Of a DNA stretch of 56,498 bases, positions 1 to 56,498 are shown in pieces. Under the pieces are notes generated by a model. It made no database searches and was not told the origin of the DNA. It saw nothing but the letters and a program-made list of their open reading frames with translations. Source of the DNA: Erysipelotrichaceae bacterium (GTDB taxonomy: Bacteria; Bacillota_I; Bacilli_A; Erysipelotrichales; Erysipelotrichaceae); NCBI GenBank assembly GCA_030525525.1, contig JAUNEN010000012.1:1-56498 (forward strand), given 5' to 3'. How positions within the stretch are numbered: position 1 is the first letter of the stretch; each line of letters starts with the position of its first letter. The translations under genes were made by a program, and so were the position numbers.

Positions 1-2
1 TC

Positions 3-278
3 TTCGGTATCCCGATGGTTATGAACCCTCTGCTCGGTATCCCGTTCTTCCTTGCACCTGTTGTTTCCGTTACAATCGGTTACATCCTGACAAAGATCGG
101 ATTCTGCCCGAGATTCGGTGTTGACGCACCTTGGACAACTCCGACAGGTATCCTGGCATTCCTCGCATCCGGCGGTAAGCTGATGGGCGGTCTGTCACAG
201 TTAATCGCATTCGCATCCTCAATTCTCGTCTACACACCGTTTGTTATCATTTCCAACAGACAGACAGAGGCTGCTTAA
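3..278 (+). CDS. PTS sugar EIIC subunit, C-terminal part
   Basis: This is the last 91 codons of a membrane permease subunit of the phosphotransferase system; the start lies before the window. The sequence resembles the end of the cellobiose/lactose (Lac) family EIIC: a hydrophobic stretch with NPLLGIPF, a VDAPWTTPTG segment matching the conserved PWTTP region, then a glycine-rich loop and a final membrane helix ending in a short polar tail. EIIC forms the sugar channel and passes phosphate from EIIB to the incoming sugar at the cytoplasmic membrane. The actual sugar (a beta-glucoside, chitobiose or similar) cannot be told from this piece. It is followed after 19 bases by a small membrane protein gene and then a MurR/RpiR regulator, a common partner of sugar PTS genes. 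Confidence 0.85.
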   Translation, partial: FGIPMVMNPLLGIPFFLAPVVSVTIGYILTKIGFCPRFGVDAPWTTPTGILAFLASGGKLMGGLSQLIAFASSILVYTPFVIISNRQTEAA

Positions 279-297
279 TAGCGGAATAAACTGATTC

Positions 298-603
298 ATG
301 AGTAAGGCGTCAAAGCGCCAGAAACTTACTCAGGAAGAATTAAAAGAGGAGAATAAAAAGCTCCGGCGAGAAATCGCACAAGGTTACATTAATAAAGAGG
401 ACTCAGAGCGTATCGTCAATATGCTGTCAACGCAGAATTTGATCGCTTACGCGATAGTCCTCTTTCTTCCTCCGGTAGGAATCTGGTATATCTGGACAAG
501 AAGAGAGAAGCTGCATCTGAATGATTCATCGGTTTACCTGTGGACATTCGTAGGCTGCGTCATCTTCTACCAGTACATTAAACATTTCGTACTTGGAGGA
601 TGA
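298..603 (+). CDS. small two-helix membrane protein
   Basis: A 101-residue protein that I do not recognise. The first ~40 residues are highly charged and Lys/Glu-rich, likely helical. They are followed by two hydrophobic segments at about residues 46-66 and 78-98, separated by a short basic loop (WTRREKLH), so it is probably a two-pass inner-membrane protein with its N-terminus in the cytoplasm. It sits 19 bases after the EIIC stop and ends at a strong terminator, so it is probably the last gene of the PTS operon. The start codon has only a weak ribosome binding site. Function is unknown; a link to sugar uptake rests on position alone. Confidence 0.65.
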   Translation: MSKASKRQKLTQEELKEENKKLRREIAQGYINKEDSERIVNMLSTQNLIAYAIVLFLPPVGIWYIWTRREKLHLNDSSVYLWTFVGCVIFYQYIKHFVLGG

Positions 604-617
604 GTGCGAATGAAATG

Positions 618-645
618 GAAGCTGATTGTTCAGCTTCTTTTTTTT
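618..645 (+). terminator. intrinsic terminator of the EIIC operon
   Basis: An 8-bp perfect stem (GAAGCTGA at 618-625 with TCAGCTTC at 630-637) and a 4-base loop are followed by eight T residues. It separates the PTS operon from the murR-like gene. Confidence 0.9.
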
Positions 646-669
646 GCAAACATCAAATAAAATAAGCTT

Positions 670-1536
670 ATGAAAATGATTGACCGAATCAAAGACAGAG
701 CAAGTCTGACACCCACCGAAAACGAGATTGTGAAATACATCCGTGTACGGCCGGAAAAAGTTGTCGATATGTCACTTGAGGAACTTTCCGATACAATTTA
801 TGTTTCAAAATCAACGATCATCCGTTTCTGCAAAAAACTCGGCTTTCACGGGCATAAGGAGCTGTGTCTTGAACTGGCCAAGGAGATGAGTTCATTTGTC
901 AGCGATGATGTCGAGCTTGATGCCGCAAAGCCGTTTTCCAAAGGGGACAGTCCGATGGATACGGCCCGAAAGCTTGCCGCTCTGAATCAGAAGGCAATGA
1001 GCGACACATCCGCCGGGATTTCATTCGATGACCTGCAGTCGCTGGCAAAAATGATCTGCAGCGGTAAAGTGTTTACGGTTTTTGCGGTTGAGGAAAGCTA
1101 TCTGCCGGCAAGAGATCTGGCCAACCGGCTTCAGAATCTCGGATATCACATCAGCGTGAATAGTGTTCCTTCCTCTTCCGTCAGCAAAGCCCTCAGTATG
1201 AGCACAAACTCTGCCGCACTGTTTATCACTTACAGCGGCAAAGAGCCTTCCCTGACACAGAGCGCAAGGATTCTGTCCGAGAAAAATGTTCCGGTGTTCT
1301 TAATCTCGGGACCTTCGGCGGGAACACTCAAAAAGTTTGCCGATACAGCGATTGAGATCGGTTTCTATGAACCGCAGCCGAGAAGTTTCATGATCGGCTC
1401 GAGAACGGCAGTTTTCTTTGTGCTGGATCTTCTTTACGGAATGGTCTTCAATATGGATGCCGACAGGCATCAGGCACTTCTGAAAGCAGATTCGGAATAT
1501 CGCCGCAGAACACAGGAAAGCCCTGAGACTCTCTGA
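670..1536 (+). CDS. MurR/RpiR family transcriptional regulator
   Basis: A 288-residue regulator with the two domains of the RpiR family. Residues ~1-75 form the N-terminal HTH_6 domain (LTPTENEIVKYI and SKSTIIRFCKKLGF, the recognition helix region). Residues ~115-250 form a SIS sugar-phosphate-binding domain (VEESYLPARDLANRL, FITYSGKEPSLTQSA). Such proteins sense a phosphosugar and control sugar or amino-sugar genes. It lies just downstream of the PTS EIIC operon, which it probably controls, though this is inferred. The ATG at 670 has no clear Shine-Dalgarno; a second ATG at 676 is possible. Length is normal for the family. Confidence 0.88.
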   Translation: MKMIDRIKDRASLTPTENEIVKYIRVRPEKVVDMSLEELSDTIYVSKSTIIRFCKKLGFHGHKELCLELAKEMSSFVSDDVELDAAKPFSKGDSPMDTARKLAALNQKAMSDTSAGISFDDLQSLAKMICSGKVFTVFAVEESYLPARDLANRLQNLGYHISVNSVPSSSVSKALSMSTNSAALFITYSGKEPSLTQSARILSEKNVPVFLISGPSAGTLKKFADTAIEIGFYEPQPRSFMIGSRTAVFFVLDLLYGMVFNMDADRHQALLKADSEYRRRTQESPETL

Positions 1537-1541
1537 AACAG

Positions 1542-1570
1542 TTGGTTTTCTGAAGCGAATCATGTAGAAT
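1542..1570 (+). promoter_or_regulatory. candidate promoter for HAD gene, possibly leaderless
   Basis: TTGGTT (1542-1547) and TAGAAT (1565-1570) are spaced by 17 bases. The downstream ATG at 1579 is only 8 bases after the -10 box and has no Shine-Dalgarno, so the predicted transcript would start almost on the start codon. Confidence 0.45.
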
Positions 1571-1578
1571 AACCGCAG

Positions 1579-2238
1579 ATGATCAAAGCGGTATTATTCG
1601 ACATGGACGGCATTCTTTATGACAGTGAATGCTTTTATCTGGAAGGGACGATCGATCAGCTGAGAAGCTTAGGCTATGAAGGGCCGGATGAGGCTGTCTA
1701 TGCAACGATCGGTCTTGATATGGAAAGAAACTATGATCTTCTTGAAAAGCTGCTCGATTACAGAGTCAGCAGAGAGGAGATCATACGTCACAACGAGGAG
1801 TATTTTAATGTTCTTCATCCGCTTGATTACAAGGCGATCATGTTCGAAGGAATTCCCGAAGAACTGAGGAATCTCAGAAAGATGGGAATTAAAACAGCAG
1901 TCTGCTCTGCATCGCCCTTAAGCATTATAGAAAACAGCCTGAAGGCAATGGAAATCAGAGACCTCTTTGATTTCGTTGAGACAGGCGAAAATGTAAAACA
2001 TCCGAAGCCTGCCGGAGACATTTATATCCTGGCGGCTGAAGAACTCGGAATTGACCGGAAGGAATGCCTTGTCTATGAAGACAGCAGACTCGGCATTGAA
2101 GCCGGCAGGAATGCGGGAATCTTTACGGTCGCACGTGAGGACAACCGGTTCCATCAGGATCAGAGCAAAGCTGATCTGATTGTAAAAGATATCCATGAAC
2201 TGACTGAATGGATCAGAAAGGAAAATGCCTATGAGTGA
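1579..2238 (+). CDS. HAD family phosphatase (beta-phosphoglucomutase-like)
   Basis: A 219-residue haloacid-dehalogenase-type hydrolase. Motif I is FDMDGILYDSE at residues ~7-17 with the nucleophile and acid aspartates, motif II is VCSAS near residue 110, the conserved Lys is in HPKPAGD, and motif IV is YEDSRLGIEAG. The cap after motif I is helical, as in the beta-phosphoglucomutase/phosphatase subgroup. It probably removes phosphate from a small sugar phosphate in the cytoplasm, but the substrate cannot be read from the sequence. The start codon has no ribosome binding site and sits just after a candidate -10 box. The 3' end overlaps the first possible start of murA, so the two may be co-transcribed. 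Confidence 0.88.
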   Translation: MIKAVLFDMDGILYDSECFYLEGTIDQLRSLGYEGPDEAVYATIGLDMERNYDLLEKLLDYRVSREEIIRHNEEYFNVLHPLDYKAIMFEGIPEELRNLRKMGIKTAVCSASPLSIIENSLKAMEIRDLFDFVETGENVKHPKPAGDIYILAAEELGIDRKECLVYEDSRLGIEAGRNAGIFTVAREDNRFHQDQSKADLIVKDIHELTEWIRKENAYE

Positions 2239-3493
2239 AGTAATGAAAATAGAAGGCGGTCACCTTCTGGAAGGTGAAGTGACCATATCGGGAGCGAAAA
2301 ACGCAACGGTTGCCCTGATTCCGGCGGCAGTGCTTGCCAACGGTCCGGTCACAATTGTCGGCATTCCCCAGATCGCTGATGTCAAGGCTCTGGCGGATAT
2401 TCTGAAGATTCTCAATGTTGAAGTGATTGAAGTCGCCAATGATCATCTGATCATTGATCCGACCCATATGGAGAATGTGGACCTCGATGATGATATCGTC
2501 ACCAAGCTCAGAGCTTCCTATTACTTCATGGGAGCGCTTCTTGGAAAATACGGCCATGTGAGAATGAAGATGCCGGGCGGCTGCTATCTCGGCCCGCGTC
2601 CGATCGATCTGCATCTCAAAGGCTTCGAAGCACTCGGCGCAAAGGTTACTTATGACAAGGCATGCTACACAATCGAAGCCAAGAAGCTCAAAGGCGCTAA
2701 AATCTTCCTGGATATTGCAAGTGTCGGCGCGACCATCAACATCATGATGGCTGCCGTCTATGCAGAAGGAAGAACAACGATTGAAAACGCAGCCAAGGAA
2801 CCGGAAATCATCGATATCGCAACCCTCCTCAACAAAATGGGGGCACGTATCCGCGGTGCCGGTACGAATGTCATCAAGATTGACGGTGTCAAGAGTCTTT
2901 CCGGCTGTTTCCATGAGATCATTCCCGACCGCATCGAAGCAGGTACATTCATTATCATCGCAGCTGCCATGGCAAAGAGAATGGTCATCAACAACATCAT
3001 TCCCCAGCATCTTGAAGCACTTCTTTCCAAGCTGAAGGAAATGGGCGTGCAGATGGAAGTCGGCGTGGACAGCGTCATTATAGAACGTTCGGAAAATCTG
3101 AGGAGTGTCGATATCACAACCAAGCCCTATCCCGGTTTTGCGACCGATCTGCAGCAGCCTCTGACAGCACTTCTGACCCAGGCTGAGGGCGAAGGAAGGG
3201 TCAACGAAACCATTTATATCGAACGCTTCAAGCATTGCCTTGAACTTGAAAAAATGGGCGCGGATATTGAATTGATTCCGGCCGGCGCCATCATCAAGGG
3301 ACCAACAAGGCTTTATGGCACCAAGGTCAGCGCAACTGATCTGAGATGCGGTGCAGCCATGATTGTGGCAGGTCTGATGGCAGATGGCATCACGTCAATC
3401 GACAACGTCTATCATATCGATCGCGGCTATTCTGAAATCGACCGCAAGCTCAGTACACTGGGAGCGAAAATCTGGCGTGAAAATGTCGGCTGA
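2231..3493 (+). CDS. murA: UDP-N-acetylglucosamine 1-carboxyvinyltransferase
   Basis: MurA transfers enolpyruvate from PEP to UDP-GlcNAc, the first committed step of peptidoglycan synthesis in the cytoplasm. The 420-residue length is normal. Visible marks are the N-terminal KIEGGHLLEGEVTISGAKNA region, the catalytic Cys118 in GGCYLGPRPID (the fosfomycin target Cys), and the later FATDLQQP and RGYSEID motifs. ATG occurs at 2225 and 2231; AAAGGA (2216-2221) is 9 bases from the second but only 3 from the first, so I choose 2231. The start overlaps the HAD gene. Firmicutes often carry two paralogues (MurA, MurZ); which one this is cannot be settled here. Confidence 0.96.
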   Translation: MSEVMKIEGGHLLEGEVTISGAKNATVALIPAAVLANGPVTIVGIPQIADVKALADILKILNVEVIEVANDHLIIDPTHMENVDLDDDIVTKLRASYYFMGALLGKYGHVRMKMPGGCYLGPRPIDLHLKGFEALGAKVTYDKACYTIEAKKLKGAKIFLDIASVGATINIMMAAVYAEGRTTIENAAKEPEIIDIATLLNKMGARIRGAGTNVIKIDGVKSLSGCFHEIIPDRIEAGTFIIIAAAMAKRMVINNIIPQHLEALLSKLKEMGVQMEVGVDSVIIERSENLRSVDITTKPYPGFATDLQQPLTALLTQAEGEGRVNETIYIERFKHCLELEKMGADIELIPAGAIIKGPTRLYGTKVSATDLRCGAAMIVAGLMADGITSIDNVYHIDRGYSEIDRKLSTLGAKIWRENVG

Positions 3494-3500
3494 TTCGTTC

Positions 3501-3527
3501 TTGTCAGTGAAAAAACGATGTGATAAT
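3501..3527 (+). promoter_or_regulatory. candidate rpmE promoter
   Basis: TTGTCA at 3501-3506 and an extended -10 (TGT then GATAAT at 3522-3527), with a 15-base spacer, upstream of rpmE. The short spacer is compensated by the TGn extension. Confidence 0.5.
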
Positions 3528-3542
3528 ATTAGTAAGCACTTT

Positions 3543-3568
3543 CTTTAAGCACGCATAGAGGCTTAAGG
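3543..3568 (+). promoter_or_regulatory. hairpin in rpmE leader, possible L31 autoregulation
   Basis: CTTTAAGC (3543-3550) pairs with GCTTAAGG (3561-3568) around a 10-base loop, 17 bases before the rpmE ATG and just before its AAGGGAG ribosome binding site. Leaders that bind the L31 protein are known in several bacterial groups; assignment of this hairpin to such a class is inference. Confidence 0.4.
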
Positions 3569-3585
3569 CAGAAGGGAGACGAACT

Positions 3586-3789
3586 ATGAAAGAAAAGACT
3601 CATCCGAAGTACTATCAGTGCAAAGTCACCTGCACCAGCTGCGGAAGCGAATTCATGACAGGCTCAACTCTGAAGGAAATCAAGGTTGATACCTGCTCAA
3701 ATTGCCATCCGTTCTACACTGGCCGTCAGAGATTCGCACAGGCACAGGGTCGTGTTGAAAAGTTCAATAAGAAATACGGACTTAAGTAA
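3586..3789 (+). CDS. rpmE: 50S ribosomal protein L31, zinc-binding type
   Basis: A 67-residue ribosomal protein of the large subunit that bridges the 50S and 30S heads. It is the zinc-binding (C+) form: Cys residues in [15 protein letters not shown] and in [13 protein letters not shown] supply the metal site. The C-terminal [20 protein letters not shown] is the typical end. A good ribosome binding site (AAGGGAG) lies 7 bases before the ATG. The gene sits between murA and the primary sigma factor and has its own terminator, as in related Gram-positive genomes. Zinc-independent paralogues usually exist elsewhere for zinc starvation. Confidence 0.97.
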
Positions 3790-3790
3790 G

Positions 3791-3813
3791 AAGCTGCTGA
3801 TTGCAGCTTTTTT
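3791..3813 (+). terminator. rpmE terminator
   Basis: AAGCTGC (3791-3797) pairs with GCAGCTT (3803-3809) with a 5-base loop, followed by T residues, immediately after the rpmE stop codon. Confidence 0.85.
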
Positions 3814-3854
3814 CTTTGCATTTTACAGATTGACCGGAAAATTAAATATATCCC

Positions 3855-4023
3855 TGATGAGAGGGCGGAGTGTATCGGTTCTGTGACTGAATAAATGTTA
3901 GCTTATATGTGCGAACACGATGTGTATGAAGCCTGCAGTTATGATTGCAGGCAGTCCTTAATCCAGCCCTCCCCAGGGAGGATAGAAGTCAGCTGGTCCA
4001 GCTGTTCTTCTGTCCTTTTTTTC
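3855..4023 (+). ncRNA. candidate structured RNA between rpmE and rpoD
   Basis: This 374-base gap holds no credible ORF but strong RNA structure. GAGGGC (3861-3866) pairs with GCCCTC (3966-3971), enclosing a GCCTGCA/TGCAGGC hairpin (3931-3937 with 3946-3952) and a small ACAC/GTGT hairpin. A very strong intrinsic terminator follows: AGGATAGAAG (3979-3988) pairs with CTTCTGTCCT (4007-4016), with an inner CAGCTG/CAGCTG stem, then a T-run. That fits a ~160-base independent transcript, or a leader with attenuator before rpoD. I do not recognise it as 6S, SRP, RNase P or tmRNA. Confidence 0.45.
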
Positions 4024-4097
4024 TTTTAATGATTCAAAGCAATCTGATGAAGACATCCGGTCAGGCATGTCACCTGTTTTGTGAATTTTCCTTCACT

Positions 4098-4125
4098 TTG
4101 TTGATTGGCAACCTTGTAGTAAAAT
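4098..4125 (+). promoter_or_regulatory. candidate rpoD promoter
   Basis: TTGTTG (4098-4103), 16-base spacer, TAAAAT (4120-4125), upstream of the sigma factor gene and after the strong terminator at 3979-4022. Confidence 0.5.
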
Positions 4126-4163
4126 AGAGTCAGCAATCTCTATAGACAGGAAAGGGAATCATA

Positions 4164-5324
4164 ATGAAAAACGAACAGAGCAAAACTCTGGATGCTGTCT
4201 GTAATGAATTTCTGGAAAAATCACAGAAAGGTGAGGAAATCTCACAGAAGGCTCTCATGGAAGAAGCTGAAAAGAACCATCTGAGCGAAGAAGAGGAAGA
4301 TCAGCTTTTTGAATGGGTGCAGCAGCAGGGAATATTCCTGATCAGTGATGAAGATATGATCGATGATGAGGAACCTGCAGACAGCGACGAGGACGAAGAA
4401 TTCAATGAAGAGGATGAAGAAGAGCAGGAAGATGAATCGCCGGAAGTCGATTCACCGGATCCGTATGTCGAAAAGGGCAGACGGAGAGTGCATTCCGATT
4501 CCGTTAAAATGTATCTGAAAGAGATCGGCGAAATCGATCTTTTGAGTGCGCAGCAGGAATATGATGTCGCCAAAAGAGTCGCCGAAGGTGATAAAGAAGC
4601 CAAAGAAATCCTGATTTCGAGCAATCTCAGACTTGTCGTCTCCATGGCAAAGGAGTATCTTAACCGTGGCCTTTCCTTTCAGGATCTCATCCAGGAAGGA
4701 AATATCGGTCTGATGCGGGCAGTTGACAAGTTTGATTATACAAAGGGCTTCCGCTTCAGCACCTATGCCACATGGTGGATCCGTCAGTCCATGGTCAGAG
4801 CAATTGCCGACCAGGCACGCGACATCCGTCTGCCTGTTCATATGACTGAACAGATCATGCGGGTCAACCGCGTACAGAGACAGCTGCTGCAGGAGCTCAA
4901 TCGTGAGCCCACCGTTGCCGAAATTGCCGCAAAGATTGAAGGCATGACACCTGAAAAGGTGATGGACATTCAGAAAGTCGGAATGGATCTGGTATCACTG
5001 GAATCTCCGGCCGGCGATGAAGAAAGCAGCACGCTCAGCGATTTTATTCAGGACACAACCGCGGTCGATCCGGTTGCCTATGCCAACAGCTCGGTACTGC
5101 GCGATCAGGTGGACAAACTGCTCAGGGAGCTGCCCGAGCGTGAAGAGAAGATTGTCAGAATGAGATTCGGTCTTGACGGCACCGGGAAAACAAAAACGCT
5201 TGAAGAAGTCGGCAATGAATGCCATGTGACCAGAGAGCGGATCAGACAGATAGAATCCAAGGCTCTGCGCCGTCTGCACCGCAGCATGCAGGTTAACAAG
5301 GAGTTCAGGGATCTCAGAGATTAA
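4164..5324 (+). CDS. rpoD: RNA polymerase primary sigma factor
   Basis: The 386-residue housekeeping (sigma-70, SigA) factor directs RNA polymerase core to TTGACA/TATAAT promoters. Region 1.1 (residues ~1-60) is followed by a very acidic linker (~60-100). Region 1.2 begins at [11 protein letters not shown], region 2 contains [19 protein letters not shown] (melting and -10 recognition), region 3 follows [11 protein letters not shown], and region 4.2 ends with the [22 protein letters not shown] that reads the -35 box. Length is normal. The gene starts after an AGGAAAGGG ribosome binding site and stops 12 bases before prfA, so the two are probably co-transcribed. The usual dnaG partner is not in the window. 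Confidence 0.97.
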
Positions 5325-5336
5325 GGAGGAACTGCC

Positions 5337-6413
5337 ATGGATGCAGTCAGAACAAAACTGACAGAAATCGAAGACAGATACAACGAAATCAGCGAAGAGA
5401 TGCTGAAAGAGGAAGTCTTCACCAACCCCTCAAAGCTGACAAGACTTTCTAAAGAACAGGCTTCCCTCAAGCAGGCTGTTGATGCATGGCGTCAGTTGAA
5501 GAGCCTCGATGAAAGAATCGAACAGGCGGATGAGATGCTTCATGAAAATGATGAAGAACTGAGGGAAATGGCAAAGATGGAAAAAGAGGAGTGCGAACCG
5601 GAAAGGGAAAAGCTTCTTGAACATATTCAGCACCTGCTGATTCCCCGCGATCCCGATGACGATCATGATGTCATCATGGAGATCAGAGGCGGCGCAGGCG
5701 GAGATGAAGGAAATATCTTTGCCGGCGATCTCTACCGCATGTATACAAAATATGCTGAATCAAAAGGTTGGAAAATCCAGGTGATGGAGGCATCTGTTTC
5801 CGAAGCCGGCGGTTTTTCGCAGATCATCTATTCCGTCAAAGGAAATGATGTCTACCGCGAACTGAAATACGAATCCGGCGTACACCGCGTTCAGCGTGTT
5901 CCAAAGACGGAAGCACAGGGCCGCATCCACACATCCACCGCGACAGTTCTCTGTCAGCCGGAAGCGGAAGAAGAGGATATCGAAATCGATCCGAAGGATC
6001 TGACGATTGAAACCCATCGTGCTTCAGGTGCCGGCGGCCAGCACATCAACAAAACCGACAGTGCTGTCAGAATCGTGCATCTGCCAACCGGCATCACCGT
6101 CAACTGTCAGGAAGGCCGCAGCCAGATTGAAAACAGAGAAACTGCGATGCGCCTGATCAGAGCACGTGTCTATGAAGAGCTCAAGCGCCGCAAGGATGAA
6201 GAAGAAGGAAAGATCAGAAGAGCGAAGATCGGAACCGGTGACCGCTCCGAAAAGATCCGTACCTACAACTATCCGCAGAACCGTGTGACAGATCACAGAA
6301 TCGGTCTGACCATCACCCAGCTTGACCGCATTATGGAAGGCAAGCTGGACGTCATCATCGAAGGTCTTCTGGCGGAAGAGGAAAAGAGAAAGCTGGAGGA
6401 AAATGCAGCGTGA
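5337..6413 (+). CDS. prfA: peptide chain release factor 1
   Basis: RF1 reads UAA and UAG stop codons and triggers peptide release on the ribosome. The 358-residue protein has the helical N-terminal domain, a PKT tripeptide at the position of the RF1 PxT stop-codon motif (in [16 protein letters not shown]), and the universal GGQ motif at residues 233-235 ([16 protein letters not shown]). RF2 would have SPF at the tripeptide, so RF1 is clear. A strong TAAGGAGG site precedes the ATG. The stop overlaps the GTG start of prmC, whose product methylates the GGQ glutamine of this protein. Confidence 0.97.
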
Positions 6414-7267
6414 GCAGATTCAGTGAAAGTGTCAGAAAATACGAAAAGCTCTGCGATCAGAATGACATTCCTTCCGAAACCGTCATGGCTTATCTGGTAG
6501 AGCTTTCCCAGCGTGAACGCTACAACCTCTATGCCAATTTCGAAGTGGAGATGCCGGCAGATCTGGAGAAGGAATTCGATGCAGGAATGAAGCGCATTCT
6601 GGCCGATGAACCGATGGCGCATGTTCTCGGCTACAGCTGGTTTTACGGATACAAGATGATTGTCAACGGCGATGTACTGATCCCGAGAGTCGAAACAGAA
6701 GAGCTATGTGCCCAGGTTCTGGCAAGAATGGATGAAAACTTCGCTGAGTATGAAACAATCGAAACTGCAGATGTCGGCACCGGAAGCGGTGCGATCGCAA
6801 TTGCCGTTTCTCTGGAAGAGCCGAAGGTTCATATGTGCGCAACCGACATCAGTGAAGAAGCACTTGTGACTGCCAGAAAGAATGCCGAAGAAAACGGAGC
6901 TGACATTGAATTCTATGCAGGCGATATGCTGGAACCGTTAATTGAAAAAGGCATCAAGCTCGATGTGCTGATCTCCAATCCTCCCTATATTCCTTCCGAA
7001 GAGGAGATGGAGAAATCGGTTGTCGACTTTGAACCTCATGTCGCTCTGTTCGGCGGTAAGGACGGCCTTTACTTCTATCGCAAAATCTTCGAGAACTGTC
7101 AGAAGGTACTTAAGAAAAAGTCATTCATGGCCTTTGAAATGGGCTGGGATCAAAGAGAGAAGATGAGCCGCCTGGTTGAAGAATACTTCCCTGATACGGA
7201 ATATGAAATCATCAAGGATATGAGCGGCAAGGACAGAATGCTGTTTGTCTATTTCAACTGCAGATAA
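6410..7267 (+). CDS. prmC: release factor glutamine methyltransferase
   Basis: PrmC (HemK) methylates the glutamine of the GGQ motif in RF1 and RF2, using S-adenosylmethionine. The 285-residue protein has an N-terminal helical domain, the SAM-binding motif [17 protein letters not shown], and the catalytic NPPY motif at residues 190-193. It starts at a GTG that overlaps the prfA stop codon by four bases (GTGA), with GGAGG upstream, showing translational coupling with its substrate gene. A terminator follows directly. Confidence 0.96.
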
Positions 7268-7289
7268 GGATCGTATACCGGTCCTTTTT
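7268..7289 (+). terminator. prmC terminator
   Basis: GGATCG (7268-7273) pairs with CGGTCC (7279-7284), one G-T pair, 5-base loop, then TTTTT. It ends the rpoD-prfA-prmC transcript. Confidence 0.8.
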
Positions 7290-7310
7290 CAAAAAGAAAA
7301 CTTCAGAAAC

Positions 7311-7340
7311 TTGAAGAAAAAAAAGACCGTGCAGTATGAT
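7311..7340 (+). promoter_or_regulatory. candidate sortase promoter
   Basis: TTGAAG (7311-7316), 18-base spacer, TATGAT (7335-7340), just upstream of the sortase start and after a terminator. Confidence 0.5.
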
Positions 7341-7354
7341 AAAACGCGGAGCTG

Positions 7355-8128
7355 ATGATGAAGAAAAAGAAGAAACTATCCAAAGCAGGCCGTATTATCC
7401 TTGATCTTCTCCTTGTGCTTTCCCTGGGAACTGCCGCCTACAGCGGGTATCGTCTGTGGAAGGAGACGGAGAAATACAGAGTATCTGAGAAGTCATACAG
7501 TGAAATCCGCGAGACCGTCATCGTGAGACCGGAAAAACCGCACGGTCAGAATGAGCCTGAAGAAAAAAAGATTGACTGGGATGCACTGAAAGCACTCAAT
7601 CCCGACTTCTTTGCGTGGATTGAACTGGAAGGCAGCTCAATCGATTATCCGGTGATTCAGGGAAGCGACAATGAATGGTATCTCAAGCATCTTCCCGACG
7701 GCACATACAACGATGCCGGAACCATCTTTGCCGATTATGAAAACAAGACTGATTTCAGCGATCGTGTCACTGTACTCTATGGTCATCATATGCTCGAAGA
7801 ACCGCTGATGTTTGCGGAAGTCGAGAATTATGAGAATCAGAGCTGGTATGATTCACATCGGAAGTTTCTGATCCACACACCTGATGCAGAATATGAAATG
7901 TATCCTCTGGCGGGATATGTGACAGGCGGGGATGCCGGATATATCCGGATCAGCTTTGAAGATGATGAAGACTTCATGAATTATGTGAATGACTTCATTG
8001 AAAAGTCTGATTTTGTTTCAGATCAGACTGTCAGCCCGTCCGATCATATTGTCATGTTATCCACATGTTCCTATGATATTTATGACGGCAGATATGTTCT
8101 GATCGGCAGACTGGAAAAAATAAGCTAA
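7355..8128 (+). CDS. class B sortase
   Basis: A 257-residue membrane-anchored cysteine transpeptidase that attaches surface proteins to peptidoglycan. A basic N-terminus (MMKKKKK) precedes one membrane helix at residues ~12-30, then the catalytic domain. Key residues visible are His in LYGHHML (~143), the nucleophilic Cys in LSTCSYDIYDGRYVLIG (~236) and the Arg in the same block (~246). The length and the STCSY context fit class B (SrtB). No gene with a clear sorting signal lies in the window, so the substrate is unknown. Two adjacent ATGs (7355, 7358) are possible starts. Confidence 0.9.
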   Translation: MMKKKKKLSKAGRIILDLLLVLSLGTAAYSGYRLWKETEKYRVSEKSYSEIRETVIVRPEKPHGQNEPEEKKIDWDALKALNPDFFAWIELEGSSIDYPVIQGSDNEWYLKHLPDGTYNDAGTIFADYENKTDFSDRVTVLYGHHMLEEPLMFAEVENYENQSWYDSHRKFLIHTPDAEYEMYPLAGYVTGGDAGYIRISFEDDEDFMNYVNDFIEKSDFVSDQTVSPSDHIVMLSTCSYDIYDGRYVLIGRLEKIS

Positions 8129-8178
8129 AATAGTGCATTGTGAAATGCATGCAGTATACAGAACTGGGAGGGAAAACT

Positions 8179-8838
8179 ATGTATACAATCAACGAATTAT
8201 ATGATCTCGATCACACACTTGCAAAAGATTATCTCAAGCAGTACACATACCCGTGGGAAGCACTCAAGGGAATCAAGGATCTGATTCTCTCCATCGGTGC
8301 GACACTCAGCCCCGAAGAATATGACGAAGTCAGCGAACATGTCTGGGTTCATAAGACAGCAAAGGTATTCCCTTCTGCTTATCTTGGAGCACCCTGCATC
8401 ATCGGCCCGAATACTGAAGTCAGACACTGCGCATTCATCCGTTCAAGTGCACTCGTCGGTGCGGATTGCGTTGTCGGCAACAGCTGCGAGCTGAAGAATG
8501 TCATCCTGTTCGATCATGTTCAGACTCCGCATTACAACTATGTCGGTGACTCCATTCTCGGTTATTATTCACATATGGGTGCAGGCTCCATCACATCCAA
8601 TGTCAAGAGCGACAAGCAGCTCGTCGTTGTTCACAATCAGGGTGAAAACATCGAAACCGGACTCAAGAAGTTCGGTGCCATGCTCGGTGACTATGTTGAG
8701 GTCGGCTGCAACTCCGTTCTCAACCCCGGCACCGTGATCGGCAGACACAGCCGCGTCTATCCGACATCCTGTGTCAGAGGTGTTGTACCCGAATACAGCA
8801 TTCATAAAAACAGCGGCGAAATCATCCCGCAGAAATAA
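8179..8838 (+). CDS. hexapeptide-repeat (left-handed beta-helix) protein
   Basis: A 219-residue protein with a helical N-terminus (residues ~1-65) followed by hexapeptide repeats (GAPCIIGPNTEVRHCAFIRSS, ADCVVGNSCELKNV, VIGRHSRVYPTSCVRG) that form a left-handed beta-helix, as in the acetyltransferase half of GlmU. Proteins of this type are often annotated as UDP-GlcNAc pyrophosphorylase-like, but the N-terminal nucleotidyltransferase domain of GlmU is missing, so it is more likely an acyltransferase or sugar-nucleotide-binding protein. GGGAGGG before the ATG at 8179 sets the start; an upstream in-frame ATG at 8140 has no site. Followed by a strong hairpin. Confidence 0.75.
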   Translation: MYTINELYDLDHTLAKDYLKQYTYPWEALKGIKDLILSIGATLSPEEYDEVSEHVWVHKTAKVFPSAYLGAPCIIGPNTEVRHCAFIRSSALVGADCVVGNSCELKNVILFDHVQTPHYNYVGDSILGYYSHMGAGSITSNVKSDKQLVVVHNQGENIETGLKKFGAMLGDYVEVGCNSVLNPGTVIGRHSRVYPTSCVRGVVPEYSIHKNSGEIIPQK

Positions 8839-8845
8839 TGAATTG

Positions 8846-8871
8846 ACGGCGGCTGCGATCAGCCGCCGTTT
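8846..8871 (+). terminator. GC-rich hairpin, weak terminator
   Basis: ACGGCGGCT (8846-8854) pairs perfectly with AGCCGCCGT (8861-8869) with a 6-base loop, but only three T residues follow. It lies just before the GH3 ribosome binding site and may reduce read-through or stabilise the upstream mRNA end. Confidence 0.55.
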
Positions 8872-8884
8872 CAGGAGAAATCAT

Positions 8885-10873
8885 ATGAAACTGAAAATGA
8901 CCGCAATCTCAATTCTGACACTGTCTCTTCTGTTTGCAGGCTGTTCGAAAAAGCCGGAAGAAAGCGATACTCCGCAGGAATCGGGAAGCTCAGAAACTGT
9001 TGAACCGGATGAAACTTCCAAGCCGGATGAAACGATCGATCCCTCTGAGCCGACAGCCGAAGAAAAAGCTGCGGAATATCTGGTGTCCATGAGTACGGCA
9101 GACAAGGCAGCCCAGCTTATCAGTATGGCAGTCAGAATCTGGAATGAAGAAAACTTCACGGTGATGAATGATGAAGTCAGAGCGATGTTTGAAAAGTATC
9201 ATTTCGGCGGTATTTGTCTTTTCCGTGAAAATATGACTTCCGATTCCAGACAGACGATTGAACTGACCCAGGCACTGCAGGCAGCTGTTACACAAAGCGG
9301 CGGGGCACCGTTATTGATCAGTACCGATCAGGAAGGCGGTTCGATCTACCGTCTTTTGTCCGGAACAACCACTCCGGGCAATATGGCGCTTTCTGCATCC
9401 GGAAAAACAGAAAATGCAGAGAAAGCAGGCACAATCATCGGCCATGAGCTTTCGGCTCTTGGAATCAATACTGATTTTGCGCCGGACGCTGATGTCAACT
9501 CCAATCCGGCCAATCCGGTGATCGGCATCAGATCATTCTCGGATGATCCCGAAACAGTCAGCACATTCACGGATGCTTTTGTGAACGGCCTTTCAAAAAA
9601 CAATATCGTCGCTGCTCTCAAGCACTTCCCGGGACACGGCGATACGGCGGTTGACAGTCATACCGGTCTGCCTTTGATTGAAAAAACAAAAGAAGAACTG
9701 CACGATTCCGATCTGATTCCTTTCAGACAGATGATTCAGGCAGGCTACAGCGACATGATCATGAGTGCGCATATTCAGTTTCCCAATATTGAAACAGGAA
9801 CATATACAAGTATCACCGACGGTACACCGGTCTATCTGCCGGCAACTCTGTCAAAGACATTCATGACAGATATTGTCAGAACAGAACTCGGCTTTGAAGG
9901 TGTTGTCATCACCGACTCAATGATCATGGATTCGATCGCAGTTCATTTCAATCCGATGGATGCGGCCTCTCTTGCGATCAATGCCGGTGCGGATATGATT
10001 CTGATGCCGCTGGATGTCAGGGGAACTGAAGGCCTTGCGGCAGTGGATCGGTATATGAGCGGATTAACGGCAATGATCAATAACGGAACAATCCCGATGG
10101 CAAGAGTCGATGAAGCAGTCGGAAGAATTCTGACGCTCAAATACAGACGCGGCATCATGGATGAACAATATAACAGCGCAAAAACCGAAGAGATGAAAAA
10201 GAATGCTTCAGCAGTCGGCTCGGCAGAATTCCATCAGGAAGAAAGAAAGCTGGCTGATGAAGCGGTAACGGTTGTTGAAAACAACGGAGTTCTGCCTCTG
10301 AGAGCAGATTCGAACATGAGCTTTGTGTTCAGCGGCATGAATGATTCGCAGACAAACATGCTGGGCTATTCTTACAATCTGCTCTGCAATGAAGGAATCA
10401 TTCCGGATGACTGTTCTGCCATTGTGAACTTCGGAAACTGGACCAACGGATACGGCGAAATCTATAATGCACTTCCTGAAACCGATGTACTGATCCTGAC
10501 GGATTCGATGTGGTCGGCAGATCTGATTGATACGGTTTCAAATGCACAGATTCCCGAAGTCGTCAGACTCATTGATACAGCTCATTCCTATGGCGTCAAA
10601 GTCATTGTGATCAGCTGTGCGCTGCCTTATGATCTGCCGTTACTCTCGAATGCGGATGCATTGATTGCGGTTTATAACTCTTACGGTCTTGCGGAATGCG
10701 ATGCGAATTTCAATCCGTTATGTACATACGGTCCGAACTTACTCGGTGCACTGGATGTGATCTTCGGCAAAGTCAGCCCCCGCGGCAAACTGCCCGTCAA
10801 CATCCCTCAGATTGCAAACGGATACTTCCTGGACGGGAATGCTTATAACAGAGGAGATGGTTTGACATGGTAA
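8885..10873 (+). CDS. secreted GH3 lipoprotein (beta-N-acetylhexosaminidase-like)
   Basis: A 662-residue glycoside hydrolase family 3 enzyme. A lipoprotein signal peptide ends in LLFAGC with lipid-modified Cys20, then an acidic Ser/Thr/Glu/Pro linker, so the enzyme is tethered outside the membrane. The catalytic barrel has KHFPGHGDT (~245) followed by DSHTGLP, the His/Asp pair typical of NagZ-type N-acetyl-glucosaminidases, and the nucleophile Asp in VVITDSM (~342). A second GH3 C-terminal domain follows from ~450. It probably trims GlcNAc from muropeptides or host glycans. AGGAGAAA sets the ATG at 8885; an upstream in-frame ATG at 8771 would bury the signal peptide. The end overlaps tsaC. 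Confidence 0.9.
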   Translation: MKLKMTAISILTLSLLFAGCSKKPEESDTPQESGSSETVEPDETSKPDETIDPSEPTAEEKAAEYLVSMSTADKAAQLISMAVRIWNEENFTVMNDEVRAMFEKYHFGGICLFRENMTSDSRQTIELTQALQAAVTQSGGAPLLISTDQEGGSIYRLLSGTTTPGNMALSASGKTENAEKAGTIIGHELSALGINTDFAPDADVNSNPANPVIGIRSFSDDPETVSTFTDAFVNGLSKNNIVAALKHFPGHGDTAVDSHTGLPLIEKTKEELHDSDLIPFRQMIQAGYSDMIMSAHIQFPNIETGTYTSITDGTPVYLPATLSKTFMTDIVRTELGFEGVVITDSMIMDSIAVHFNPMDAASLAINAGADMILMPLDVRGTEGLAAVDRYMSGLTAMINNGTIPMARVDEAVGRILTLKYRRGIMDEQYNSAKTEEMKKNASAVGSAEFHQEERKLADEAVTVVENNGVLPLRADSNMSFVFSGMNDSQTNMLGYSYNLLCNEGIIPDDCSAIVNFGNWTNGYGEIYNALPETDVLILTDSMWSADLIDTVSNAQIPEVVRLIDTAHSYGVKVIVISCALPYDLPLLSNADALIAVYNSYGLAECDANFNPLCTYGPNLLGALDVIFGKVSPRGKLPVNIPQIANGYFLDGNAYNRGDGLTW

Positions 10874-11505
10874 ACAGAATCAGACGCTTTGATCCGTATG
10901 ATACGGAAGAAATGGCAGAAATATTACGCAATGAAGGCGTCATTTCGGTTGTGACGGATACGGTGCATGGGGTCTGTGCAAGAATGGACTCCCTGAAGGC
11001 GCAGGAAAAGCTGCGTGATATCAAACACCGGCCGAAGGACAAGGCATTCCCGATCATGTGTGCAGATCTTGCACAGATTGAATCAGTCGCAATTGTCAGT
11101 GAAAACGGCAGGAAGGTGATCAATGCCTTTATGCCCGGCCCGGTGACCGTGATACTGGAAAAGAAGGCTGAAATTCCGGATTTTGTCAACGGCGGAATGA
11201 AGACGCTGGCTGTACGCATGGCGACAAGCGATGCCCTTGAAAAACTGATCAGGGCTGTCGGCTGTCCGCTGTTAATGACAAGCGCAAATATTTCCGGACA
11301 GAAAACTTGTGAGACTGCAGATGAAATAGAGCTTGCATGTCCGCAACTTGATGGTATTATGAATGGCATACCAAAGTTTCACGAGGCAAGCACGATTATC
11401 GACTGCACGCATGAAAGCGTGAAAATCCTGCGCCCTGGCCCCGTAAGTGAGGAAATGCTTTGGCAAATCCTGGATGAAAATCCGGAACAGAAGGAGAACG
11501 AATGA
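10867..11505 (+). CDS. tsaC: threonylcarbamoyl-AMP synthase
   Basis: TsaC/Sua5 (YwlC) makes threonylcarbamoyl-AMP from threonine, bicarbonate and ATP, the first step of the t6A37 modification of ANN-decoding tRNAs. The 212-residue protein shows the YrdC fold marks: [34 protein letters not shown], the VTVILEKK strand, [11 protein letters not shown] and [11 protein letters not shown]. The length is that of the short YrdC-only form with a small tail, not the long Sua5 form. The start overlaps the GH3 stop and the end overlaps the glyA start (ATGA), so translation is coupled along this operon. Confidence 0.92.
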
Positions 11506-12719
11506 AAGATAAAGCACTTGAATCAATGATCCACGCGGAATATCTTCGCCAGAAAAACAACATCGAACTGATCGCATCTGAAAACTTCTGCTCAAAAGAC
11601 GTCAGAGAAGCTGCCGGCTCCATTCTGACAAACAAATATGCCGAAGGTTATCCGGGACACAGATATTACGGAGGCTGCGTCAATGTCGATGCAGTTGAGG
11701 ACCTTGCCAGAAACCGTGCAAAGGAACTGTTCGGTGCCGACCATGCGAATGTTCAGCCCCATTCCGGAAGCCAGGCAAACATGGGCGTTTATATGAGCGT
11801 TCTGAAAACCGGCGACCGAGTTCTCGGTATGGACCTTGCGGCCGGCGGACATCTGACCCATGGCGCAAAGGTTTCTTTCTCCGGCAAGCTGTATGATTTC
11901 TATTCATACGGTGTTGACCGTGAAACTGAATGCATCGATTACGATGCTGTCAGAAAAGCAGCTCTTGAGATTCAGCCGAAGATGATCGTCTGCGGTGCAA
12001 GTGCATATGCAAGAGAAATCGACTTCAAGGAATTCAGAAAGATCGCTGATGATGCCGGCGCAATGCTGATGGTTGATATGGCTCATATCGCCGGACTTGT
12101 CGCAGCAGGCTATCATATGAATCCGGTACCTTATGCTGATTTTGTCACAACCACAACTCATAAGACATTAAGAGGTCCCCGCGGCGGTATGATTCTCTGC
12201 AAAGAACAGTATGCAAAGGCTGTTGACAAGGCAATCTTCCCGGGTGCACAGGGCGGCCCTCTCTGCCATATCGTGGCAGCCAAGGCAGTCTGCTTCTATG
12301 AAGCAATGCAGCCGGAATATAAGGATTATATCCGTCAGCTTCTGGCCAACTGCCAGGTGCTCGCAAAGACACTTTCCGCTGAAGGTTTCCGTCTTGTTTC
12401 AGGCGGCACTGACAACCATCTGATTCTGGTTGATACCATGTCCATGGGAATCACCGGAAGAGATGCGGAAGTTGCGCTGGATGAAGTCAACATCACAGCC
12501 AACAAGAATGCAATTCCTTTCGATACCCAGAAGCCCAATACAACTTCCGGTATCCGTCTTGGCACAGCAGCCATGACAACAAAGGGATTCGGCGAAGCTG
12601 AATTCGAACAGGTCGGCAAGTGGATTGCCGAAGTTCTCAAGAACAAGGACAACGAAGAAATCAAGGCACGTGTAAAGAGTGAAGTCATCGCTCTGACCGA
12701 CCGTTTCCCGTTTGAATAA
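11502..12719 (+). CDS. glyA: serine hydroxymethyltransferase
   Basis: GlyA is a pyridoxal-phosphate enzyme converting serine and tetrahydrofolate to glycine and methylene-tetrahydrofolate, the main one-carbon source. The 405-residue protein has the N-terminal [11 protein letters not shown], the [11 protein letters not shown] substrate region, and the PLP lysine in [15 protein letters not shown]. Length is slightly below the usual ~415. It begins at an ATG overlapping the tsaC stop and ends at a strong terminator. The tsaC-glyA-upp neighbourhood is a conserved Gram-positive arrangement. Confidence 0.97.
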
Positions 12720-12730
12720 GAATGAGACGA

Positions 12731-12760
12731 AGAAAACGCAGGCAGCTGCGTTTTCTTTTT
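12731..12760 (+). terminator. glyA terminator
   Basis: AGAAAACGCA (12731-12740) pairs with TGCGTTTTCT (12747-12756), 6-base loop, then TTTT. The A-rich 5' arm also lets it act on the minus strand. Confidence 0.9.
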
Positions 12761-12788
12761 GCAATCCACTCCGATTCTGCAAACGGTC

Positions 12789-12797
12789 TGATATAAT
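12789..12797 (+). promoter_or_regulatory. extended -10 promoter for Cof-type HAD gene
   Basis: TGA followed by TATAAT (12792-12797) forms an extended -10 element; no good -35 is seen at the usual distance. A GAGGAG ribosome binding site and ATG (12821) follow. Confidence 0.55.
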
Positions 12798-12820
12798 CAT
12801 GCGTGTAAAGAGGAGAATTT

Positions 12821-13660
12821 ATGAGCAAAATTGTATTTCTTGATGTAGACGGAACATTGATCAATTACAACACCGTATGTCCTGACAGTGCAAAAAAGGC
12901 AGTAGAACTTGCCAGAAAGAACGGACATAAGGTTTATATCTGCACAGGCTGTTCAAAAGCAGAAATCGAACAGCGCGATCTGCCTGAACTTGACGGAATG
13001 ATCGGCGGAAACGGTGCATATGTTGAGGATGCCGGACAGGTTGTCATGCATCAGGGTCTTTCCAAGGCAGATGTCAGACACATTGTCGACTGGTGCAATG
13101 AAAGACATCTCGGTTTCTATCTTGAAGCAAACTCCGGTATGTACTGCAATGACTACATGCTTGAGCAGGGACCGGCAACCATGATCAAATACGCAACCGG
13201 TAAAGGTGCTGATCTTGCCAAGGCTGAAGCTACCGCAAGTGGCTTTGTCAATTCATTCATCCATCTGCAGGGAGAGGACCTCTACCGCGAAGATGTCAAC
13301 AAAATCAGCTTTATCTTAAGTTCATATCAGGATCATCTGGATTCCAAAACAGAATTCCCGGAACTGATTGCCAACACATGGGGCGGCAAAGGCGAACTCG
13401 CTCTGTTTGGAGATCTCGGCCCGACAGGCATCACCAAGAAGCACGCCATTGAAGTGCTTCTCAACCATCTGGGTGCCGATCAGAAGGACACTATCTCATT
13501 CGGCGATGCAAAGATCGACCTCTCGATGTTTGAACTTTGCGCATACAATGTTGCGATGGGCAACGGCGGTCCCGAAATCAAGGAAGCAGCCGATTACATC
13601 ACAACCGATGTCGATGATGACGGGCTCTGGAATGCCTTCAAATATCTGAATCTGATCTGA
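12821..13660 (+). CDS. Cof-type HAD hydrolase
   Basis: A 279-residue cytoplasmic phosphatase of the Cof/HAD-IIB subfamily. Motif I is FLDVDGTLIN near residue 5, the motif II region is VYICTGCSKAEI, and motif IV is FGDAKIDLSMFELC near 227. A long cap domain lies between residues ~85 and ~195, as in flavin or sugar phosphate phosphatases of this group. The substrate is not predictable. It has its own promoter and terminator, so it is probably monocistronic. Confidence 0.9.
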   Translation: MSKIVFLDVDGTLINYNTVCPDSAKKAVELARKNGHKVYICTGCSKAEIEQRDLPELDGMIGGNGAYVEDAGQVVMHQGLSKADVRHIVDWCNERHLGFYLEANSGMYCNDYMLEQGPATMIKYATGKGADLAKAEATASGFVNSFIHLQGEDLYREDVNKISFILSSYQDHLDSKTEFPELIANTWGGKGELALFGDLGPTGITKKHAIEVLLNHLGADQKDTISFGDAKIDLSMFELCAYNVAMGNGGPEIKEAADYITTDVDDDGLWNAFKYLNLI

Positions 13661-13664
13661 GTGA

Positions 13665-13697
13665 AGAGCGCACACATTGTGCAGCTCTCCTTTTTTT
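13665..13697 (+). terminator. HAD gene terminator
   Basis: GAGC-GCACA pairs with TGTGC-(A)-GCTC around a short loop, followed by a run of seven T residues after the HAD stop codon. Confidence 0.8.
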
Positions 13698-13730
13698 CTG
13701 ATGAAACAGTCTGATATTTCCCAGGAAAGA

Positions 13731-13772
13731 AAAAAAGCTGCCGGTACTTTGAAAGTACCCGGGCAGCTTCTT
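13731..13772 (-). terminator. terminator of the minus-strand glycosyltransferase-like gene
   Basis: On the minus strand, AAGCTGCC and GGTACTTT arms pair with AAAGTACC and GGCAGCTT around a short loop, followed by a T-run (AAAAAAA on the plus strand). It directly follows the minus-strand stop at 13778. Confidence 0.85.
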
Positions 13773-13777
13773 TGAGT

Positions 13778-14872
13778 TTAACGGAGAAAGTTCAGAAGAA
13801 CAAAGCGGTAGAAGTCATCGAAATCACCGAGACTGATGACTTCATCACGGATGATGAACGCGTTGTTCTGATATTTTTCATCTGATACGAGACGGCGGTA
13901 GTTTTCATATAAGGAAGAAACCTTCAGATCATTTTCATCGCTCATGAGTCCGAAGCCGTATCTTCTTGCCGCAAGCGCATTCGATGTGCGGCCGTAGCGG
14001 TGATCTGTAATGATCAGCTGAACGGTCGCAGATGCACAGCAGATGTCGGTGATGTAATCATTTCCGTCATGAATGCAGACGGCGCACTGCCTCATCCAGT
14101 CATCGCGATGCCTGCTGAGGAAGTGAATGTTGTCAATCTTTTCAGCGTCTGCACCTTCGATGCTTGCATAGACTTCATAAGGAGCTCCCTTAAATGTATC
14201 GACAAGGATTTTTTTCAGAGCGGCAGGTTTCTTATGAACGGCATGGAGATAGACATAAACATTGCGTGAATTCTTACTGACGGCAGGAATCGATGAAACG
14301 GTACCGAAGCGCTGAACATCAGCGTCAAATGGCATCGGCTGTACCTGAATGGCACCGAAAACTACCCGCTGCTTTGCATAATCATACAGATCGCTGACCC
14401 GGAATACCTGTTCAAAATCCTGTGCCGAAAGAATCTGATTCAGCGGCTGAAGCAGCTTGACCGGGAAGGATGCAGTTCTGTACATCAATGAATTGACAAT
14501 CGGCAGACACGCGATTTTCTTCGTTCTTGCGGCGATCAATGCGGCCGGTCTGTCGAGCGCGATAATGAGATCGGGTCTGTATTCATCGATCGCTTTCAGA
14601 AGATATGCAAGATCATCTTCCAGATAGTCTTTTGAAAGTGCACCGAGACTGTAAAGCCACTCTTCATAGGAGTAGACATCTTTGTGCGCAAAGCGCGGTC
14701 TCACCGGGTTGGCGGCTTCGTAAAGCGCAGCTGAAGCAACACTGTGAGCACGTGATGTGCTGATCGCAACGCCGTGCTGACGCGATGAAAACAGATCGCT
14801 CAGCGTCCGTGTGATCAGGTATGCAGCATCCGACTTGTCTGCCGTCATCAAAGGTGCAATCAGAATCTTCAT
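13778..14872 (-). CDS. glycosyltransferase-like protein (GT-B fold, uncertain)
   Basis: A 364-residue cytoplasmic protein. The N-terminus [20 protein letters not shown], a central [16 protein letters not shown] strand-turn block and the later [18 protein letters not shown] and [19 protein letters not shown] segments resemble the two halves of GT-B glycosyltransferases that monitor a bundle of UDP-sugar residues. No single motif proves this, so the call is tentative. The longer reading starts at 14968 but adds 32 unlikely residues across the upp promoter, so I choose ATG 14872. TATAAT lies 7 bases upstream of this ATG on the minus strand and no Shine-Dalgarno is seen, so the mRNA may be leaderless. 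Divergent from upp. Confidence 0.6.
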
Positions 14873-14892
14873 GGTATTAATTATACACCACC

Positions 14893-14922
14893 TTGCAACT
14901 GTGCCTTCATTTGGAATATCAT
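14893..14922 (+). promoter_or_regulatory. upp promoter
   Basis: TTGCAA (14893-14898), 18-base spacer, TATCAT (14917-14922), 29 bases before the upp start codon. Confidence 0.6.
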
Positions 14923-14951
14923 TTAGGGAAGAAACCGGAGGAAATATAAAA

Positions 14952-15572
14952 ATGCTTGATATACTCAATCACCCCTTAATCACACACAAACTCACAATCA
15001 TGAGAAACAAGGACACCGGCACAAAGGATTTCCGTGAGAATCTCGACGAAATCGCTGAGCTGATGGCTTATGAAGTATGCCGCGATCTGCCGGTGCAGCC
15101 GGTTGACATCGAAACACCGATGGGACCGTGTGTCGGCTATGAGCTTTCCAAGGAAGTTGTCATCGTTCCGATTCTGCGTGCAGGTATCGGTCTTCTGGAC
15201 GGTATCAGAAGACTTGTTCCGACTGCCAAGGTCGGCTTCATCGGTATGTACAGAGATGAAGAAACACTTGAACCGCATGAATATTTCGCTAAATTCCCGA
15301 AGAATCTGGAAGACGCAGTTGTCATGGTTGTCGACCCGATGCTCGCAACCGGAGGTTCTGCAGTCGATGCGATCACAATGATCAAGAAACGCGGCGCGAA
15401 GAACATTAAGCTTGTCTGCCTGGTCGGCGCACCGGAAGGCGTCAAGGCTGTCCGCACAGCACATCCTGATATTGATGTTTATCTGGCCGCTCTTGATGAA
15501 AAGCTCAACGAAATCGGCTACATCGTTCCGGGTCTCGGTGACGCCGGAGACAGAATCTTCGGAACCAAGTAA
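14952..15572 (+). CDS. upp: uracil phosphoribosyltransferase
   Basis: Upp salvages uracil with PRPP to make UMP in the cytoplasm. The 206-residue protein has the family length and marks: [16 protein letters not shown] at the start, [13 protein letters not shown], the PRPP loop in [14 protein letters not shown], and the uracil-binding C-terminus [24 protein letters not shown] at about 14938 sets the ATG at 14952; the frame is open further upstream but crosses the promoter. The stop overlaps the next small gene by one base. Confidence 0.97.
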
Positions 15573-15775
15573 TGGATCTTGTTTCATTTCTGGTCAAGGC
15601 TGCGGTCTATCTGATGTGCCTTGCGGCTTCATGGTACGGAATGAGTGCTGTCGATTATGAGAAGATGCTGAAGAAGAATCACGTCACACAGGCGCAGATT
15701 CTCTACATTCTGCTCGTATTCGGCCTGGCTTATCTCAGCGGATCATTTATCCTTGTATTTCTGAGGCGGTTTTAG
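15572..15775 (+). CDS. DUF1146 family small membrane protein
   Basis: A 67-residue protein with two predicted membrane helices (residues ~5-22 and ~43-62) around a short loop with VDYEKMLKKNHVTQAQ. The pattern matches the DUF1146/YwzB family, whose members lie near upp, atp and murA genes in Firmicutes. Function is unknown. The ATG shares its first base with the last base of the upp stop codon, so expression is coupled to upp. Confidence 0.75.
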   Translation: MDLVSFLVKAAVYLMCLAASWYGMSAVDYEKMLKKNHVTQAQILYILLVFGLAYLSGSFILVFLRRF

Positions 15776-15789
15776 AGGGAGCCTGCGGT

Positions 15790-16740
15790 ATGCGTCTGAG
15801 TATTGTGATTCCTTGTTTCAATGAAGCGGAAGTTCTGAATCTTTTTATGGAGAAGACTTCTGCGGCAGTGAAAACAATCAAAGAAAAATATGATACCGAT
15901 ACGGAATATATCTTTGTCAATGACGGTTCAAAGGACGCAACCCTTGAAATCCTGAAAGGCTTTCATGAGAAAGATCCTTCCGTGCACTACATCTCCTTCA
16001 GCCGCAATTTCGGCAAGGAGGCAGCGCTGCTGGCTGGTCTGAAAGCATCTGATTCAGAGTTCACTGCCATCATGGATGCGGATCTTCAGGATCCTCCCGA
16101 ACTGTTAATCGATATGATCGATGTTCTGATTCATGACAGAGCGGATTGCGCTGCCGCAAGAAGAATGAACAGAGACGGGGAACCGGTGATCAGAAGTTTC
16201 TTCGCAAGAAGATTCTATGCATTGATCAACCGCTCCAAAGATCCCGATCTGGCTGAAGGTGTGCGCGATTTCCGCATGATGAACAGAAGTGTTCTTGATG
16301 CAGTACTTTCCATTTCGGAATACAACCGCTTTTCAAAAGGAATCTTTGCCTGGGTGGGTTTCCGCACCGAGTGGATTCCCTATGAACATACAGAAAGAGC
16401 TGCCGGCAGAACAAAGTGGAGCTTTTCACAGCTTGCCCATTACGGCATTGACGGCATCATCGGCTACACGGTGAAGCCGCTGGAGATTGCCGCATGGATC
16501 GGAGTGTTCTTCTTTATGCTTTCGATGGCAGGGATTATCTTCATCATCGTGCGCAAGCTTCTGTTCGGCGATCCGGTTGCCGGGTGGCCTTCGCTTGTAT
16601 GCATTATGCTGTTCTGCAGCGGCATTCAGCTCTTCTGCACAGGCATTATCGGCGAATATCTCGCCAAGACATATCTTGAAGTCAAGAATCGTCCGGTCTA
16701 CATCATTCAGGAAAGTGACCGGGTGTTACGGAAACTGTAA
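15790..16740 (+). CDS. membrane GT2 glycosyltransferase (GtrB/DPM1-like)
   Basis: A 316-residue family 2 glycosyltransferase. The GT-A domain starts with LSIVIPCFNEAEVLN and has FVNDGSKDATLEIL and the metal-binding DADLQDPPE motif (~95). Two hydrophobic helices at ~235-255 and ~265-290 anchor the C-terminus. This is the polyprenyl-phosphate sugar transferase design (GtrB, ArnC, dolichol-phosphate mannosyltransferase), which loads glucose or similar onto undecaprenyl phosphate on the cytoplasmic face. No flippase or second transferase lies next to it. It follows the DUF1146 gene after 14 bases and may share the upp transcript. Confidence 0.88.
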   Translation: MRLSIVIPCFNEAEVLNLFMEKTSAAVKTIKEKYDTDTEYIFVNDGSKDATLEILKGFHEKDPSVHYISFSRNFGKEAALLAGLKASDSEFTAIMDADLQDPPELLIDMIDVLIHDRADCAAARRMNRDGEPVIRSFFARRFYALINRSKDPDLAEGVRDFRMMNRSVLDAVLSISEYNRFSKGIFAWVGFRTEWIPYEHTERAAGRTKWSFSQLAHYGIDGIIGYTVKPLEIAAWIGVFFFMLSMAGIIFIIVRKLLFGDPVAGWPSLVCIMLFCSGIQLFCTGIIGEYLAKTYLEVKNRPVYIIQESDRVLRKL

Positions 16741-16744
16741 CATT

Positions 16745-16794
16745 GAACAGGTCTTTCTTCGCTCACAATGAAAGAGTGAAAGGAGGACCTGTTC
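16745..16794 (+). promoter_or_regulatory. inverted repeat enclosing the PemK-like gene's ribosome binding site
   Basis: GAACAGGTC (16745-16753) and GACCTGTTC (16786-16794) are perfect 9-base complements. The AAAGGAGG ribosome binding site (16779-16786) lies in the loop, touching the 3' arm. A second small stem (TTTC/GAAA) can form inside. It may act as an operator or a translation-control hairpin for the gene starting at 16798. Confidence 0.55.
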
Positions 16795-16797
16795 TCT

Positions 16798-17328
16798 ATG
16801 TATGATGCAAAAGACGCACTCTGGCGGAATTATATGCGCTATCGCAGAGATCTTTATGAACTCCTTGCCCCGAAACATGCAGTGAGCAGTATGATTTCAG
16901 AAACAAACTGGGTTGAGCGTTCGGGCTACTTCTGCGGTGAAGATATGGGAATCCATGTCCGGCCCGGCGATATCTGCTATATGGATTTCGGCCAGCAGTA
17001 TCTGAATGAAGCAGGCTATCAGCACTTCGGTCTCATCATGTCAATCTGCGCCAAAAAGGCATTGGTCATTCCGATGACAAGCAATGCCTCCACATATGCA
17101 AAAGCATATGATCCGAAAAATAATCCGCGCGGCAAGAAGAATCTGATGCGGATCGGAAAAGTGGAAGGGCTGAACAAGGAATCTGTTCTGTTTCTCAATG
17201 ACATCCGCTATGTCAATACAGCGAGAGTCATTGATATCAAAGCGCACATTCCGACTGACAGCTCATTGTTTGTGACAGCGCAGAAGCGGATGATGGAAGT
17301 CATGTTCATGAATGATATCGATGAATGA
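16798..17328 (+). CDS. PemK/MazF-like protein
   Basis: A 176-residue protein. Residues ~55-145 follow the PemK/MazF pattern: VRPGDICYMDFG at the first strand, YQHFGLIMS, LVIPMTSN, then GLNKESVLFLNDIRYVNTARVI. In known members this fold is an mRNA- or tRNA-cleaving endoribonuclease. It is longer than typical MazF (~110), with extra N-terminal residues (~1-50) and a basic insert. No antitoxin gene is adjacent; instead the stop overlaps tilS (ATGA), so it is made together with a tRNA-modifying enzyme. Whether it is an active toxin or a house-keeping relative is open. A hairpin spans its ribosome binding site. Confidence 0.7.
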   Translation: MYDAKDALWRNYMRYRRDLYELLAPKHAVSSMISETNWVERSGYFCGEDMGIHVRPGDICYMDFGQQYLNEAGYQHFGLIMSICAKKALVIPMTSNASTYAKAYDPKNNPRGKKNLMRIGKVEGLNKESVLFLNDIRYVNTARVIDIKAHIPTDSSLFVTAQKRMMEVMFMNDIDE

Positions 17329-18575
17329 AAGAGTTCATGATACAATCAGAACAACCTATGGAAAGACTGGAAGGTACATGGCTGATCGCTGTCTCGGCAG
17401 GGCCTGATTCAATGGCTCTGCTTTCCATGTGTCTTGAGGCAGGCATCGATTGCGCATGTGCCCACGTCAACTATCATCACCGGAAACAGGCGGAGGAAGA
17501 AGAATCTTACATCCGCCTTTTCTGCGCTGAAAACAACATTCCTCTATTTGTCAGAAATGAAGAATTCACATATGAAGGCAACTTTGAAGCCGCCGCCAGA
17601 AAGTGGCGCTATGAATTCTTTGTGCAGCTGGTGAAAGAGAACGGCTATAAAGGTGTCTTGATTGCCCATCATGAAGATGATCTGCTTGAAACATACTTCA
17701 TGCAGGAAGAAAAAAACCTTGTGCCTTCTTATTACGGATTAAGAGAAGAGATGATGTATCAGGGCGTTCTTGTCAAACGGCCTCTGCTCGGTTATACAAA
17801 ACAGCAACTGCTTGATTATTGCAGGCAGCACAGGATCCGCTTCTATGAAGATGCGACAAATTCAGATCCTTCCCTGACCCGCAACCGCATCCGGATTGAG
17901 ATTGTATCTTCCATGAGCAGAACGGAACGCGATCTGGTAAGAAGAGAAATCAGAATGAAGAACGCCGTTATGCAGGAAAGAAGCTGCCGTGTGAATACGA
18001 TGATTTCCAAAGGCAGGGTGAATCTTGACAGATACCGCAGACTTGAAAAAGATGACCGTATTGCGCTGTTAAGAAAGGTCATTGAACAGGAACATCATTA
18101 TTCATTATCCTTTGTGGAACAGCTGGATGGGGTGCTGATGAAACGGGATGATTTCAATCTTAAAGTTGATGTGCGGCATCTTGTGCAGGAAGATGGTATG
18201 TTCTTTATGACAAAGCCTTCTGAACCGTACAGCTATACATTCCTGAACAAAGAAGAAATCCTCTCATTCAGAGGAGCTGAACGTTTCCGGATTGATCAGG
18301 GAGAAAAAGGCGTCAATGCACTCAGTGTGCGTAAGGATGATTTCCCGGTTGTGATCAGAAATGCAGAGAAGGGCGATCAGATTCAGATGCGCTTTGGAAA
18401 CAAGAAGGTTCACCGCTTCTTCATCGACCGTCATATTCCCCTTTATTTAAGGGATGGATGGCCGGTTGTTGTCGATCGTGAGGGCAGAGTGATCCTTGTG
18501 CCGGGACTGGGATGCGATCCCGCTCATTTTTCTATAAGTCCTGATTTCAATGTGATACAATTACGAAGTTCATAG
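17325..18575 (+). CDS. tilS: tRNA(Ile)-lysidine synthase
   Basis: TilS converts cytidine 34 of the CAU-anticodon isoleucine tRNA to lysidine with ATP and lysine, an essential step that changes its charging and decoding. The 416-residue protein has the PP-loop ATP site near the N-terminus, reading SAGPDS at residues 24-29 where SGGxDS is usual, then the HVNYHHR and AHHEDDLLETYFMQ motifs, TNSDPSLTRNRIR, and the C-terminal TilS domain (KVHRFFIDRHIPLYLRDGWP). The Gly-to-Ala change in the PP-loop is mild. The start overlaps the PemK-like gene; hpt and ftsH follow, the standard order. Confidence 0.95.
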   Translation: MKEFMIQSEQPMERLEGTWLIAVSAGPDSMALLSMCLEAGIDCACAHVNYHHRKQAEEEESYIRLFCAENNIPLFVRNEEFTYEGNFEAAARKWRYEFFVQLVKENGYKGVLIAHHEDDLLETYFMQEEKNLVPSYYGLREEMMYQGVLVKRPLLGYTKQQLLDYCRQHRIRFYEDATNSDPSLTRNRIRIEIVSSMSRTERDLVRREIRMKNAVMQERSCRVNTMISKGRVNLDRYRRLEKDDRIALLRKVIEQEHHYSLSFVEQLDGVLMKRDDFNLKVDVRHLVQEDGMFFMTKPSEPYSYTFLNKEEILSFRGAERFRIDQGEKGVNALSVRKDDFPVVIRNAEKGDQIQMRFGNKKVHRFFIDRHIPLYLRDGWPVVVDREGRVILVPGLGCDPAHFSISPDFNVIQLRSS

Positions 18576-18594
18576 CAGAGAAAGGAAACAGTTT

Positions 18595-19149
18595 ATGTGG
18601 GCTGAAAAAGATATAGAAAAAGTTCTTGTGACCGAAGAACAGATTGAAAACAAAGCAAAGGAACTCGGTGCTAAAATCACCGAGGATTATAAAGCAATTG
18701 GCAGCACACCGCTGTTGGTTGCCCTGTTAAGAGGATCGGTTCCCTTCTTTGCAGAACTGTGCAAAAATATCGATCTTGATATTCAGTATGATTTCATGGA
18801 TGTCTCAAGCTATGTCGGCAGACATTCAACCGGAGAAATCAGAATTCTCAAAGACCTTGATACACCGGTCAAGGATCAGGATATTCTTCTTGTTGAAGAT
18901 ATCGTTGATACGGGCAAAACAATTCAAGCTGTCATTGAATTGCTTTATCATAGAGGGGCGAGAAGCGTAAAGATCGTCACGCTTCTTGACAAGCCTTCAG
19001 GCCGTACGAATCACCTTCAGGCTGATTACATCGGTTTTGAAGTCGGAAATGAATTTGTCATCGGTTTCGGAATGGACTTCGATCAGAAGTACAGATGTCT
19101 TCCCTTCATCGGTGTTCTGAAACCGGAATGTTATACAAGTAAGGAGTAA
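18595..19149 (+). CDS. hpt: hypoxanthine phosphoribosyltransferase
   Basis: Hpt salvages hypoxanthine and guanine with PRPP to IMP and GMP. The 184-residue protein shows the type I phosphoribosyltransferase marks: LVALLRGSVPFFAEL, the flexible loop DVSSYVGRHSTGEI, the PRPP loop LLVEDIVDTGKTIQ and the purine-binding C-terminal ADYIGFEVGNEFVIGFGMD. AGAAAGGAAA precedes the ATG. It sits between tilS and ftsH as in most Firmicutes, 4 bases before ftsH. Confidence 0.97.
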   Translation: MWAEKDIEKVLVTEEQIENKAKELGAKITEDYKAIGSTPLLVALLRGSVPFFAELCKNIDLDIQYDFMDVSSYVGRHSTGEIRILKDLDTPVKDQDILLVEDIVDTGKTIQAVIELLYHRGARSVKIVTLLDKPSGRTNHLQADYIGFEVGNEFVIGFGMDFDQKYRCLPFIGVLKPECYTSKE

Positions 19150-19153
19150 ATCT

Positions 19154-21025
19154 ATGCAGAGAAACAGACTGATCAACTATCTGCCGTATCTGATCATTCT
19201 GATTGCTGTGCTGAGTCTGTTCACACTCAACGGATCGGGGACAACTTCTCAGCTTTCCTATGAGCAGCTTCAGACGACGCTCAAGAATGAAAAAATCAAA
19301 GAGAGCCAGATTTCGGTCGGAACCAATGTGACCACTGTCAAAGGTATCTACACCAATGAGAATGACAAGCAGGTCGTCTTCACTTCCACGATTCCTTCAA
19401 CAAGCGATCAGATCGAAGCGCTGATTGAAGATCTCGGGGATGCGAAGATCACGATCATTGACTCCGAAGCATCAAATGTATTCCTTGATGCCCTGATGTC
19501 ATTGATTCCGTTTATCCTGTTTGCCGGATTCGCATTCTGGATGATCAACCGGATGAACGGTGCCGGCGGAGCGAACAACCGTGCCTTTGAATTTTCCAGA
19601 AGCAGAGCAAGGCTCGAAGGCAAGATCCGTGTGCGCTTCAGCGATGTCGCAGGCTGCGATGAAGAAAAGCAGGAAATGGCTGAAATCATCGATTATCTCA
19701 AATATCCGAAGAAGTTTGAAAAGATGGGTGCCCGTATTCCGAAGGGCGTGCTGTTAAGCGGCCATCCGGGAACAGGTAAAACACTGCTTGCCAAGGCATG
19801 TGCAGGTGAAGCGAATGTTCCGTTCTACAGCATCTCCGGTTCTGACTTTGTGGAAATGTTCGTCGGTGTCGGTGCTTCCCGTGTCCGTGATATGTTCAAG
19901 AAGGCACAGCAGACAGCACCCTGCATCATCTTCATCGATGAAATCGACGCAGTCGGCCGTCAGAGAGGCGCCGGCTTCGGCGGCGGTCATGACGAACGTG
20001 AGCAGACACTGAATCAGCTGCTTGTTGAAATGGACGGTATGGAAGACAATACCGGCATCGTCGTCATCGCTGCGACAAACCGTCCTGACGTACTCGACCC
20101 CGCTCTTCTGAGAGCAGGCCGTTTCGACCGTCAGATCACGGTTTCCCTTCCGGACAGAAAAGGAAGAGAAGCAATCCTGCAGGTCCATGCAAGAAACAAG
20201 CACTTCGCAAAGGATATCAACCTCGATGCCCTGGCAAAGAGAACTCCGGGCTTCTCGGGTGCGGATCTTGAAAACGTACTCAACGAAGCTGCGATTCTTG
20301 CGGTCAGAGAGAATGCGGAAGAAATCGATATGGGCCATATCGATGAAGCAATCGACAGAGTTATGATGGGCCCGGCAAAAGTCAGCCGCACCTATGATGA
20401 AAAGACAAAGAAACTTGTCGCATACCATGAGAGCGGACATGCAATTGTCGGTCTCTTCCTGGAAAATGCACAGGTGGTTCAGAAGGTTACCATCATCCCG
20501 AGAGGTCAGGCAGGCGGCTACAACCTGATGACACCGAAGGAAGAAAAGATGATGAACACAAAGAACGATCTCCTCGCTTCCATCACATCCTATATGGGCG
20601 GACGTGTTGCCGAAGAGATGTTCTTCGATGATGTCACAACCGGTGCAGTCAACGATATCGAAAGAGCCACCAACATGGCCAAGGATATGGTTACACTGTA
20701 CGGTATGAGCGATCTTGGACCGATCAAGTACAACAGCGGCAGCGAGAATGTCTTCCTCGGAAGAGATTACAACTCCCCGAACAATGTGTCCGGTGAGGTT
20801 GCCTATGAAATCGACCAGGAAGTCAGAAAGATCGTCAACGGCTGCCATGACAAGGCAATGGAAATCATCAGGTCTCACAGCGATGAGCTTGAACGCATTG
20901 CGGCAGCGCTGATTGAATTCGAAACACTGACAGCCGAGCAGATTCAGAAAGTTGTCAAAGGCGAAGATATTTCCGGTGAATTCACAAGCCGCAAAAACGG
21001 CACACCGGAACCGGCAGCTGCTTAA
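19154..21025 (+). CDS. ftsH: ATP-dependent zinc metalloprotease FtsH
   Basis: FtsH is a membrane-bound hexameric AAA+ protease that degrades misfolded membrane proteins and regulators. The 623-residue protein has two N-terminal membrane helices (~8-25 and ~110-130) flanking an extracytoplasmic domain. The AAA module has Walker A GHPGTGKT (~202-209; GPPGTGKT is more usual), Walker [11 protein letters not shown], and the second region of homology ([19 protein letters not shown]). The zinc protease motif is HESGH (~424). Length is normal. It is followed by an intrinsic terminator, ending the tilS-hpt-ftsH operon. Confidence 0.97.
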
Positions 21026-21037
21026 AACATGATGAAG

Positions 21038-21060
21038 AACCGTCAGTGACGGTTTTTCTT
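21038..21060 (+). terminator. ftsH terminator
   Basis: AACCGTC (21038-21044) pairs with GACGGTT (21048-21054) with a 3-base loop, then TTTCTTTTT. Confidence 0.85.
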
Positions 21061-21109
21061 TTTGTACAAGAGTGATTCATTGTAGAATGAATAAGATGAT
21101 TCATTCTTT

Positions 21110-21532
21110 ATGATCATGAAAAAAGAGGAGTTTTATACTTTTATGAAGAGATATATCAGACCGGTTCTGCTCACACTCGGCTGTGGTGCGGCCGGCGGGA
21201 TTGTCATGGCGCTGTTACTGCTGTATATGATGATTTCGACCGTTTTCACAACCGGCGGAATCGGGTTTATTCTCGAACTGCTTGTCGCAGCTGCGCTTCC
21301 TTTATGTCTGAACGTGGTCCGCAATGAAGGGATCATGTTAAAGACTGCGCAGTTTCTGATGGTGGCAGTCTCATTTACGATCACGCTGTATTATGCCGGC
21401 TATGTGAGTGCACCGGCTGATTTTGCCAATATGAATGCGGCAATCATCGTTCTTTCGGCGATCCTGCACGGGGTATCGCTGGCATCATTTCTGATTGCGG
21501 CAGGAATTCAGAAATTCATTCTGAAGAAATAA
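21110..21532 (+). CDS. four-helix membrane protein, unknown
   Basis: A 140-residue hydrophobic protein with about four membrane helices (residues ~17-45, ~50-70, ~80-97, ~108-135) and a short basic N-terminus. I do not recognise a family. The start is uncertain: ATG at 21110 or 21116 lacks a ribosome binding site, whereas AGAGGAG at 21124-21130 lies 12 bases before an in-frame ATG at 21143, which would give a 129-residue protein. It sits alone between ftsH and the GH2 gene, 25 bases before the latter. Confidence 0.65.
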   Translation: MIMKKEEFYTFMKRYIRPVLLTLGCGAAGGIVMALLLLYMMISTVFTTGGIGFILELLVAAALPLCLNVVRNEGIMLKTAQFLMVAVSFTITLYYAGYVSAPADFANMNAAIIVLSAILHGVSLASFLIAAGIQKFILKK

Positions 21533-21557
21533 CACAGTTTCAGGGAGGACAGAAATC

Positions 21558-23285
21558 ATGAGACTGATGACCGAATGGGGAAAAAACATTGATCTGAGAG
21601 CTCCGCTTCAGGAGTATCCAAGACCCCAATTGCAGAGAGACAGCTATACAAATCTCAACGGTGTCTGGGAATATCAGATCACTGAAAAAAACGGGGATCC
21701 CGATCCGCAGAAATGGAAGAGGATTGTCGTTCCTTTTGCGCTCGGATCAGTTCTTTCCGGAACGGATGAGCAGCTTGAGCCGGGCAAGGCGCTCTGGTAC
21801 CGCAAGCAGTTTGCCTACAAGCCTTCGATCATGCACACATGGCTGAATTTTGAAGGTGTGGATCAGTACTGCACTGTTTATATGAACAGCATCGAAGTCG
21901 GTTCGCATGAAGGCGGCTATACACCGTTCGGCTTTGATGTTTCAAGCATGATCAAATATCAGAACTCACTGATGCTCAGATGCATCGATGACTCCGACAG
22001 CAGTGAATATGCATACGGCAAGCAGAAGGTCGAACACGGCGGCATGTGGTATACACCTTCCTCCGGCATCTGGCAGACTGTGTGGCTGGAAGATCTGCCC
22101 GAACATGCAGTGCAGGATATCAAGATTACGCCTGATTATGATCACTCAAAAGTGAGAATGGATCTGGCCGGCAATTTTGATCAGGCACAGATTGTGATCA
22201 GCGCCAACGGCCGTGCTGTCCATCAGGGTGTGACCGAAGAAAAGCACTATGAAGCAGATCTGATCGATTTCCGTCCCTGGACACCGGAAGATCCGTTTCT
22301 TTATGACCTTTATGTCAAAACCGAAGATGATGTTGTCAAAAGCTATTTCGGCATGCGCAAGTTTGCGGCAGGGCATGACGGGGAAGGAATTGTCCGCTTC
22401 TGCCTGAACAACCGTCCGCTCTTTTTCAGCGGTCTGCTTGATCAGGGATATACACCGGACGGCTTAATGACATACCCGGCTGATGAAGTGATGATTTATG
22501 AGCTCGGCAAAATCAAAAATATGGGTTTCAACATGCTGAGAAAACATGTTAAAGTTGAATGCCGCAGATGGTATTACCATTGTGACAGAATGGGAATCCT
22601 CGTGATGCAGGATATGCCAAGCGGCGGAGTTTACAACTACAAATGGCAGACGGTTATGCCCACCATCGGCTTCAGGCAGGAAGACCATGACAACCCGAAA
22701 CTCGGCCGCAGCGATGAGCACTCAAAGCAGGTTTACTATGAAGAGCTTGACGGAATGCTCGACAATCTGTATAACAGCACATGTATCTTTGCCTGGTGTC
22801 CGTTCAATGAAGGATGGGGACAGTTTGATTCAAAGGAAGTCACGGATCATATCCGTGAATATGATGAGACGCGTCTGATTGACAGTGCAAGCGGCTGGTT
22901 TGATCAGGGAGCGGGAGACTTCAAAAGTGTTCATGAATACTTCCTTCCGTTCCGTGTCCGTCCTACAAAAGCAGGAAGAATTTATATCCTGAGTGAATTC
23001 GGCGGATATTCCTATATTGAAAAAGGACACAGTGAAGCAAAAGAACTTTACGGATACAAAAAGTTTACCGACAAGCTTCTGCTTGATGATTCGGTGAACA
23101 ATCTGTATGAAAAACTGATTTACCGCAATATCAGAAAAGGCCTTTCCGGCTGTATCTATACCCAGGTCAGCGATATTGAGGATGAATGCAACGGAATCTT
23201 TACGGCAGACCGTAAGATTATCAAAATCGATGAAAAGAAAATGCGCAGGATGAATGAACGCCTGTACAGGAGAATTGTGAAATGA
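21558..23285 (+). CDS. family 2 glycoside hydrolase
   Basis: A 575-residue cytoplasmic GH2 enzyme with no signal peptide. Domains run in order: an N-terminal sugar-binding jelly roll (~20-185), a short immunoglobulin-like domain (~185-270) and the catalytic barrel (~275-570). The acid/base Glu is in WCPFNEGWGQFD (~418) and the nucleophile Glu in ILSEFGGYSY (~480). Such compact GH2 proteins act as beta-galactosidases, glucuronidases or mannosidases; the specificity is not decidable here. It has a strong GGAGGA site and its stop overlaps the hslO start (ATGA). It interrupts the usual ftsH-hslO order, suggesting local insertion. Confidence 0.88.
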   Translation: MRLMTEWGKNIDLRAPLQEYPRPQLQRDSYTNLNGVWEYQITEKNGDPDPQKWKRIVVPFALGSVLSGTDEQLEPGKALWYRKQFAYKPSIMHTWLNFEGVDQYCTVYMNSIEVGSHEGGYTPFGFDVSSMIKYQNSLMLRCIDDSDSSEYAYGKQKVEHGGMWYTPSSGIWQTVWLEDLPEHAVQDIKITPDYDHSKVRMDLAGNFDQAQIVISANGRAVHQGVTEEKHYEADLIDFRPWTPEDPFLYDLYVKTEDDVVKSYFGMRKFAAGHDGEGIVRFCLNNRPLFFSGLLDQGYTPDGLMTYPADEVMIYELGKIKNMGFNMLRKHVKVECRRWYYHCDRMGILVMQDMPSGGVYNYKWQTVMPTIGFRQEDHDNPKLGRSDEHSKQVYYEELDGMLDNLYNSTCIFAWCPFNEGWGQFDSKEVTDHIREYDETRLIDSASGWFDQGAGDFKSVHEYFLPFRVRPTKAGRIYILSEFGGYSYIEKGHSEAKELYGYKKFTDKLLLDDSVNNLYEKLIYRNIRKGLSGCIYTQVSDIEDECNGIFTADRKIIKIDEKKMRRMNERLYRRIVK

Positions 23286-24172
23286 AAGATGAAATTGTAA
23301 TCGCTGAAGCGCTGAACGGTCAGGTGCGCATTCATGCGGCCAGAACAACCGCCATGGTTGAGGAAGCACGAAAAGCACACCACTGCATGGCAACTTCAGC
23401 GGCAGCGCTTGGCAGAGTATTGAGTGCAACGGCGATCATGGCCAGTGATCTCAAGAATCCGCAGGAGAAAATCACATCCGTGATGAACGGACACGGCCCG
23501 GCCGGGACTGTTCTGGCTCAGGCGGACGGAGCCGGGAATGTACGCGGCTTTATCGGAGATCCCAATCTGTATCTTGTGCGCGATGATGGCCACCTCGCAG
23601 TCGGCAGGGCAATCGGCACCAACGGCACTCTGACCGTGACAAAGGATCTCGGCCTCAAGGAGCCTTTCTCAGGCGTAGCGGCTATTCAGAGCGGAGAAGT
23701 CGGTGATGACTTTGCATATTACTTTGCAATTTCCGAACAGACACCCTCAATTGTCGGAGTCGGTGTTCTTGTGAATCCGGACGGAACGATCCAGGCCTCC
23801 GGCGGCATCTTTATTCAGCTGATGCCCGGTGCAAAGGAAGAAGCCATTGAAAAGTGCGAACAGGTCGCAAAGGTTTTGAGACCTGTCTCTTCACTGATCA
23901 ATGAAGGTCTTGATCCCGAAGAGATCATCCGCATGTATTTTGAAGATGCGGTGATGCTCGGAAACCGTGATCTGAGATGGCATTGCGGCTGCTCGAGAGA
24001 ACGCTTTGCGGATGCCCTCAAGATTCTGGATGAAAAGGATCTGATTGAAATGATCGAAGACGGCAAGGGAGCGGAAATCCACTGCCATTACTGCAATACC
24101 TACTACAACTACACATCTGCCGAAATCAAAGAGATTCTGGAGAAGAAACGTGCTGAAAATCGGCCGAATTGA
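23282..24172 (+). CDS. hslO: redox-regulated chaperone Hsp33
   Basis: Hsp33 is a cytoplasmic holdase switched on by oxidative unfolding. The 296-residue protein carries the C-terminal zinc switch, with Cys in [10 protein letters not shown] (~236-238) and in HCHYCNTYY (~268-271). The N-terminal domain has [12 protein letters not shown] and the [12 protein letters not shown] region. Length is normal. The ATG overlaps the GH2 stop codon; the 3' end overlaps the start of dus by 23 bases, so these genes are tightly coupled. Confidence 0.96.
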
Positions 24173-25133
24173 ACTCGCCAACCGCTATATCGCAGCCCCG
24201 CTTGCCGGGATTTCCAATCCGGTCTACCGGCAGATGTGCCGTGAATATGGTGCAGCACTCTGTGTTTCGGAAATGATCAGCGACAAGGCACTTCATTACG
24301 GCAATGCGCATACGCAGGATATGTGTGCAATCAATGAACATGAACATCCGGTCGCTCTGCAGCTGTTCGGCAGCGATCCCGATACGATGGCGGAAGCAGC
24401 TGAATATCTGAGCACGCATACAGAGTGCGATATCATCGATATCAATATGGGATGCCCTGTCACCAAGGTGATCAAAGCACACTCCGGCAGCTGGCTGATG
24501 AAAGATCCCGATCTTGCTTTCAGAATCATCGAGGCAGTGAAGAATCATACCGACCGACCCGTCACAGTCAAAATACGGGCCGGATGGGATAAGGAACATA
24601 TCAGCTGTACAGAGATTGCGAAGCTTGCCGAAAAGGCAGGAGCTGCGGCAGTTGCCGTGCACGGCCGCACAAAAGGTCAGCTCTACAGCGGCAGCAGCGA
24701 CAACGCCTATATCAGAATGGTGAAGGAAGCTGTATCGATTCCTGTGATCGGCAACGGCGATATAAGAACGGTCGAAGATGCTGAGCGCATGTTTGAGGAA
24801 ACCGGATGTGATGCAGTTATGATCGGCCGGGGATTGCTCGGGCGGCCGTGGTTTCTGTCCGAGCTGATCGCTTCTGAAGAAGGAAGAGAATTCATTCAGC
24901 CTTACTTTGATGAAAGACTGGATGCGGCATATGATTATGCACAAAAGCTATGTGCATATGAAGGGGAACATACCGGTATGTGCATGATGCGCTCCATGGC
25001 AGCCTGGTATCTTACAGGCATGCCGTTTGCAGCGCAGTATAAAAACAGACTCTGCCAGGTAAATACACTCCGGGAGATGTATGAAACCATCGAAGAATTC
25101 AGAAACAGACTGAAAGCAGAAGTTGCTTTCTGA
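24150..25133 (+). CDS. dus: tRNA-dihydrouridine synthase
   Basis: Dus reduces uridines in the tRNA D-loop to dihydrouridine using FMN and NADPH. The 327-residue protein has the TIM-barrel start [15 protein letters not shown], the catalytic Cys in [16 protein letters not shown], the FMN-contacting [15 protein letters not shown] and IGNGDI segments and the phosphate-binding [16 protein letters not shown]. It most resembles the DusB group that sits near hslO in Firmicutes. It begins with GTG at 24150 inside the end of hslO. Confidence 0.94.
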
Positions 25134-25141
25134 GGAAATCC

Positions 25142-25999
25142 ATGAAGTTTACCAAAAAAGACTGGAAATACATCATCGGTGTGACAGTCTCAGCCATCAT
25201 CTATTCTTTCGGAATGAACACATTTGTCAAATCCGGAAACCTCTTTCCGGCAGGCTATGCCGGTATGTCAAGACTGCTTTCACAGCTGCTTGATCAGTAT
25301 CTGCATATATCGATCTCATTCAGTGTGATCTACTTTACCCTGAATGTGGTCACAACATTGATTGTCTGGAAGAATATCGGCCATAAGTTTGTTCTGTATT
25401 CTGTTCTGTGGTATACCGAAACATCTTTTCTGACACAGATTCTGCCGATGCCTCCGATTACCAATGATCCTCTGTTAATCTCGGTATTCGGAGGTGTGAT
25501 CAACGGCATTGCGGTCGGAATCGCTCTTCGCTGCAACGCTTCAAGCGGCGGCACCGACTTTATCGCGATTGATCTTTCCACCCGCTACAATATGCCGACA
25601 TGGAATTATATCTTCGGCCTGAATGCGGTTGTTCTTGTGATTGCGGGACTGGTTCTCGGCTGGAATCAGGCACTCTATTCCATGATCTTCCAGTATGTAT
25701 CCAAGGAGATCGTCAACACGCTCCATCAGAGATACAAACTGAAGCGTCTGCACATCGTCACCGATTATCCGGAAGAAGTATCGCAGGCAATCTTTGCGAT
25801 CTGCAGACACGGCATTACAAAACTGAAGTGCACCGGAGAATATTCCCATCATGAACATTCTCTGCTTCTGGTAACGATCAATGCCTATCAGAAAGAAGAT
25901 GTTCTGCATGCGGTGGCGGCGGTTGATCCGAAAGCATTTATCTCCGTCAACAATGTCGAAAAGATTATCGGACATTTCTATCAGGTTCCTCTGGAATAA
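25142..25999 (+). CDS. YitT family membrane protein
   Basis: A 285-residue protein with five or six membrane helices in residues ~12-195 (including GMNTFVKSGNLFPAGYAGMSRLL and the GIALRCNASSGGTDFIAIDLS motif) and a C-terminal DUF2179 domain (~205-285). This is the YitT/DUF161 family; the role is unproven, and transport or export has been suggested for relatives. It follows dus after 8 bases and ends at a terminator. Confidence 0.88.
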   Translation: MKFTKKDWKYIIGVTVSAIIYSFGMNTFVKSGNLFPAGYAGMSRLLSQLLDQYLHISISFSVIYFTLNVVTTLIVWKNIGHKFVLYSVLWYTETSFLTQILPMPPITNDPLLISVFGGVINGIAVGIALRCNASSGGTDFIAIDLSTRYNMPTWNYIFGLNAVVLVIAGLVLGWNQALYSMIFQYVSKEIVNTLHQRYKLKRLHIVTDYPEEVSQAIFAICRHGITKLKCTGEYSHHEHSLLLVTINAYQKEDVLHAVAAVDPKAFISVNNVEKIIGHFYQVPLE

Positions 26000-26015
26000 A
26001 TCTCGGATGCATATC

Positions 26016-26041
26016 AAAGCGGTTTTATGCCGCTTTTGTTT
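26016..26041 (+). terminator. terminator after YitT gene
   Basis: AAAGCGG (26016-26022) pairs with CCGCTTT (26030-26036), 7-base loop, then TGTTTT. Confidence 0.85.
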
Positions 26042-26071
26042 TATCATTAAGGACGGGGAGGATTGACTCTT

Positions 26072-26929
26072 ATGAAAACAGGACTTGTTCTTGAAGGCGG
26101 CGCAATGCGCGGGCTGTTTACGGCAGGCGTCATTGATGTCATGATGGAAAACGGAATTGAATATGATGCCGGGATCGGTGTATCTGCCGGAGCGGCTTTC
26201 GGCTGCAACTATAAATCCCGTCAGATCGGCAGACCGTTCCGGTACAATACAGCCTATGCGAGAGATCCGCGCTACTGTTCCATCCGGTCATTGATTTTTA
26301 CAGGCGATCTCTATGGTGCAAAATTCTGTTATGACACTCTGCCCAAAAAGCTTGATATCATGGATGTGAAGACATATGTCGAAAATCCGATGAAATTCTA
26401 TATTGTCGCAACCGATGTTGAAAGCGGCGAAGCAGTCTATCAGGAACTGAAAGATCTTTCCGATGAAGATCTTGCCTGGATGAGAGCTTCCGCTTCCATG
26501 CCGGTTGTTTCGCGGCCGGTGAAAATCAACGGACATGAATATCTTGACGGCGGGATCAGCGACTCGATTCCACTGAAGAAATTTGAAGAAATGGGATATG
26601 ACAGAAATGTCGTTGTTCTGACCCGTCCCCGTTCCTACCGCAAGCAGCCGCAGGCAAAGATCATGAGCAGATTGTTGAAGAAATATCCGGCAATTGGCGA
26701 AGCTCTGCAGAAAAGACACATTGTCTATAATGAGACACTCGATTATATTGAACAGAGAAGAAAAGAAGGAGCGGCTTATGTAATCGCTCCGCCTCAGGCG
26801 CTTGAAATCGGAAGGATTGAACACAATCCCGAAGCGATGCGCAATGTTTATTATCAGGGAAGAAGAGAAGCTGAAAAGCATATTGAAGCTTTGAAGAGGT
26901 TCCTGAAGAAAGAAGAAACAGAACTATGA
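26072..26929 (+). CDS. patatin-like phospholipase
   Basis: A 285-residue cytoplasmic patatin-family lipid acyl hydrolase. The oxyanion loop GGAMRGLFTAGVID (~9-22), the nucleophile elbow GVSAGA (Ser near 41) and the second catalytic residue in LDGGISDSIPL (~170) form the Ser-Asp dyad of the family. The pattern resembles the E. coli YjjU type. GGGGAGG lies 10 bases before ATG 26072; an upstream TTG at 26063 is too close to that site. The stop overlaps the next gene (ATGA). Confidence 0.9.
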   Translation: MKTGLVLEGGAMRGLFTAGVIDVMMENGIEYDAGIGVSAGAAFGCNYKSRQIGRPFRYNTAYARDPRYCSIRSLIFTGDLYGAKFCYDTLPKKLDIMDVKTYVENPMKFYIVATDVESGEAVYQELKDLSDEDLAWMRASASMPVVSRPVKINGHEYLDGGISDSIPLKKFEEMGYDRNVVVLTRPRSYRKQPQAKIMSRLLKKYPAIGEALQKRHIVYNETLDYIEQRRKEGAAYVIAPPQALEIGRIEHNPEAMRNVYYQGRREAEKHIEALKRFLKKEETEL

Positions 26930-27915
26930 GCGATCCGAAAATCAGAAGAGATATCAGGCCTGTCGGGGCTTTCATGAAACTGATGATGAAGGAACCGATG
27001 AGTACGGAGCAGATTCAGAAAGCTGATCAGGGATTCGCTGCTGTGGCAAGCGGCAGGTGGATGAGCCTGAAAACAAAGATGCGTCAGGAATATATACAGA
27101 GAAACGACGGAAGTGTGCTGCGCATCTGCATTGTCACGGAAAGAGGACATAAACCTGAAAACGCAACCGGCCTTCTCTGGATGCATGGCGGCGGTTATGC
27201 CCTCGGTCTTCCCGAGCAGTGCACCGTCTTTGCGGACCGGCTTGTGCCTGAGACAAATACGGTCATGATCCTGCCGGATTACCGCAAGAGCTATGAAGCT
27301 CCCTATCCGGCGGCTCTGGATGACTGCTATCTGACATTGTTATGGACGGTACTCAATGCCGAAAGACTCGGCATCCGCAGCGATCAGATCTTCACCGGCG
27401 GCGAGAGTGCAGGGGGCGGTCTTGCGGCTGCTTTATGCATGTATGCAAGAGACCTCGGCGAAGTGAATCTGGCTTTTCAGTTGCTGTTATATCCGATGCT
27501 GGATGACAGAGCGACAGAATCAAATACCGGAAATACATCCCCGGTCTGGGATTCGGCGAAAAATGATGCGGCGTGGCTGATGTACAAAGGCAGGGAAGGC
27601 GACACCGACAGCTATTGCGCACCTGCCAGAGAGACTGATTATTCCAATCTGCCTCCGGCATTCTCACTGGTTGGTGACGCGGATCCCTTCCGGGATGAAA
27701 CAGTCGCATATATGCAGCATCTCTACAATGAGGATATCCCGGTGAGTTACCATGTGTTTGAAGAATGCTATCACGCATTCGACATGCTCAATCCCGGCAC
27801 AAGGACAGCAAAAAAGGCTGCCCGTATGGAACGTGAGGCATATATACTTGCCCAATCCCGTTTCTTTAAAAAACAGCCTGTCATTGAATTAAGTGAAGAA
27901 GGCAAGAGTCAGTAA
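26926..27915 (+). CDS. alpha/beta hydrolase, HSL-type esterase
   Basis: A 329-residue esterase of the hormone-sensitive-lipase family. It has the oxyanion motif HGGGYALG (~85), the nucleophile GGESAGGG (~158), the acid Asp in VGDADPF (~245) and the His in CYHAFDML (~283). An N-terminal cap helix region (~1-60) precedes the core. Such enzymes cleave short-chain acyl or acetyl esters in the cytoplasm. The overlap with the patatin gene suggests the two lipid or ester hydrolases act together. Confidence 0.9.
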   Translation: MSDPKIRRDIRPVGAFMKLMMKEPMSTEQIQKADQGFAAVASGRWMSLKTKMRQEYIQRNDGSVLRICIVTERGHKPENATGLLWMHGGGYALGLPEQCTVFADRLVPETNTVMILPDYRKSYEAPYPAALDDCYLTLLWTVLNAERLGIRSDQIFTGGESAGGGLAAALCMYARDLGEVNLAFQLLLYPMLDDRATESNTGNTSPVWDSAKNDAAWLMYKGREGDTDSYCAPARETDYSNLPPAFSLVGDADPFRDETVAYMQHLYNEDIPVSYHVFEECYHAFDMLNPGTRTAKKAARMEREAYILAQSRFFKKQPVIELSEEGKSQ

Positions 27916-28000
27916 AATGATTCTTCCTTTTTTTTGCATCGCAGAAAAGGCCTGTCAGAGGCACAATGGTCCGTTTTCCTGGAATGGAAATGCAAAGCGG

Positions 28001-28014
28001 GCAAGTATACTTGC
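28001..28014. promoter_or_regulatory. palindromic operator at MATE promoter
   Basis: GCAAGTATACTTGC is a perfect 14-bp palindrome whose right half overlaps the -35 box of the MATE promoter. TGCAAAGC also occurs as a direct repeat at 27991-27998 and 28012-28019, 21 bp apart. It is a likely repressor or activator site for the transporter; no regulator gene lies next to it. Confidence 0.6.
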
Positions 28015-28038
28015 AAAGCATCCTTTCTTTGTTACAAT
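28011..28038 (+). promoter_or_regulatory. MATE promoter
   Basis: TTGCAA (28011-28016), 16-base spacer, TACAAT (28033-28038) with the extended TGT just upstream. Confidence 0.65.
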
Positions 28039-28069
28039 GTTTAGGCTCTAACAATGAAGGAGGGATGAA

Positions 28070-29437
28070 ATGAATCTTTTCAAACCTGTTGATATGACCA
28101 AGGGTGATCCGGTCAAAGTCATTATTACATTTACAATTCCGATGCTGATCGGCAACGTGGCCCAGCAGCTTTACAACACCGCTGACTCGATCATTGTCGG
28201 CAGATTTGTCGGTGACAATGCGCTTGCGGCAGTCGGAAGCGCCGGCCCGATCCTGAATCTGATGCTTGTATTGTTTATGGGAATTGCGACCGGTGCCAGT
28301 ATCATGGTATCCCAGTATTTCGGCTCCCGCAAACGGGAAGAATTATCAAAGACGATCGGTGTGTGCATCACACTGACACTGATTGCCTCATTGTTTATCA
28401 TGATTGTCGGTCCGTTTATCGCAAAACCGCTTCTGAACCTTCTCAACACACCGGAATCAATCATTGAATGGTGCTATCAGTATCTTGTCATCATCTTCTT
28501 AGGCATGGCGGGTGGCGGACTTTACAATATCCTGAGCGGTGTACTGAGAGGTCTTGGCGATTCGGTGAGCGCACTCATTTATCTGCTTGTGGCAACCTTC
28601 CTCAATATCATCCTCGATATTGTCTTTGTGGCAAATTTCAATATGGGCGTGGCAGGCGTTGCCTGGGCAACCATCATCGCTCAGTTTGTTTCGGCAGGTC
28701 TTTCGCTTTGGAAACTGACCCGCATGCAGGATCTGTTTGATATGAAGAAGGAATATCTGATTCCGGAAAAAGAGTATTCCGGCAGACTCATCAGACTCGG
28801 CCTTCCTTCCGGTGTCACCCAGGCGATTTTCTCGATGTCCATGATTGTTGTGCAGTCATTAACCAACAGCTTTGGCGAAATGTTCATCGCAGCCAACGTC
28901 ATCGTCATGCGGATCGACGGATTTGTGATGCTGCCGGCATTCTCATTCGGCTCAGCCATGACAACGTATGCCGGACAGAATATCGGTGCCAGACAGATGG
29001 ACAGAGTGACCGAAGGCGCCAAAAAGGGAACTCTTGTGGCAATGGGAATCTCAGCTGTACTGACAGCGATCATTCTGCTGTTCGGAAAGCATCTGATGGC
29101 AATCTTTACGGATACACAGGAGCTGATCACCTTAAGCAACAACATGATGCGCATTATCGCAGTGGGATATGTTCTGATGGAAGTCACGCAGTGTCTTTCC
29201 GGTGTTATGAGAGGTGCCGGTGATACAGTCACTCCGATGTGGATTTCCATCATCTCTTCTGTCGCTCTCAGAATTCCTCTGGCATATGGTCTTGTGTGGC
29301 TGAGCAAAACACCTGAACTGCCGCAGGGCAATTGTGCAATGATGTATGTGTCGATGCTGATCAGCTGGTCAATCGGTGCACTTCTGACATTCCTTGTCTA
29401 TAAACGCGGCGCCTGGAAAGAAAAGGCGATGTTCTGA
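28070..29437 (+). CDS. MATE family efflux transporter
   Basis: A 455-residue integral membrane exporter with twelve predicted helices in two related halves. The start DMTKGDPVKVIITFTIPML, the conserved QQLYNTADSIIVGRFVG and the second-half GLPSGVTQAIFSMS and GQNIGARQMDR segments are typical of DinF/NorM-like MATE proteins, which export drugs or metabolites in exchange for Na+ or H+. It has a strong AAGGAGGG site, its own promoter with a palindromic operator, and a terminator, so it is a single regulated unit. Confidence 0.93.
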   Translation: MNLFKPVDMTKGDPVKVIITFTIPMLIGNVAQQLYNTADSIIVGRFVGDNALAAVGSAGPILNLMLVLFMGIATGASIMVSQYFGSRKREELSKTIGVCITLTLIASLFIMIVGPFIAKPLLNLLNTPESIIEWCYQYLVIIFLGMAGGGLYNILSGVLRGLGDSVSALIYLLVATFLNIILDIVFVANFNMGVAGVAWATIIAQFVSAGLSLWKLTRMQDLFDMKKEYLIPEKEYSGRLIRLGLPSGVTQAIFSMSMIVVQSLTNSFGEMFIAANVIVMRIDGFVMLPAFSFGSAMTTYAGQNIGARQMDRVTEGAKKGTLVAMGISAVLTAIILLFGKHLMAIFTDTQELITLSNNMMRIIAVGYVLMEVTQCLSGVMRGAGDTVTPMWISIISSVALRIPLAYGLVWLSKTPELPQGNCAMMYVSMLISWSIGALLTFLVYKRGAWKEKAMF

Positions 29438-29455
29438 TCAAAAATTCATTTGTGT

Positions 29456-29484
29456 AAAACCGGGATCAATGAGGTCCCGGTTTT
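29456..29484 (+). terminator. MATE gene terminator
   Basis: AAAACCGGGA (29456-29465) pairs with TCCCGGTTTT (29475-29484) around a 9-base loop; the T-tract is part of the arm. Confidence 0.8.
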
Positions 29485-29512
29485 CATATGCAGCTCAGAA
29501 TCAATTAAACAA

Positions 29513-29554
29513 CACCGTATCATCTCCTGCATCTGAAAAGGATATGATACGGTG
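29513..29554 (-). terminator. terminator of SseB-like gene
   Basis: An 11-bp perfect stem (CACCGTATCAT at 29513-29523 with ATGATACGGTG at 29544-29554) lies just past the minus-strand stop at 29564; on that strand a T-rich stretch follows. Confidence 0.7.
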
Positions 29555-29563
29555 CTTTCTTGT

Positions 29564-30040
29564 TTAAATACTGTTTTGAAGATCTTTGCCGACCTGAATG
29601 AGATTCTGCAGCTGCATTCTGTGAAGCAGCAGATCATCTTCGGAAGGGTTGAGCACACATGCGGCAACCTTTGCGTTGAGATAGAGGAAGTTCAGAAGAT
29701 CTTCCTTGTCTGCGATGTAATATGCTTCATTGTCTCTTAATTCCTGCTTGAATGCTTTCAGCTTTGAGAATGTTGAGAATACCGGAAGATAGCGTTCATC
29801 ATCATCGGCGAACATGATATCGACTCTGTCAATATCACCGGCTTTGATTTCTGCTTTTCCTTTGGCTTCTGCTTTGGGAAATGCGGCAAGATAGAAGATC
29901 GAATCTTTTGCGATGTGGTAAGTCAGATCGCTTAACGCATTGCGCAGTCCTTCTTCGGAAAGAGGGGCTTTTCTTTTTGTCAGAAGACTTTCAAGCACAA
30001 AGTCTTCCGGAGTGTTTGTCAAAGGTGTAATTAATTTCAT
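29564..30040 (-). CDS. SseB N-terminal domain-like protein
   Basis: A 158-residue cytoplasmic protein. The central part (FADDDERYLPVFSTFSKLKAF followed by a leucine-rich helix) resembles the N-terminal domain of SseB family proteins, small proteins of unclear role often found in immunity-like or secretion contexts. An acidic N-terminal helical part precedes it and a helical tail ends the protein. The match is moderate and the function unknown. It reads toward the MATE gene and has a hairpin-rich leader. Confidence 0.55.
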   Translation of the reverse strand: MKLITPLTNTPEDFVLESLLTKRKAPLSEEGLRNALSDLTYHIAKDSIFYLAAFPKAEAKGKAEIKAGDIDRVDIMFADDDERYLPVFSTFSKLKAFKQELRDNEAYYIADKEDLLNFLYLNAKVAACVLNPSEDDLLLHRMQLQNLIQVGKDLQNSI

Positions 30041-30058
30041 TCTTATTTCCGCAGGCTG

Positions 30059-30089
30059 TCCCGTCCCTGATCTTTGATCCGGACAGGGA
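30059..30089 (-). other. hairpin in leader of SseB-like gene
   Basis: TCCC-GTCC-(C)-TGATC pairs with GATC-(C)-GGAC-(A)-GGGA around a TTT loop, about 20 bases upstream of the minus-strand ATG at 30040. The same hairpin forms on both strands. Confidence 0.4.
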
Positions 30090-30184
30090 GAAATGCGGCC
30101 TCCTTTTCTTCAGCTGTAAATCTTTCACATTCTAAAGCATTTTTGTATTTAAGGAAACTTTTAAAATCATTCTCTCAGCTCGGT

Positions 30185-30376
30185 TAAAAAGCCGGAAGTC
30201 AGCGAACATCTCGAATTTACCGATGTGAAGGAAGATATTTCTATGATGCTGTCTCATGGGCTGCATCCAGAGGCATTACGGTCGGTCTGAATGACGGCAC
30301 CGGCAGATTCGGCGTCGGAGAAACCTGTACACGTGCCATGATCGTCACCTTCCTCTCAAGATATGCGAATGAATAA
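30185..30376 (+). pseudogene. remnant of an S-layer-homology (SLH) domain gene
   Basis: In this 464-base gap, one frame reads KKPEVSEHLEFTDVKED and, after a one-base shift near 30237, another reads YFYDAVSWAASRGITVG, then NDGTGRFGVGETCTRAMI and VTFLSRYANE before TAA at 30374-30376. Together these match one SLH repeat (the FTDV...YDAVxWA...GIT.G...F....TRA...TFL pattern), the module that anchors surface proteins to cell-wall polysaccharide. The 5' part is missing and the frame is broken, so this is the tail of a decayed surface-protein gene. A good terminator follows. The rest of the gap (30041-30184) shows only the SseB-like leader. Confidence 0.75.
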
Positions 30377-30390
30377 AATCTGATCCACGC

Positions 30391-30418
30391 AAAGCTCCGT
30401 GTGTGAAACGGAGCTTTT
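30391..30418 (+). terminator. terminator after SLH remnant
   Basis: AAAGCTCCGT (30391-30400) pairs with ACGGAGCTTT (30408-30417) around a 7-base loop, then T. It is intact although the gene before it is broken. Confidence 0.8.
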
Positions 30419-30504
30419 AATATGTGTATGAGTGAATCCGGCAAACCGGATTATTGAAATACGGTCTGTACTGATATGATTATGACTGTAAAGGAATGAA
30501 TTCT

Positions 30505-33219
30505 ATGGCAAAAGATTTTGAGTATAAAGAGATCCGCACGCTTCTTTCAGATGAGAAATCATATCTGGAAAAAGAAACAAGGTTCGCAAATGAATACAGC
30601 ACACTGAAACAGAATGTCAGAACACTGCTGAACAGTGAAGAAGGAAAGAAAATCTGTGCGGATTTCATCCGCGATGAAGCTGTTTTTGATCACGGCAATG
30701 TTGTCTATGAAACAGAAGAACTCAGTCAGCTGATGGAAAAGATTTACCAGATTCTTCTTCTGAAACAAGGATATGCCAAAGCAGGCGCTTCACTTTCCGC
30801 AAAGGAAAAGATCGCAGAAGCAATGAAAAAAGCTTCTTCAGCTTCCGGTTTTCTGCGCTGGACTTTTGCCGGCCGCTCTTCACAGAACGAAGCGCAGAAT
30901 GCGATCGCCTATCTGAACTCAGCAGAAGTTTCAGCTTTCAATCAGTCAGTGGATGAATTGGACCGGGTCCTGAAAAACAGTGAGAAAGTCAGTGCTTCCG
31001 ATGCCTGGGAAGCATTTGATACTTCCAAAAATCCCTTCATCAATCTTCTGTTCAAAGAAAAAGAACTCGGATATATTTCCGGTTCGGCCGTGAAGGAATT
31101 CGAAGAGGTGAATAAAAAATATGATGAACTGAAATCGGCATATACATCCCTCCGCTCTTTGATGCGGCCTTTGCGCGATCAGATCCGTAAAGCCGTCAAC
31201 AGCTTCCGGAGTGAAGAAGCTCTCCGTATTCTTGGAACCATGTCCGTGGATGAAATGGCCAAGGAACATCCCGGTATCCGTTATAAAGCTTTGAAGGATG
31301 GCGGCTATGCTGATGTCGCTTCTGTTTACAATGCAATAGAAGCAGATCTTTCCGGCCTCAGAGGAATCAGTGAAGAAAGTGCTGCAAGTCTCAAAGAGAT
31401 CAGCACGGAGATCTATCACTCGACTGTTGAAACAGTGAAACCCAGACTGTCGGCAGACTGCAGAACACCGGCTGCCACAGAACTTGTGCAGGCGGTTTAT
31501 GCCTATCAGCAGTTCCGTACAAAATTCAACGAAGCCAAAGCATGGTGGTCAAAACATCATAACGAGATGGAAGACGCTTCAAAGTATCTGAATCAGATCA
31601 ATGCCTCCATCCGCTGGATCTTCTATTCAGGGCAGATCAAGGATCAGACTGCCCGTTCCTACCGGCTTCTCAAAGATGCACTTTCTTCAAAGGAATGCGA
31701 TGCCGTCAAAAAGCTGAATGAAGATCTTTCAAGACAGATGCAGATCACACCTGAAGCCGCATGGGCAGATTTCACGGATCAGCCAATTGTCTATACAAAC
31801 ATTCTGGAAGAACTGATTCCGCAGCTTTTTGCAGAGGATCCCTATTACGGCATTCCGGAAGAACTTGCGAAAGAGATTCAGGACGAAGCGTATTTCCCCA
31901 ACGGTCTTTTATGCGAGCTGAGAAGATATCAGGAGTGGGGTGTGAAATATACGCTTCATCAGAAGAAAGTGCTGCTTGGCGATGAGATGGGACTCGGAAA
32001 GACAATCCAGTCGATTGCGACGATGGTTTCACTCAGAAATACAGGTGCCAAACGTTTTATGGTTGTCTGTCCGGCCAGTGTGGTGACCAACTGGTGCCGT
32101 GAGATTTCTTCCAAAAGCAAACTCACCGTCAAAAAGATCCATGGCTCTTCAAGAGATAAGATGTATGAATCCTGGAAACAGTATGGCGGCGTGGCAGTCA
32201 CGACTTTTGAAACAACCGGAAACTTTGTTATGGAAGATGATTTTCACTTTGATATGCTGATTGTGGATGAGGCGCATTATATCAAAAATGAAAATGCCAG
32301 ACGTTCGCAGAATGTCAGAAATATCGCAGCCCATACGGACAGAATTCTCTTTCTGACCGGAACAGCGATTGAAAACAATGTGAATGAAATGATTTCATTG
32401 ATCAATGTGCTGAATCCGAAGATTGCCGCATCTCTGGAAAATGTATCCATGTTATCGGCGGCTTCCAGATTCCGTGAAGCAATTGCGCCTGTCTATTACC
32501 GGAGAAAGCGGGAGGATGTGCTGGGTGAACTGCCGGAGCTGATTGAAAATGAAGAATGGATCAGTCTGAATGAAACCGAACGTGATCTTTACAATGACAG
32601 TGTGCTTGCAGAGAAATATGCGGATATCCGTCAGGTTTCATGGAATGTGGATGATGTGAATGAGTCCTCGAAAGCGGAACGGCTGGTCGAGCTTGTCAAT
32701 GAAGCAGAATCGGAAGGCAGAAAGGTCATTGTATTCTCCTTCTTCCTCAATACACTGAAAAAAGTCAGAGAGGCACTGGGCGAGAGATGTGTGAATACAA
32801 TCAACGGATCGGTGCCTGTGGCAAAACGCCAGGAAATCATCGATCAATTCGACAAAGCTGCCCCTGGCGCTGTTCTGCCGGCCCAGATTCAGTCAGGCGG
32901 AACAGGTCTGAATATCCAGAGCGCAAGTGTGGTTATCATGTGCGAGCCGCAGCTGAAGCCTTCCATTGAAAACCAGGCAATCGCAAGAGCCTACCGCATG
33001 GGGCAGGCAAGAAATGTGCTTGTCTACCGGCTGTTATGCGAAGATACGCTGGAAGAAAGAATCATGGACAGACTCTCACAGAAACAGATGATCTTCGATG
33101 CATTTGCGGATCATTCCGTCGCTGCCGAAAAGAGTCAGGAAATTGATGATCAGACATTCGGCAGTCTCATTCAGATGGAAATCGATCATATCAATGCAGA
33201 GAAACAGAAAATGAGCTGA
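30505..33219 (+). CDS. SNF2-family helicase-like ATPase with novel N-terminal half
   Basis: A 904-residue cytoplasmic protein. The C-terminal half is a SNF2-type translocase: motif I DEMGLGKTIQS (~491-501), motif II DEAH (~587), motif III LTGTAIEN, then the second RecA lobe with QSGGTGLNIQSA (~797) and motif VI QAIARAYRMGQ (~828). Such motors move on duplex DNA and remodel protein-DNA complexes. Residues 1-470 are charged, mostly helical, and match nothing I recognise. AAAGGA lies 9 bases before ATG 30505; the ATG at 30496 abuts the site. It is a single gene without nuclease or methylase partners. Relatives in phage-defence islands exist, so defence is possible but unproven. Confidence 0.88.
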   Translation: MAKDFEYKEIRTLLSDEKSYLEKETRFANEYSTLKQNVRTLLNSEEGKKICADFIRDEAVFDHGNVVYETEELSQLMEKIYQILLLKQGYAKAGASLSAKEKIAEAMKKASSASGFLRWTFAGRSSQNEAQNAIAYLNSAEVSAFNQSVDELDRVLKNSEKVSASDAWEAFDTSKNPFINLLFKEKELGYISGSAVKEFEEVNKKYDELKSAYTSLRSLMRPLRDQIRKAVNSFRSEEALRILGTMSVDEMAKEHPGIRYKALKDGGYADVASVYNAIEADLSGLRGISEESAASLKEISTEIYHSTVETVKPRLSADCRTPAATELVQAVYAYQQFRTKFNEAKAWWSKHHNEMEDASKYLNQINASIRWIFYSGQIKDQTARSYRLLKDALSSKECDAVKKLNEDLSRQMQITPEAAWADFTDQPIVYTNILEELIPQLFAEDPYYGIPEELAKEIQDEAYFPNGLLCELRRYQEWGVKYTLHQKKVLLGDEMGLGKTIQSIATMVSLRNTGAKRFMVVCPASVVTNWCREISSKSKLTVKKIHGSSRDKMYESWKQYGGVAVTTFETTGNFVMEDDFHFDMLIVDEAHYIKNENARRSQNVRNIAAHTDRILFLTGTAIENNVNEMISLINVLNPKIAASLENVSMLSAASRFREAIAPVYYRRKREDVLGELPELIENEEWISLNETERDLYNDSVLAEKYADIRQVSWNVDDVNESSKAERLVELVNEAESEGRKVIVFSFFLNTLKKVREALGERCVNTINGSVPVAKRQEIIDQFDKAAPGAVLPAQIQSGGTGLNIQSASVVIMCEPQLKPSIENQAIARAYRMGQARNVLVYRLLCEDTLEERIMDRLSQKQMIFDAFADHSVAAEKSQEIDDQTFGSLIQMEIDHINAEKQKMS

Positions 33220-33224
33220 AAAAA

Positions 33225-33249
33225 CCTTCAGACACTTAAGTTCTGAAGG
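33225..33249. terminator. bidirectional terminator between SNF2 and treR
   Basis: CCTTCAGA (33225-33232) pairs with TCTGAAGG (33242-33249), flanked by AAAAAA on the left, giving a T-run for the minus strand (treR) and a CTTTG tail for the plus strand. Confidence 0.7.
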
Positions 33250-33289
33250 CTTTGACAGATTCAATGAATTGCAGAAGTTGGTCAGAAAG

Positions 33290-34018
33290 TCATACTTTCT
33301 GTCTGACTGCCGATTCAACGAAGCAGACCTGATCGGGACGGTGGCGTGACTGTGTGTATTCAAACATGACGCCTTTGGAATTGAAGACCTGACCGCTGAC
33401 AACCAGAACGAAATCATAACTTCCAAGATCCAGCAATTGCGTATCCTTCTTTGTGGCTTTTTCTGCTGTCACTCTTCGTCTGCTGGTAGTGATTGTCATG
33501 TGCAGTTCATCTTCGAGATAATGGTAGATGGATCTCGATGCGATATCAGGACTCAGTCCTTCCGTTTCGCTTTTCAGAAAGTAGTTTGTATCAAAGATCA
33601 GCGCTTTGTCATCGAAACATCTGATACGCTCGATGTAATAAAGTTCGCTGCCTGTGTCAAATCCTGTTTTCATGCTCAGCTTTTCATCCGCGGTGATGAT
33701 CTGAAAGGTGTTGATTCTTGTCTGCACCTTTTTCTGATTGCGGCGGGTGGCTTCTGCGAAGCTTTCAATGCCGCCGATCGTAAAGATCGATCTGTTTGCA
33801 TCGGGCCTGTAGATCACCTGGACACCGCGTCCGTGCTGGGGAAGGACATAACCGTCGGCAGAGAGAATGGAAAGCGCTCTGCGTACGGTATTGCGGGTAC
33901 ATCCGAATGTTTCGGTATATGTATTTTCAGAAGGCAGAAAGTCTCCGTATGCGTATTTTCCGCTTTCGATTTCTTCGCGGATCATTCTGTAAATCGGTTC
34001 GTATTTTGCTTTGGGCAT
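33290..34018 (-). CDS. treR: GntR-type trehalose repressor
   Basis: A 242-residue GntR/HutC-family regulator. Residues ~1-70 form the winged helix (YEPIYRMIREEIESG, LPSENTYTETFGCTRNTVR, ALSILSADGYVLPQHGRG). The rest is a UTRA ligand domain (GSELYYIERIRCFDDKAL). It is divergent from a trehalose PTS gene and phosphotrehalase gene, so it is TreR, which binds trehalose 6-phosphate and releases the operators. GGAGGA precedes the ATG. Three matching palindromes lie in the intergenic region. A minus-strand TATAAT at 34069-34074 is its likely -10 box. Confidence 0.9.
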   Translation of the reverse strand: MPKAKYEPIYRMIREEIESGKYAYGDFLPSENTYTETFGCTRNTVRRALSILSADGYVLPQHGRGVQVIYRPDANRSIFTIGGIESFAEATRRNQKKVQTRINTFQIITADEKLSMKTGFDTGSELYYIERIRCFDDKALIFDTNYFLKSETEGLSPDIASRSIYHYLEDELHMTITTSRRRVTAEKATKKDTQLLDLGSYDFVLVVSGQVFNSKGVMFEYTQSRHRPDQVCFVESAVRQKV

Positions 34019-34036
34019 AGATGTCCTCCGGGCTGT

Positions 34037-34066
34037 TTTGCACGTTACGGGATTAAATTTGCACGT
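34037..34066 (-). repeat. direct repeat at the treR transcription start
   Basis: TTTGCACGT occurs at 34037-34045 and 34058-34066, 21 bp apart (two helical turns), covering the predicted treR start and leader. It is distinct from the TreR-like operators and could bind another regulator. Confidence 0.45.
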
Positions 34067-34195
34067 ATATTATAAATGAGTGAAAACGTGACAGAAAAGG
34101 CATATGAGCTGTCTTTTTCGCAAAAAGATGAAAGTTTCATCTGTTAAGCCAGAGACAGATCATCCTTCATACATATCATAATCGATATTTTTAAA

Positions 34196-34209
34196 TTTGT
34201 TTAAACAAG
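34196..34209. promoter_or_regulatory. TreR-like operator 1
   Basis: TTTGTTTAAACAAG contains the perfect 12-bp palindrome TTGTTTAAACAA and lies just upstream of the treP -35 box. Confidence 0.75.
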
Positions 34210-34223
34210 TTTGTGATTTTGGC

Positions 34224-34252
34224 TTGACATGTATAAACAAGCTGATTATATT
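34224..34252 (+). promoter_or_regulatory. treP promoter
   Basis: TTGACA (34224-34229), 17-base spacer, TATATT (34247-34252): a near-consensus promoter whose spacer holds operator 2. Confidence 0.85.
34228..34241. promoter_or_regulatory. TreR-like operator 2
   Basis: CATGTATAAACAAG lies inside the promoter spacer, a position where bound repressor blocks RNA polymerase. It shares the TAAACAAG half with the other two sites. Confidence 0.7.
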
Positions 34253-34262
34253 AATAATGTAA

Positions 34263-34276
34263 CATGTTTAAACAAG
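34263..34276. promoter_or_regulatory. TreR-like operator 3
   Basis: CATGTTTAAACAAG lies just downstream of the predicted transcription start, 35 bp from operator 2 and 67 bp from operator 1. Confidence 0.75.
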
Positions 34277-34299
34277 TTTGGAACTTGAGGAGGAGAAAC

Positions 34300-36219
34300 A
34301 TGGGTAAATTTCAGGAAGATGCTTCAAAGCTGCTTGAATATGTAGGCGGTAAAGAAAACATCAATGCCATCACACACTGCGTGACCAGAATGAGATTCGT
34401 TCTGGCCGATCCGAAAAAGGCAAATATCAAGAAAATCGAATCACTTCCTTCCTGCAAGGGTACATTCACCCAGGCAGGCCAGTTCCAGGTCATCATCGGC
34501 AACGAAGTAGCTGACTTCTACAAGGAGTTCACAGCGATTGCCGGAATCGAAGGCGTTTCCAAGGACGCAGCCAAGAATGCAGCGAAAGATAATCAGACAC
34601 CGCTGCAGAAGGTTATGTCCAACATCGCTGAAATCTTCGCACCGTTAATCCCTGCGATCATCTGCGGAGGTTTGATTCTCGGCTTCAGAAACATTCTTGA
34701 AACAGCTGTAGTCCTGCAGGACGGTACATTCCTTGCAGGTCTTGATAAATTCTTATGGATTATCGGTGAAGCAGTATTCCACACCGGAATTCCGGTCGGT
34801 ATCTGCTGGAGCGTACAGAGAAAGATGGGCGGCACACCGATGCTCGGTATCGTTCTCGGTCTGACATTGATTTCAGGACAGCTCGTCAACGCATATGGCG
34901 TGGCAGGTATGGCTGCAGACGCATGGGCTCCGAACTATGTATGGAACTTCGGATTTGCAAGCTTCCGCATGATCGGTTATCAGGCACAGGTTATTCCTGC
35001 AATCCTGGCTGCCTTCACACTTGCTTATCTTGAAAGATTCTTCAAGAAGATCGTTCCGCAGGTTCTGCAGATGATTCTGGTTCCGTTCTGCTCACTGCTC
35101 TTAGCGGTTATGGCTGCTCACTTCGTTCTCGGTCCGATCGGCTGGAAAGTCGGTGAATGGGTATCCGCATTTGTTATGGCAGGTATCTCCGGAAACTTCA
35201 GAGTTCTCTTCGGCGCTGTGTTCGGCTTCTTCTATGCACCGCTGGTTATCACCGGTCTGCACCACATGTCAAACGCAATCGATCTGCAGCTGATCAACTC
35301 CACAGGCGGCACAATGTTATGGCCGATGATCGCTCTTTCCAACATCGCTCAGGGTTCTGCGGTTGCAGGTATGTCCTATCTTCAGAAGAAGAATGCAAAG
35401 GCTCAGGAAGTCAACTATCCTTCCATGATCTCCTGCTGGCTGGGTGTTACTGAACCGGCTATGTTCGGTATCAACCTCAAATATCAGTGGCCGTTCTATT
35501 GCGCAATGGTAGGCTCATGTCTGGCAGCCATCATTTCCACAATGTTCGGTGTCACAGCTGCTTCCATCGGTGTCGGCGGTCTGCCGGGCATCATCTCCAT
35601 CTTCCCGAAATACATGCTCATCTTCGCAATCGCAATGCTGGTGGCTCTGGTTGTTCCGTTTGTGCTGACAGTCATGATCGGCAGAAAGAAGATCAATCCG
35701 GAAACAGGCGACCTCTATGAAAATGAAGCAGAGGAAGAAGAAACAGCAGCACCTGCTTTCACAGCAGAACAGATGAATGAAACATTCGCAGTTCCTGTCA
35801 AAGGAACACTCATGCCCGTCACAGAAGTATCCGATCAGGTCTTCGCATCCAAAGCAATGGGAGACGGAATTGCCATCGATCCGGCTGAAGGAAAGATCTA
35901 CGCTCCGTTCTCAGGTGAAATCTCAGTTGCGTTCCCGACCGGCCACGCATACGGAATCAAAGCCGCAAACGGCAAAGAAGTATTGATTCATATCGGCATG
36001 GATACGGTAGAATTAAATGGCAAGGGATTTACACCGCATGTCAAACAGGGCGATATCGTGAAGCAGGGCGATCTGCTCACAGAAGTTGATCTTGACTACA
36101 TCAGAAGTCAGGGCAAGCCTGTTGTCACACCGGTGATCTTCACAGACGGTACTGCTGTCAAAGTCCTCAAGACAGGCGCAGTAAATAAGCTTGAAAAGAA
36201 TGTTGTTGAATTAGGCTGA
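34300..36219 (+). CDS. treP: trehalose-specific PTS EIIBCA
   Basis: A 639-residue membrane transporter that imports trehalose while phosphorylating it to trehalose 6-phosphate. EIIB (~1-85) has the phospho-Cys in NAITHCVTRMRF. EIIC (~105-460) has about ten membrane helices. A full EIIA-Glc-type domain is fused at the end (~490-639), with the phospho-His in VLIHIGMDTVELNG (~564). Many trehalose permeases lack their own EIIA, so this one is self-sufficient from HPr onward. GAGGAGGAG sets ATG 34300; an upstream in-frame ATG at 34264 lies in operator 3. The gene is followed by phosphotrehalase and is controlled by TreR sites. Confidence 0.94.
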   Translation: MGKFQEDASKLLEYVGGKENINAITHCVTRMRFVLADPKKANIKKIESLPSCKGTFTQAGQFQVIIGNEVADFYKEFTAIAGIEGVSKDAAKNAAKDNQTPLQKVMSNIAEIFAPLIPAIICGGLILGFRNILETAVVLQDGTFLAGLDKFLWIIGEAVFHTGIPVGICWSVQRKMGGTPMLGIVLGLTLISGQLVNAYGVAGMAADAWAPNYVWNFGFASFRMIGYQAQVIPAILAAFTLAYLERFFKKIVPQVLQMILVPFCSLLLAVMAAHFVLGPIGWKVGEWVSAFVMAGISGNFRVLFGAVFGFFYAPLVITGLHHMSNAIDLQLINSTGGTMLWPMIALSNIAQGSAVAGMSYLQKKNAKAQEVNYPSMISCWLGVTEPAMFGINLKYQWPFYCAMVGSCLAAIISTMFGVTAASIGVGGLPGIISIFPKYMLIFAIAMLVALVVPFVLTVMIGRKKINPETGDLYENEAEEEETAAPAFTAEQMNETFAVPVKGTLMPVTEVSDQVFASKAMGDGIAIDPAEGKIYAPFSGEISVAFPTGHAYGIKAANGKEVLIHIGMDTVELNGKGFTPHVKQGDIVKQGDLLTEVDLDYIRSQGKPVVTPVIFTDGTAVKVLKTGAVNKLEKNVVELG

Positions 36220-36230
36220 GGTAAATATAT

Positions 36231-37871
36231 ATGGGTTTCAAAGACAAAGTGGTATATCAGATTTATCCGAAATCATTCCAGGATTCCAATTCAGATGGAT
36301 GGGGTGATATTCAGGGAATTATTTCCCGGCTGGACTACCTTGCCGAACTTGGAATCAACTATATATGGTTCAATCCGATGACTGTATCCCCGCAGCGTGA
36401 CAATGGATATGACGTTGCGGATTACAGAAGCTTCGACCCGAGATACGGGACAATGGAAGACTTCGAACAATTGAGCAGAGAAGCCGCAAAGCGTGGCATC
36501 GGCATCATGTTCGATATGGTTTTCAACCACACTTCCACTGAACACGAATGGTTTAAAAAGGCGATGGCCGGGGATGAAAAATACAAGAAGTATTACATCT
36601 TCCGCAAAGGAAAAGGCCCCGGTCTGCCTCCCAATAACTGGCAGTCCAAGTTTGCCGGAAGTGCCTGGGAATATGTTGAGAAATATGACGAGTGGTATCT
36701 GCATCTGTTTGATGTCACCCAGGCTGATCTTGACTGGACAAATCCCGATGTCAGAAAAGAATGTGCGGATATCGTCAACTTCTGGCGCTCCAAAGGCGTG
36801 CACGGCTTCCGCTTTGATGTCATCAATCTGATCTCAAAAGCATCATTCGAAGATGATCCCAACAACTTTGACGGCAGGCAGTTCTATACCGACGGACCGC
36901 TTGAACATGAATATCTTGAAGAGCTCAACAGAAACAGCTTCGGCCAGGATGACGATCATCTGACCGTCGGTGAAATGAGCTCGACGACAATCGCCAACTG
37001 CGTGCGCTATGCAAACGAAGACGGTAAAGAGCTCGATATGGTCTTCAGCTTCCATCATCTCAAGGTTGACTACAAAAACCAGAAGAAGTGGGAACTGCAG
37101 CCGATGGATTTCATGAGCCTGAAAAAGCTGCTCACAGACTGGCAGATCGGCATGCAGGAGGCAGGCGCATGGAACGCATTATTCTGGAACTGCCATGATC
37201 AGCCGCGCTCTGTTTCAAGATTCGGAAATGATAAGGAATACCGCAAGGAAAGTGCAAAGATGCTGGCAACAGCCCTGCATATGATGAGAGGCACTCCCTA
37301 CATCTATCAGGGTGAAGAAATCGGCATGCCGAATGCTTATTTCACGGATATCAGCCAGTATGTGGATGTTGAAAGTACCAATATCTTCAAAGTGCTGAAG
37401 GATGAAGGAAAGAGTGAAGAAGAAATCTATCACATTCTTCAGGAAAGATCCCGTGACAACGCCCGCACGCCGATGCAGTGGGATGATTCACCCAATGCCG
37501 GCTTTACGGACGGGAAACCGTGGATTCAGGCCGCTGAAAGCTATCATGAAGTCAATGTGAAGAATACACTGAATGATCCTGATTCTATCTACAGACATTA
37601 TCAGAAGCTGATTGAAATGAGAAAAACCATGCATGTTGTGCAGGATGGCAGATTCATTCCGCTTCTGGAAGACCATCCGAAAGTATTCGCTTATGAGCGT
37701 AAGGACGAAAATGATTCGTTGATTGTACTCAGCAACTTCTATGCAGAAAACACGGAAGTAGATCTGAATCTGGAAAACTATGAAGTATATCTTTCCAATT
37801 ACAGCGATACAGTCGTGAACAATCATATGATTCTGCGTCCTTATGAAGCAGTGATCCTGAAAAGAAAATAA
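36231..37871 (+). CDS. treC: alpha,alpha-phosphotrehalase
   Basis: TreC (TreA) splits trehalose 6-phosphate to glucose and glucose 6-phosphate in the cytoplasm. The 546-residue GH13 enzyme has the nucleophile Asp in GFRFDVINLIS (~199), the acid Glu in TVGEMSSTT (~247) and the transition-state Asp in NCHDQPRSVSRFG (~324). The start VVYQIYPKSFQDSNSDGWGD is typical of the oligo-1,6-glucosidase/phosphotrehalase group; the trehalose PTS partner favours phosphotrehalase. It follows treP after 11 bases with a GAGGT site. Confidence 0.94.
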   Translation: MGFKDKVVYQIYPKSFQDSNSDGWGDIQGIISRLDYLAELGINYIWFNPMTVSPQRDNGYDVADYRSFDPRYGTMEDFEQLSREAAKRGIGIMFDMVFNHTSTEHEWFKKAMAGDEKYKKYYIFRKGKGPGLPPNNWQSKFAGSAWEYVEKYDEWYLHLFDVTQADLDWTNPDVRKECADIVNFWRSKGVHGFRFDVINLISKASFEDDPNNFDGRQFYTDGPLEHEYLEELNRNSFGQDDDHLTVGEMSSTTIANCVRYANEDGKELDMVFSFHHLKVDYKNQKKWELQPMDFMSLKKLLTDWQIGMQEAGAWNALFWNCHDQPRSVSRFGNDKEYRKESAKMLATALHMMRGTPYIYQGEEIGMPNAYFTDISQYVDVESTNIFKVLKDEGKSEEEIYHILQERSRDNARTPMQWDDSPNAGFTDGKPWIQAAESYHEVNVKNTLNDPDSIYRHYQKLIEMRKTMHVVQDGRFIPLLEDHPKVFAYERKDENDSLIVLSNFYAENTEVDLNLENYEVYLSNYSDTVVNNHMILRPYEAVILKRK

Positions 37872-37899
37872 GTCTGAAAGAATAATCTTTAAAGATCAG

Positions 37900-37926
37900 G
37901 AAGGCCGCACAGGCGGTCTTCTTTGT
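37900..37926 (+). terminator. treC terminator
   Basis: GAAGGCCGC (37900-37908) pairs with GCGGTCTTC (37913-37921) around ACAG, followed by TTTGTGTTTT. Confidence 0.8.
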
Positions 37927-37984
37927 GTTTTACGGATATTCTGCATTCACAGCTCATCCTGTATGTCATTTCTGTGCAGTTTTC

Positions 37985-38030
37985 AACAAACTTTGTGAAT
38001 GAAATCTCTTATACTGATGTAACAAACTTT
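37985..38030. repeat. direct repeat upstream of the nrd operon
   Basis: AACAAACTTT occurs at 37985-37994 and 38021-38030, 36 bp apart, upstream of the nrd promoter. The second copy is ~26 bp before the -35 box. It may be a regulator site; no inverted partner is clear. Confidence 0.4.
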
Positions 38031-38055
38031 CATGAGGGAAGCGGGATGATTTCGT

Positions 38056-38083
38056 TTGACACTCACAAATCAAGCTGTATCAT
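38056..38083 (+). promoter_or_regulatory. nrd operon promoter
   Basis: TTGACA (38056-38061), 16-base spacer, TATCAT (38078-38083), 60 bases before the first start codon. Confidence 0.7.
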
Positions 38084-38143
38084 AGAACTTGAATTGTAGG
38101 AAATCCAACTTTTAATCTGGGGAGTACACAATGGAGGCGGCAG

Positions 38144-39292
38144 ATGTCAGATCAAAGCAATTTTCTGTTAAACCTTTCAGTTTTATACCGGAATACACAG
38201 AAGTATTTTGACCGTGCTCTGGTGCCGTATGACATCGGCAGCGGACAATTGATCTTTCTGTTATGCATCAATGAAAACGAAGGCATCACCATGCAGGAGC
38301 TGACAGCTCTTTCGGAAGTGGACAAAGGAACAACAACCAAGAGCATCCAGCGTCTGATCGATCAGGGATATGTTCAATCCCGTACCGATGAGAAGGACCA
38401 TCGTGTCAAACGGCTTTACACAACCGAAAATGCTTCGGCAATCATGCCTGCTGTCTATGAATTCCGCAATCATATGCGGACAATCCTGGCGCAGGATGTT
38501 GACTTCAAAGCATTTGAAAATGCATTAAGCGCAGTTGCGGACAATGCGAGAAACAGACTGTTTGCAGAGAGTGATCTCGGGAGTCTGAAAATCGGCGGTC
38601 TGCAGAAGATGACGCTGCTTGATTATCCGGGCAGAGTGGCATGCACGATTTTCCTTTCCGGCTGTAATTTCAAATGTCCTTTCTGCCATAACAGAGATCT
38701 TGTCTTCATTCCGGAGCGCTATGAATACTTCGATGTCAATGAAGTCATGAGCTATCTGGAAAAAAGAAAAGGATTGCTTGACGGTGTCTGCATCAGCGGC
38801 GGCGAACCGCTGCTGCAGGAAAATCTGCACTCACTGATCGAAAGAATCCGTGATATGGGATATCAGATCAAGCTTGATACCAACGGTGCATTCCCGAAAA
38901 GACTGGCGGATATCGTTGAAAAAGGTCTTGTCGATTATGTGGCTATGGATGTCAAAAACAGTCCGGACAAATATGCGCGCACACTGGGAATGAATCCCGA
39001 ATCATTCTCGCTGGAACCGATCAAAGAATCCATGGCATTCCTGAAATCATCAAATGTCGCGCATGAATTCAGAACAACAGTTGTAAAAGAACTTCATACT
39101 GCTGAAGATCTGATTGAAATTGCAAAGTGGATCGGACCGGAAGAAACCTGGTTCCTTCAGCAGTATCAGACTTCAGACAATGTCATTCAGCAGGGCTTCA
39201 GTGCCTATACAGCAAACGAGATGAATGAACTGAAGAATCAGGTGATCAGCCTGGTTCCCAACGTAACATTGAGGGGAGTAAAAGAGGGGTAG
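38144..39292 (+). CDS. MarR domain fused to NrdG-type radical SAM activase
   Basis: A 382-residue fusion. Residues ~1-140 are a MarR winged-helix domain (LIFLLCINENEGITMQELT, VDKGTTTKSIQRLIDQGYV, then the wing RTDEKDHRVKRLY). Residues ~150-382 are an anaerobic ribonucleotide reductase activase: GLQKMTLLDYPGRVACTIFL, the iron-sulfur motif CNFKCPFC (~174-181), the ISGGEPLL glycine motif and the later QTSDNV segment. The activase makes the glycyl radical on NrdD, encoded 4 bases downstream. The DNA-binding half suggests the activase also controls its own operon, perhaps sensing iron-sulfur or redox state; that is inference. GGAGG lies 6 bases before ATG 38144. Confidence 0.9.
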   Translation: MSDQSNFLLNLSVLYRNTQKYFDRALVPYDIGSGQLIFLLCINENEGITMQELTALSEVDKGTTTKSIQRLIDQGYVQSRTDEKDHRVKRLYTTENASAIMPAVYEFRNHMRTILAQDVDFKAFENALSAVADNARNRLFAESDLGSLKIGGLQKMTLLDYPGRVACTIFLSGCNFKCPFCHNRDLVFIPERYEYFDVNEVMSYLEKRKGLLDGVCISGGEPLLQENLHSLIERIRDMGYQIKLDTNGAFPKRLADIVEKGLVDYVAMDVKNSPDKYARTLGMNPESFSLEPIKESMAFLKSSNVAHEFRTTVVKELHTAEDLIEIAKWIGPEETWFLQQYQTSDNVIQQGFSAYTANEMNELKNQVISLVPNVTLRGVKEG

Positions 39293-39296
39293 GAAT

Positions 39297-41705
39297 ATGT
39301 ACAGAGTCAGAAAAAGAGACGGCAAGATCGCTGATTTTGCACTGAATAAGATCAGCGAAGCAATCAAGAAGGCATTTGATGCCTGTGAAAGACAGTATAC
39401 AGACAGTATCATCGATCTGATTTCACTCAGAGTCACAAGTGATTTTGAACCGAAGATCAAAGACGGTCTGATCGATGTCGAAGCAATTCAGGACAGTGTT
39501 GAAACAGTCCTCTCCGAAGCAGGATATGCGGATGTTGCGAAGGCATATATCCTCTACCGCAAGCAGAGAGAAAACATCAGAAACATCAATGCGACAACGC
39601 TTGACTACAAGAAGCTGGTTGACAACTATCTGAGAGCTCTTGACTGGCGTGTCAAGGAGAACAGCACCGTCACCTATTCTGTCGGCGGTCTGATTCTTTC
39701 CAACTCAGGTGCGATCACTGCCAACTACTGGCTCTCCGAAGTCTATGACGAAGAGATCGGTGCAGCTCACAGATCCGGCGATATTCATATCCATGATCTG
39801 AGCATGTTAACCGGCTATTGCGCAGGCTGGTCCCTGAAACAATTGATTCAGGAAGGCCTTGGCGGAATTCCGGGCAAGATCACAAGTGCACCTGCAAAGC
39901 ATCTTTCCACCCTCTGCAATCAGATGGTCAACTTCTTAGGTATCATGCAGAATGAGTGGGCGGGAGCTCAGGCATTCTCAAGCTTTGATACATATCTGGC
40001 TCCGTTTGTCAAAGCAGACAATCTGACATATCCGGAAGTCAAACAGTGTATTCAGTCCTTCATCTATGGCGTCAACACACCGAGCAGATGGGGCACACAG
40101 GCACCGTTTACCAATGTTACCCTCGACTGGACAGTTCCCAACGACCTGGCAAATCTGAATGCGATTGTCGGCGGCAAGGAAATGGATTTCCAGTATAAAG
40201 ACTGCAAGAAAGAAATGGATATGGTCAACCGCGCCTTCATTGAAACAATGATCGAAGGCGATGCCAACGGCAGAGGTTTCCAGTATCCGATTCCGACATA
40301 TTCCATCACCAAAGATTTTGACTGGTCTGAGTCTGAAAACAACAAGCTTCTGTTTGAGATGACAGCGAAATACGGAACACCTTATTTCTCCAACTATATC
40401 AACAGTGATATGGAACCGAGCGATGTCAGAAGTATGTGCTGCAGACTGAGACTTGATCTGCGTGAGCTCAGAAAGAAGAGCGGCGGTTTCTTCGGATCAG
40501 GCGAAAGCACAGGTTCAGTCGGCGTCGTCACAATCAATCTGCCGAGAATCGCATATCTTGCCAAGGATGAAAATGATTTCTTCAAGAGACTGGACAAGAT
40601 CATGGACATCTCCGCCCGTTCCCTCAAGACCAAAAGACAGGTCATCACCCAGCTGCTGGATGCAGGCCTGTATCCGTATACAAAGAGATACCTCGGAACA
40701 TTCAACAACCACTTCTCCACAATCGGCCTTGTCGGCATGAATGAGGCAGGTCTCAATGCGAAGTGGCTGAGAAAAGATCTGACACATAAGGAAACACAGG
40801 ATTTCGCAGTCAAGGTTCTCAATCACATGCGTGAAAGACTGTCTGACTATCAGGAAAAGTACGGCGATCTTTACAACCTTGAAGCAACTCCTGCCGAAAG
40901 TACATCCTACCGTCTGGCAAAGCATGACACAGAGAAATATCCTGACATCATTACTGCCAATATGAACGGTACACCGTACTACACAAACAGCTCCCATCTG
41001 CCGGTCGGCTACACAGATGATATCTTCAGCGCACTCGATGTCCAGGATCAGCTGCAGACACTCTACACATCAGGTACTGTCTTCCATGCATTCCTTGGCG
41101 AAAGACTGACCGACTGGAAGTCTGCCGCAACACTGGTCAGAAAGATTGCAGAAAACTACAAGCTGCCTTACTACACCATGAGCCCGACTTATTCCGTATG
41201 CAAATATGACGGATATATCGCAGGTGAAGTCTGGAAGTGCCCCAAGTGCGGAGCAGATACAGAAGTTTATTCCCGTATTACCGGATATTACCGTCCGGTC
41301 AAGAACTGGAATGCCGGCAAGTCACAGGAATTCAAGGACAGAAGAACCTACAAGGTTGAAGGCCTGGCAAGCAGACCTTTGACAGATTTCAGGGAAGAAG
41401 TCAGAACACCGGTAACTGTTGAACAGATCACTGCGGACAGTGAGCCGGTAAAAGAAGAAGCTGAACTTCATGACACAGGCATCATTCTCTTCAAGACACC
41501 GACATGCCCCAACTGCAAGGCTGCGGCAGCTCTTCTTGACAAGGCAGGTGTTGACTACACCGTGCTCAATGCTAATGAAGAGCGTGAGCTTGTAAGCAAG
41601 TACGGAATCAAGCAGGCTCCGACACTGATCGTTGAAAACGGAAGCGGCTATGAAAAATACCGTGGTGTTTCCGATATCAAAGGCTGGCTGAGCAGGAGCT
41701 GCTGA
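39297..41705 (+). CDS. nrdD: class III ribonucleotide reductase with fused glutaredoxin-like domain
   Basis: An 802-residue anaerobic ribonucleoside triphosphate reductase. An N-terminal ATP-cone (~1-95, YRVRKRDGKIADFALNKI) senses nucleotide level. The barrel has HIHDL, YCAGWSLKQL and the CCRLRLD cysteines (~381). The C-terminal zinc segment shows one CPKC pair (~648) and the glycyl radical in RITGYYRPVKNWN (~664). Residues ~720-802 are an added redoxin with CPNC (~737-740) and QAPTLIVENGSG. Classic NrdD enzymes use formate, but some use a redoxin; this fusion points to the latter. It sits between its activase and a reductase-like flavoprotein. Confidence 0.93.
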   Translation: MYRVRKRDGKIADFALNKISEAIKKAFDACERQYTDSIIDLISLRVTSDFEPKIKDGLIDVEAIQDSVETVLSEAGYADVAKAYILYRKQRENIRNINATTLDYKKLVDNYLRALDWRVKENSTVTYSVGGLILSNSGAITANYWLSEVYDEEIGAAHRSGDIHIHDLSMLTGYCAGWSLKQLIQEGLGGIPGKITSAPAKHLSTLCNQMVNFLGIMQNEWAGAQAFSSFDTYLAPFVKADNLTYPEVKQCIQSFIYGVNTPSRWGTQAPFTNVTLDWTVPNDLANLNAIVGGKEMDFQYKDCKKEMDMVNRAFIETMIEGDANGRGFQYPIPTYSITKDFDWSESENNKLLFEMTAKYGTPYFSNYINSDMEPSDVRSMCCRLRLDLRELRKKSGGFFGSGESTGSVGVVTINLPRIAYLAKDENDFFKRLDKIMDISARSLKTKRQVITQLLDAGLYPYTKRYLGTFNNHFSTIGLVGMNEAGLNAKWLRKDLTHKETQDFAVKVLNHMRERLSDYQEKYGDLYNLEATPAESTSYRLAKHDTEKYPDIITANMNGTPYYTNSSHLPVGYTDDIFSALDVQDQLQTLYTSGTVFHAFLGERLTDWKSAATLVRKIAENYKLPYYTMSPTYSVCKYDGYIAGEVWKCPKCGADTEVYSRITGYYRPVKNWNAGKSQEFKDRRTYKVEGLASRPLTDFREEVRTPVTVEQITADSEPVKEEAELHDTGIILFKTPTCPNCKAAAALLDKAGVDYTVLNANEERELVSKYGIKQAPTLIVENGSGYEKYRGVSDIKGWLSRSC

Positions 41706-42623
41706 ATGGATATCTTTGATGTGATCGTGGTCGGCGGCGGACCTGCCGGTATGACTGCAGCGCTGTATGCGCTCAGAAACGGCAAGTCGGTTCTGATCAT
41801 TGAAAAAGAAGGCTTCGGCGGACAGATTACCCATTCGCCGAGAGTAGAAAACTATCCGGGTACATTATCCATGAGCGGCAATGAATTCGCAGACAGACTG
41901 TTTGATCAGATCATTGCCCAGGGAGCTGAATTTGAAATTGAAACAGTCAGCTCGGTGGAATGTGACGGGGACCTCAGGATTGTCAGATGCGAAGAAGGCA
42001 CATCCCATACCGGACGTACCGTGATTCTTTCAACCGGTGTCAGACACCGGATGCTCGGTCTTGAAAATGAAGAAGATCTTGTCGGCGAAGGCATCTCCTA
42101 TTGTGCTGTCTGCGACGGGGATTTCTATTCCGGAAAAACAGTATGTGTGGCAGGAGGGGGTAACTCTGCACTTCAGGAAGCGATATTGCTTGCTGAAAAA
42201 TGCAGAGAGGTGATCATCCTTCAGGATCTTGAAAAGCTGACAGGCGAAGCAAGGCTTCAGGAAGTTCTTGCCGCCAAAGGCAATGTGAAAGTGATCACCG
42301 GCGTGAAGATTACTGCCCTTTTAACAGAAGAAGACACATTCAAAGGTGTGACGATTGAACATACGCAAAACAGCACTTCTGAAAATGTTGAATGTGATGG
42401 TCTGTTTGTGGCAATCGGACTGATTCCTGAAAATGAAGGATTCAGAGATCTGGCAGATCTTAACGAATATGGATATTTTGATTCAGATGAGAAATGCATG
42501 ACAAAAACGCCTGGTATCTATGTAGCGGGTGACTGTCGTTCAAAGCAGATCAGACAGCTGACAACTGCAGCGGCAGATGGTGCAGTAGCAGCACTTGCGG
42601 CATGCCGTTATCTGAATCAGTGA
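41706..42623 (+). CDS. thioredoxin reductase-like flavoprotein
   Basis: A 305-residue FAD disulfide reductase. The FAD site is VIVVGGGPAGMTAAL, the active disulfide is CAVC (~133-136), and the pyridine-nucleotide loop is VAGGGNSALQEA. At the place where NADPH-dependent thioredoxin reductases carry HRRxxxR, this protein has LQDLEKLTGEARLQ, so NADH, ferredoxin or another donor is likely. The ATG directly follows the nrdD stop, with AGGAG in the end of nrdD. Its most likely partner is the CPNC domain at the end of NrdD, giving an electron path to the reductase; this is inference from the operon. Confidence 0.85.
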   Translation: MDIFDVIVVGGGPAGMTAALYALRNGKSVLIIEKEGFGGQITHSPRVENYPGTLSMSGNEFADRLFDQIIAQGAEFEIETVSSVECDGDLRIVRCEEGTSHTGRTVILSTGVRHRMLGLENEEDLVGEGISYCAVCDGDFYSGKTVCVAGGGNSALQEAILLAEKCREVIILQDLEKLTGEARLQEVLAAKGNVKVITGVKITALLTEEDTFKGVTIEHTQNSTSENVECDGLFVAIGLIPENEGFRDLADLNEYGYFDSDEKCMTKTPGIYVAGDCRSKQIRQLTTAAADGAVAALAACRYLNQ

Positions 42624-43078
42624 AAATCGAACAGATGACAGAGAACAGGCTCTGAACTGATTTCGATGTCAAGTACCAAAGGATGACAATTTGAAGCTTT
42701 AACAAAAGTGCGATACAGATACCTGAGAAAGGAATCTGCATTGCACTTTATTATTGCGCAATGATCTGCCATATTGGAATTCAGATATGGTGAAAAGAAC
42801 TCATATGAGTTGGAAGCGGAATGAAATGATTTGTAAAGCCGTGCAGACGGATCAGCTCTTTCTGTGTATAAATTTCTTAAACTTAATACTTTGCGCTAAC
42901 GGAAGAAAGACATAACGTTTTTTTCTGTAAATATCAGGAAGGTCCAATACTTTGAATGAATGACCCGAAAACAATATAAGACACATCGGTTTTTATGAAT
43001 TTCTGTTCAGATGATATTCACATTTGATCATTAATCTGAATACATGAAGATTGAGAGAAAGGCAATCATTCATTAATT
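42624..43078. other. 455-base gap without recognised gene
   Basis: No ORF with coding character is visible on either strand and the stretch is more AT-rich than its neighbours. It holds a bulged hairpin right after the flavoprotein gene (ATCGAA with TTCGAT, inner CAGAG/CTCTG), a CCATAT/ATATGG hairpin near 42770, and the perfect palindrome AACTCATATGAGTT at 42798-42811. It may be a decayed gene. Confidence 0.5.
43017..43046 (+). promoter_or_regulatory. candidate promoter for acidic protein
   Basis: TTCACA (43017-43022), 18-base spacer, TACATG (43041-43046), about 33 bases before the ATG at 43079. Match to consensus is modest. Confidence 0.35.
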
Positions 43079-43312
43079 ATGATGACTGAAGAAATCAAAG
43101 AAGAAATCATCGAAGAAACAGCCGAAGCAGCCGAAGAAATGCCTGATCTCCCCGAACCTCCGAAAGATGAAAACGGCAATCCATGCTCTCCGCCTCACGG
43201 CCAGCGTCCTCACGGTCCGAGACCTGAAGGTTTCGAACCGGAAGAAATCGCACCTGAAGAAGGTGAACAACCGGCAGAAGAAACTGCTGAAACAGAAGTA
43301 CTCAGCGTATAA
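43079..43312 (+). CDS. small acidic proline/glutamate-rich protein
   Basis: A 77-residue protein, about one third Glu/Asp, with no hydrophobic segment and a central PPHGQRPHGPRPEG stretch. I recognise no family; it is probably disordered. It has two adjacent ATGs (43079, 43082), only a distant AAAGG site, and a very strong terminator right after the stop. The terminator and the isolated position support a real transcript. The Glu-rich flanks and one Cys could suit metal or protein binding, but no function can be claimed. Confidence 0.5.
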   Translation: MMTEEIKEEIIEETAEAAEEMPDLPEPPKDENGNPCSPPHGQRPHGPRPEGFEPEEIAPEEGEQPAEETAETEVLSV

Positions 43313-43322
43313 CGCAGATATG

Positions 43323-43351
43323 AAAAGAAGCGATGCGGATCGCTTCTTTTT
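43323..43351. terminator. strong bidirectional terminator
   Basis: AAAAGAAGCGAT (43323-43334) pairs with ATCGCTTCTTTT (43339-43350) around GCGG, with T on both strands. It serves the acidic protein gene and the facing minus-strand phosphatase gene. Confidence 0.9.
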
Positions 43352-43376
43352 ATATGACCATGAATACAATATAAGA

Positions 43377-44138
43377 CTAATCTGAAACAACAGCGAGCAG
43401 AGGGAAATGATCGCTCGGATAGTATCCGGCATATTTTGAATCAAGCTTTTCAAGAGAATTCAGATTCATGTGCTCACTGATCAGGATATGATCAATGGGA
43501 AGGTTTTTCTGAATCAATGATCCGATCTTTCCTCTGAGGGTGGAACCGATTGCAGGATCAACCGTATCTTTGAGATGATTCTCTTCCAGTAAAACGGGAG
43601 GCAGGGCTGAGATCGGTGCATTGAAATCGCCGGTTACGGCAATGAATTCTCCTTCTGCATGTTCTTTGATCAAAGAAGAAAGAATCTCTGCCTGAGCATT
43701 TCTGACCGGTTTCAGATTATGGTCGAGATGTGTATTGAAGAAAGTAAAGTCCTTCTGATTTTCTTCATCATAAAGATGAACGTAAGTGGTGATCCTCGGA
43801 AACTGGCTCAAAAGGTGTTTTGATTTTCTTCCGGGTGTTTTTGAAAGCCAGTATGTATCTGAATCAAGAAGTCTGAATCTGTCATTTCTGAACAGAACGG
43901 CAGAGTATTCATCGTTGAAGAGACTTCCTCTGCTTTCGCCGCAGAGCTGATATTTTTTCAGGATATCAAACAGATACGGTTTCATGGCATCTGTCAGCTC
44001 CTGAACGCCGATGACATCAGGCTTTGTTGCTCTGATCATTTCGTTGATTGCTTCGGCCCGCAAATGAAAACGGGAATCTCCGTAGTTGTATAATCCGTCT
44101 GTGAGAATGTTCAGACTCATGAATCTGTAAAGTGTCAT
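43377..44138 (-). CDS. endonuclease/exonuclease/phosphatase family protein
   Basis: A 253-residue protein of the EEP superfamily (DNase I-like fold). Visible metal and catalytic motifs are VIGVQELTDAM (~47, metal-binding Glu), NTHLDHN (~135), TGDFNAPIS (~170), DHILIS (~220) and the final SDHFPLLAVV with the catalytic His. Without a signal peptide it acts in the cytoplasm, probably on a phosphodiester or sugar phosphate. GGAG precedes the ATG. It is divergent from the cytidylate-kinase-like gene and the two share a palindrome over their promoters. Confidence 0.88.
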   Translation of the reverse strand: MTLYRFMSLNILTDGLYNYGDSRFHLRAEAINEMIRATKPDVIGVQELTDAMKPYLFDILKKYQLCGESRGSLFNDEYSAVLFRNDRFRLLDSDTYWLSKTPGRKSKHLLSQFPRITTYVHLYDEENQKDFTFFNTHLDHNLKPVRNAQAEILSSLIKEHAEGEFIAVTGDFNAPISALPPVLLEENHLKDTVDPAIGSTLRGKIGSLIQKNLPIDHILISEHMNLNSLEKLDSKYAGYYPSDHFPLLAVVSD

Positions 44139-44166
44139 ATGATATGCTCCGGGGGTATTTTGAATC

Positions 44167-44184
44167 CTGCTATAATAATAGCAG
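44167..44184. promoter_or_regulatory. palindrome over divergent promoters
   Basis: CTGCTAT (44167-44173) and ATAGCAG (44178-44184) are perfect 7-base complements around AATA. The site contains TATAAT (44171-44176) for the plus strand and TATTAT for the minus strand, so one bound protein could control both genes. Confidence 0.55.
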
Positions 44185-44210
44185 TATGAAATTAAAGGAG
44201 ATCATGAAAA

Positions 44211-44870
44211 ATGGCTGAAGATATCAGAAATGTGAAAAGCACAGCCGGCATCAAAGAGTTTGAGGCTGTTTATGCCAATCCTCATTGCGTTGTTCTGGAC
44301 AGTGCATATTGTTCAATGGGAAGAATGATCGGATACAAAGCATGCGAAGAAGCGGGATATACCTATTATGATGCCCCGATTCTTCTTGAGCTTGTTCCGG
44401 AATACGGATTGACCAAGGATGATGTCGATGTTTATGAGCAGAAGCTGCGCAGGGAAGAATTTACGGGTGAACAGTTAAGAAGCGATCCGGTATTTGCAAA
44501 GCTCACGGAAGCATTTGACAAAGCAGTTGATATTGCCCTTGCCAAGGGACCGTGCCTGATTCATGACAGAGTTGCCAAAGAAGAAGTCATTGCCAAAGGC
44601 TATACATGTGTCAGTGCGATGACATATGCAGTTGATATGGATGCGAAGATCGTCAAGGCAAGAACATCGGTACTTTATGAGAATGTCAAAGATGATGAGG
44701 CAGTGATCAGGGGCATTCATGAAGAAGATATGATCCGTAAAAACTGGCACAGAGCGCACAGTGATACTGAGTGGGGAGAACTCAGCACATATGACATTGC
44801 GCTGAATACGGATGTGTTCGGCAGAGATTACAGTGCACATCTTCTCGCAAAAATAATGAAAAGAGACTGA
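44211..44870 (+). CDS. cytidylate kinase-like protein
   Basis: A 219-residue protein of the cytidylate kinase-like (AAK6-type) family, common in Firmicutes. The start of the nucleotide-binding fold reads DSAYCSMGRMIGYKACEEAGYTYYDAPILLE, close to the family pattern SREYGSGGREIGxxLAxxLGxxxYD, but the glycine-rich loop is changed to CSMG. The lid and later helices (LAKGPCLIHDRVA, VRTSV-like region) are present. Whether it still phosphorylates nucleotides is unclear. AAAGGAG lies 10 bases before ATG 44211; an out-of-frame ATG at 44204 opens only a 4-codon ORF. Confidence 0.75.
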   Translation: MAEDIRNVKSTAGIKEFEAVYANPHCVVLDSAYCSMGRMIGYKACEEAGYTYYDAPILLELVPEYGLTKDDVDVYEQKLRREEFTGEQLRSDPVFAKLTEAFDKAVDIALAKGPCLIHDRVAKEEVIAKGYTCVSAMTYAVDMDAKIVKARTSVLYENVKDDEAVIRGIHEEDMIRKNWHRAHSDTEWGELSTYDIALNTDVFGRDYSAHLLAKIMKRD

Positions 44871-45115
44871 CCGTCGGGGAAACCTGACGGTTTATATATT
44901 AAAAGGCAGAAATCCTGCCTCATACTCAAGCGATTCCCCGTTTCCCGCCCTCGCTGTTCAGCTGACGATATGGTAGTAAATGTGCATGGTGAAAATGCAT
45001 GTGTGCATTGTCGGGGCATAAATGTAAAAGTGCATCTGCCCTTCGATGCCTGAGAATACGGACTCATTCTTAGCCGCAAAGATCACGTCCACTCTGAAAA
45101 GCTACCTGCTTGTTT

Positions 45116-45565
45116 TTAAAGCTCAGTCAGCCAGTTTGTCTGCTGGATTCTGTTGTCAAGAATACGAAGTTCATGAGAAAGTGCATCTGCTTTTTTCTGC
45201 AGCTCTTTCACATTGACTGCACTGAGAATACGGATTTCCGAATTTCTGGCTCTCTGATAGGTCATACTTGCTTCATTGATCAGATCACGGTAGGCATTGA
45301 TCCTGATGTTGAGCATGTCTCTTTCAGCGATCATTTCAGTCAGTGTTTTTCCGTCGACTTCTGTTTTTGCATTGGCAAGATTGATGGCGGCGATCAGTTT
45401 CTGCTGTGCGTCGATGCATTCATTCAGCTGCTTTAACAGCTCATCCGGGTCTTCGGCAGGTTCTTCGCCTTCCTGCTTGAGTGCGTTGTTGAGCAGTCTT
45501 GAGCGCAGCTGCTCGATTCTGCGGTTATGATCAGCTCTTTCCTGAAGCGCTTCAGCAAGTTTCAT
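45116..45565 (-). CDS. DIP1984-like coiled-coil protein
   Basis: A 149-residue mostly helical protein (MKLAEALQERADHNRRIEQL at the start, then TEVDGKTLTEMIAERDML). The pattern matches the DIP1984 family, sometimes labelled septicolysin-like, of unknown function. No signal peptide or membrane segment is seen. GGAGGAA lies 8 bases before ATG 45565; an upstream in-frame ATG at 45613 has no site. It stands alone, divergent from the MFS transporter gene. Confidence 0.75.
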   Translation of the reverse strand: MKLAEALQERADHNRRIEQLRSRLLNNALKQEGEEPAEDPDELLKQLNECIDAQQKLIAAINLANAKTEVDGKTLTEMIAERDMLNIRINAYRDLINEASMTYQRARNSEIRILSAVNVKELQKKADALSHELRILDNRIQQTNWLTEL

Positions 45566-45669
45566 GATGATTGTTCCTCCGCTTCTATTATAGGTTTTAA
45601 CGCACGGATGCACAAAGTTCTTTGAATCATGTACAATGGAATCAGTATCACAAAAGGGAGTACAAGAAT

Positions 45670-46914
45670 ATGAAAAGCAGACACATCATGGTTCTGATTG
45701 CCATGTGCGGACTGGCTGCGGCATCGATCGGTGTAACAGTGAATACGGCAGGTGTTTTTTACGCACCTGTAGCTGAAGATCTCGGAATCGGGCGCGGCAG
45801 CGTAGCACTCGCAATTACAATTCTGTCCATTATTGCATCTTTGGTAGGTATGGCCATTCCGAAACTTCTCAAAGAAAACAATCTGAAAATCATGCTTATT
45901 GCAGCGACCGCAATGATTGTTGCATCAACACTCGGCTATTCCATATGCAATGCAATCTGGCAGATCTATGCATTCAGCGTGATCCGCGGCATCGGCACAG
46001 GTATTATCAGCTTTGTGACAATCACGATGATATTGAATTACTGGTTTCTGGCGAAGCATGGTCTTTTCACTTCCCTGTGTATGGCGTTTTCGGGCGTACC
46101 GGGCGTTGTACTCTCACCGATCTTTTCCAAAGTGATCGCTTCTTCCGGATGGAGACAGGGTTTTGTGATGGTCGCAATTGCAACATTGGTATGCTGTCTG
46201 CCGGCAATTCTTTTCCCGATCAGTATCAGACCGCAGACAAAAGGTATTCAGCCTTACGGATATGAAGAATTTGAAAAAGCAAAAGGGGAAGGAAAGGTTC
46301 TGAAACTGACCGGTTCAAATGCGGTATTCAATTTTGCCAATCCGAAATTTATACTGGCAGTCATTGTGACGATCGCAGCAAGCGTTGTTTCCGCTGTCCC
46401 TCAGCATTTCCCGGGCTATGCGACAAGCATCGGCTTTGCGGCTGAGGTGGGTGCCCTCATGTTATCTGTTTCAATGGCATTCAATATCATTTCCAAGCTT
46501 GCGACAGGTGTGATGACTGACCGTATGGGTGCTTATAAAACCATCATGTGTATGGCAATTGTCAATATCATTGCGATTGCATTACTGCTGTTCTTCCATC
46601 AGGCATGGGCTCTGTATGCAGGAGCCGGCATGTTTGCAACAACATTTGCGGTCGGCGCAGTCGGAATTGCCATGCTTGCCGGATATCTCTTCGGCATGGA
46701 TTATTATCCGACCGTCTATCCGATTCTGAGTTTTGTCGGCGGTGCAAGCAATGCGGCAGCGGCAACGCTTGTCGGCATGCTGTATGATGCGACCGGTACA
46801 TATACTGTCAACTTCTGGCTTGCACTCGGTTGTCAGATTATTCTCGTGTCTGCTCTTACAGCCGCCTGCTCGATCCGTAAAAAGGAACGTCATACCGGCG
46901 TTGAAAGCGTATAA
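45670..46914 (+). CDS. MFS transporter
   Basis: A 414-residue major-facilitator transporter with twelve predicted helices. The N-terminal AAASIGVTVNTAGVFYAPVAEDLG and the RGIGTGIISFVTIT region resemble the oxalate:formate or monocarboxylate antiporter branch, so an organic acid is a plausible but unproven substrate. A middle cytoplasmic loop (~190-215) divides the halves, and the second half has GVMTDRMGAYKT, the loop 8-9 motif. AAAGGGAG sets ATG 45670; an in-frame TTG at 45622 has no site. A terminator follows. Confidence 0.85.
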   Translation: MKSRHIMVLIAMCGLAAASIGVTVNTAGVFYAPVAEDLGIGRGSVALAITILSIIASLVGMAIPKLLKENNLKIMLIAATAMIVASTLGYSICNAIWQIYAFSVIRGIGTGIISFVTITMILNYWFLAKHGLFTSLCMAFSGVPGVVLSPIFSKVIASSGWRQGFVMVAIATLVCCLPAILFPISIRPQTKGIQPYGYEEFEKAKGEGKVLKLTGSNAVFNFANPKFILAVIVTIAASVVSAVPQHFPGYATSIGFAAEVGALMLSVSMAFNIISKLATGVMTDRMGAYKTIMCMAIVNIIAIALLLFFHQAWALYAGAGMFATTFAVGAVGIAMLAGYLFGMDYYPTVYPILSFVGGASNAAAATLVGMLYDATGTYTVNFWLALGCQIILVSALTAACSIRKKERHTGVESV

Positions 46915-46924
46915 TCATATTCTT

Positions 46925-46946
46925 ACCGCCTGCGGGCGGTTTCTTT
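46925..46946 (+). terminator. MFS gene terminator
   Basis: ACCGCC (46925-46930) pairs with GGCGGT (46935-46940) around TGCG, then TTCTTT. Confidence 0.75.
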
Positions 46947-46989
46947 ATCGCATGTTGTTAGCATATTCTAACTTTTTTATTCGTTTCCG

Positions 46990-47016
46990 TTGACATATAC
47001 CCCTAGGGGGTATAAT
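46990..47016 (+). promoter_or_regulatory. csoR-copA promoter
   Basis: TTGACA (46990-46995) and TATAAT (47011-47016) both match consensus, but with a 15-base spacer. A short spacer filled by an operator fits tight repression. Confidence 0.75.
46996..47014. promoter_or_regulatory. CsoR operator 1
   Basis: TATACCCCTAGGGGGTATA has perfect 8-base arms around TAG, the C/G-rich core typical of CsoR sites. It fills the promoter spacer and overlaps the -10 box. Confidence 0.9.
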
Positions 47017-47032
47017 ATGTTCATGCGGAAGG

Positions 47033-47049
47033 ATACCCCTATGGGGTAT
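47033..47049. promoter_or_regulatory. CsoR operator 2
   Basis: ATACCCCTATGGGGTAT has 7-base arms around TAT, centred 36 bp downstream of operator 1, in the transcript leader just before the csoR start. As RNA it can form a hairpin. Confidence 0.85.
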
Positions 47050-47057
47050 ACGTGAAA

Positions 47058-47372
47058 ATGATGGAAGAAACGAAAACATGTGTGCATTGCAGCACAAAGC
47101 ATAAAAAGAGAAGTGAAGAAGAAAAGAAAAAGCTTCTGACAAGATTGAAGAAAGCGGAAGGACAGATCCGCGGCATCGAAAAGATGGTGGAGGATGATCT
47201 GTACTGTCCGGATATTCTGATTCAGGTATCTGCCGTGACAAGTGCATTGAACAGCTTCAACAAAGAGCTGCTGGCATGTCATATCAGGTCCTGTGTTGCG
47301 GAAGATATCAGAGAAGGAAAGGATGAAGTCATCGATGAGCTTGTCGGTGTTCTTCAGAAACTGATGAAGTAG
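47058..47372 (+). CDS. csoR: copper-sensing repressor CsoR
   Basis: A 104-residue (from ATG 47058) all-helical repressor that releases its operators when Cu(I) binds. The metal ligands of the family are present: Cys in DLYCPDILIQ, then His and Cys in LLACHIRSCV. An N-terminal TCVHC pair is an extra Cys motif before the basic region KKLLTRLKKAEGQIRGIE. Starts are possible at GTG 47052 and ATG 47058 or 47061. It is followed directly by copA, so the repressor controls itself and the copper pump. Confidence 0.93.
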   Translation: MMEETKTCVHCSTKHKKRSEEEKKKLLTRLKKAEGQIRGIEKMVEDDLYCPDILIQVSAVTSALNSFNKELLACHIRSCVAEDIREGKDEVIDELVGVLQKLMK

Positions 47373-47381
47373 GTGAGTGAT

Positions 47382-50150
47382 ATGGAAAAATATACAGTCA
47401 CAGGGATGAGCTGCGCCGCCTGTCAGGCAAGAGTTGAAAAAGCAGTGAACAATGTGCCGGGTGTGACTTCATGTTCGGTATCCCTGTTAACAAACTCTAT
47501 GGGTGTGGAAGGAAATGCTTCAAGCTCTGATATCATCAAAGCTGTTGAGAATGCAGGATATGGGGCATCAAAGGCAGGTGAAGAAAAGAAGACACTCTCC
47601 GCTTCGGAAAAGCTGGCAATGGAAAAAGATGCACTCATTGACAGAGAAACACCGAAGCTGAAAAGAAGACTGATCCTTTCGGTCGGCTTCCTGATTGTGC
47701 TCATGTATATCACCATGGGATTCAATATGTGGGGATGGCCGCTGCCTTCTTATTTTGAACACAATCATCTTGCCCTGACACTGACGCAGATGCTGCTGGC
47801 GCTGATTGTGATGATCATCAACAGCAAGTTCTTTACAAGCGGTTTTTCATCTTTGATGCATGGTGCTCCGAATATGGATACGCTGGTTGCACTTGGTTCA
47901 AGTGTTTCCTTCGGGTGGAGTCTCTTTGTTTTCTATCAGATGTGCGGCATGATCACAAACGGCGCAGACAATATGGAGCTGATGGAGCTCTATCACAATC
48001 AGCTTTATTTTGAATCAGCTGCCATGATTCCGGCTCTGATCACGGTCGGCAAAATGCTTGAGGCAATGTCCAAGGGCAGAACAACAAATGCGTTAAAGAG
48101 CTTAATGAAACTGGCTCCCAAAACCGCAGTTGTGATCAGAGAGAATGAAGAAGTTACGGTCGGAATCGATGAAGTGATGAGCGGAGATATTTTTGTTGTA
48201 AAACCCGGCGACAGCATTCCTGTGGACGGTGTGGTTGTCGAAGGAGAAAGTGCCATCAATGAATCGGCTCTGACCGGTGAAAGCATTCCGGTTGATAAGA
48301 CCGTCAATGACACGGTCAGTGCTGCAACAATCAACCAGTCAGGCTATCTGAAGTGCAGGGCAACAAGAGTCGGTGAAGATACAACACTGTCTCAGATTAT
48401 CCGCATGGTGTCCGATGCGGCTGCCACCAAGGCACCGATCGCAAGAATCGCTGACAAGGTATCAGGTATCTTCGTTCCAACGGTCATCGGTATTGCAGTT
48501 GTTGTCATGATCGGCTGGCTGATTGCCGGCAGAACACTCTCATTTGCACTTGCAAGAGCGATTTCTGTTCTGGTTATCTCATGTCCGTGTGCGCTCGGTC
48601 TTGCAACTCCGGTTGCGATCATGGTGGGCAACGGCATGGGTGCGAAGAACGGTGTTCTCTTTAAAACAAGCGAAGCACTTGAAACAGCCGGAAGAATCCA
48701 GATCGCTGCTCTTGATAAAACCGGAACAATTACATCCGGTCAGCCGGAAGTGACAGACATTATGCCTGTTAACGGCTATACGGAAGAAAGTCTTTTAAGA
48801 CTTGCCAATTCACTTGAAACAAAGAGCGAACATCCTCTGGCAAAGGCAATTGTCAAGAAAGCGGATGAACTTGGCTATGAAGCAGATGAAGCACGCAATT
48901 TCAAAGCTCTGGCAGGCAACGGCCTGAAGGCTGAAATCAACGGCATCAATGTTCAGGGCGGTTCACAGAAATATATCTCTTCCATTGTTTCACTTGATAA
49001 AGAAGTCAAAGCATTCTCCGAATCACTTGCATCGCAGGGAAAGACACCTCTGTTCTTTGAGGCGGACGGAAAGCTGGCCGGTGTGATCGGCGTTGCGGAT
49101 GTGATCAAGGAAGATTCACGCAAAGCGGTTGAAGAGCTCAGAAACATGGGTATTGAAGTTGTCATGTTAACCGGTGACAATCAGGCAACTGCAGAAGCGA
49201 TCGGAAAGCAGGCAGGTGTTGACAGAGTCATTGCCGGTGTATTGCCGGATGGCAAAGAAGCTGTGATCAGAGAGCTTCAGAAACGCGGAAAGACTGCGAT
49301 GGTCGGAGACGGCATCAATGATGCGCCTGCCCTCACTGCGGCAGATACCGGTATTGCAATCGGAGCCGGTACGGATGTGGCAATCGACAGTGCTGATATT
49401 GTGCTGATGAATTCAAAGCTCAGCGATGTCAGTGCAGCAGTCAGATTATCAAGAGCCACTCTGACAAACATTCATGAGAATCTCTTCTGGGCATTCTTCT
49501 ACAACCTCATCTGCATACCTTTGGCAGCGGGTCTGTTCGGACTTCAGATGAAACCGATGTGGGGTGCGGCAGCCATGAGTCTTTCCAGCTTCACAGTCTG
49601 TATGAATGCATTGAGACTGAATCTCTTCAAAATGCATGATGCATCAAAAGATAAGCCTTTAAAAAAGAAGGCACTTCCGTATGATGAAAAAGAAGTTCCT
49701 GAAGAAAAGGAAGAAGTCTTTGAAGAGACATATCTCATCGGCGGCATGATGTGCGAACATTGCGAAGCCAGAATTGAGAAGGCACTTTCAAAGCTGGAAG
49801 GTGTGAAAAGCGTCAAAGCGGATCATACAGCCGGAAAAGCTGTAATTGAAACAGCAGTGAAAACAGATCCTGATGAAGTGAAAAAAGCAGTCGAAGATCA
49901 GGATTATGAATATATCGGAAAAGAAGGAGAAGAAAAGAGTATGAAAAAGACAGTTAAAGTTGAAGGTATGATGTGTCCTCATTGCGAAGCTTCCGTCAAA
50001 AAGGCACTGGAAGCGATCGACGGAATTGATGAAGCAGTTGTCAGCCATGAAAAAGGCACTGCTGAAATCACCCTTTCCAAAGATGTCAAAGCGGATGTCA
50101 TTCAGAAGGCAATCGAAGACAGAGACTACAAATTCTGCGGGATTGAATGA
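47382..50150 (+). CDS. copA: copper-exporting P-type ATPase with three HMA domains
   Basis: A 922-residue P1B-ATPase that pumps Cu(I) out of the cell. One N-terminal HMA domain has GMSCAAC. The membrane part has the CPC metal path (VISCPCALGLATP, ~400) and the cytoplasmic lobes carry the phosphorylated Asp in LDKTGTITSG and GDGINDAPALT. Unusually, two more HMA domains follow the last helices: GMMCEHC (~788) and GMMCPHC (~867). TAGGTGAG sets ATG 47382; GTG 47373 is also in frame. It is downstream of csoR and upstream of another HMA protein gene. Confidence 0.95.
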   Translation: MEKYTVTGMSCAACQARVEKAVNNVPGVTSCSVSLLTNSMGVEGNASSSDIIKAVENAGYGASKAGEEKKTLSASEKLAMEKDALIDRETPKLKRRLILSVGFLIVLMYITMGFNMWGWPLPSYFEHNHLALTLTQMLLALIVMIINSKFFTSGFSSLMHGAPNMDTLVALGSSVSFGWSLFVFYQMCGMITNGADNMELMELYHNQLYFESAAMIPALITVGKMLEAMSKGRTTNALKSLMKLAPKTAVVIRENEEVTVGIDEVMSGDIFVVKPGDSIPVDGVVVEGESAINESALTGESIPVDKTVNDTVSAATINQSGYLKCRATRVGEDTTLSQIIRMVSDAAATKAPIARIADKVSGIFVPTVIGIAVVVMIGWLIAGRTLSFALARAISVLVISCPCALGLATPVAIMVGNGMGAKNGVLFKTSEALETAGRIQIAALDKTGTITSGQPEVTDIMPVNGYTEESLLRLANSLETKSEHPLAKAIVKKADELGYEADEARNFKALAGNGLKAEINGINVQGGSQKYISSIVSLDKEVKAFSESLASQGKTPLFFEADGKLAGVIGVADVIKEDSRKAVEELRNMGIEVVMLTGDNQATAEAIGKQAGVDRVIAGVLPDGKEAVIRELQKRGKTAMVGDGINDAPALTAADTGIAIGAGTDVAIDSADIVLMNSKLSDVSAAVRLSRATLTNIHENLFWAFFYNLICIPLAAGLFGLQMKPMWGAAAMSLSSFTVCMNALRLNLFKMHDASKDKPLKKKALPYDEKEVPEEKEEVFEETYLIGGMMCEHCEARIEKALSKLEGVKSVKADHTAGKAVIETAVKTDPDEVKKAVEDQDYEYIGKEGEEKSMKKTVKVEGMMCPHCEASVKKALEAIDGIDEAVVSHEKGTAEITLSKDVKADVIQKAIEDRDYKFCGIE

Positions 50151-50152
50151 TT

Positions 50153-50404
50153 ATGAAGAAGATTACAATCGGCATCGACGGTATGATGTGCGGTATGTGC
50201 GAAGCACATATCAATGACGCCATCCGTTCCGCATTCCCCCAAATCAAAAAGGTGAGTGCAGACAGAAAGAAAAAGCAGGCAGTTGTATTGAGTGAAGAAG
50301 AACTGAATGAAGATGCCCTTAAGGAGGCAGTTGAAGATACAGGATATACATTCCTGTCGGTTTCTTCCGAAGAATACAAAAAGAAAGGTCTTTTCGGTTT
50401 CTGA
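50153..50404 (+). CDS. small HMA-domain protein (copper chaperone-like)
   Basis: An 83-residue heavy-metal-associated domain protein with GMMCGMC as the metal site, then SEEELNEDALKEAVEDTGYTF. It lacks a signal peptide, so it works in the cytoplasm, likely passing Cu(I) to CopA. It overlaps the copA stop (ATG at 50147, or 50153 two codons on), so it is co-translated. The C-terminus ends in a short basic tail, longer than classic CopZ (~68 residues). Confidence 0.85.
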   Translation: MKKITIGIDGMMCGMCEAHINDAIRSAFPQIKKVSADRKKKQAVVLSEEELNEDALKEAVEDTGYTFLSVSSEEYKKKGLFGF

Positions 50405-50409
50405 ATTTC

Positions 50410-50418
50410 TGATATAAT
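50410..50418 (+). promoter_or_regulatory. extended -10 promoter before small ORF and hypB
   Basis: TGA then TATAAT (50413-50418) just after the HMA gene stop; the -35 is poor (CTTTTC 17 bases upstream). AAGGAGG follows, before ATG 50444. Confidence 0.55.
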
Positions 50419-50443
50419 CAGTCTTCCTAAGGAGGACCTCAGA

Positions 50444-50641
50444 ATGAAACAGAAAAAACTGAAAAACGGCACAACCGTGAGCTATGGATTCAGCGATCCT
50501 GAAATGCATAAGGCATTGCGCTCACGCCGCCACATTGTTATCGCCGACAAAAAGAAACAGGCATCAAAGAAGATCTGCAGATCCCGTAAGGATTCTGTAG
50601 ATTTTTTTGAGTCTCCTTTTGTCAGATGCACACTGTGTTAG
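50444..50641 (+). CDS. small basic protein, unknown
   Basis: A 65-residue Lys/Arg-rich ORF with a perfect AAGGAGG site and a promoter just upstream, so translation is likely. No family is recognised. Its last third overlaps an intrinsic terminator (50575-50608), which is unusual for a true coding end. It may be a leader ORF controlling hypB, or a short gene whose stop codon has drifted past the terminator. It has three Cys, two in the last three residues. Confidence 0.5.
   Translation: MKQKKLKNGTTVSYGFSDPEMHKALRSRRHIVIADKKKQASKKICRSRKDSVDFFESPFVRCTLC
50575..50608 (+). terminator. intrinsic terminator inside small ORF
   Basis: CTGCAGATCC (50575-50584) pairs, with one bulge, with GGATTCTGTAG (50590-50600), followed by seven T (50602-50608). 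It lies within the small ORF and 68 bases before hypB, so it could work as an attenuator. Confidence 0.6.
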
Positions 50642-50675
50642 AATAGTTGTATGTGTCATTGATAAAGAGGTCTTC

Positions 50676-51338
50676 ATGTACGAAATTTATGAAACAAAAG
50701 AGCGCATTACCGCTGACAATGATCTGGAAGCGGAAAAGAACCGCGCTTATTTAAAAGAAAAGAATGTATTTATGATCAACCTGATGGGTTCTCCCGGTGC
50801 CGGCAAAACAACAACGCTTGTCAGGACGATCAATGCCCTGAAAGATCAGTACAGAATCGGTGTCATGGAAGCGGATGTGGATTCTGCAGTTGATGCCGAA
50901 ACAATCCATCGGCTTGGTGTGAAGGTGATTCAGCTGCACTCAGGCGGTTTATGCCATATGGATGCGGATATGACCGCAAGAGGCTATCAGAAACTGGGAA
51001 TCGATGATCTGGATGTGGTGATTCTGGAAAACATCGGCAATCTGGTATGCCCGGCTGAATTTGATGTCGGTGCCGCCAAAAAGGTCATGATTCTTTCCGT
51101 ACCGGAAGGTGATGACAAACCGCTGAAATATCCGCTGATGTTTCAGGTGTCCGACTGCCTGCTCATCAACAAGATTGATACAAAGGCAATCTTTGACTTT
51201 GATGAAGAAGTCTGTGCAGAGCGTGTTCATAAACTGAATCCCGGGATGCAGATCTTCCCGCTCAGCTCAAAGACAGGAGAGGGCTTTGATGCATGGATTA
51301 ACTGGCTGAAACAGGAAATCGAAGCCTGGAGGAAGTGA
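50676..51338 (+). CDS. hypB: nickel-incorporation GTPase HypB, copy 1
   Basis: A 220-residue GTPase that loads nickel into hydrogenase (or hands it to other enzymes) with HypA. The P-loop is MGSPGAGKTT (~38), followed by MEADVDSAVDAE, the metal region GGLCHMDADMT, ENIGNLVCPAEFD, VPEGDDKPLKYP and the base-specificity NKID. The N-terminal CxxCGC nickel motif of some HypB is absent. AAAGAGG precedes ATG 50676; an upstream in-frame ATG at 50607 is rejected. A second hypB follows immediately. Confidence 0.92.
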   Translation: MYEIYETKERITADNDLEAEKNRAYLKEKNVFMINLMGSPGAGKTTTLVRTINALKDQYRIGVMEADVDSAVDAETIHRLGVKVIQLHSGGLCHMDADMTARGYQKLGIDDLDVVILENIGNLVCPAEFDVGAAKKVMILSVPEGDDKPLKYPLMFQVSDCLLINKIDTKAIFDFDEEVCAERVHKLNPGMQIFPLSSKTGEGFDAWINWLKQEIEAWRK

Positions 51339-51340
51339 AA

Positions 51341-52000
51341 ATGAAAATCATTGAATTGCATAAATCAGTCACTGATTCCAATGACAGGGATGCAGAAAAA
51401 CTGAGAAAAGAACTGAAGGAAAGAGGAACATTCCTGATCAATGTCATGAGTTCACCGGGTGCCGGAAAGACCACACTTCTTTCAAAGATCATCACGGATC
51501 TGAAAAATGAAGTCAGAATTGCGGTCATGGAGGCAGATATCGATGCAAGTGTGGATGCCGAAAGAATCGAAGCTCTCGGCGCAAAGTCCATCCAGCTTCA
51601 TACCGACGGCATGTGCCATATGGATGCCGGAATGACAAGACAGGGTATTGAGGAAATGGTGATTGAAGAGATTGATCTTGCTTTCCTTGAAAATGTCGGC
51701 AATCTCATCTGCCCGGCTGAATTTGATACCGGTGCTTCCAAGAATCTCATGATTCTTTCCGTGCCGGAAGGAGATGACAAACCGCTGAAATATCCTCTGA
51801 TGTTTGAAACAAGCGATGTGCTTGTCGTATCAAAGACGGATGCATTGCCTTATTTTGACTTTGATATGGAAAAACTGTATGAAAGAGTCAGAAGGCTGAA
51901 TCCGAAGATTGAAATCTTCCCGGTATCCGCAAAGACCTCTGAAGGGATGGAAGCTCTTGAAAGCTGGCTTCTGAATGAAACAAAGGAGTGGAAGAAGTAA
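51341..52000 (+). CDS. hypB: nickel-incorporation GTPase HypB, copy 2
   Basis: A 219-residue paralogue of the preceding gene, with MSSPGAGKTT, MEADIDASVDAE, DGMCHMDAGMT, ENVGNLICPAEFD and VPEGDDKPLKYP. The specificity motif is SKTD rather than NKID, a changed guanine-contact position. GGAGG at 51328-51332 serves ATG 51341; a GTG at 51335 overlaps the hypB-1 stop. The pair likely arose by tandem duplication and then diverged, perhaps forming a heterodimer. Confidence 0.9.
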   Translation: MKIIELHKSVTDSNDRDAEKLRKELKERGTFLINVMSSPGAGKTTLLSKIITDLKNEVRIAVMEADIDASVDAERIEALGAKSIQLHTDGMCHMDAGMTRQGIEEMVIEEIDLAFLENVGNLICPAEFDTGASKNLMILSVPEGDDKPLKYPLMFETSDVLVVSKTDALPYFDFDMEKLYERVRRLNPKIEIFPVSAKTSEGMEALESWLLNETKEWKK

Positions 52001-52006
52001 GCAGAT

Positions 52007-52366
52007 ATGCATGAATTAGGCATTGTCACCCACGTCGCGAAAACGCTTGATGAACTGGCTGAAGAGAATCATATTACAAAGATCGGTTCTGTCACCCTTC
52101 AGGTCGGAGAGGTTTCCGGGATCATGACCGATTATTTTACGGATTGCTGGAATTATTTCCGGGTAAAGCATCCGATTCTCAAAGAGGCAGAGCTCAGAAT
52201 TGAAACCATTCCTGCCATCACATTCTGCGAAGACTGCAGGCAGGAATATGAAACTGTCAAATATGCAAAAATCTGCCCTTACTGCAAAAGTGAACATACA
52301 TATCTTGTGCAGGGCAATGAATGCACAATCAAAGAAATTGAAGCAGAAACAGAAGAGGAAAGCTGA
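52007..52366 (+). CDS. hypA: nickel chaperone HypA
   Basis: A 119-residue metallochaperone. The N-terminal MHE supplies the nickel ligand, and two Cys pairs (CEDC ~75 and CPYC ~92) form the structural zinc site. It works with HypB. GGAAGAAG precedes the ATG. No hydrogenase or urease gene lies in this window, so the nickel enzyme served is elsewhere. The gene's last codons form half of the terminator. Confidence 0.92.
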   Translation: MHELGIVTHVAKTLDELAEENHITKIGSVTLQVGEVSGIMTDYFTDCWNYFRVKHPILKEAELRIETIPAITFCEDCRQEYETVKYAKICPYCKSEHTYLVQGNECTIKEIEAETEEES

Positions 52367-52384
52367 ACGAGGCTTTCCTTTTTT
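52357..52384 (+). terminator. hypA terminator
   Basis: GGAAAGC (52357-52363) pairs with GCTTTCC (52372-52378), loop of 8, then TTTTTT. It overlaps the hypA stop codon. Confidence 0.9.
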
Positions 52385-52477
52385 GTCAGAAAAATGTATG
52401 GATATGAAGCCGGAGTGAGGAGCTGATACGATCAAAAGCTGAGTCATGCATGAAGTGAACGGAATCTGACGAACGAA

Positions 52478-52497
52478 AAAAGCACCTGAGGTGCTTT
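52478..52497 (-). terminator. terminator of AKR-like gene
   Basis: On the minus strand AAAGCACC pairs with GGTGCTTT around TCA, followed by T-run (AAAAAA on the plus strand), immediately after the stop codon. Confidence 0.85.
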
Positions 52498-53349
52498 TCA
52501 GAAATCACATGTATCGGGATTGATATCAGCGAGTCCGTAATTTTTCATGACATCAAGATATTTCATATCTTCTTCGGAAATGGTGAAGTCAAAGACTTCG
52601 GGCAGACGTTCCATTTCTTTCAGATCGCTTCCCTGACATAAGGGAATGCAGTTTTTTTCGAGAAGATAGCGGATGCAGATCAGACGGGGAGTTGTATGAT
52701 ACTTTTCAGCAAATATCTTCAGCTCACGGCTGTTCAGGATTGCATCATGATCAGGCGGCAGGAATCCTTCTGTCTGAATGGCATGTTCATTAGCACAGTT
52801 GAAGTTCCCGTATGAAGGAAATCCGGGATACATCCGGATCTGATTAACCATCGGTGAAATATGTGCAACTTCAAGATAATGCTCGATGTGTCTTGCTTCG
52901 GAATTTGCAAGGCCGATCGCACGGACCTGACCGTTTTTATAGAGTGTTTCAACTGCTCTCCACGTATCAGCACTGTTCTGCTCGTAAATGTCTCTGAATT
53001 TGACAGGATTCGGCCAGTTGACAAGGTAAAGATCAGCATAATCCGTACCGACTCTGCGCAATGAATTTCTGCATGCACGCAATGCGGCATCATAGCCATG
53101 TTCAAGATTGCCGAGCTTCATGGTCAGAAAGAGCTCATATCTCGGTACACCGCAGTCCTCGATTGCTTTTCTGACTATTTTTTCAGATTCACCGTCCGCA
53201 GGAAGATCAAAATGTCTGAATCCGGCATTCACCGCCTGAATCATATTCTGATAGATACTTTCTTTATGATCCTTATCAACCCGATATCCAAACAGCGGTA
53301 TTTTGATGCCGTTATGCAATGTGATCATTTTGTCGGTAATTGCGTTCAT
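52498..53349 (-). CDS. aldo/keto reductase-fold protein lacking catalytic Tyr and His
   Basis: A 283-residue protein that clearly has the aldo/keto reductase barrel: LHNGIKIPLFGYRV, AGFRHFD, LTMKLGNLEHGYDAAL, DYADLYLV, VRAIGLANS, PMVNQIRMYP. In this family catalysis needs Asp, Tyr, Lys and His. Here Asp48 and Lys78 remain, but the Tyr position (DTAxxYxNE) is Gly53 and the His position (LIHWP) is Asn111. So it is probably not a normal reductase; it may bind cofactor as a sensor or have a new activity. GGAGGA before ATG 53349 sets the start over the in-frame ATG at 53364. Confidence 0.8.
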   Translation of the reverse strand: MNAITDKMITLHNGIKIPLFGYRVDKDHKESIYQNMIQAVNAGFRHFDLPADGESEKIVRKAIEDCGVPRYELFLTMKLGNLEHGYDAALRACRNSLRRVGTDYADLYLVNWPNPVKFRDIYEQNSADTWRAVETLYKNGQVRAIGLANSEARHIEHYLEVAHISPMVNQIRMYPGFPSYGNFNCANEHAIQTEGFLPPDHDAILNSRELKIFAEKYHTTPRLICIRYLLEKNCIPLCQGSDLKEMERLPEVFDFTISEEDMKYLDVMKNYGLADINPDTCDF

Positions 53350-53434
53350 CTGAATCCTCCGCATTCATTATATGTCATTACAGAAGAAAGTAAGTGAAAT
53401 TAGACTGAAAACTTTTTTGGATATTTTTAACGGT

Positions 53435-53450
53435 GTACACTACAGTGTAC
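53435..53450. promoter_or_regulatory. palindrome upstream of 46-residue ORF
   Basis: GTACACT (53435-53441) and AGTGTAC (53444-53450) are perfect complements around AC. It lies in the divergent region between the AKR-like gene and the small ORF and overlaps a possible -10 (TACACT). The form suits a TetR-family operator; no TetR gene is in the window. Confidence 0.55.
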
Positions 53451-53524
53451 TCGTGTTTTTTCCGAATGAGGCAGAATAAGAGTGCGGCTGAACAACAGGC
53501 CGGGAAGGAAAGAAGGTGATCAGA

Positions 53525-53665
53525 ATGTATGAATTTCTGAAAGATGCGATGAATGAGACTCACACCATTGATGTGGACATGCTGGATGAGGAACAGCTTT
53601 ACCGGAGGTTATCAGAAAGCTTCGACCTGATTAATATCCCGTATTCTGTCAGAAACAGCCGCTGA
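53525..53665 (+). CDS. 46-residue ORF
   Basis: A short ORF starting MYEFLKDAMNETHTIDVDML, with an amphipathic helical pattern and an acidic middle (DEEQLYRRLSESFDL). GAAGGTGA lies 6 bases before ATG 53525 and the region upstream holds a palindromic operator, so it is a plausible small regulated protein. No family recognised. The divergent AKR-like gene may share its control. Confidence 0.5.
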   Translation: MYEFLKDAMNETHTIDVDMLDEEQLYRRLSESFDLINIPYSVRNSR

Positions 53666-53777
53666 CATATAACATTCATCCCGTAAACTGTCAGTCAATC
53701 AAATCAGACGGGCTGCTTTTCTCCCCTGGCGGTCCGTCTGAAGAACTGACAAACTGACAAATATTTTAAAATAGTGC

Positions 53778-53806
53778 TTGCAAAAAGAAACAGTCAATTA
53801 TATAAT
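53778..53806 (+). promoter_or_regulatory. tRNA-Lys promoter
   Basis: TTGCAA (53778-53783), exact 17-base spacer, consensus TATAAT (53801-53806), ending 20 bases before the mature tRNA. Confidence 0.85.
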
Positions 53807-53826
53807 CATTGAGCAGACAAGGAAAT

Positions 53827-53902
53827 GACTTCTTAGCTCAGTTGGTAGAGCAACTGACTCTTAATCAGTGGGTCGAGGGTTCGAGTCCCTCAGAGGTCAC
53901 CA
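53827..53902 (+). tRNA. tRNA-Lys (anticodon CTT)
   Basis: A 76-base cloverleaf: 7-bp acceptor stem (GACTTCT with AGAGGTC), D-arm with AGCTCAGTTGGTAGAGC, anticodon arm ACTGA-CTCTTAA-TCAGT with anticodon CTT, T-arm GAGGGTTCGAGTCCCTC and encoded CCA. It reads AAG lysine codons. Its 3' end is a typical target for tyrosine integrases, and integrase and excisionase genes lie downstream. Confidence 0.97.
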
Positions 53903-53908
53903 TGAGAG

Positions 53909-53953
53909 AAAACGGCTTGATTGCTGATTGTTCAGTAAATAAGCCGTTTTTCT
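53909..53953 (+). terminator. tRNA-Lys terminator
   Basis: AAAACGGCTT (53909-53918) pairs with AAGCCGTTTT (53941-53950) around a 22-base loop, then T residues. Confidence 0.8.
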
Positions 53954-54036
53954 TGTGCTTTTGGCCTCTGTGAAGTCTGATAGCACAGATAATTCAGATA
54001 GTGATTGAAGCTGAAAATCATGGATTAATAAAACAG

Positions 54037-54058
54037 AAAGTTGTCAAAAAGTTGTCAA
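54037..54058 (+). repeat. tandem 11-base repeat
   Basis: AAAGTTGTCAA is repeated twice without a gap (54037-54047 and 54048-54058), just inside the element. It might be an arm-type integrase site, or chance. Confidence 0.35.
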
Positions 54059-54181
54059 AAGCAGATAAATTGTATACAACCTGGTTGTCAGAACCTGAAT
54101 GCCAGGAAACAGTCAATGTCGCAAGTAACCGATTGATCCTTTCTGATGGGATAGGGATGGTTATGTCTCTAAATCTATTAA

Positions 54182-54454
54182 CTATTCACCCAGTTCCTGC
54201 TCAATCTCATCTATGGTCGGCATGGAGCGTTTGTATTCTGCAGGGAGCAGATGAGACAGCTGATATTGAGATACTCCGATGGGCTCACTAGAGTTGTCAG
54301 TAGCGTACTGTGCAAGTACGTTGTCCTTTGTCTTGCAGATTAACAGTCCGACAGTTTTATTGTTGTCTTTCCTCAGAATTCGATCTACTGCCACAATATA
54401 TGTTCCAAGCTGCCCGATAAAGCCTGGTTCAAAATCAACAACCTTTGCTTTCAA
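54182..54454 (-). pseudogene. C-terminal fragment of a DUF1016 (YhcG-type) nuclease gene
   Basis: The 90-residue reading (DFEPGFIGQLGTYIVAVDRI, then TVGLLICKTKDNVLAQYA and EPIGVSQYQL) matches the end of the PDDEXK nuclease domain of DUF1016/YhcG proteins, which are normally ~350 residues. The N-terminal domain and the catalytic half, up to the expected E-x-K motif, are missing, and the only start is a TTG without a good site. It is a leftover of a defence- or restriction-associated gene in the element. Confidence 0.7.
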
Positions 54455-54472
54455 TGGCGGAGCAAACAGATA

Positions 54473-55288
54473 TCAGTCTCTGTACGGAAAGATTTCGATC
54501 TCACTGAATTCATCTGCATTTGGAAAAAACGCAAAATAGACTTCAAACGGTGAGTGTTTGATTGATTTATAGTAACAGTTTACAGCGTATTGATACTCAT
54601 CACGGCAGTTGAAAAAAATATAGTATCTGCGATAAAAAGGGCATTTAAATGCTTTTATTAGCAATTGATCGATATTTTGATTGGTTGTTAAAGCTACTTT
54701 GCCAATACTCTGGTGAACCATCCATGAAAAGCCCCAGATAATAACGTTTCCATTCCAGATATCGGATAGAATACCGTAAGGCGAATCGTTTTCTCGATTG
54801 TGAAAAGCAATATAGTTTTCAGGCATCGTATGAAATGCATCAGAATGAAGGACAGCTTCATCTAACATCAAAGGAAGAATGCTGTCTTCTTCAGGAATTT
54901 GAGTATTGTGATCAATATAATAAATAAATGTTTCATCATAATCAGATACATATTCATGACAATAAGCTTTGAATATTTTGGTGAACAATTCAATGGATTT
55001 TAAATCCAGATTTTGTTTGTCGCTTTTGCCAATCAAATGCATTACCTTGCTTGAGGCATTCATATTCTCAACAGTTATTGGCAGGAATGACAGTGAGTTA
55101 AGAAGATCTTCACTTTCAATACTTTCTTTTTTTGCAAGTTTATTAACTAATGTCATTGTAGGAATATCAAATTTGCCATTTACAATTCCTGTTATCGTTG
55201 TTGGTGAAACATCATAAAATTCAGCAGCTTGATTGTATGTCCATTTGTTTTCCGCAATCTTCCCGCGGATATACTCGGATAGCTTCAT
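54473..55288 (-). CDS. XRE-family repressor with novel C-terminal domain
   Basis: A 271-residue protein. Residues ~1-60 are a Cro/cI-type helix-turn-helix (YNQAAEFYDVSPTTITGIVNGKFDI). The remaining ~200 residues are aromatic-rich (FIYYIDHNTQ, NVIIWGFSWMVHQ, YRRYYIFFNC) and match no domain I know; they may sense a ligand or dimerise. A peptidase LexA-type cleavage domain is not evident. It faces the excisionase/integrase genes across a region with three operators, so it most likely represses excision. Its leader carries a CCCGGAT/ATCCGGG hairpin and a GGGGGGAAG site. Confidence 0.8.
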   Translation of the reverse strand: MKLSEYIRGKIAENKWTYNQAAEFYDVSPTTITGIVNGKFDIPTMTLVNKLAKKESIESEDLLNSLSFLPITVENMNASSKVMHLIGKSDKQNLDLKSIELFTKIFKAYCHEYVSDYDETFIYYIDHNTQIPEEDSILPLMLDEAVLHSDAFHTMPENYIAFHNRENDSPYGILSDIWNGNVIIWGFSWMVHQSIGKVALTTNQNIDQLLIKAFKCPFYRRYYIFFNCRDEYQYAVNCYYKSIKHSPFEVYFAFFPNADEFSEIEIFPYRD

Positions 55289-55372
55289 TTTTCTTCCCCC
55301 CCACCCCGGATGCCTTCCATAAATCCGGGACTAATGATTATCTGCATTTATAACTTTATCACAATTTGTATT

Positions 55373-55391
55373 ACAGTTATATATTTGTTAT
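55373..55391. promoter_or_regulatory. element operator 1
   Basis: ACAGTTATATATTTGTTAT differs from operator 2 at only two of 19 positions; its right half (TTGTTA) is weaker. It lies upstream of the excisionase promoter, toward the repressor gene. Confidence 0.65.
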
Positions 55392-55392
55392 A

Positions 55393-55420
55393 TTGACAAC
55401 AGTTTTATATCTGTTATGAT
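55393..55420 (+). promoter_or_regulatory. xis-int promoter
   Basis: TTGACA (55393-55398), 16-base spacer, TATGAT (55415-55420). Operator 2 fills the spacer. Confidence 0.8.
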
Positions 55421-55447
55421 TATTTTGATAACAGATATAAAACTGTT
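55398..55447. promoter_or_regulatory. element operators 2 and 3, 20-bp inverted repeat
   Basis: A 20-base arm at 55398-55417 is perfectly repeated in inverse orientation at 55428-55447 around a 10-base spacer. Each arm is itself an AACAG-N8-CTGTT palindrome, so the pair gives two operators, in the promoter and at its start site. Confidence 0.85.
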
Positions 55448-55500
55448 ACATTTCACTTGATTTCATTTGTTGTTTTCCGAATAAAGAACAGGAGGAAGTT

Positions 55501-55722
55501 ATGTCAAAGGCTATCAAGAAGGAAAACAGGTTGACGATTACTGTGAATGAAATGGCTGCGGAACTGGGAATTTCATATCCGCAGGCATGCCGTGTATTCC
55601 ATAGAATTATGGATGCATATGGTATCACACCGGATCGTCTGCCCAAACGCGGATGTATGTTCCGCAAGTATTACATGGATTACTACAATCTTACGGAAGC
55701 AGATTATGGAGGAACTGTCTGA
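55501..55722 (+). CDS. excisionase-like winged-helix protein
   Basis: A 73-residue basic protein with a helix-turn-helix (TVNEMAAELGISYPQACRVFHRI) and a basic C-terminal half (PKRGCMFRKYYMDYY). Size, context and overlap with an integrase gene indicate an excisionase (Xis) that directs element removal. It has a CAGGAGG site and its stop overlaps the integrase ATG. Confidence 0.8.
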   Translation: MSKAIKKENRLTITVNEMAAELGISYPQACRVFHRIMDAYGITPDRLPKRGCMFRKYYMDYYNLTEADYGGTV

Positions 55723-56498
55723 TGGCAGCCAGAAGAACTGATGGAAGGTATTCTACAACTGTTACAGTTCTGGATCCGAAAACCGGCGAGAAGAAAAAGA
55801 AGTATGTGTATGGAAAAACACGCCGCGAGCTGAATGCGAATATTGAGAAGGCCAGAAAGTCTTACAGTAATCAGGATACTCCGTTCAGGCAGGTGATTCA
55901 GGAATGGTATGCAAGCGCAAAAGCAGCATCATCAAACAACACTAAGAGAATGTACGACACTGCTATTGCTAAACTGGATCCGATCGCAAATATCCCTGTC
56001 GGAAAGATCACTGCGGCTGATCTGAATGAGATACTTCTCGATCTGGGGGAGAAAAAGAACCAGGCGCAGAAAGTTTATATGACAATGAATCAGATTTTCG
56101 AAATGGCGGTCTACATGGGGTATATTGACCGCAATCCATGCCGTTATCTTTCCAAGCCCAAATACAGATCTGCAGAGAAAAGAGTTGCTACGGAAGAAGA
56201 GAGAAAAGCGGCGGATATGACGGTGTTTACTCCGAGGGAGGCATTGTTTATGCGGCTGATCCGGAATTACGGGCTCCGCAAATCAGAAGCACTTGCAGTA
56301 CGCAGGCAATCCTTTGATTTTAAAGAAAACCGTCTTATTGTGGATACCGCTGTAGAATTCAGCTCGAATCAGGCAGGCAGAAAGGATCCAAAATCAAAGT
56401 CCGGATACAGGAAGATTCCGCTGCTGAACAAAGATATTGTCTTTTTCAAAAATGCCGTCAAAAGTGCAAAGCATGAGTATCTGTTTACAAACTATACA
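55722..56498 (+). CDS. int: tyrosine-type site-specific integrase, partial
   Basis: The first 259 codons of an integrase; the end lies beyond the window. An N-terminal arm-binding domain (basic, DGRYSTTVTV and KKKKYVYGKTRREL) is followed by a core-binding SAM-like domain (~60-150) and the start of the catalytic domain with the first Arg in NYGLRKSEALAVRR. The His-x-x-Arg and Tyr motifs are not reached. It probably integrates at the 3' end of the tRNA-Lys gene. The ATG overlaps the excisionase stop. Confidence 0.92.
   Translation, partial: MAARRTDGRYSTTVTVLDPKTGEKKKKYVYGKTRRELNANIEKARKSYSNQDTPFRQVIQEWYASAKAASSNNTKRMYDTAIAKLDPIANIPVGKITAADLNEILLDLGEKKNQAQKVYMTMNQIFEMAVYMGYIDRNPCRYLSKPKYRSAEKRVATEEERKAADMTVFTPREALFMRLIRNYGLRKSEALAVRRQSFDFKENRLIVDTAVEFSSNQAGRKDPKSKSGYRKIPLLNKDIVFFKNAVKSAKHEYLFTNYT

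Follow-up and report, generated by a model that had tools for sequence, protein, structure and literature searches.

The window analyzed here is the whole stretch of 56,498 nt from an Erysipelotrichaceae bacterium that is uncultured. Its forward strand carries the ribosomal protein gene rpmE followed by rpoD, the gene of the primary sigma factor, and the gap between them (3787–4163) contains a structured element of ~160–170 nt (about 165 bases). An unassigned structured RNA had originally been predicted at 3855–4023; the letters of this interval match that description, while the element proper is confined to ~3861–4022. The following features are located in the region:

3586–3789, plus strand: rpmE (ribosomal protein bL31), upstream neighbour; open reading frame of 67 aa
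3788–3814, plus strand: rpmE terminator AAGAAGCTGC/GCAGCTTTTTT, from the terminator scan
3822–3852, plus strand: weak promoter-like pair TTTACA-N19-TATATC, from a PWM scan, with an inferred RNA start at ~3859–3861
3861–3869, plus strand: 5' arm of helix P1, GAGGGCGGA, start of the element; from the fold and arm permutations
3871–3924, plus strand: helix P2, TGTATCG GTTC ... GAAC A CGATGTG; helix kept, one-sided changes only
3931–3952, plus strand: hairpin P3, GCCTGCAGT-TATG-ATTGCAGGC, from covariation
3962–3971, plus strand: 3' arm of P1, TCCAGCCCTC, from folds and permutations
3966–3988, plus strand: C-rich box and terminator base GCCCTCCCCAGGGAGGATAGAAG, 23 nt identical in six carriers
3976–4022, plus strand: intrinsic terminator GGGAGGATAGAAG...CTTCTGTCC-T7, from the hairpin-plus-T-run scan
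4098–4125, plus strand: rpoD promoter candidate TTGTTG-N16-TAAAAT, downstream of the terminator, from the matrix scan
4164–5324, plus strand: rpoD (primary sigma factor), downstream neighbour; open reading frame of 386 aa
RNA segments bearing on P1 and P2: GCCCUC and UGUGACUGA

Homologous loci are found in five sister genomes, giving six carriers (the window genome G000 as well as G004, G043, G050, G054, and G068), and in each of them the element sits in the rpmE–rpoD gap. The rpmE orthologues of the five sister genomes exhibit 94–96% identity, and the nearest public records in the RpmE comparison are Solobacterium and Erysipelotrichaceae metagenome assemblies. In the window genome, the RNA terminator is separated from the rpoD promoter by ~62 additional bases (4023–4090), which are absent from the five other carriers. 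The element was originally described as lacking an open reading frame, and none is conserved in it: an ATG frame of 44 aa is present at 3895–4029, but it is not conserved, the homologous frame in G068 stopping after three codons (ATG ATA ACT TGA). A conserved short protein is thus not indicated by the sequences.

Fold, helices and conserved blocks

The predicted folding energy of the element is −63.2 kcal/mol, whereas shuffled sequences average −45.6 (z −4.37; 0 of 200 shuffles as good), and the five homologues reach z values of −3.4 to −5.1. Conservation among the carriers is concentrated inside the element, with 38% identity in the upstream flank, 97% in the core, and 82% in the C-rich box plus terminator. 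Two blocks, TGTATCGGTTYTGTGNCTGA and GCCCTCCCCAGGGAGGATAGAAG, vary hardly or not at all.

Covariation is found in the P3 hairpin, where all 36 cells are paired, two or three pair types occur at five of the six positions, and nine cells have changed on both sides. With helix arms picked by hand, the identity alone among 720 arm assignments reaches the observed score. The bases of P2, by contrast, are nearly invariant and therefore exhibit one-sided changes only, so that its pairing is likely rather than demonstrated by covariation; within it, the block TGTATCGGTTCTGTGACTGA (3871–3890) has 18 of 20 columns invariant in the six species, with some bases predicted to be partly unpaired. The long-range GAGGGC/GCCCTC helix of the original prediction (P1; 3861–3866 with 3966–3971) stands in the window species, where its predicted probability is ~1.0, but is only partly kept across the carriers. 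The exact pairing occurs in only two species and AGGGC/GCCCT in a third; P1 is predicted to be strong in G000, G068, and G054 and weak in G004 and G043. Its permutation signal is modest, as equally good pairing is reached by 20 of the 720 arm permutations, the true arrangement among them, and retesting without the constant GCCCTC gave no support (486 of 720 permutations as good).

The terminator was rightly placed among the strongest of the window, ranking third of 172 hairpin-plus-T-run candidates (−23.5 kcal/mol; best −23.8). Across the carriers it ranges from −19.7 to −25.7 kcal/mol, and its inner stem exhibits compensatory changes. In the non-carrier G031, another place (L098, 1227–1269) holds a terminator (AGGACAGAAG...CTTCTGTCCT) that differs little from that of the RNA.

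Distribution and comparison with known families

By blastn, the element is present in 6 of 70 genomes of the genus, the window genome and 5 of the 69 others. A covariance model built from the six carriers scores these at 148–161 bits and nothing else in the genus above 23 bits; the same search across 272 genomes of the family returned one further weak match (26.9 bits) with an unconvincing alignment. Both searches used Infernal's stricter filters, and a diverged copy could therefore escape them. Weak covariance matches in G016, G031, and G219 (22–27 bits) consist mostly of the terminator or align poorly and were not accepted as members. Among 315 genomes of the order, the core pattern was recovered from the six carriers only, and no copy of the 23-nt C-rich block within two mismatches was found in the 394 other genomes of a class-wide sample of 395, from which the other five carriers were absent. 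Searches of viral contigs, phages, and plasmids likewise came back without a copy.

The element appears to be restricted to one small group of related species. RpoD of the carriers is 85–89% identical to that of the window genome in its conserved part, as opposed to 75% or less for the others. In an RpoD tree from which five rows including the longest branches were left out, the carriers form one clade (99/97), whereas G045 and G049, two long branches, are placed within the group when all rows are kept. In the non-carriers of the genus that were examined, rpmE is followed by rpoD across a plain gap, or by another gene (e.g., prfA-like). In one of these, G035 (L152, 411–528), the gene after rpmE is not rpoD and is preceded by an FMN riboswitch (97.6 bits).

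Comparison of the window and the five homologous loci with Rfam 15 revealed no family at or above the gathering cut-off, and even at an E-value of 10 nothing credible was returned. The call of an unassigned structured RNA between rpmE and rpoD thus holds, since no known family was matched and, in the aligned gap of the relatives, both P3 and the inner stem of the terminator carry compensatory changes. The element is a real structured RNA of an ordinary kind, so far uncatalogued and restricted to one clade. A literature search for an RNA of such kind in the rpmE–rpoD gap or in the Erysipelotrichaceae found none among the papers covered. The element adds a well-bounded RNA with a defined core to a family for which little small-RNA literature was found, and it illustrates an RNA gene that was gained (or lost elsewhere) at one constant position next to the gene of the primary sigma factor. 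The two near-invariant blocks of the element provide a direct start for a target or partner search. Judged from sequence, the significance is probably modest.

Transcription and possible roles

Most probably, the element is a small regulatory RNA of the ordinary sort. Our tentative best explanation is a clade-specific structured small RNA gene of ~160–170 nt, flanked by the rpmE terminator on one side and the rpoD promoter on the other, and equipped with its own strong terminator. We infer that it is transcribed and, with at most moderate confidence, that it is a trans-acting small RNA. The transcript would end at its own terminator and regulate in trans, the likeliest effector site being the invariant C-rich box GCCCUCCCC adjoining the terminator. 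This box could base-pair with ribosome-binding sites rich in G, as many small RNAs of the Firmicutes do, and would be partly masked by the variable 5' arm (P1).

According to a published account (PMC9410917), exposed C-rich regions typify the small RNAs of Firmicutes. Like FsrA, RoxS/RsaE, and IsrR, the element is short, with stem-loops, a C-rich box that does not vary, and an intrinsic terminator, and may act on G-rich ribosome-binding sites; unlike them, its C-rich box directly abuts the terminator and is predicted to be partly paired, and it matches no Rfam family. The C-rich motif GCCCTCCCC is invariant in the six species and predicted to be unpaired only in part, the box being predicted largely paired in several of them. 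Start sites with GGGGAGGG amount to 28 raw matches in the six carriers (two of them the element's own complement) versus 26 in eight non-carriers, and such ribosome-binding sites are therefore not clearly commoner in carriers. Two recurrent cases are candidate targets only: a GGGGAGGG start site precedes an ABC exporter-like gene in G000, G043, and G054 (L213, L214, L216) and the gene of a 270-aa membrane protein in G050, G004, and G043 (L197, L208, L212).

How the element is transcribed bears on the next explanation, in which it is a 3' untranslated-region RNA of rpmE, a read-through product that is processed to a small RNA or retained as a tail setting mRNA stability. In the six carriers, neither the matrix scan, which used approximate sigma-A weights of our own writing, nor the alignment revealed a conserved promoter in the stretch that separates the rpmE terminator from the element, and the TTTACA-N19-TATATC pair of the window genome is not conserved. 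The rpmE terminator is, furthermore, only ~35–45 nt away from the element in G068 and G050. However, this terminator (hairpin plus T run) is kept in all six carriers, including all five sister genomes, and a promoter may be too degenerate for the scan; the window genome has a weak candidate. Since no conserved upstream promoter was found, the element may be transcribed either from a divergent promoter just upstream or by rpmE read-through. An rpmE-derived RNA is a serious yet rather unlikely alternative.

The original prediction offered an independent small RNA or an attenuating leader of rpoD; the former is favored and the latter disfavored. As a cis-acting, riboswitch-like attenuator, the element would sense a signal through P1–P3 and thereby set termination before rpoD. 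Its position upstream of rpoD, with a conserved folded domain followed by a strong intrinsic terminator, resembles terminator-type riboswitch and attenuator leaders, and the C-rich box could pair with either the P1 arm or the GGGAGG of the terminator base. Unlike in such leaders, rpoD has its own promoter candidate past the terminator. This sigma-A-like sequence, whose position hardly differs among the six carriers, lies within a conserved GTAGTAAAAT/GTAGTAGAAT block, with the start 205–210 nt after the core in five of them and 262 nt after it in the window genome, and is the top matrix match near rpoD in each (tied in the window genome). Nor did folding yield a mutually exclusive terminator and antiterminator. 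The sole candidate antiterminator hairpin, a CCTCC/GGAGG pairing, reaches only −8.0 kcal/mol, well short of the stability of the terminator; when it forms, a shortened terminator hairpin of −8.5 to −14.5 kcal/mol still stands, so that no effective antiterminator is seen. Because of the predicted downstream promoter, and because no copy of the element was detected in 64 of the 70 genus members, attenuation of rpoD is considered unlikely.

An RNA that exerts its effect chiefly through a protein or metabolite bound by the near-invariant P2 core, with no mRNA pairing, would account for the 18 invariant core columns, which include bases predicted to be partly unpaired. It would also fit the target search, as no antisense target of the near-invariant core common to all carriers was found with 14-nt segments and one mismatch allowed; most of the other 14-mer antisense matches of the core block fall within coding frames, and they do not recur in every carrier. 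On the other hand, no protein candidate is at hand and the C-rich box is equally invariant, which leaves this explanation quite improbable. More doubtful still is a new one-clade RNA class linking ribosome and sigma-factor supply, e.g., through contact with RNA polymerase or an effect on rpoD or ribosomal mRNAs exerted from its position between rpmE and rpoD.

A divergent form of 6S, SRP, tmRNA, or RNase P, into none of which the element had originally been fitted, is scarcely credible: its length and the pairing of a 5' arm with a 3' arm loosely resemble 6S RNA (RF00013; ~160–190 nt), but it is branched, with a separate hairpin and terminator, and matches none of these families even at an E-value of 10. 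The locus gave no RF00013 match, and a 6S-like gene is located elsewhere in the window genome (G000:C56:537–696, L010, minus strand), as it is at a separate place in five of the six carriers, the sixth genome being incomplete. Within the genus, 6S RNA (L010, L168–L177) scores 34–45 bits in 11 of 12 genomes tested, against an Rfam gathering cut-off of 46.4, and the Rfam 6S model thus appears to miss the 6S RNA of this clade.
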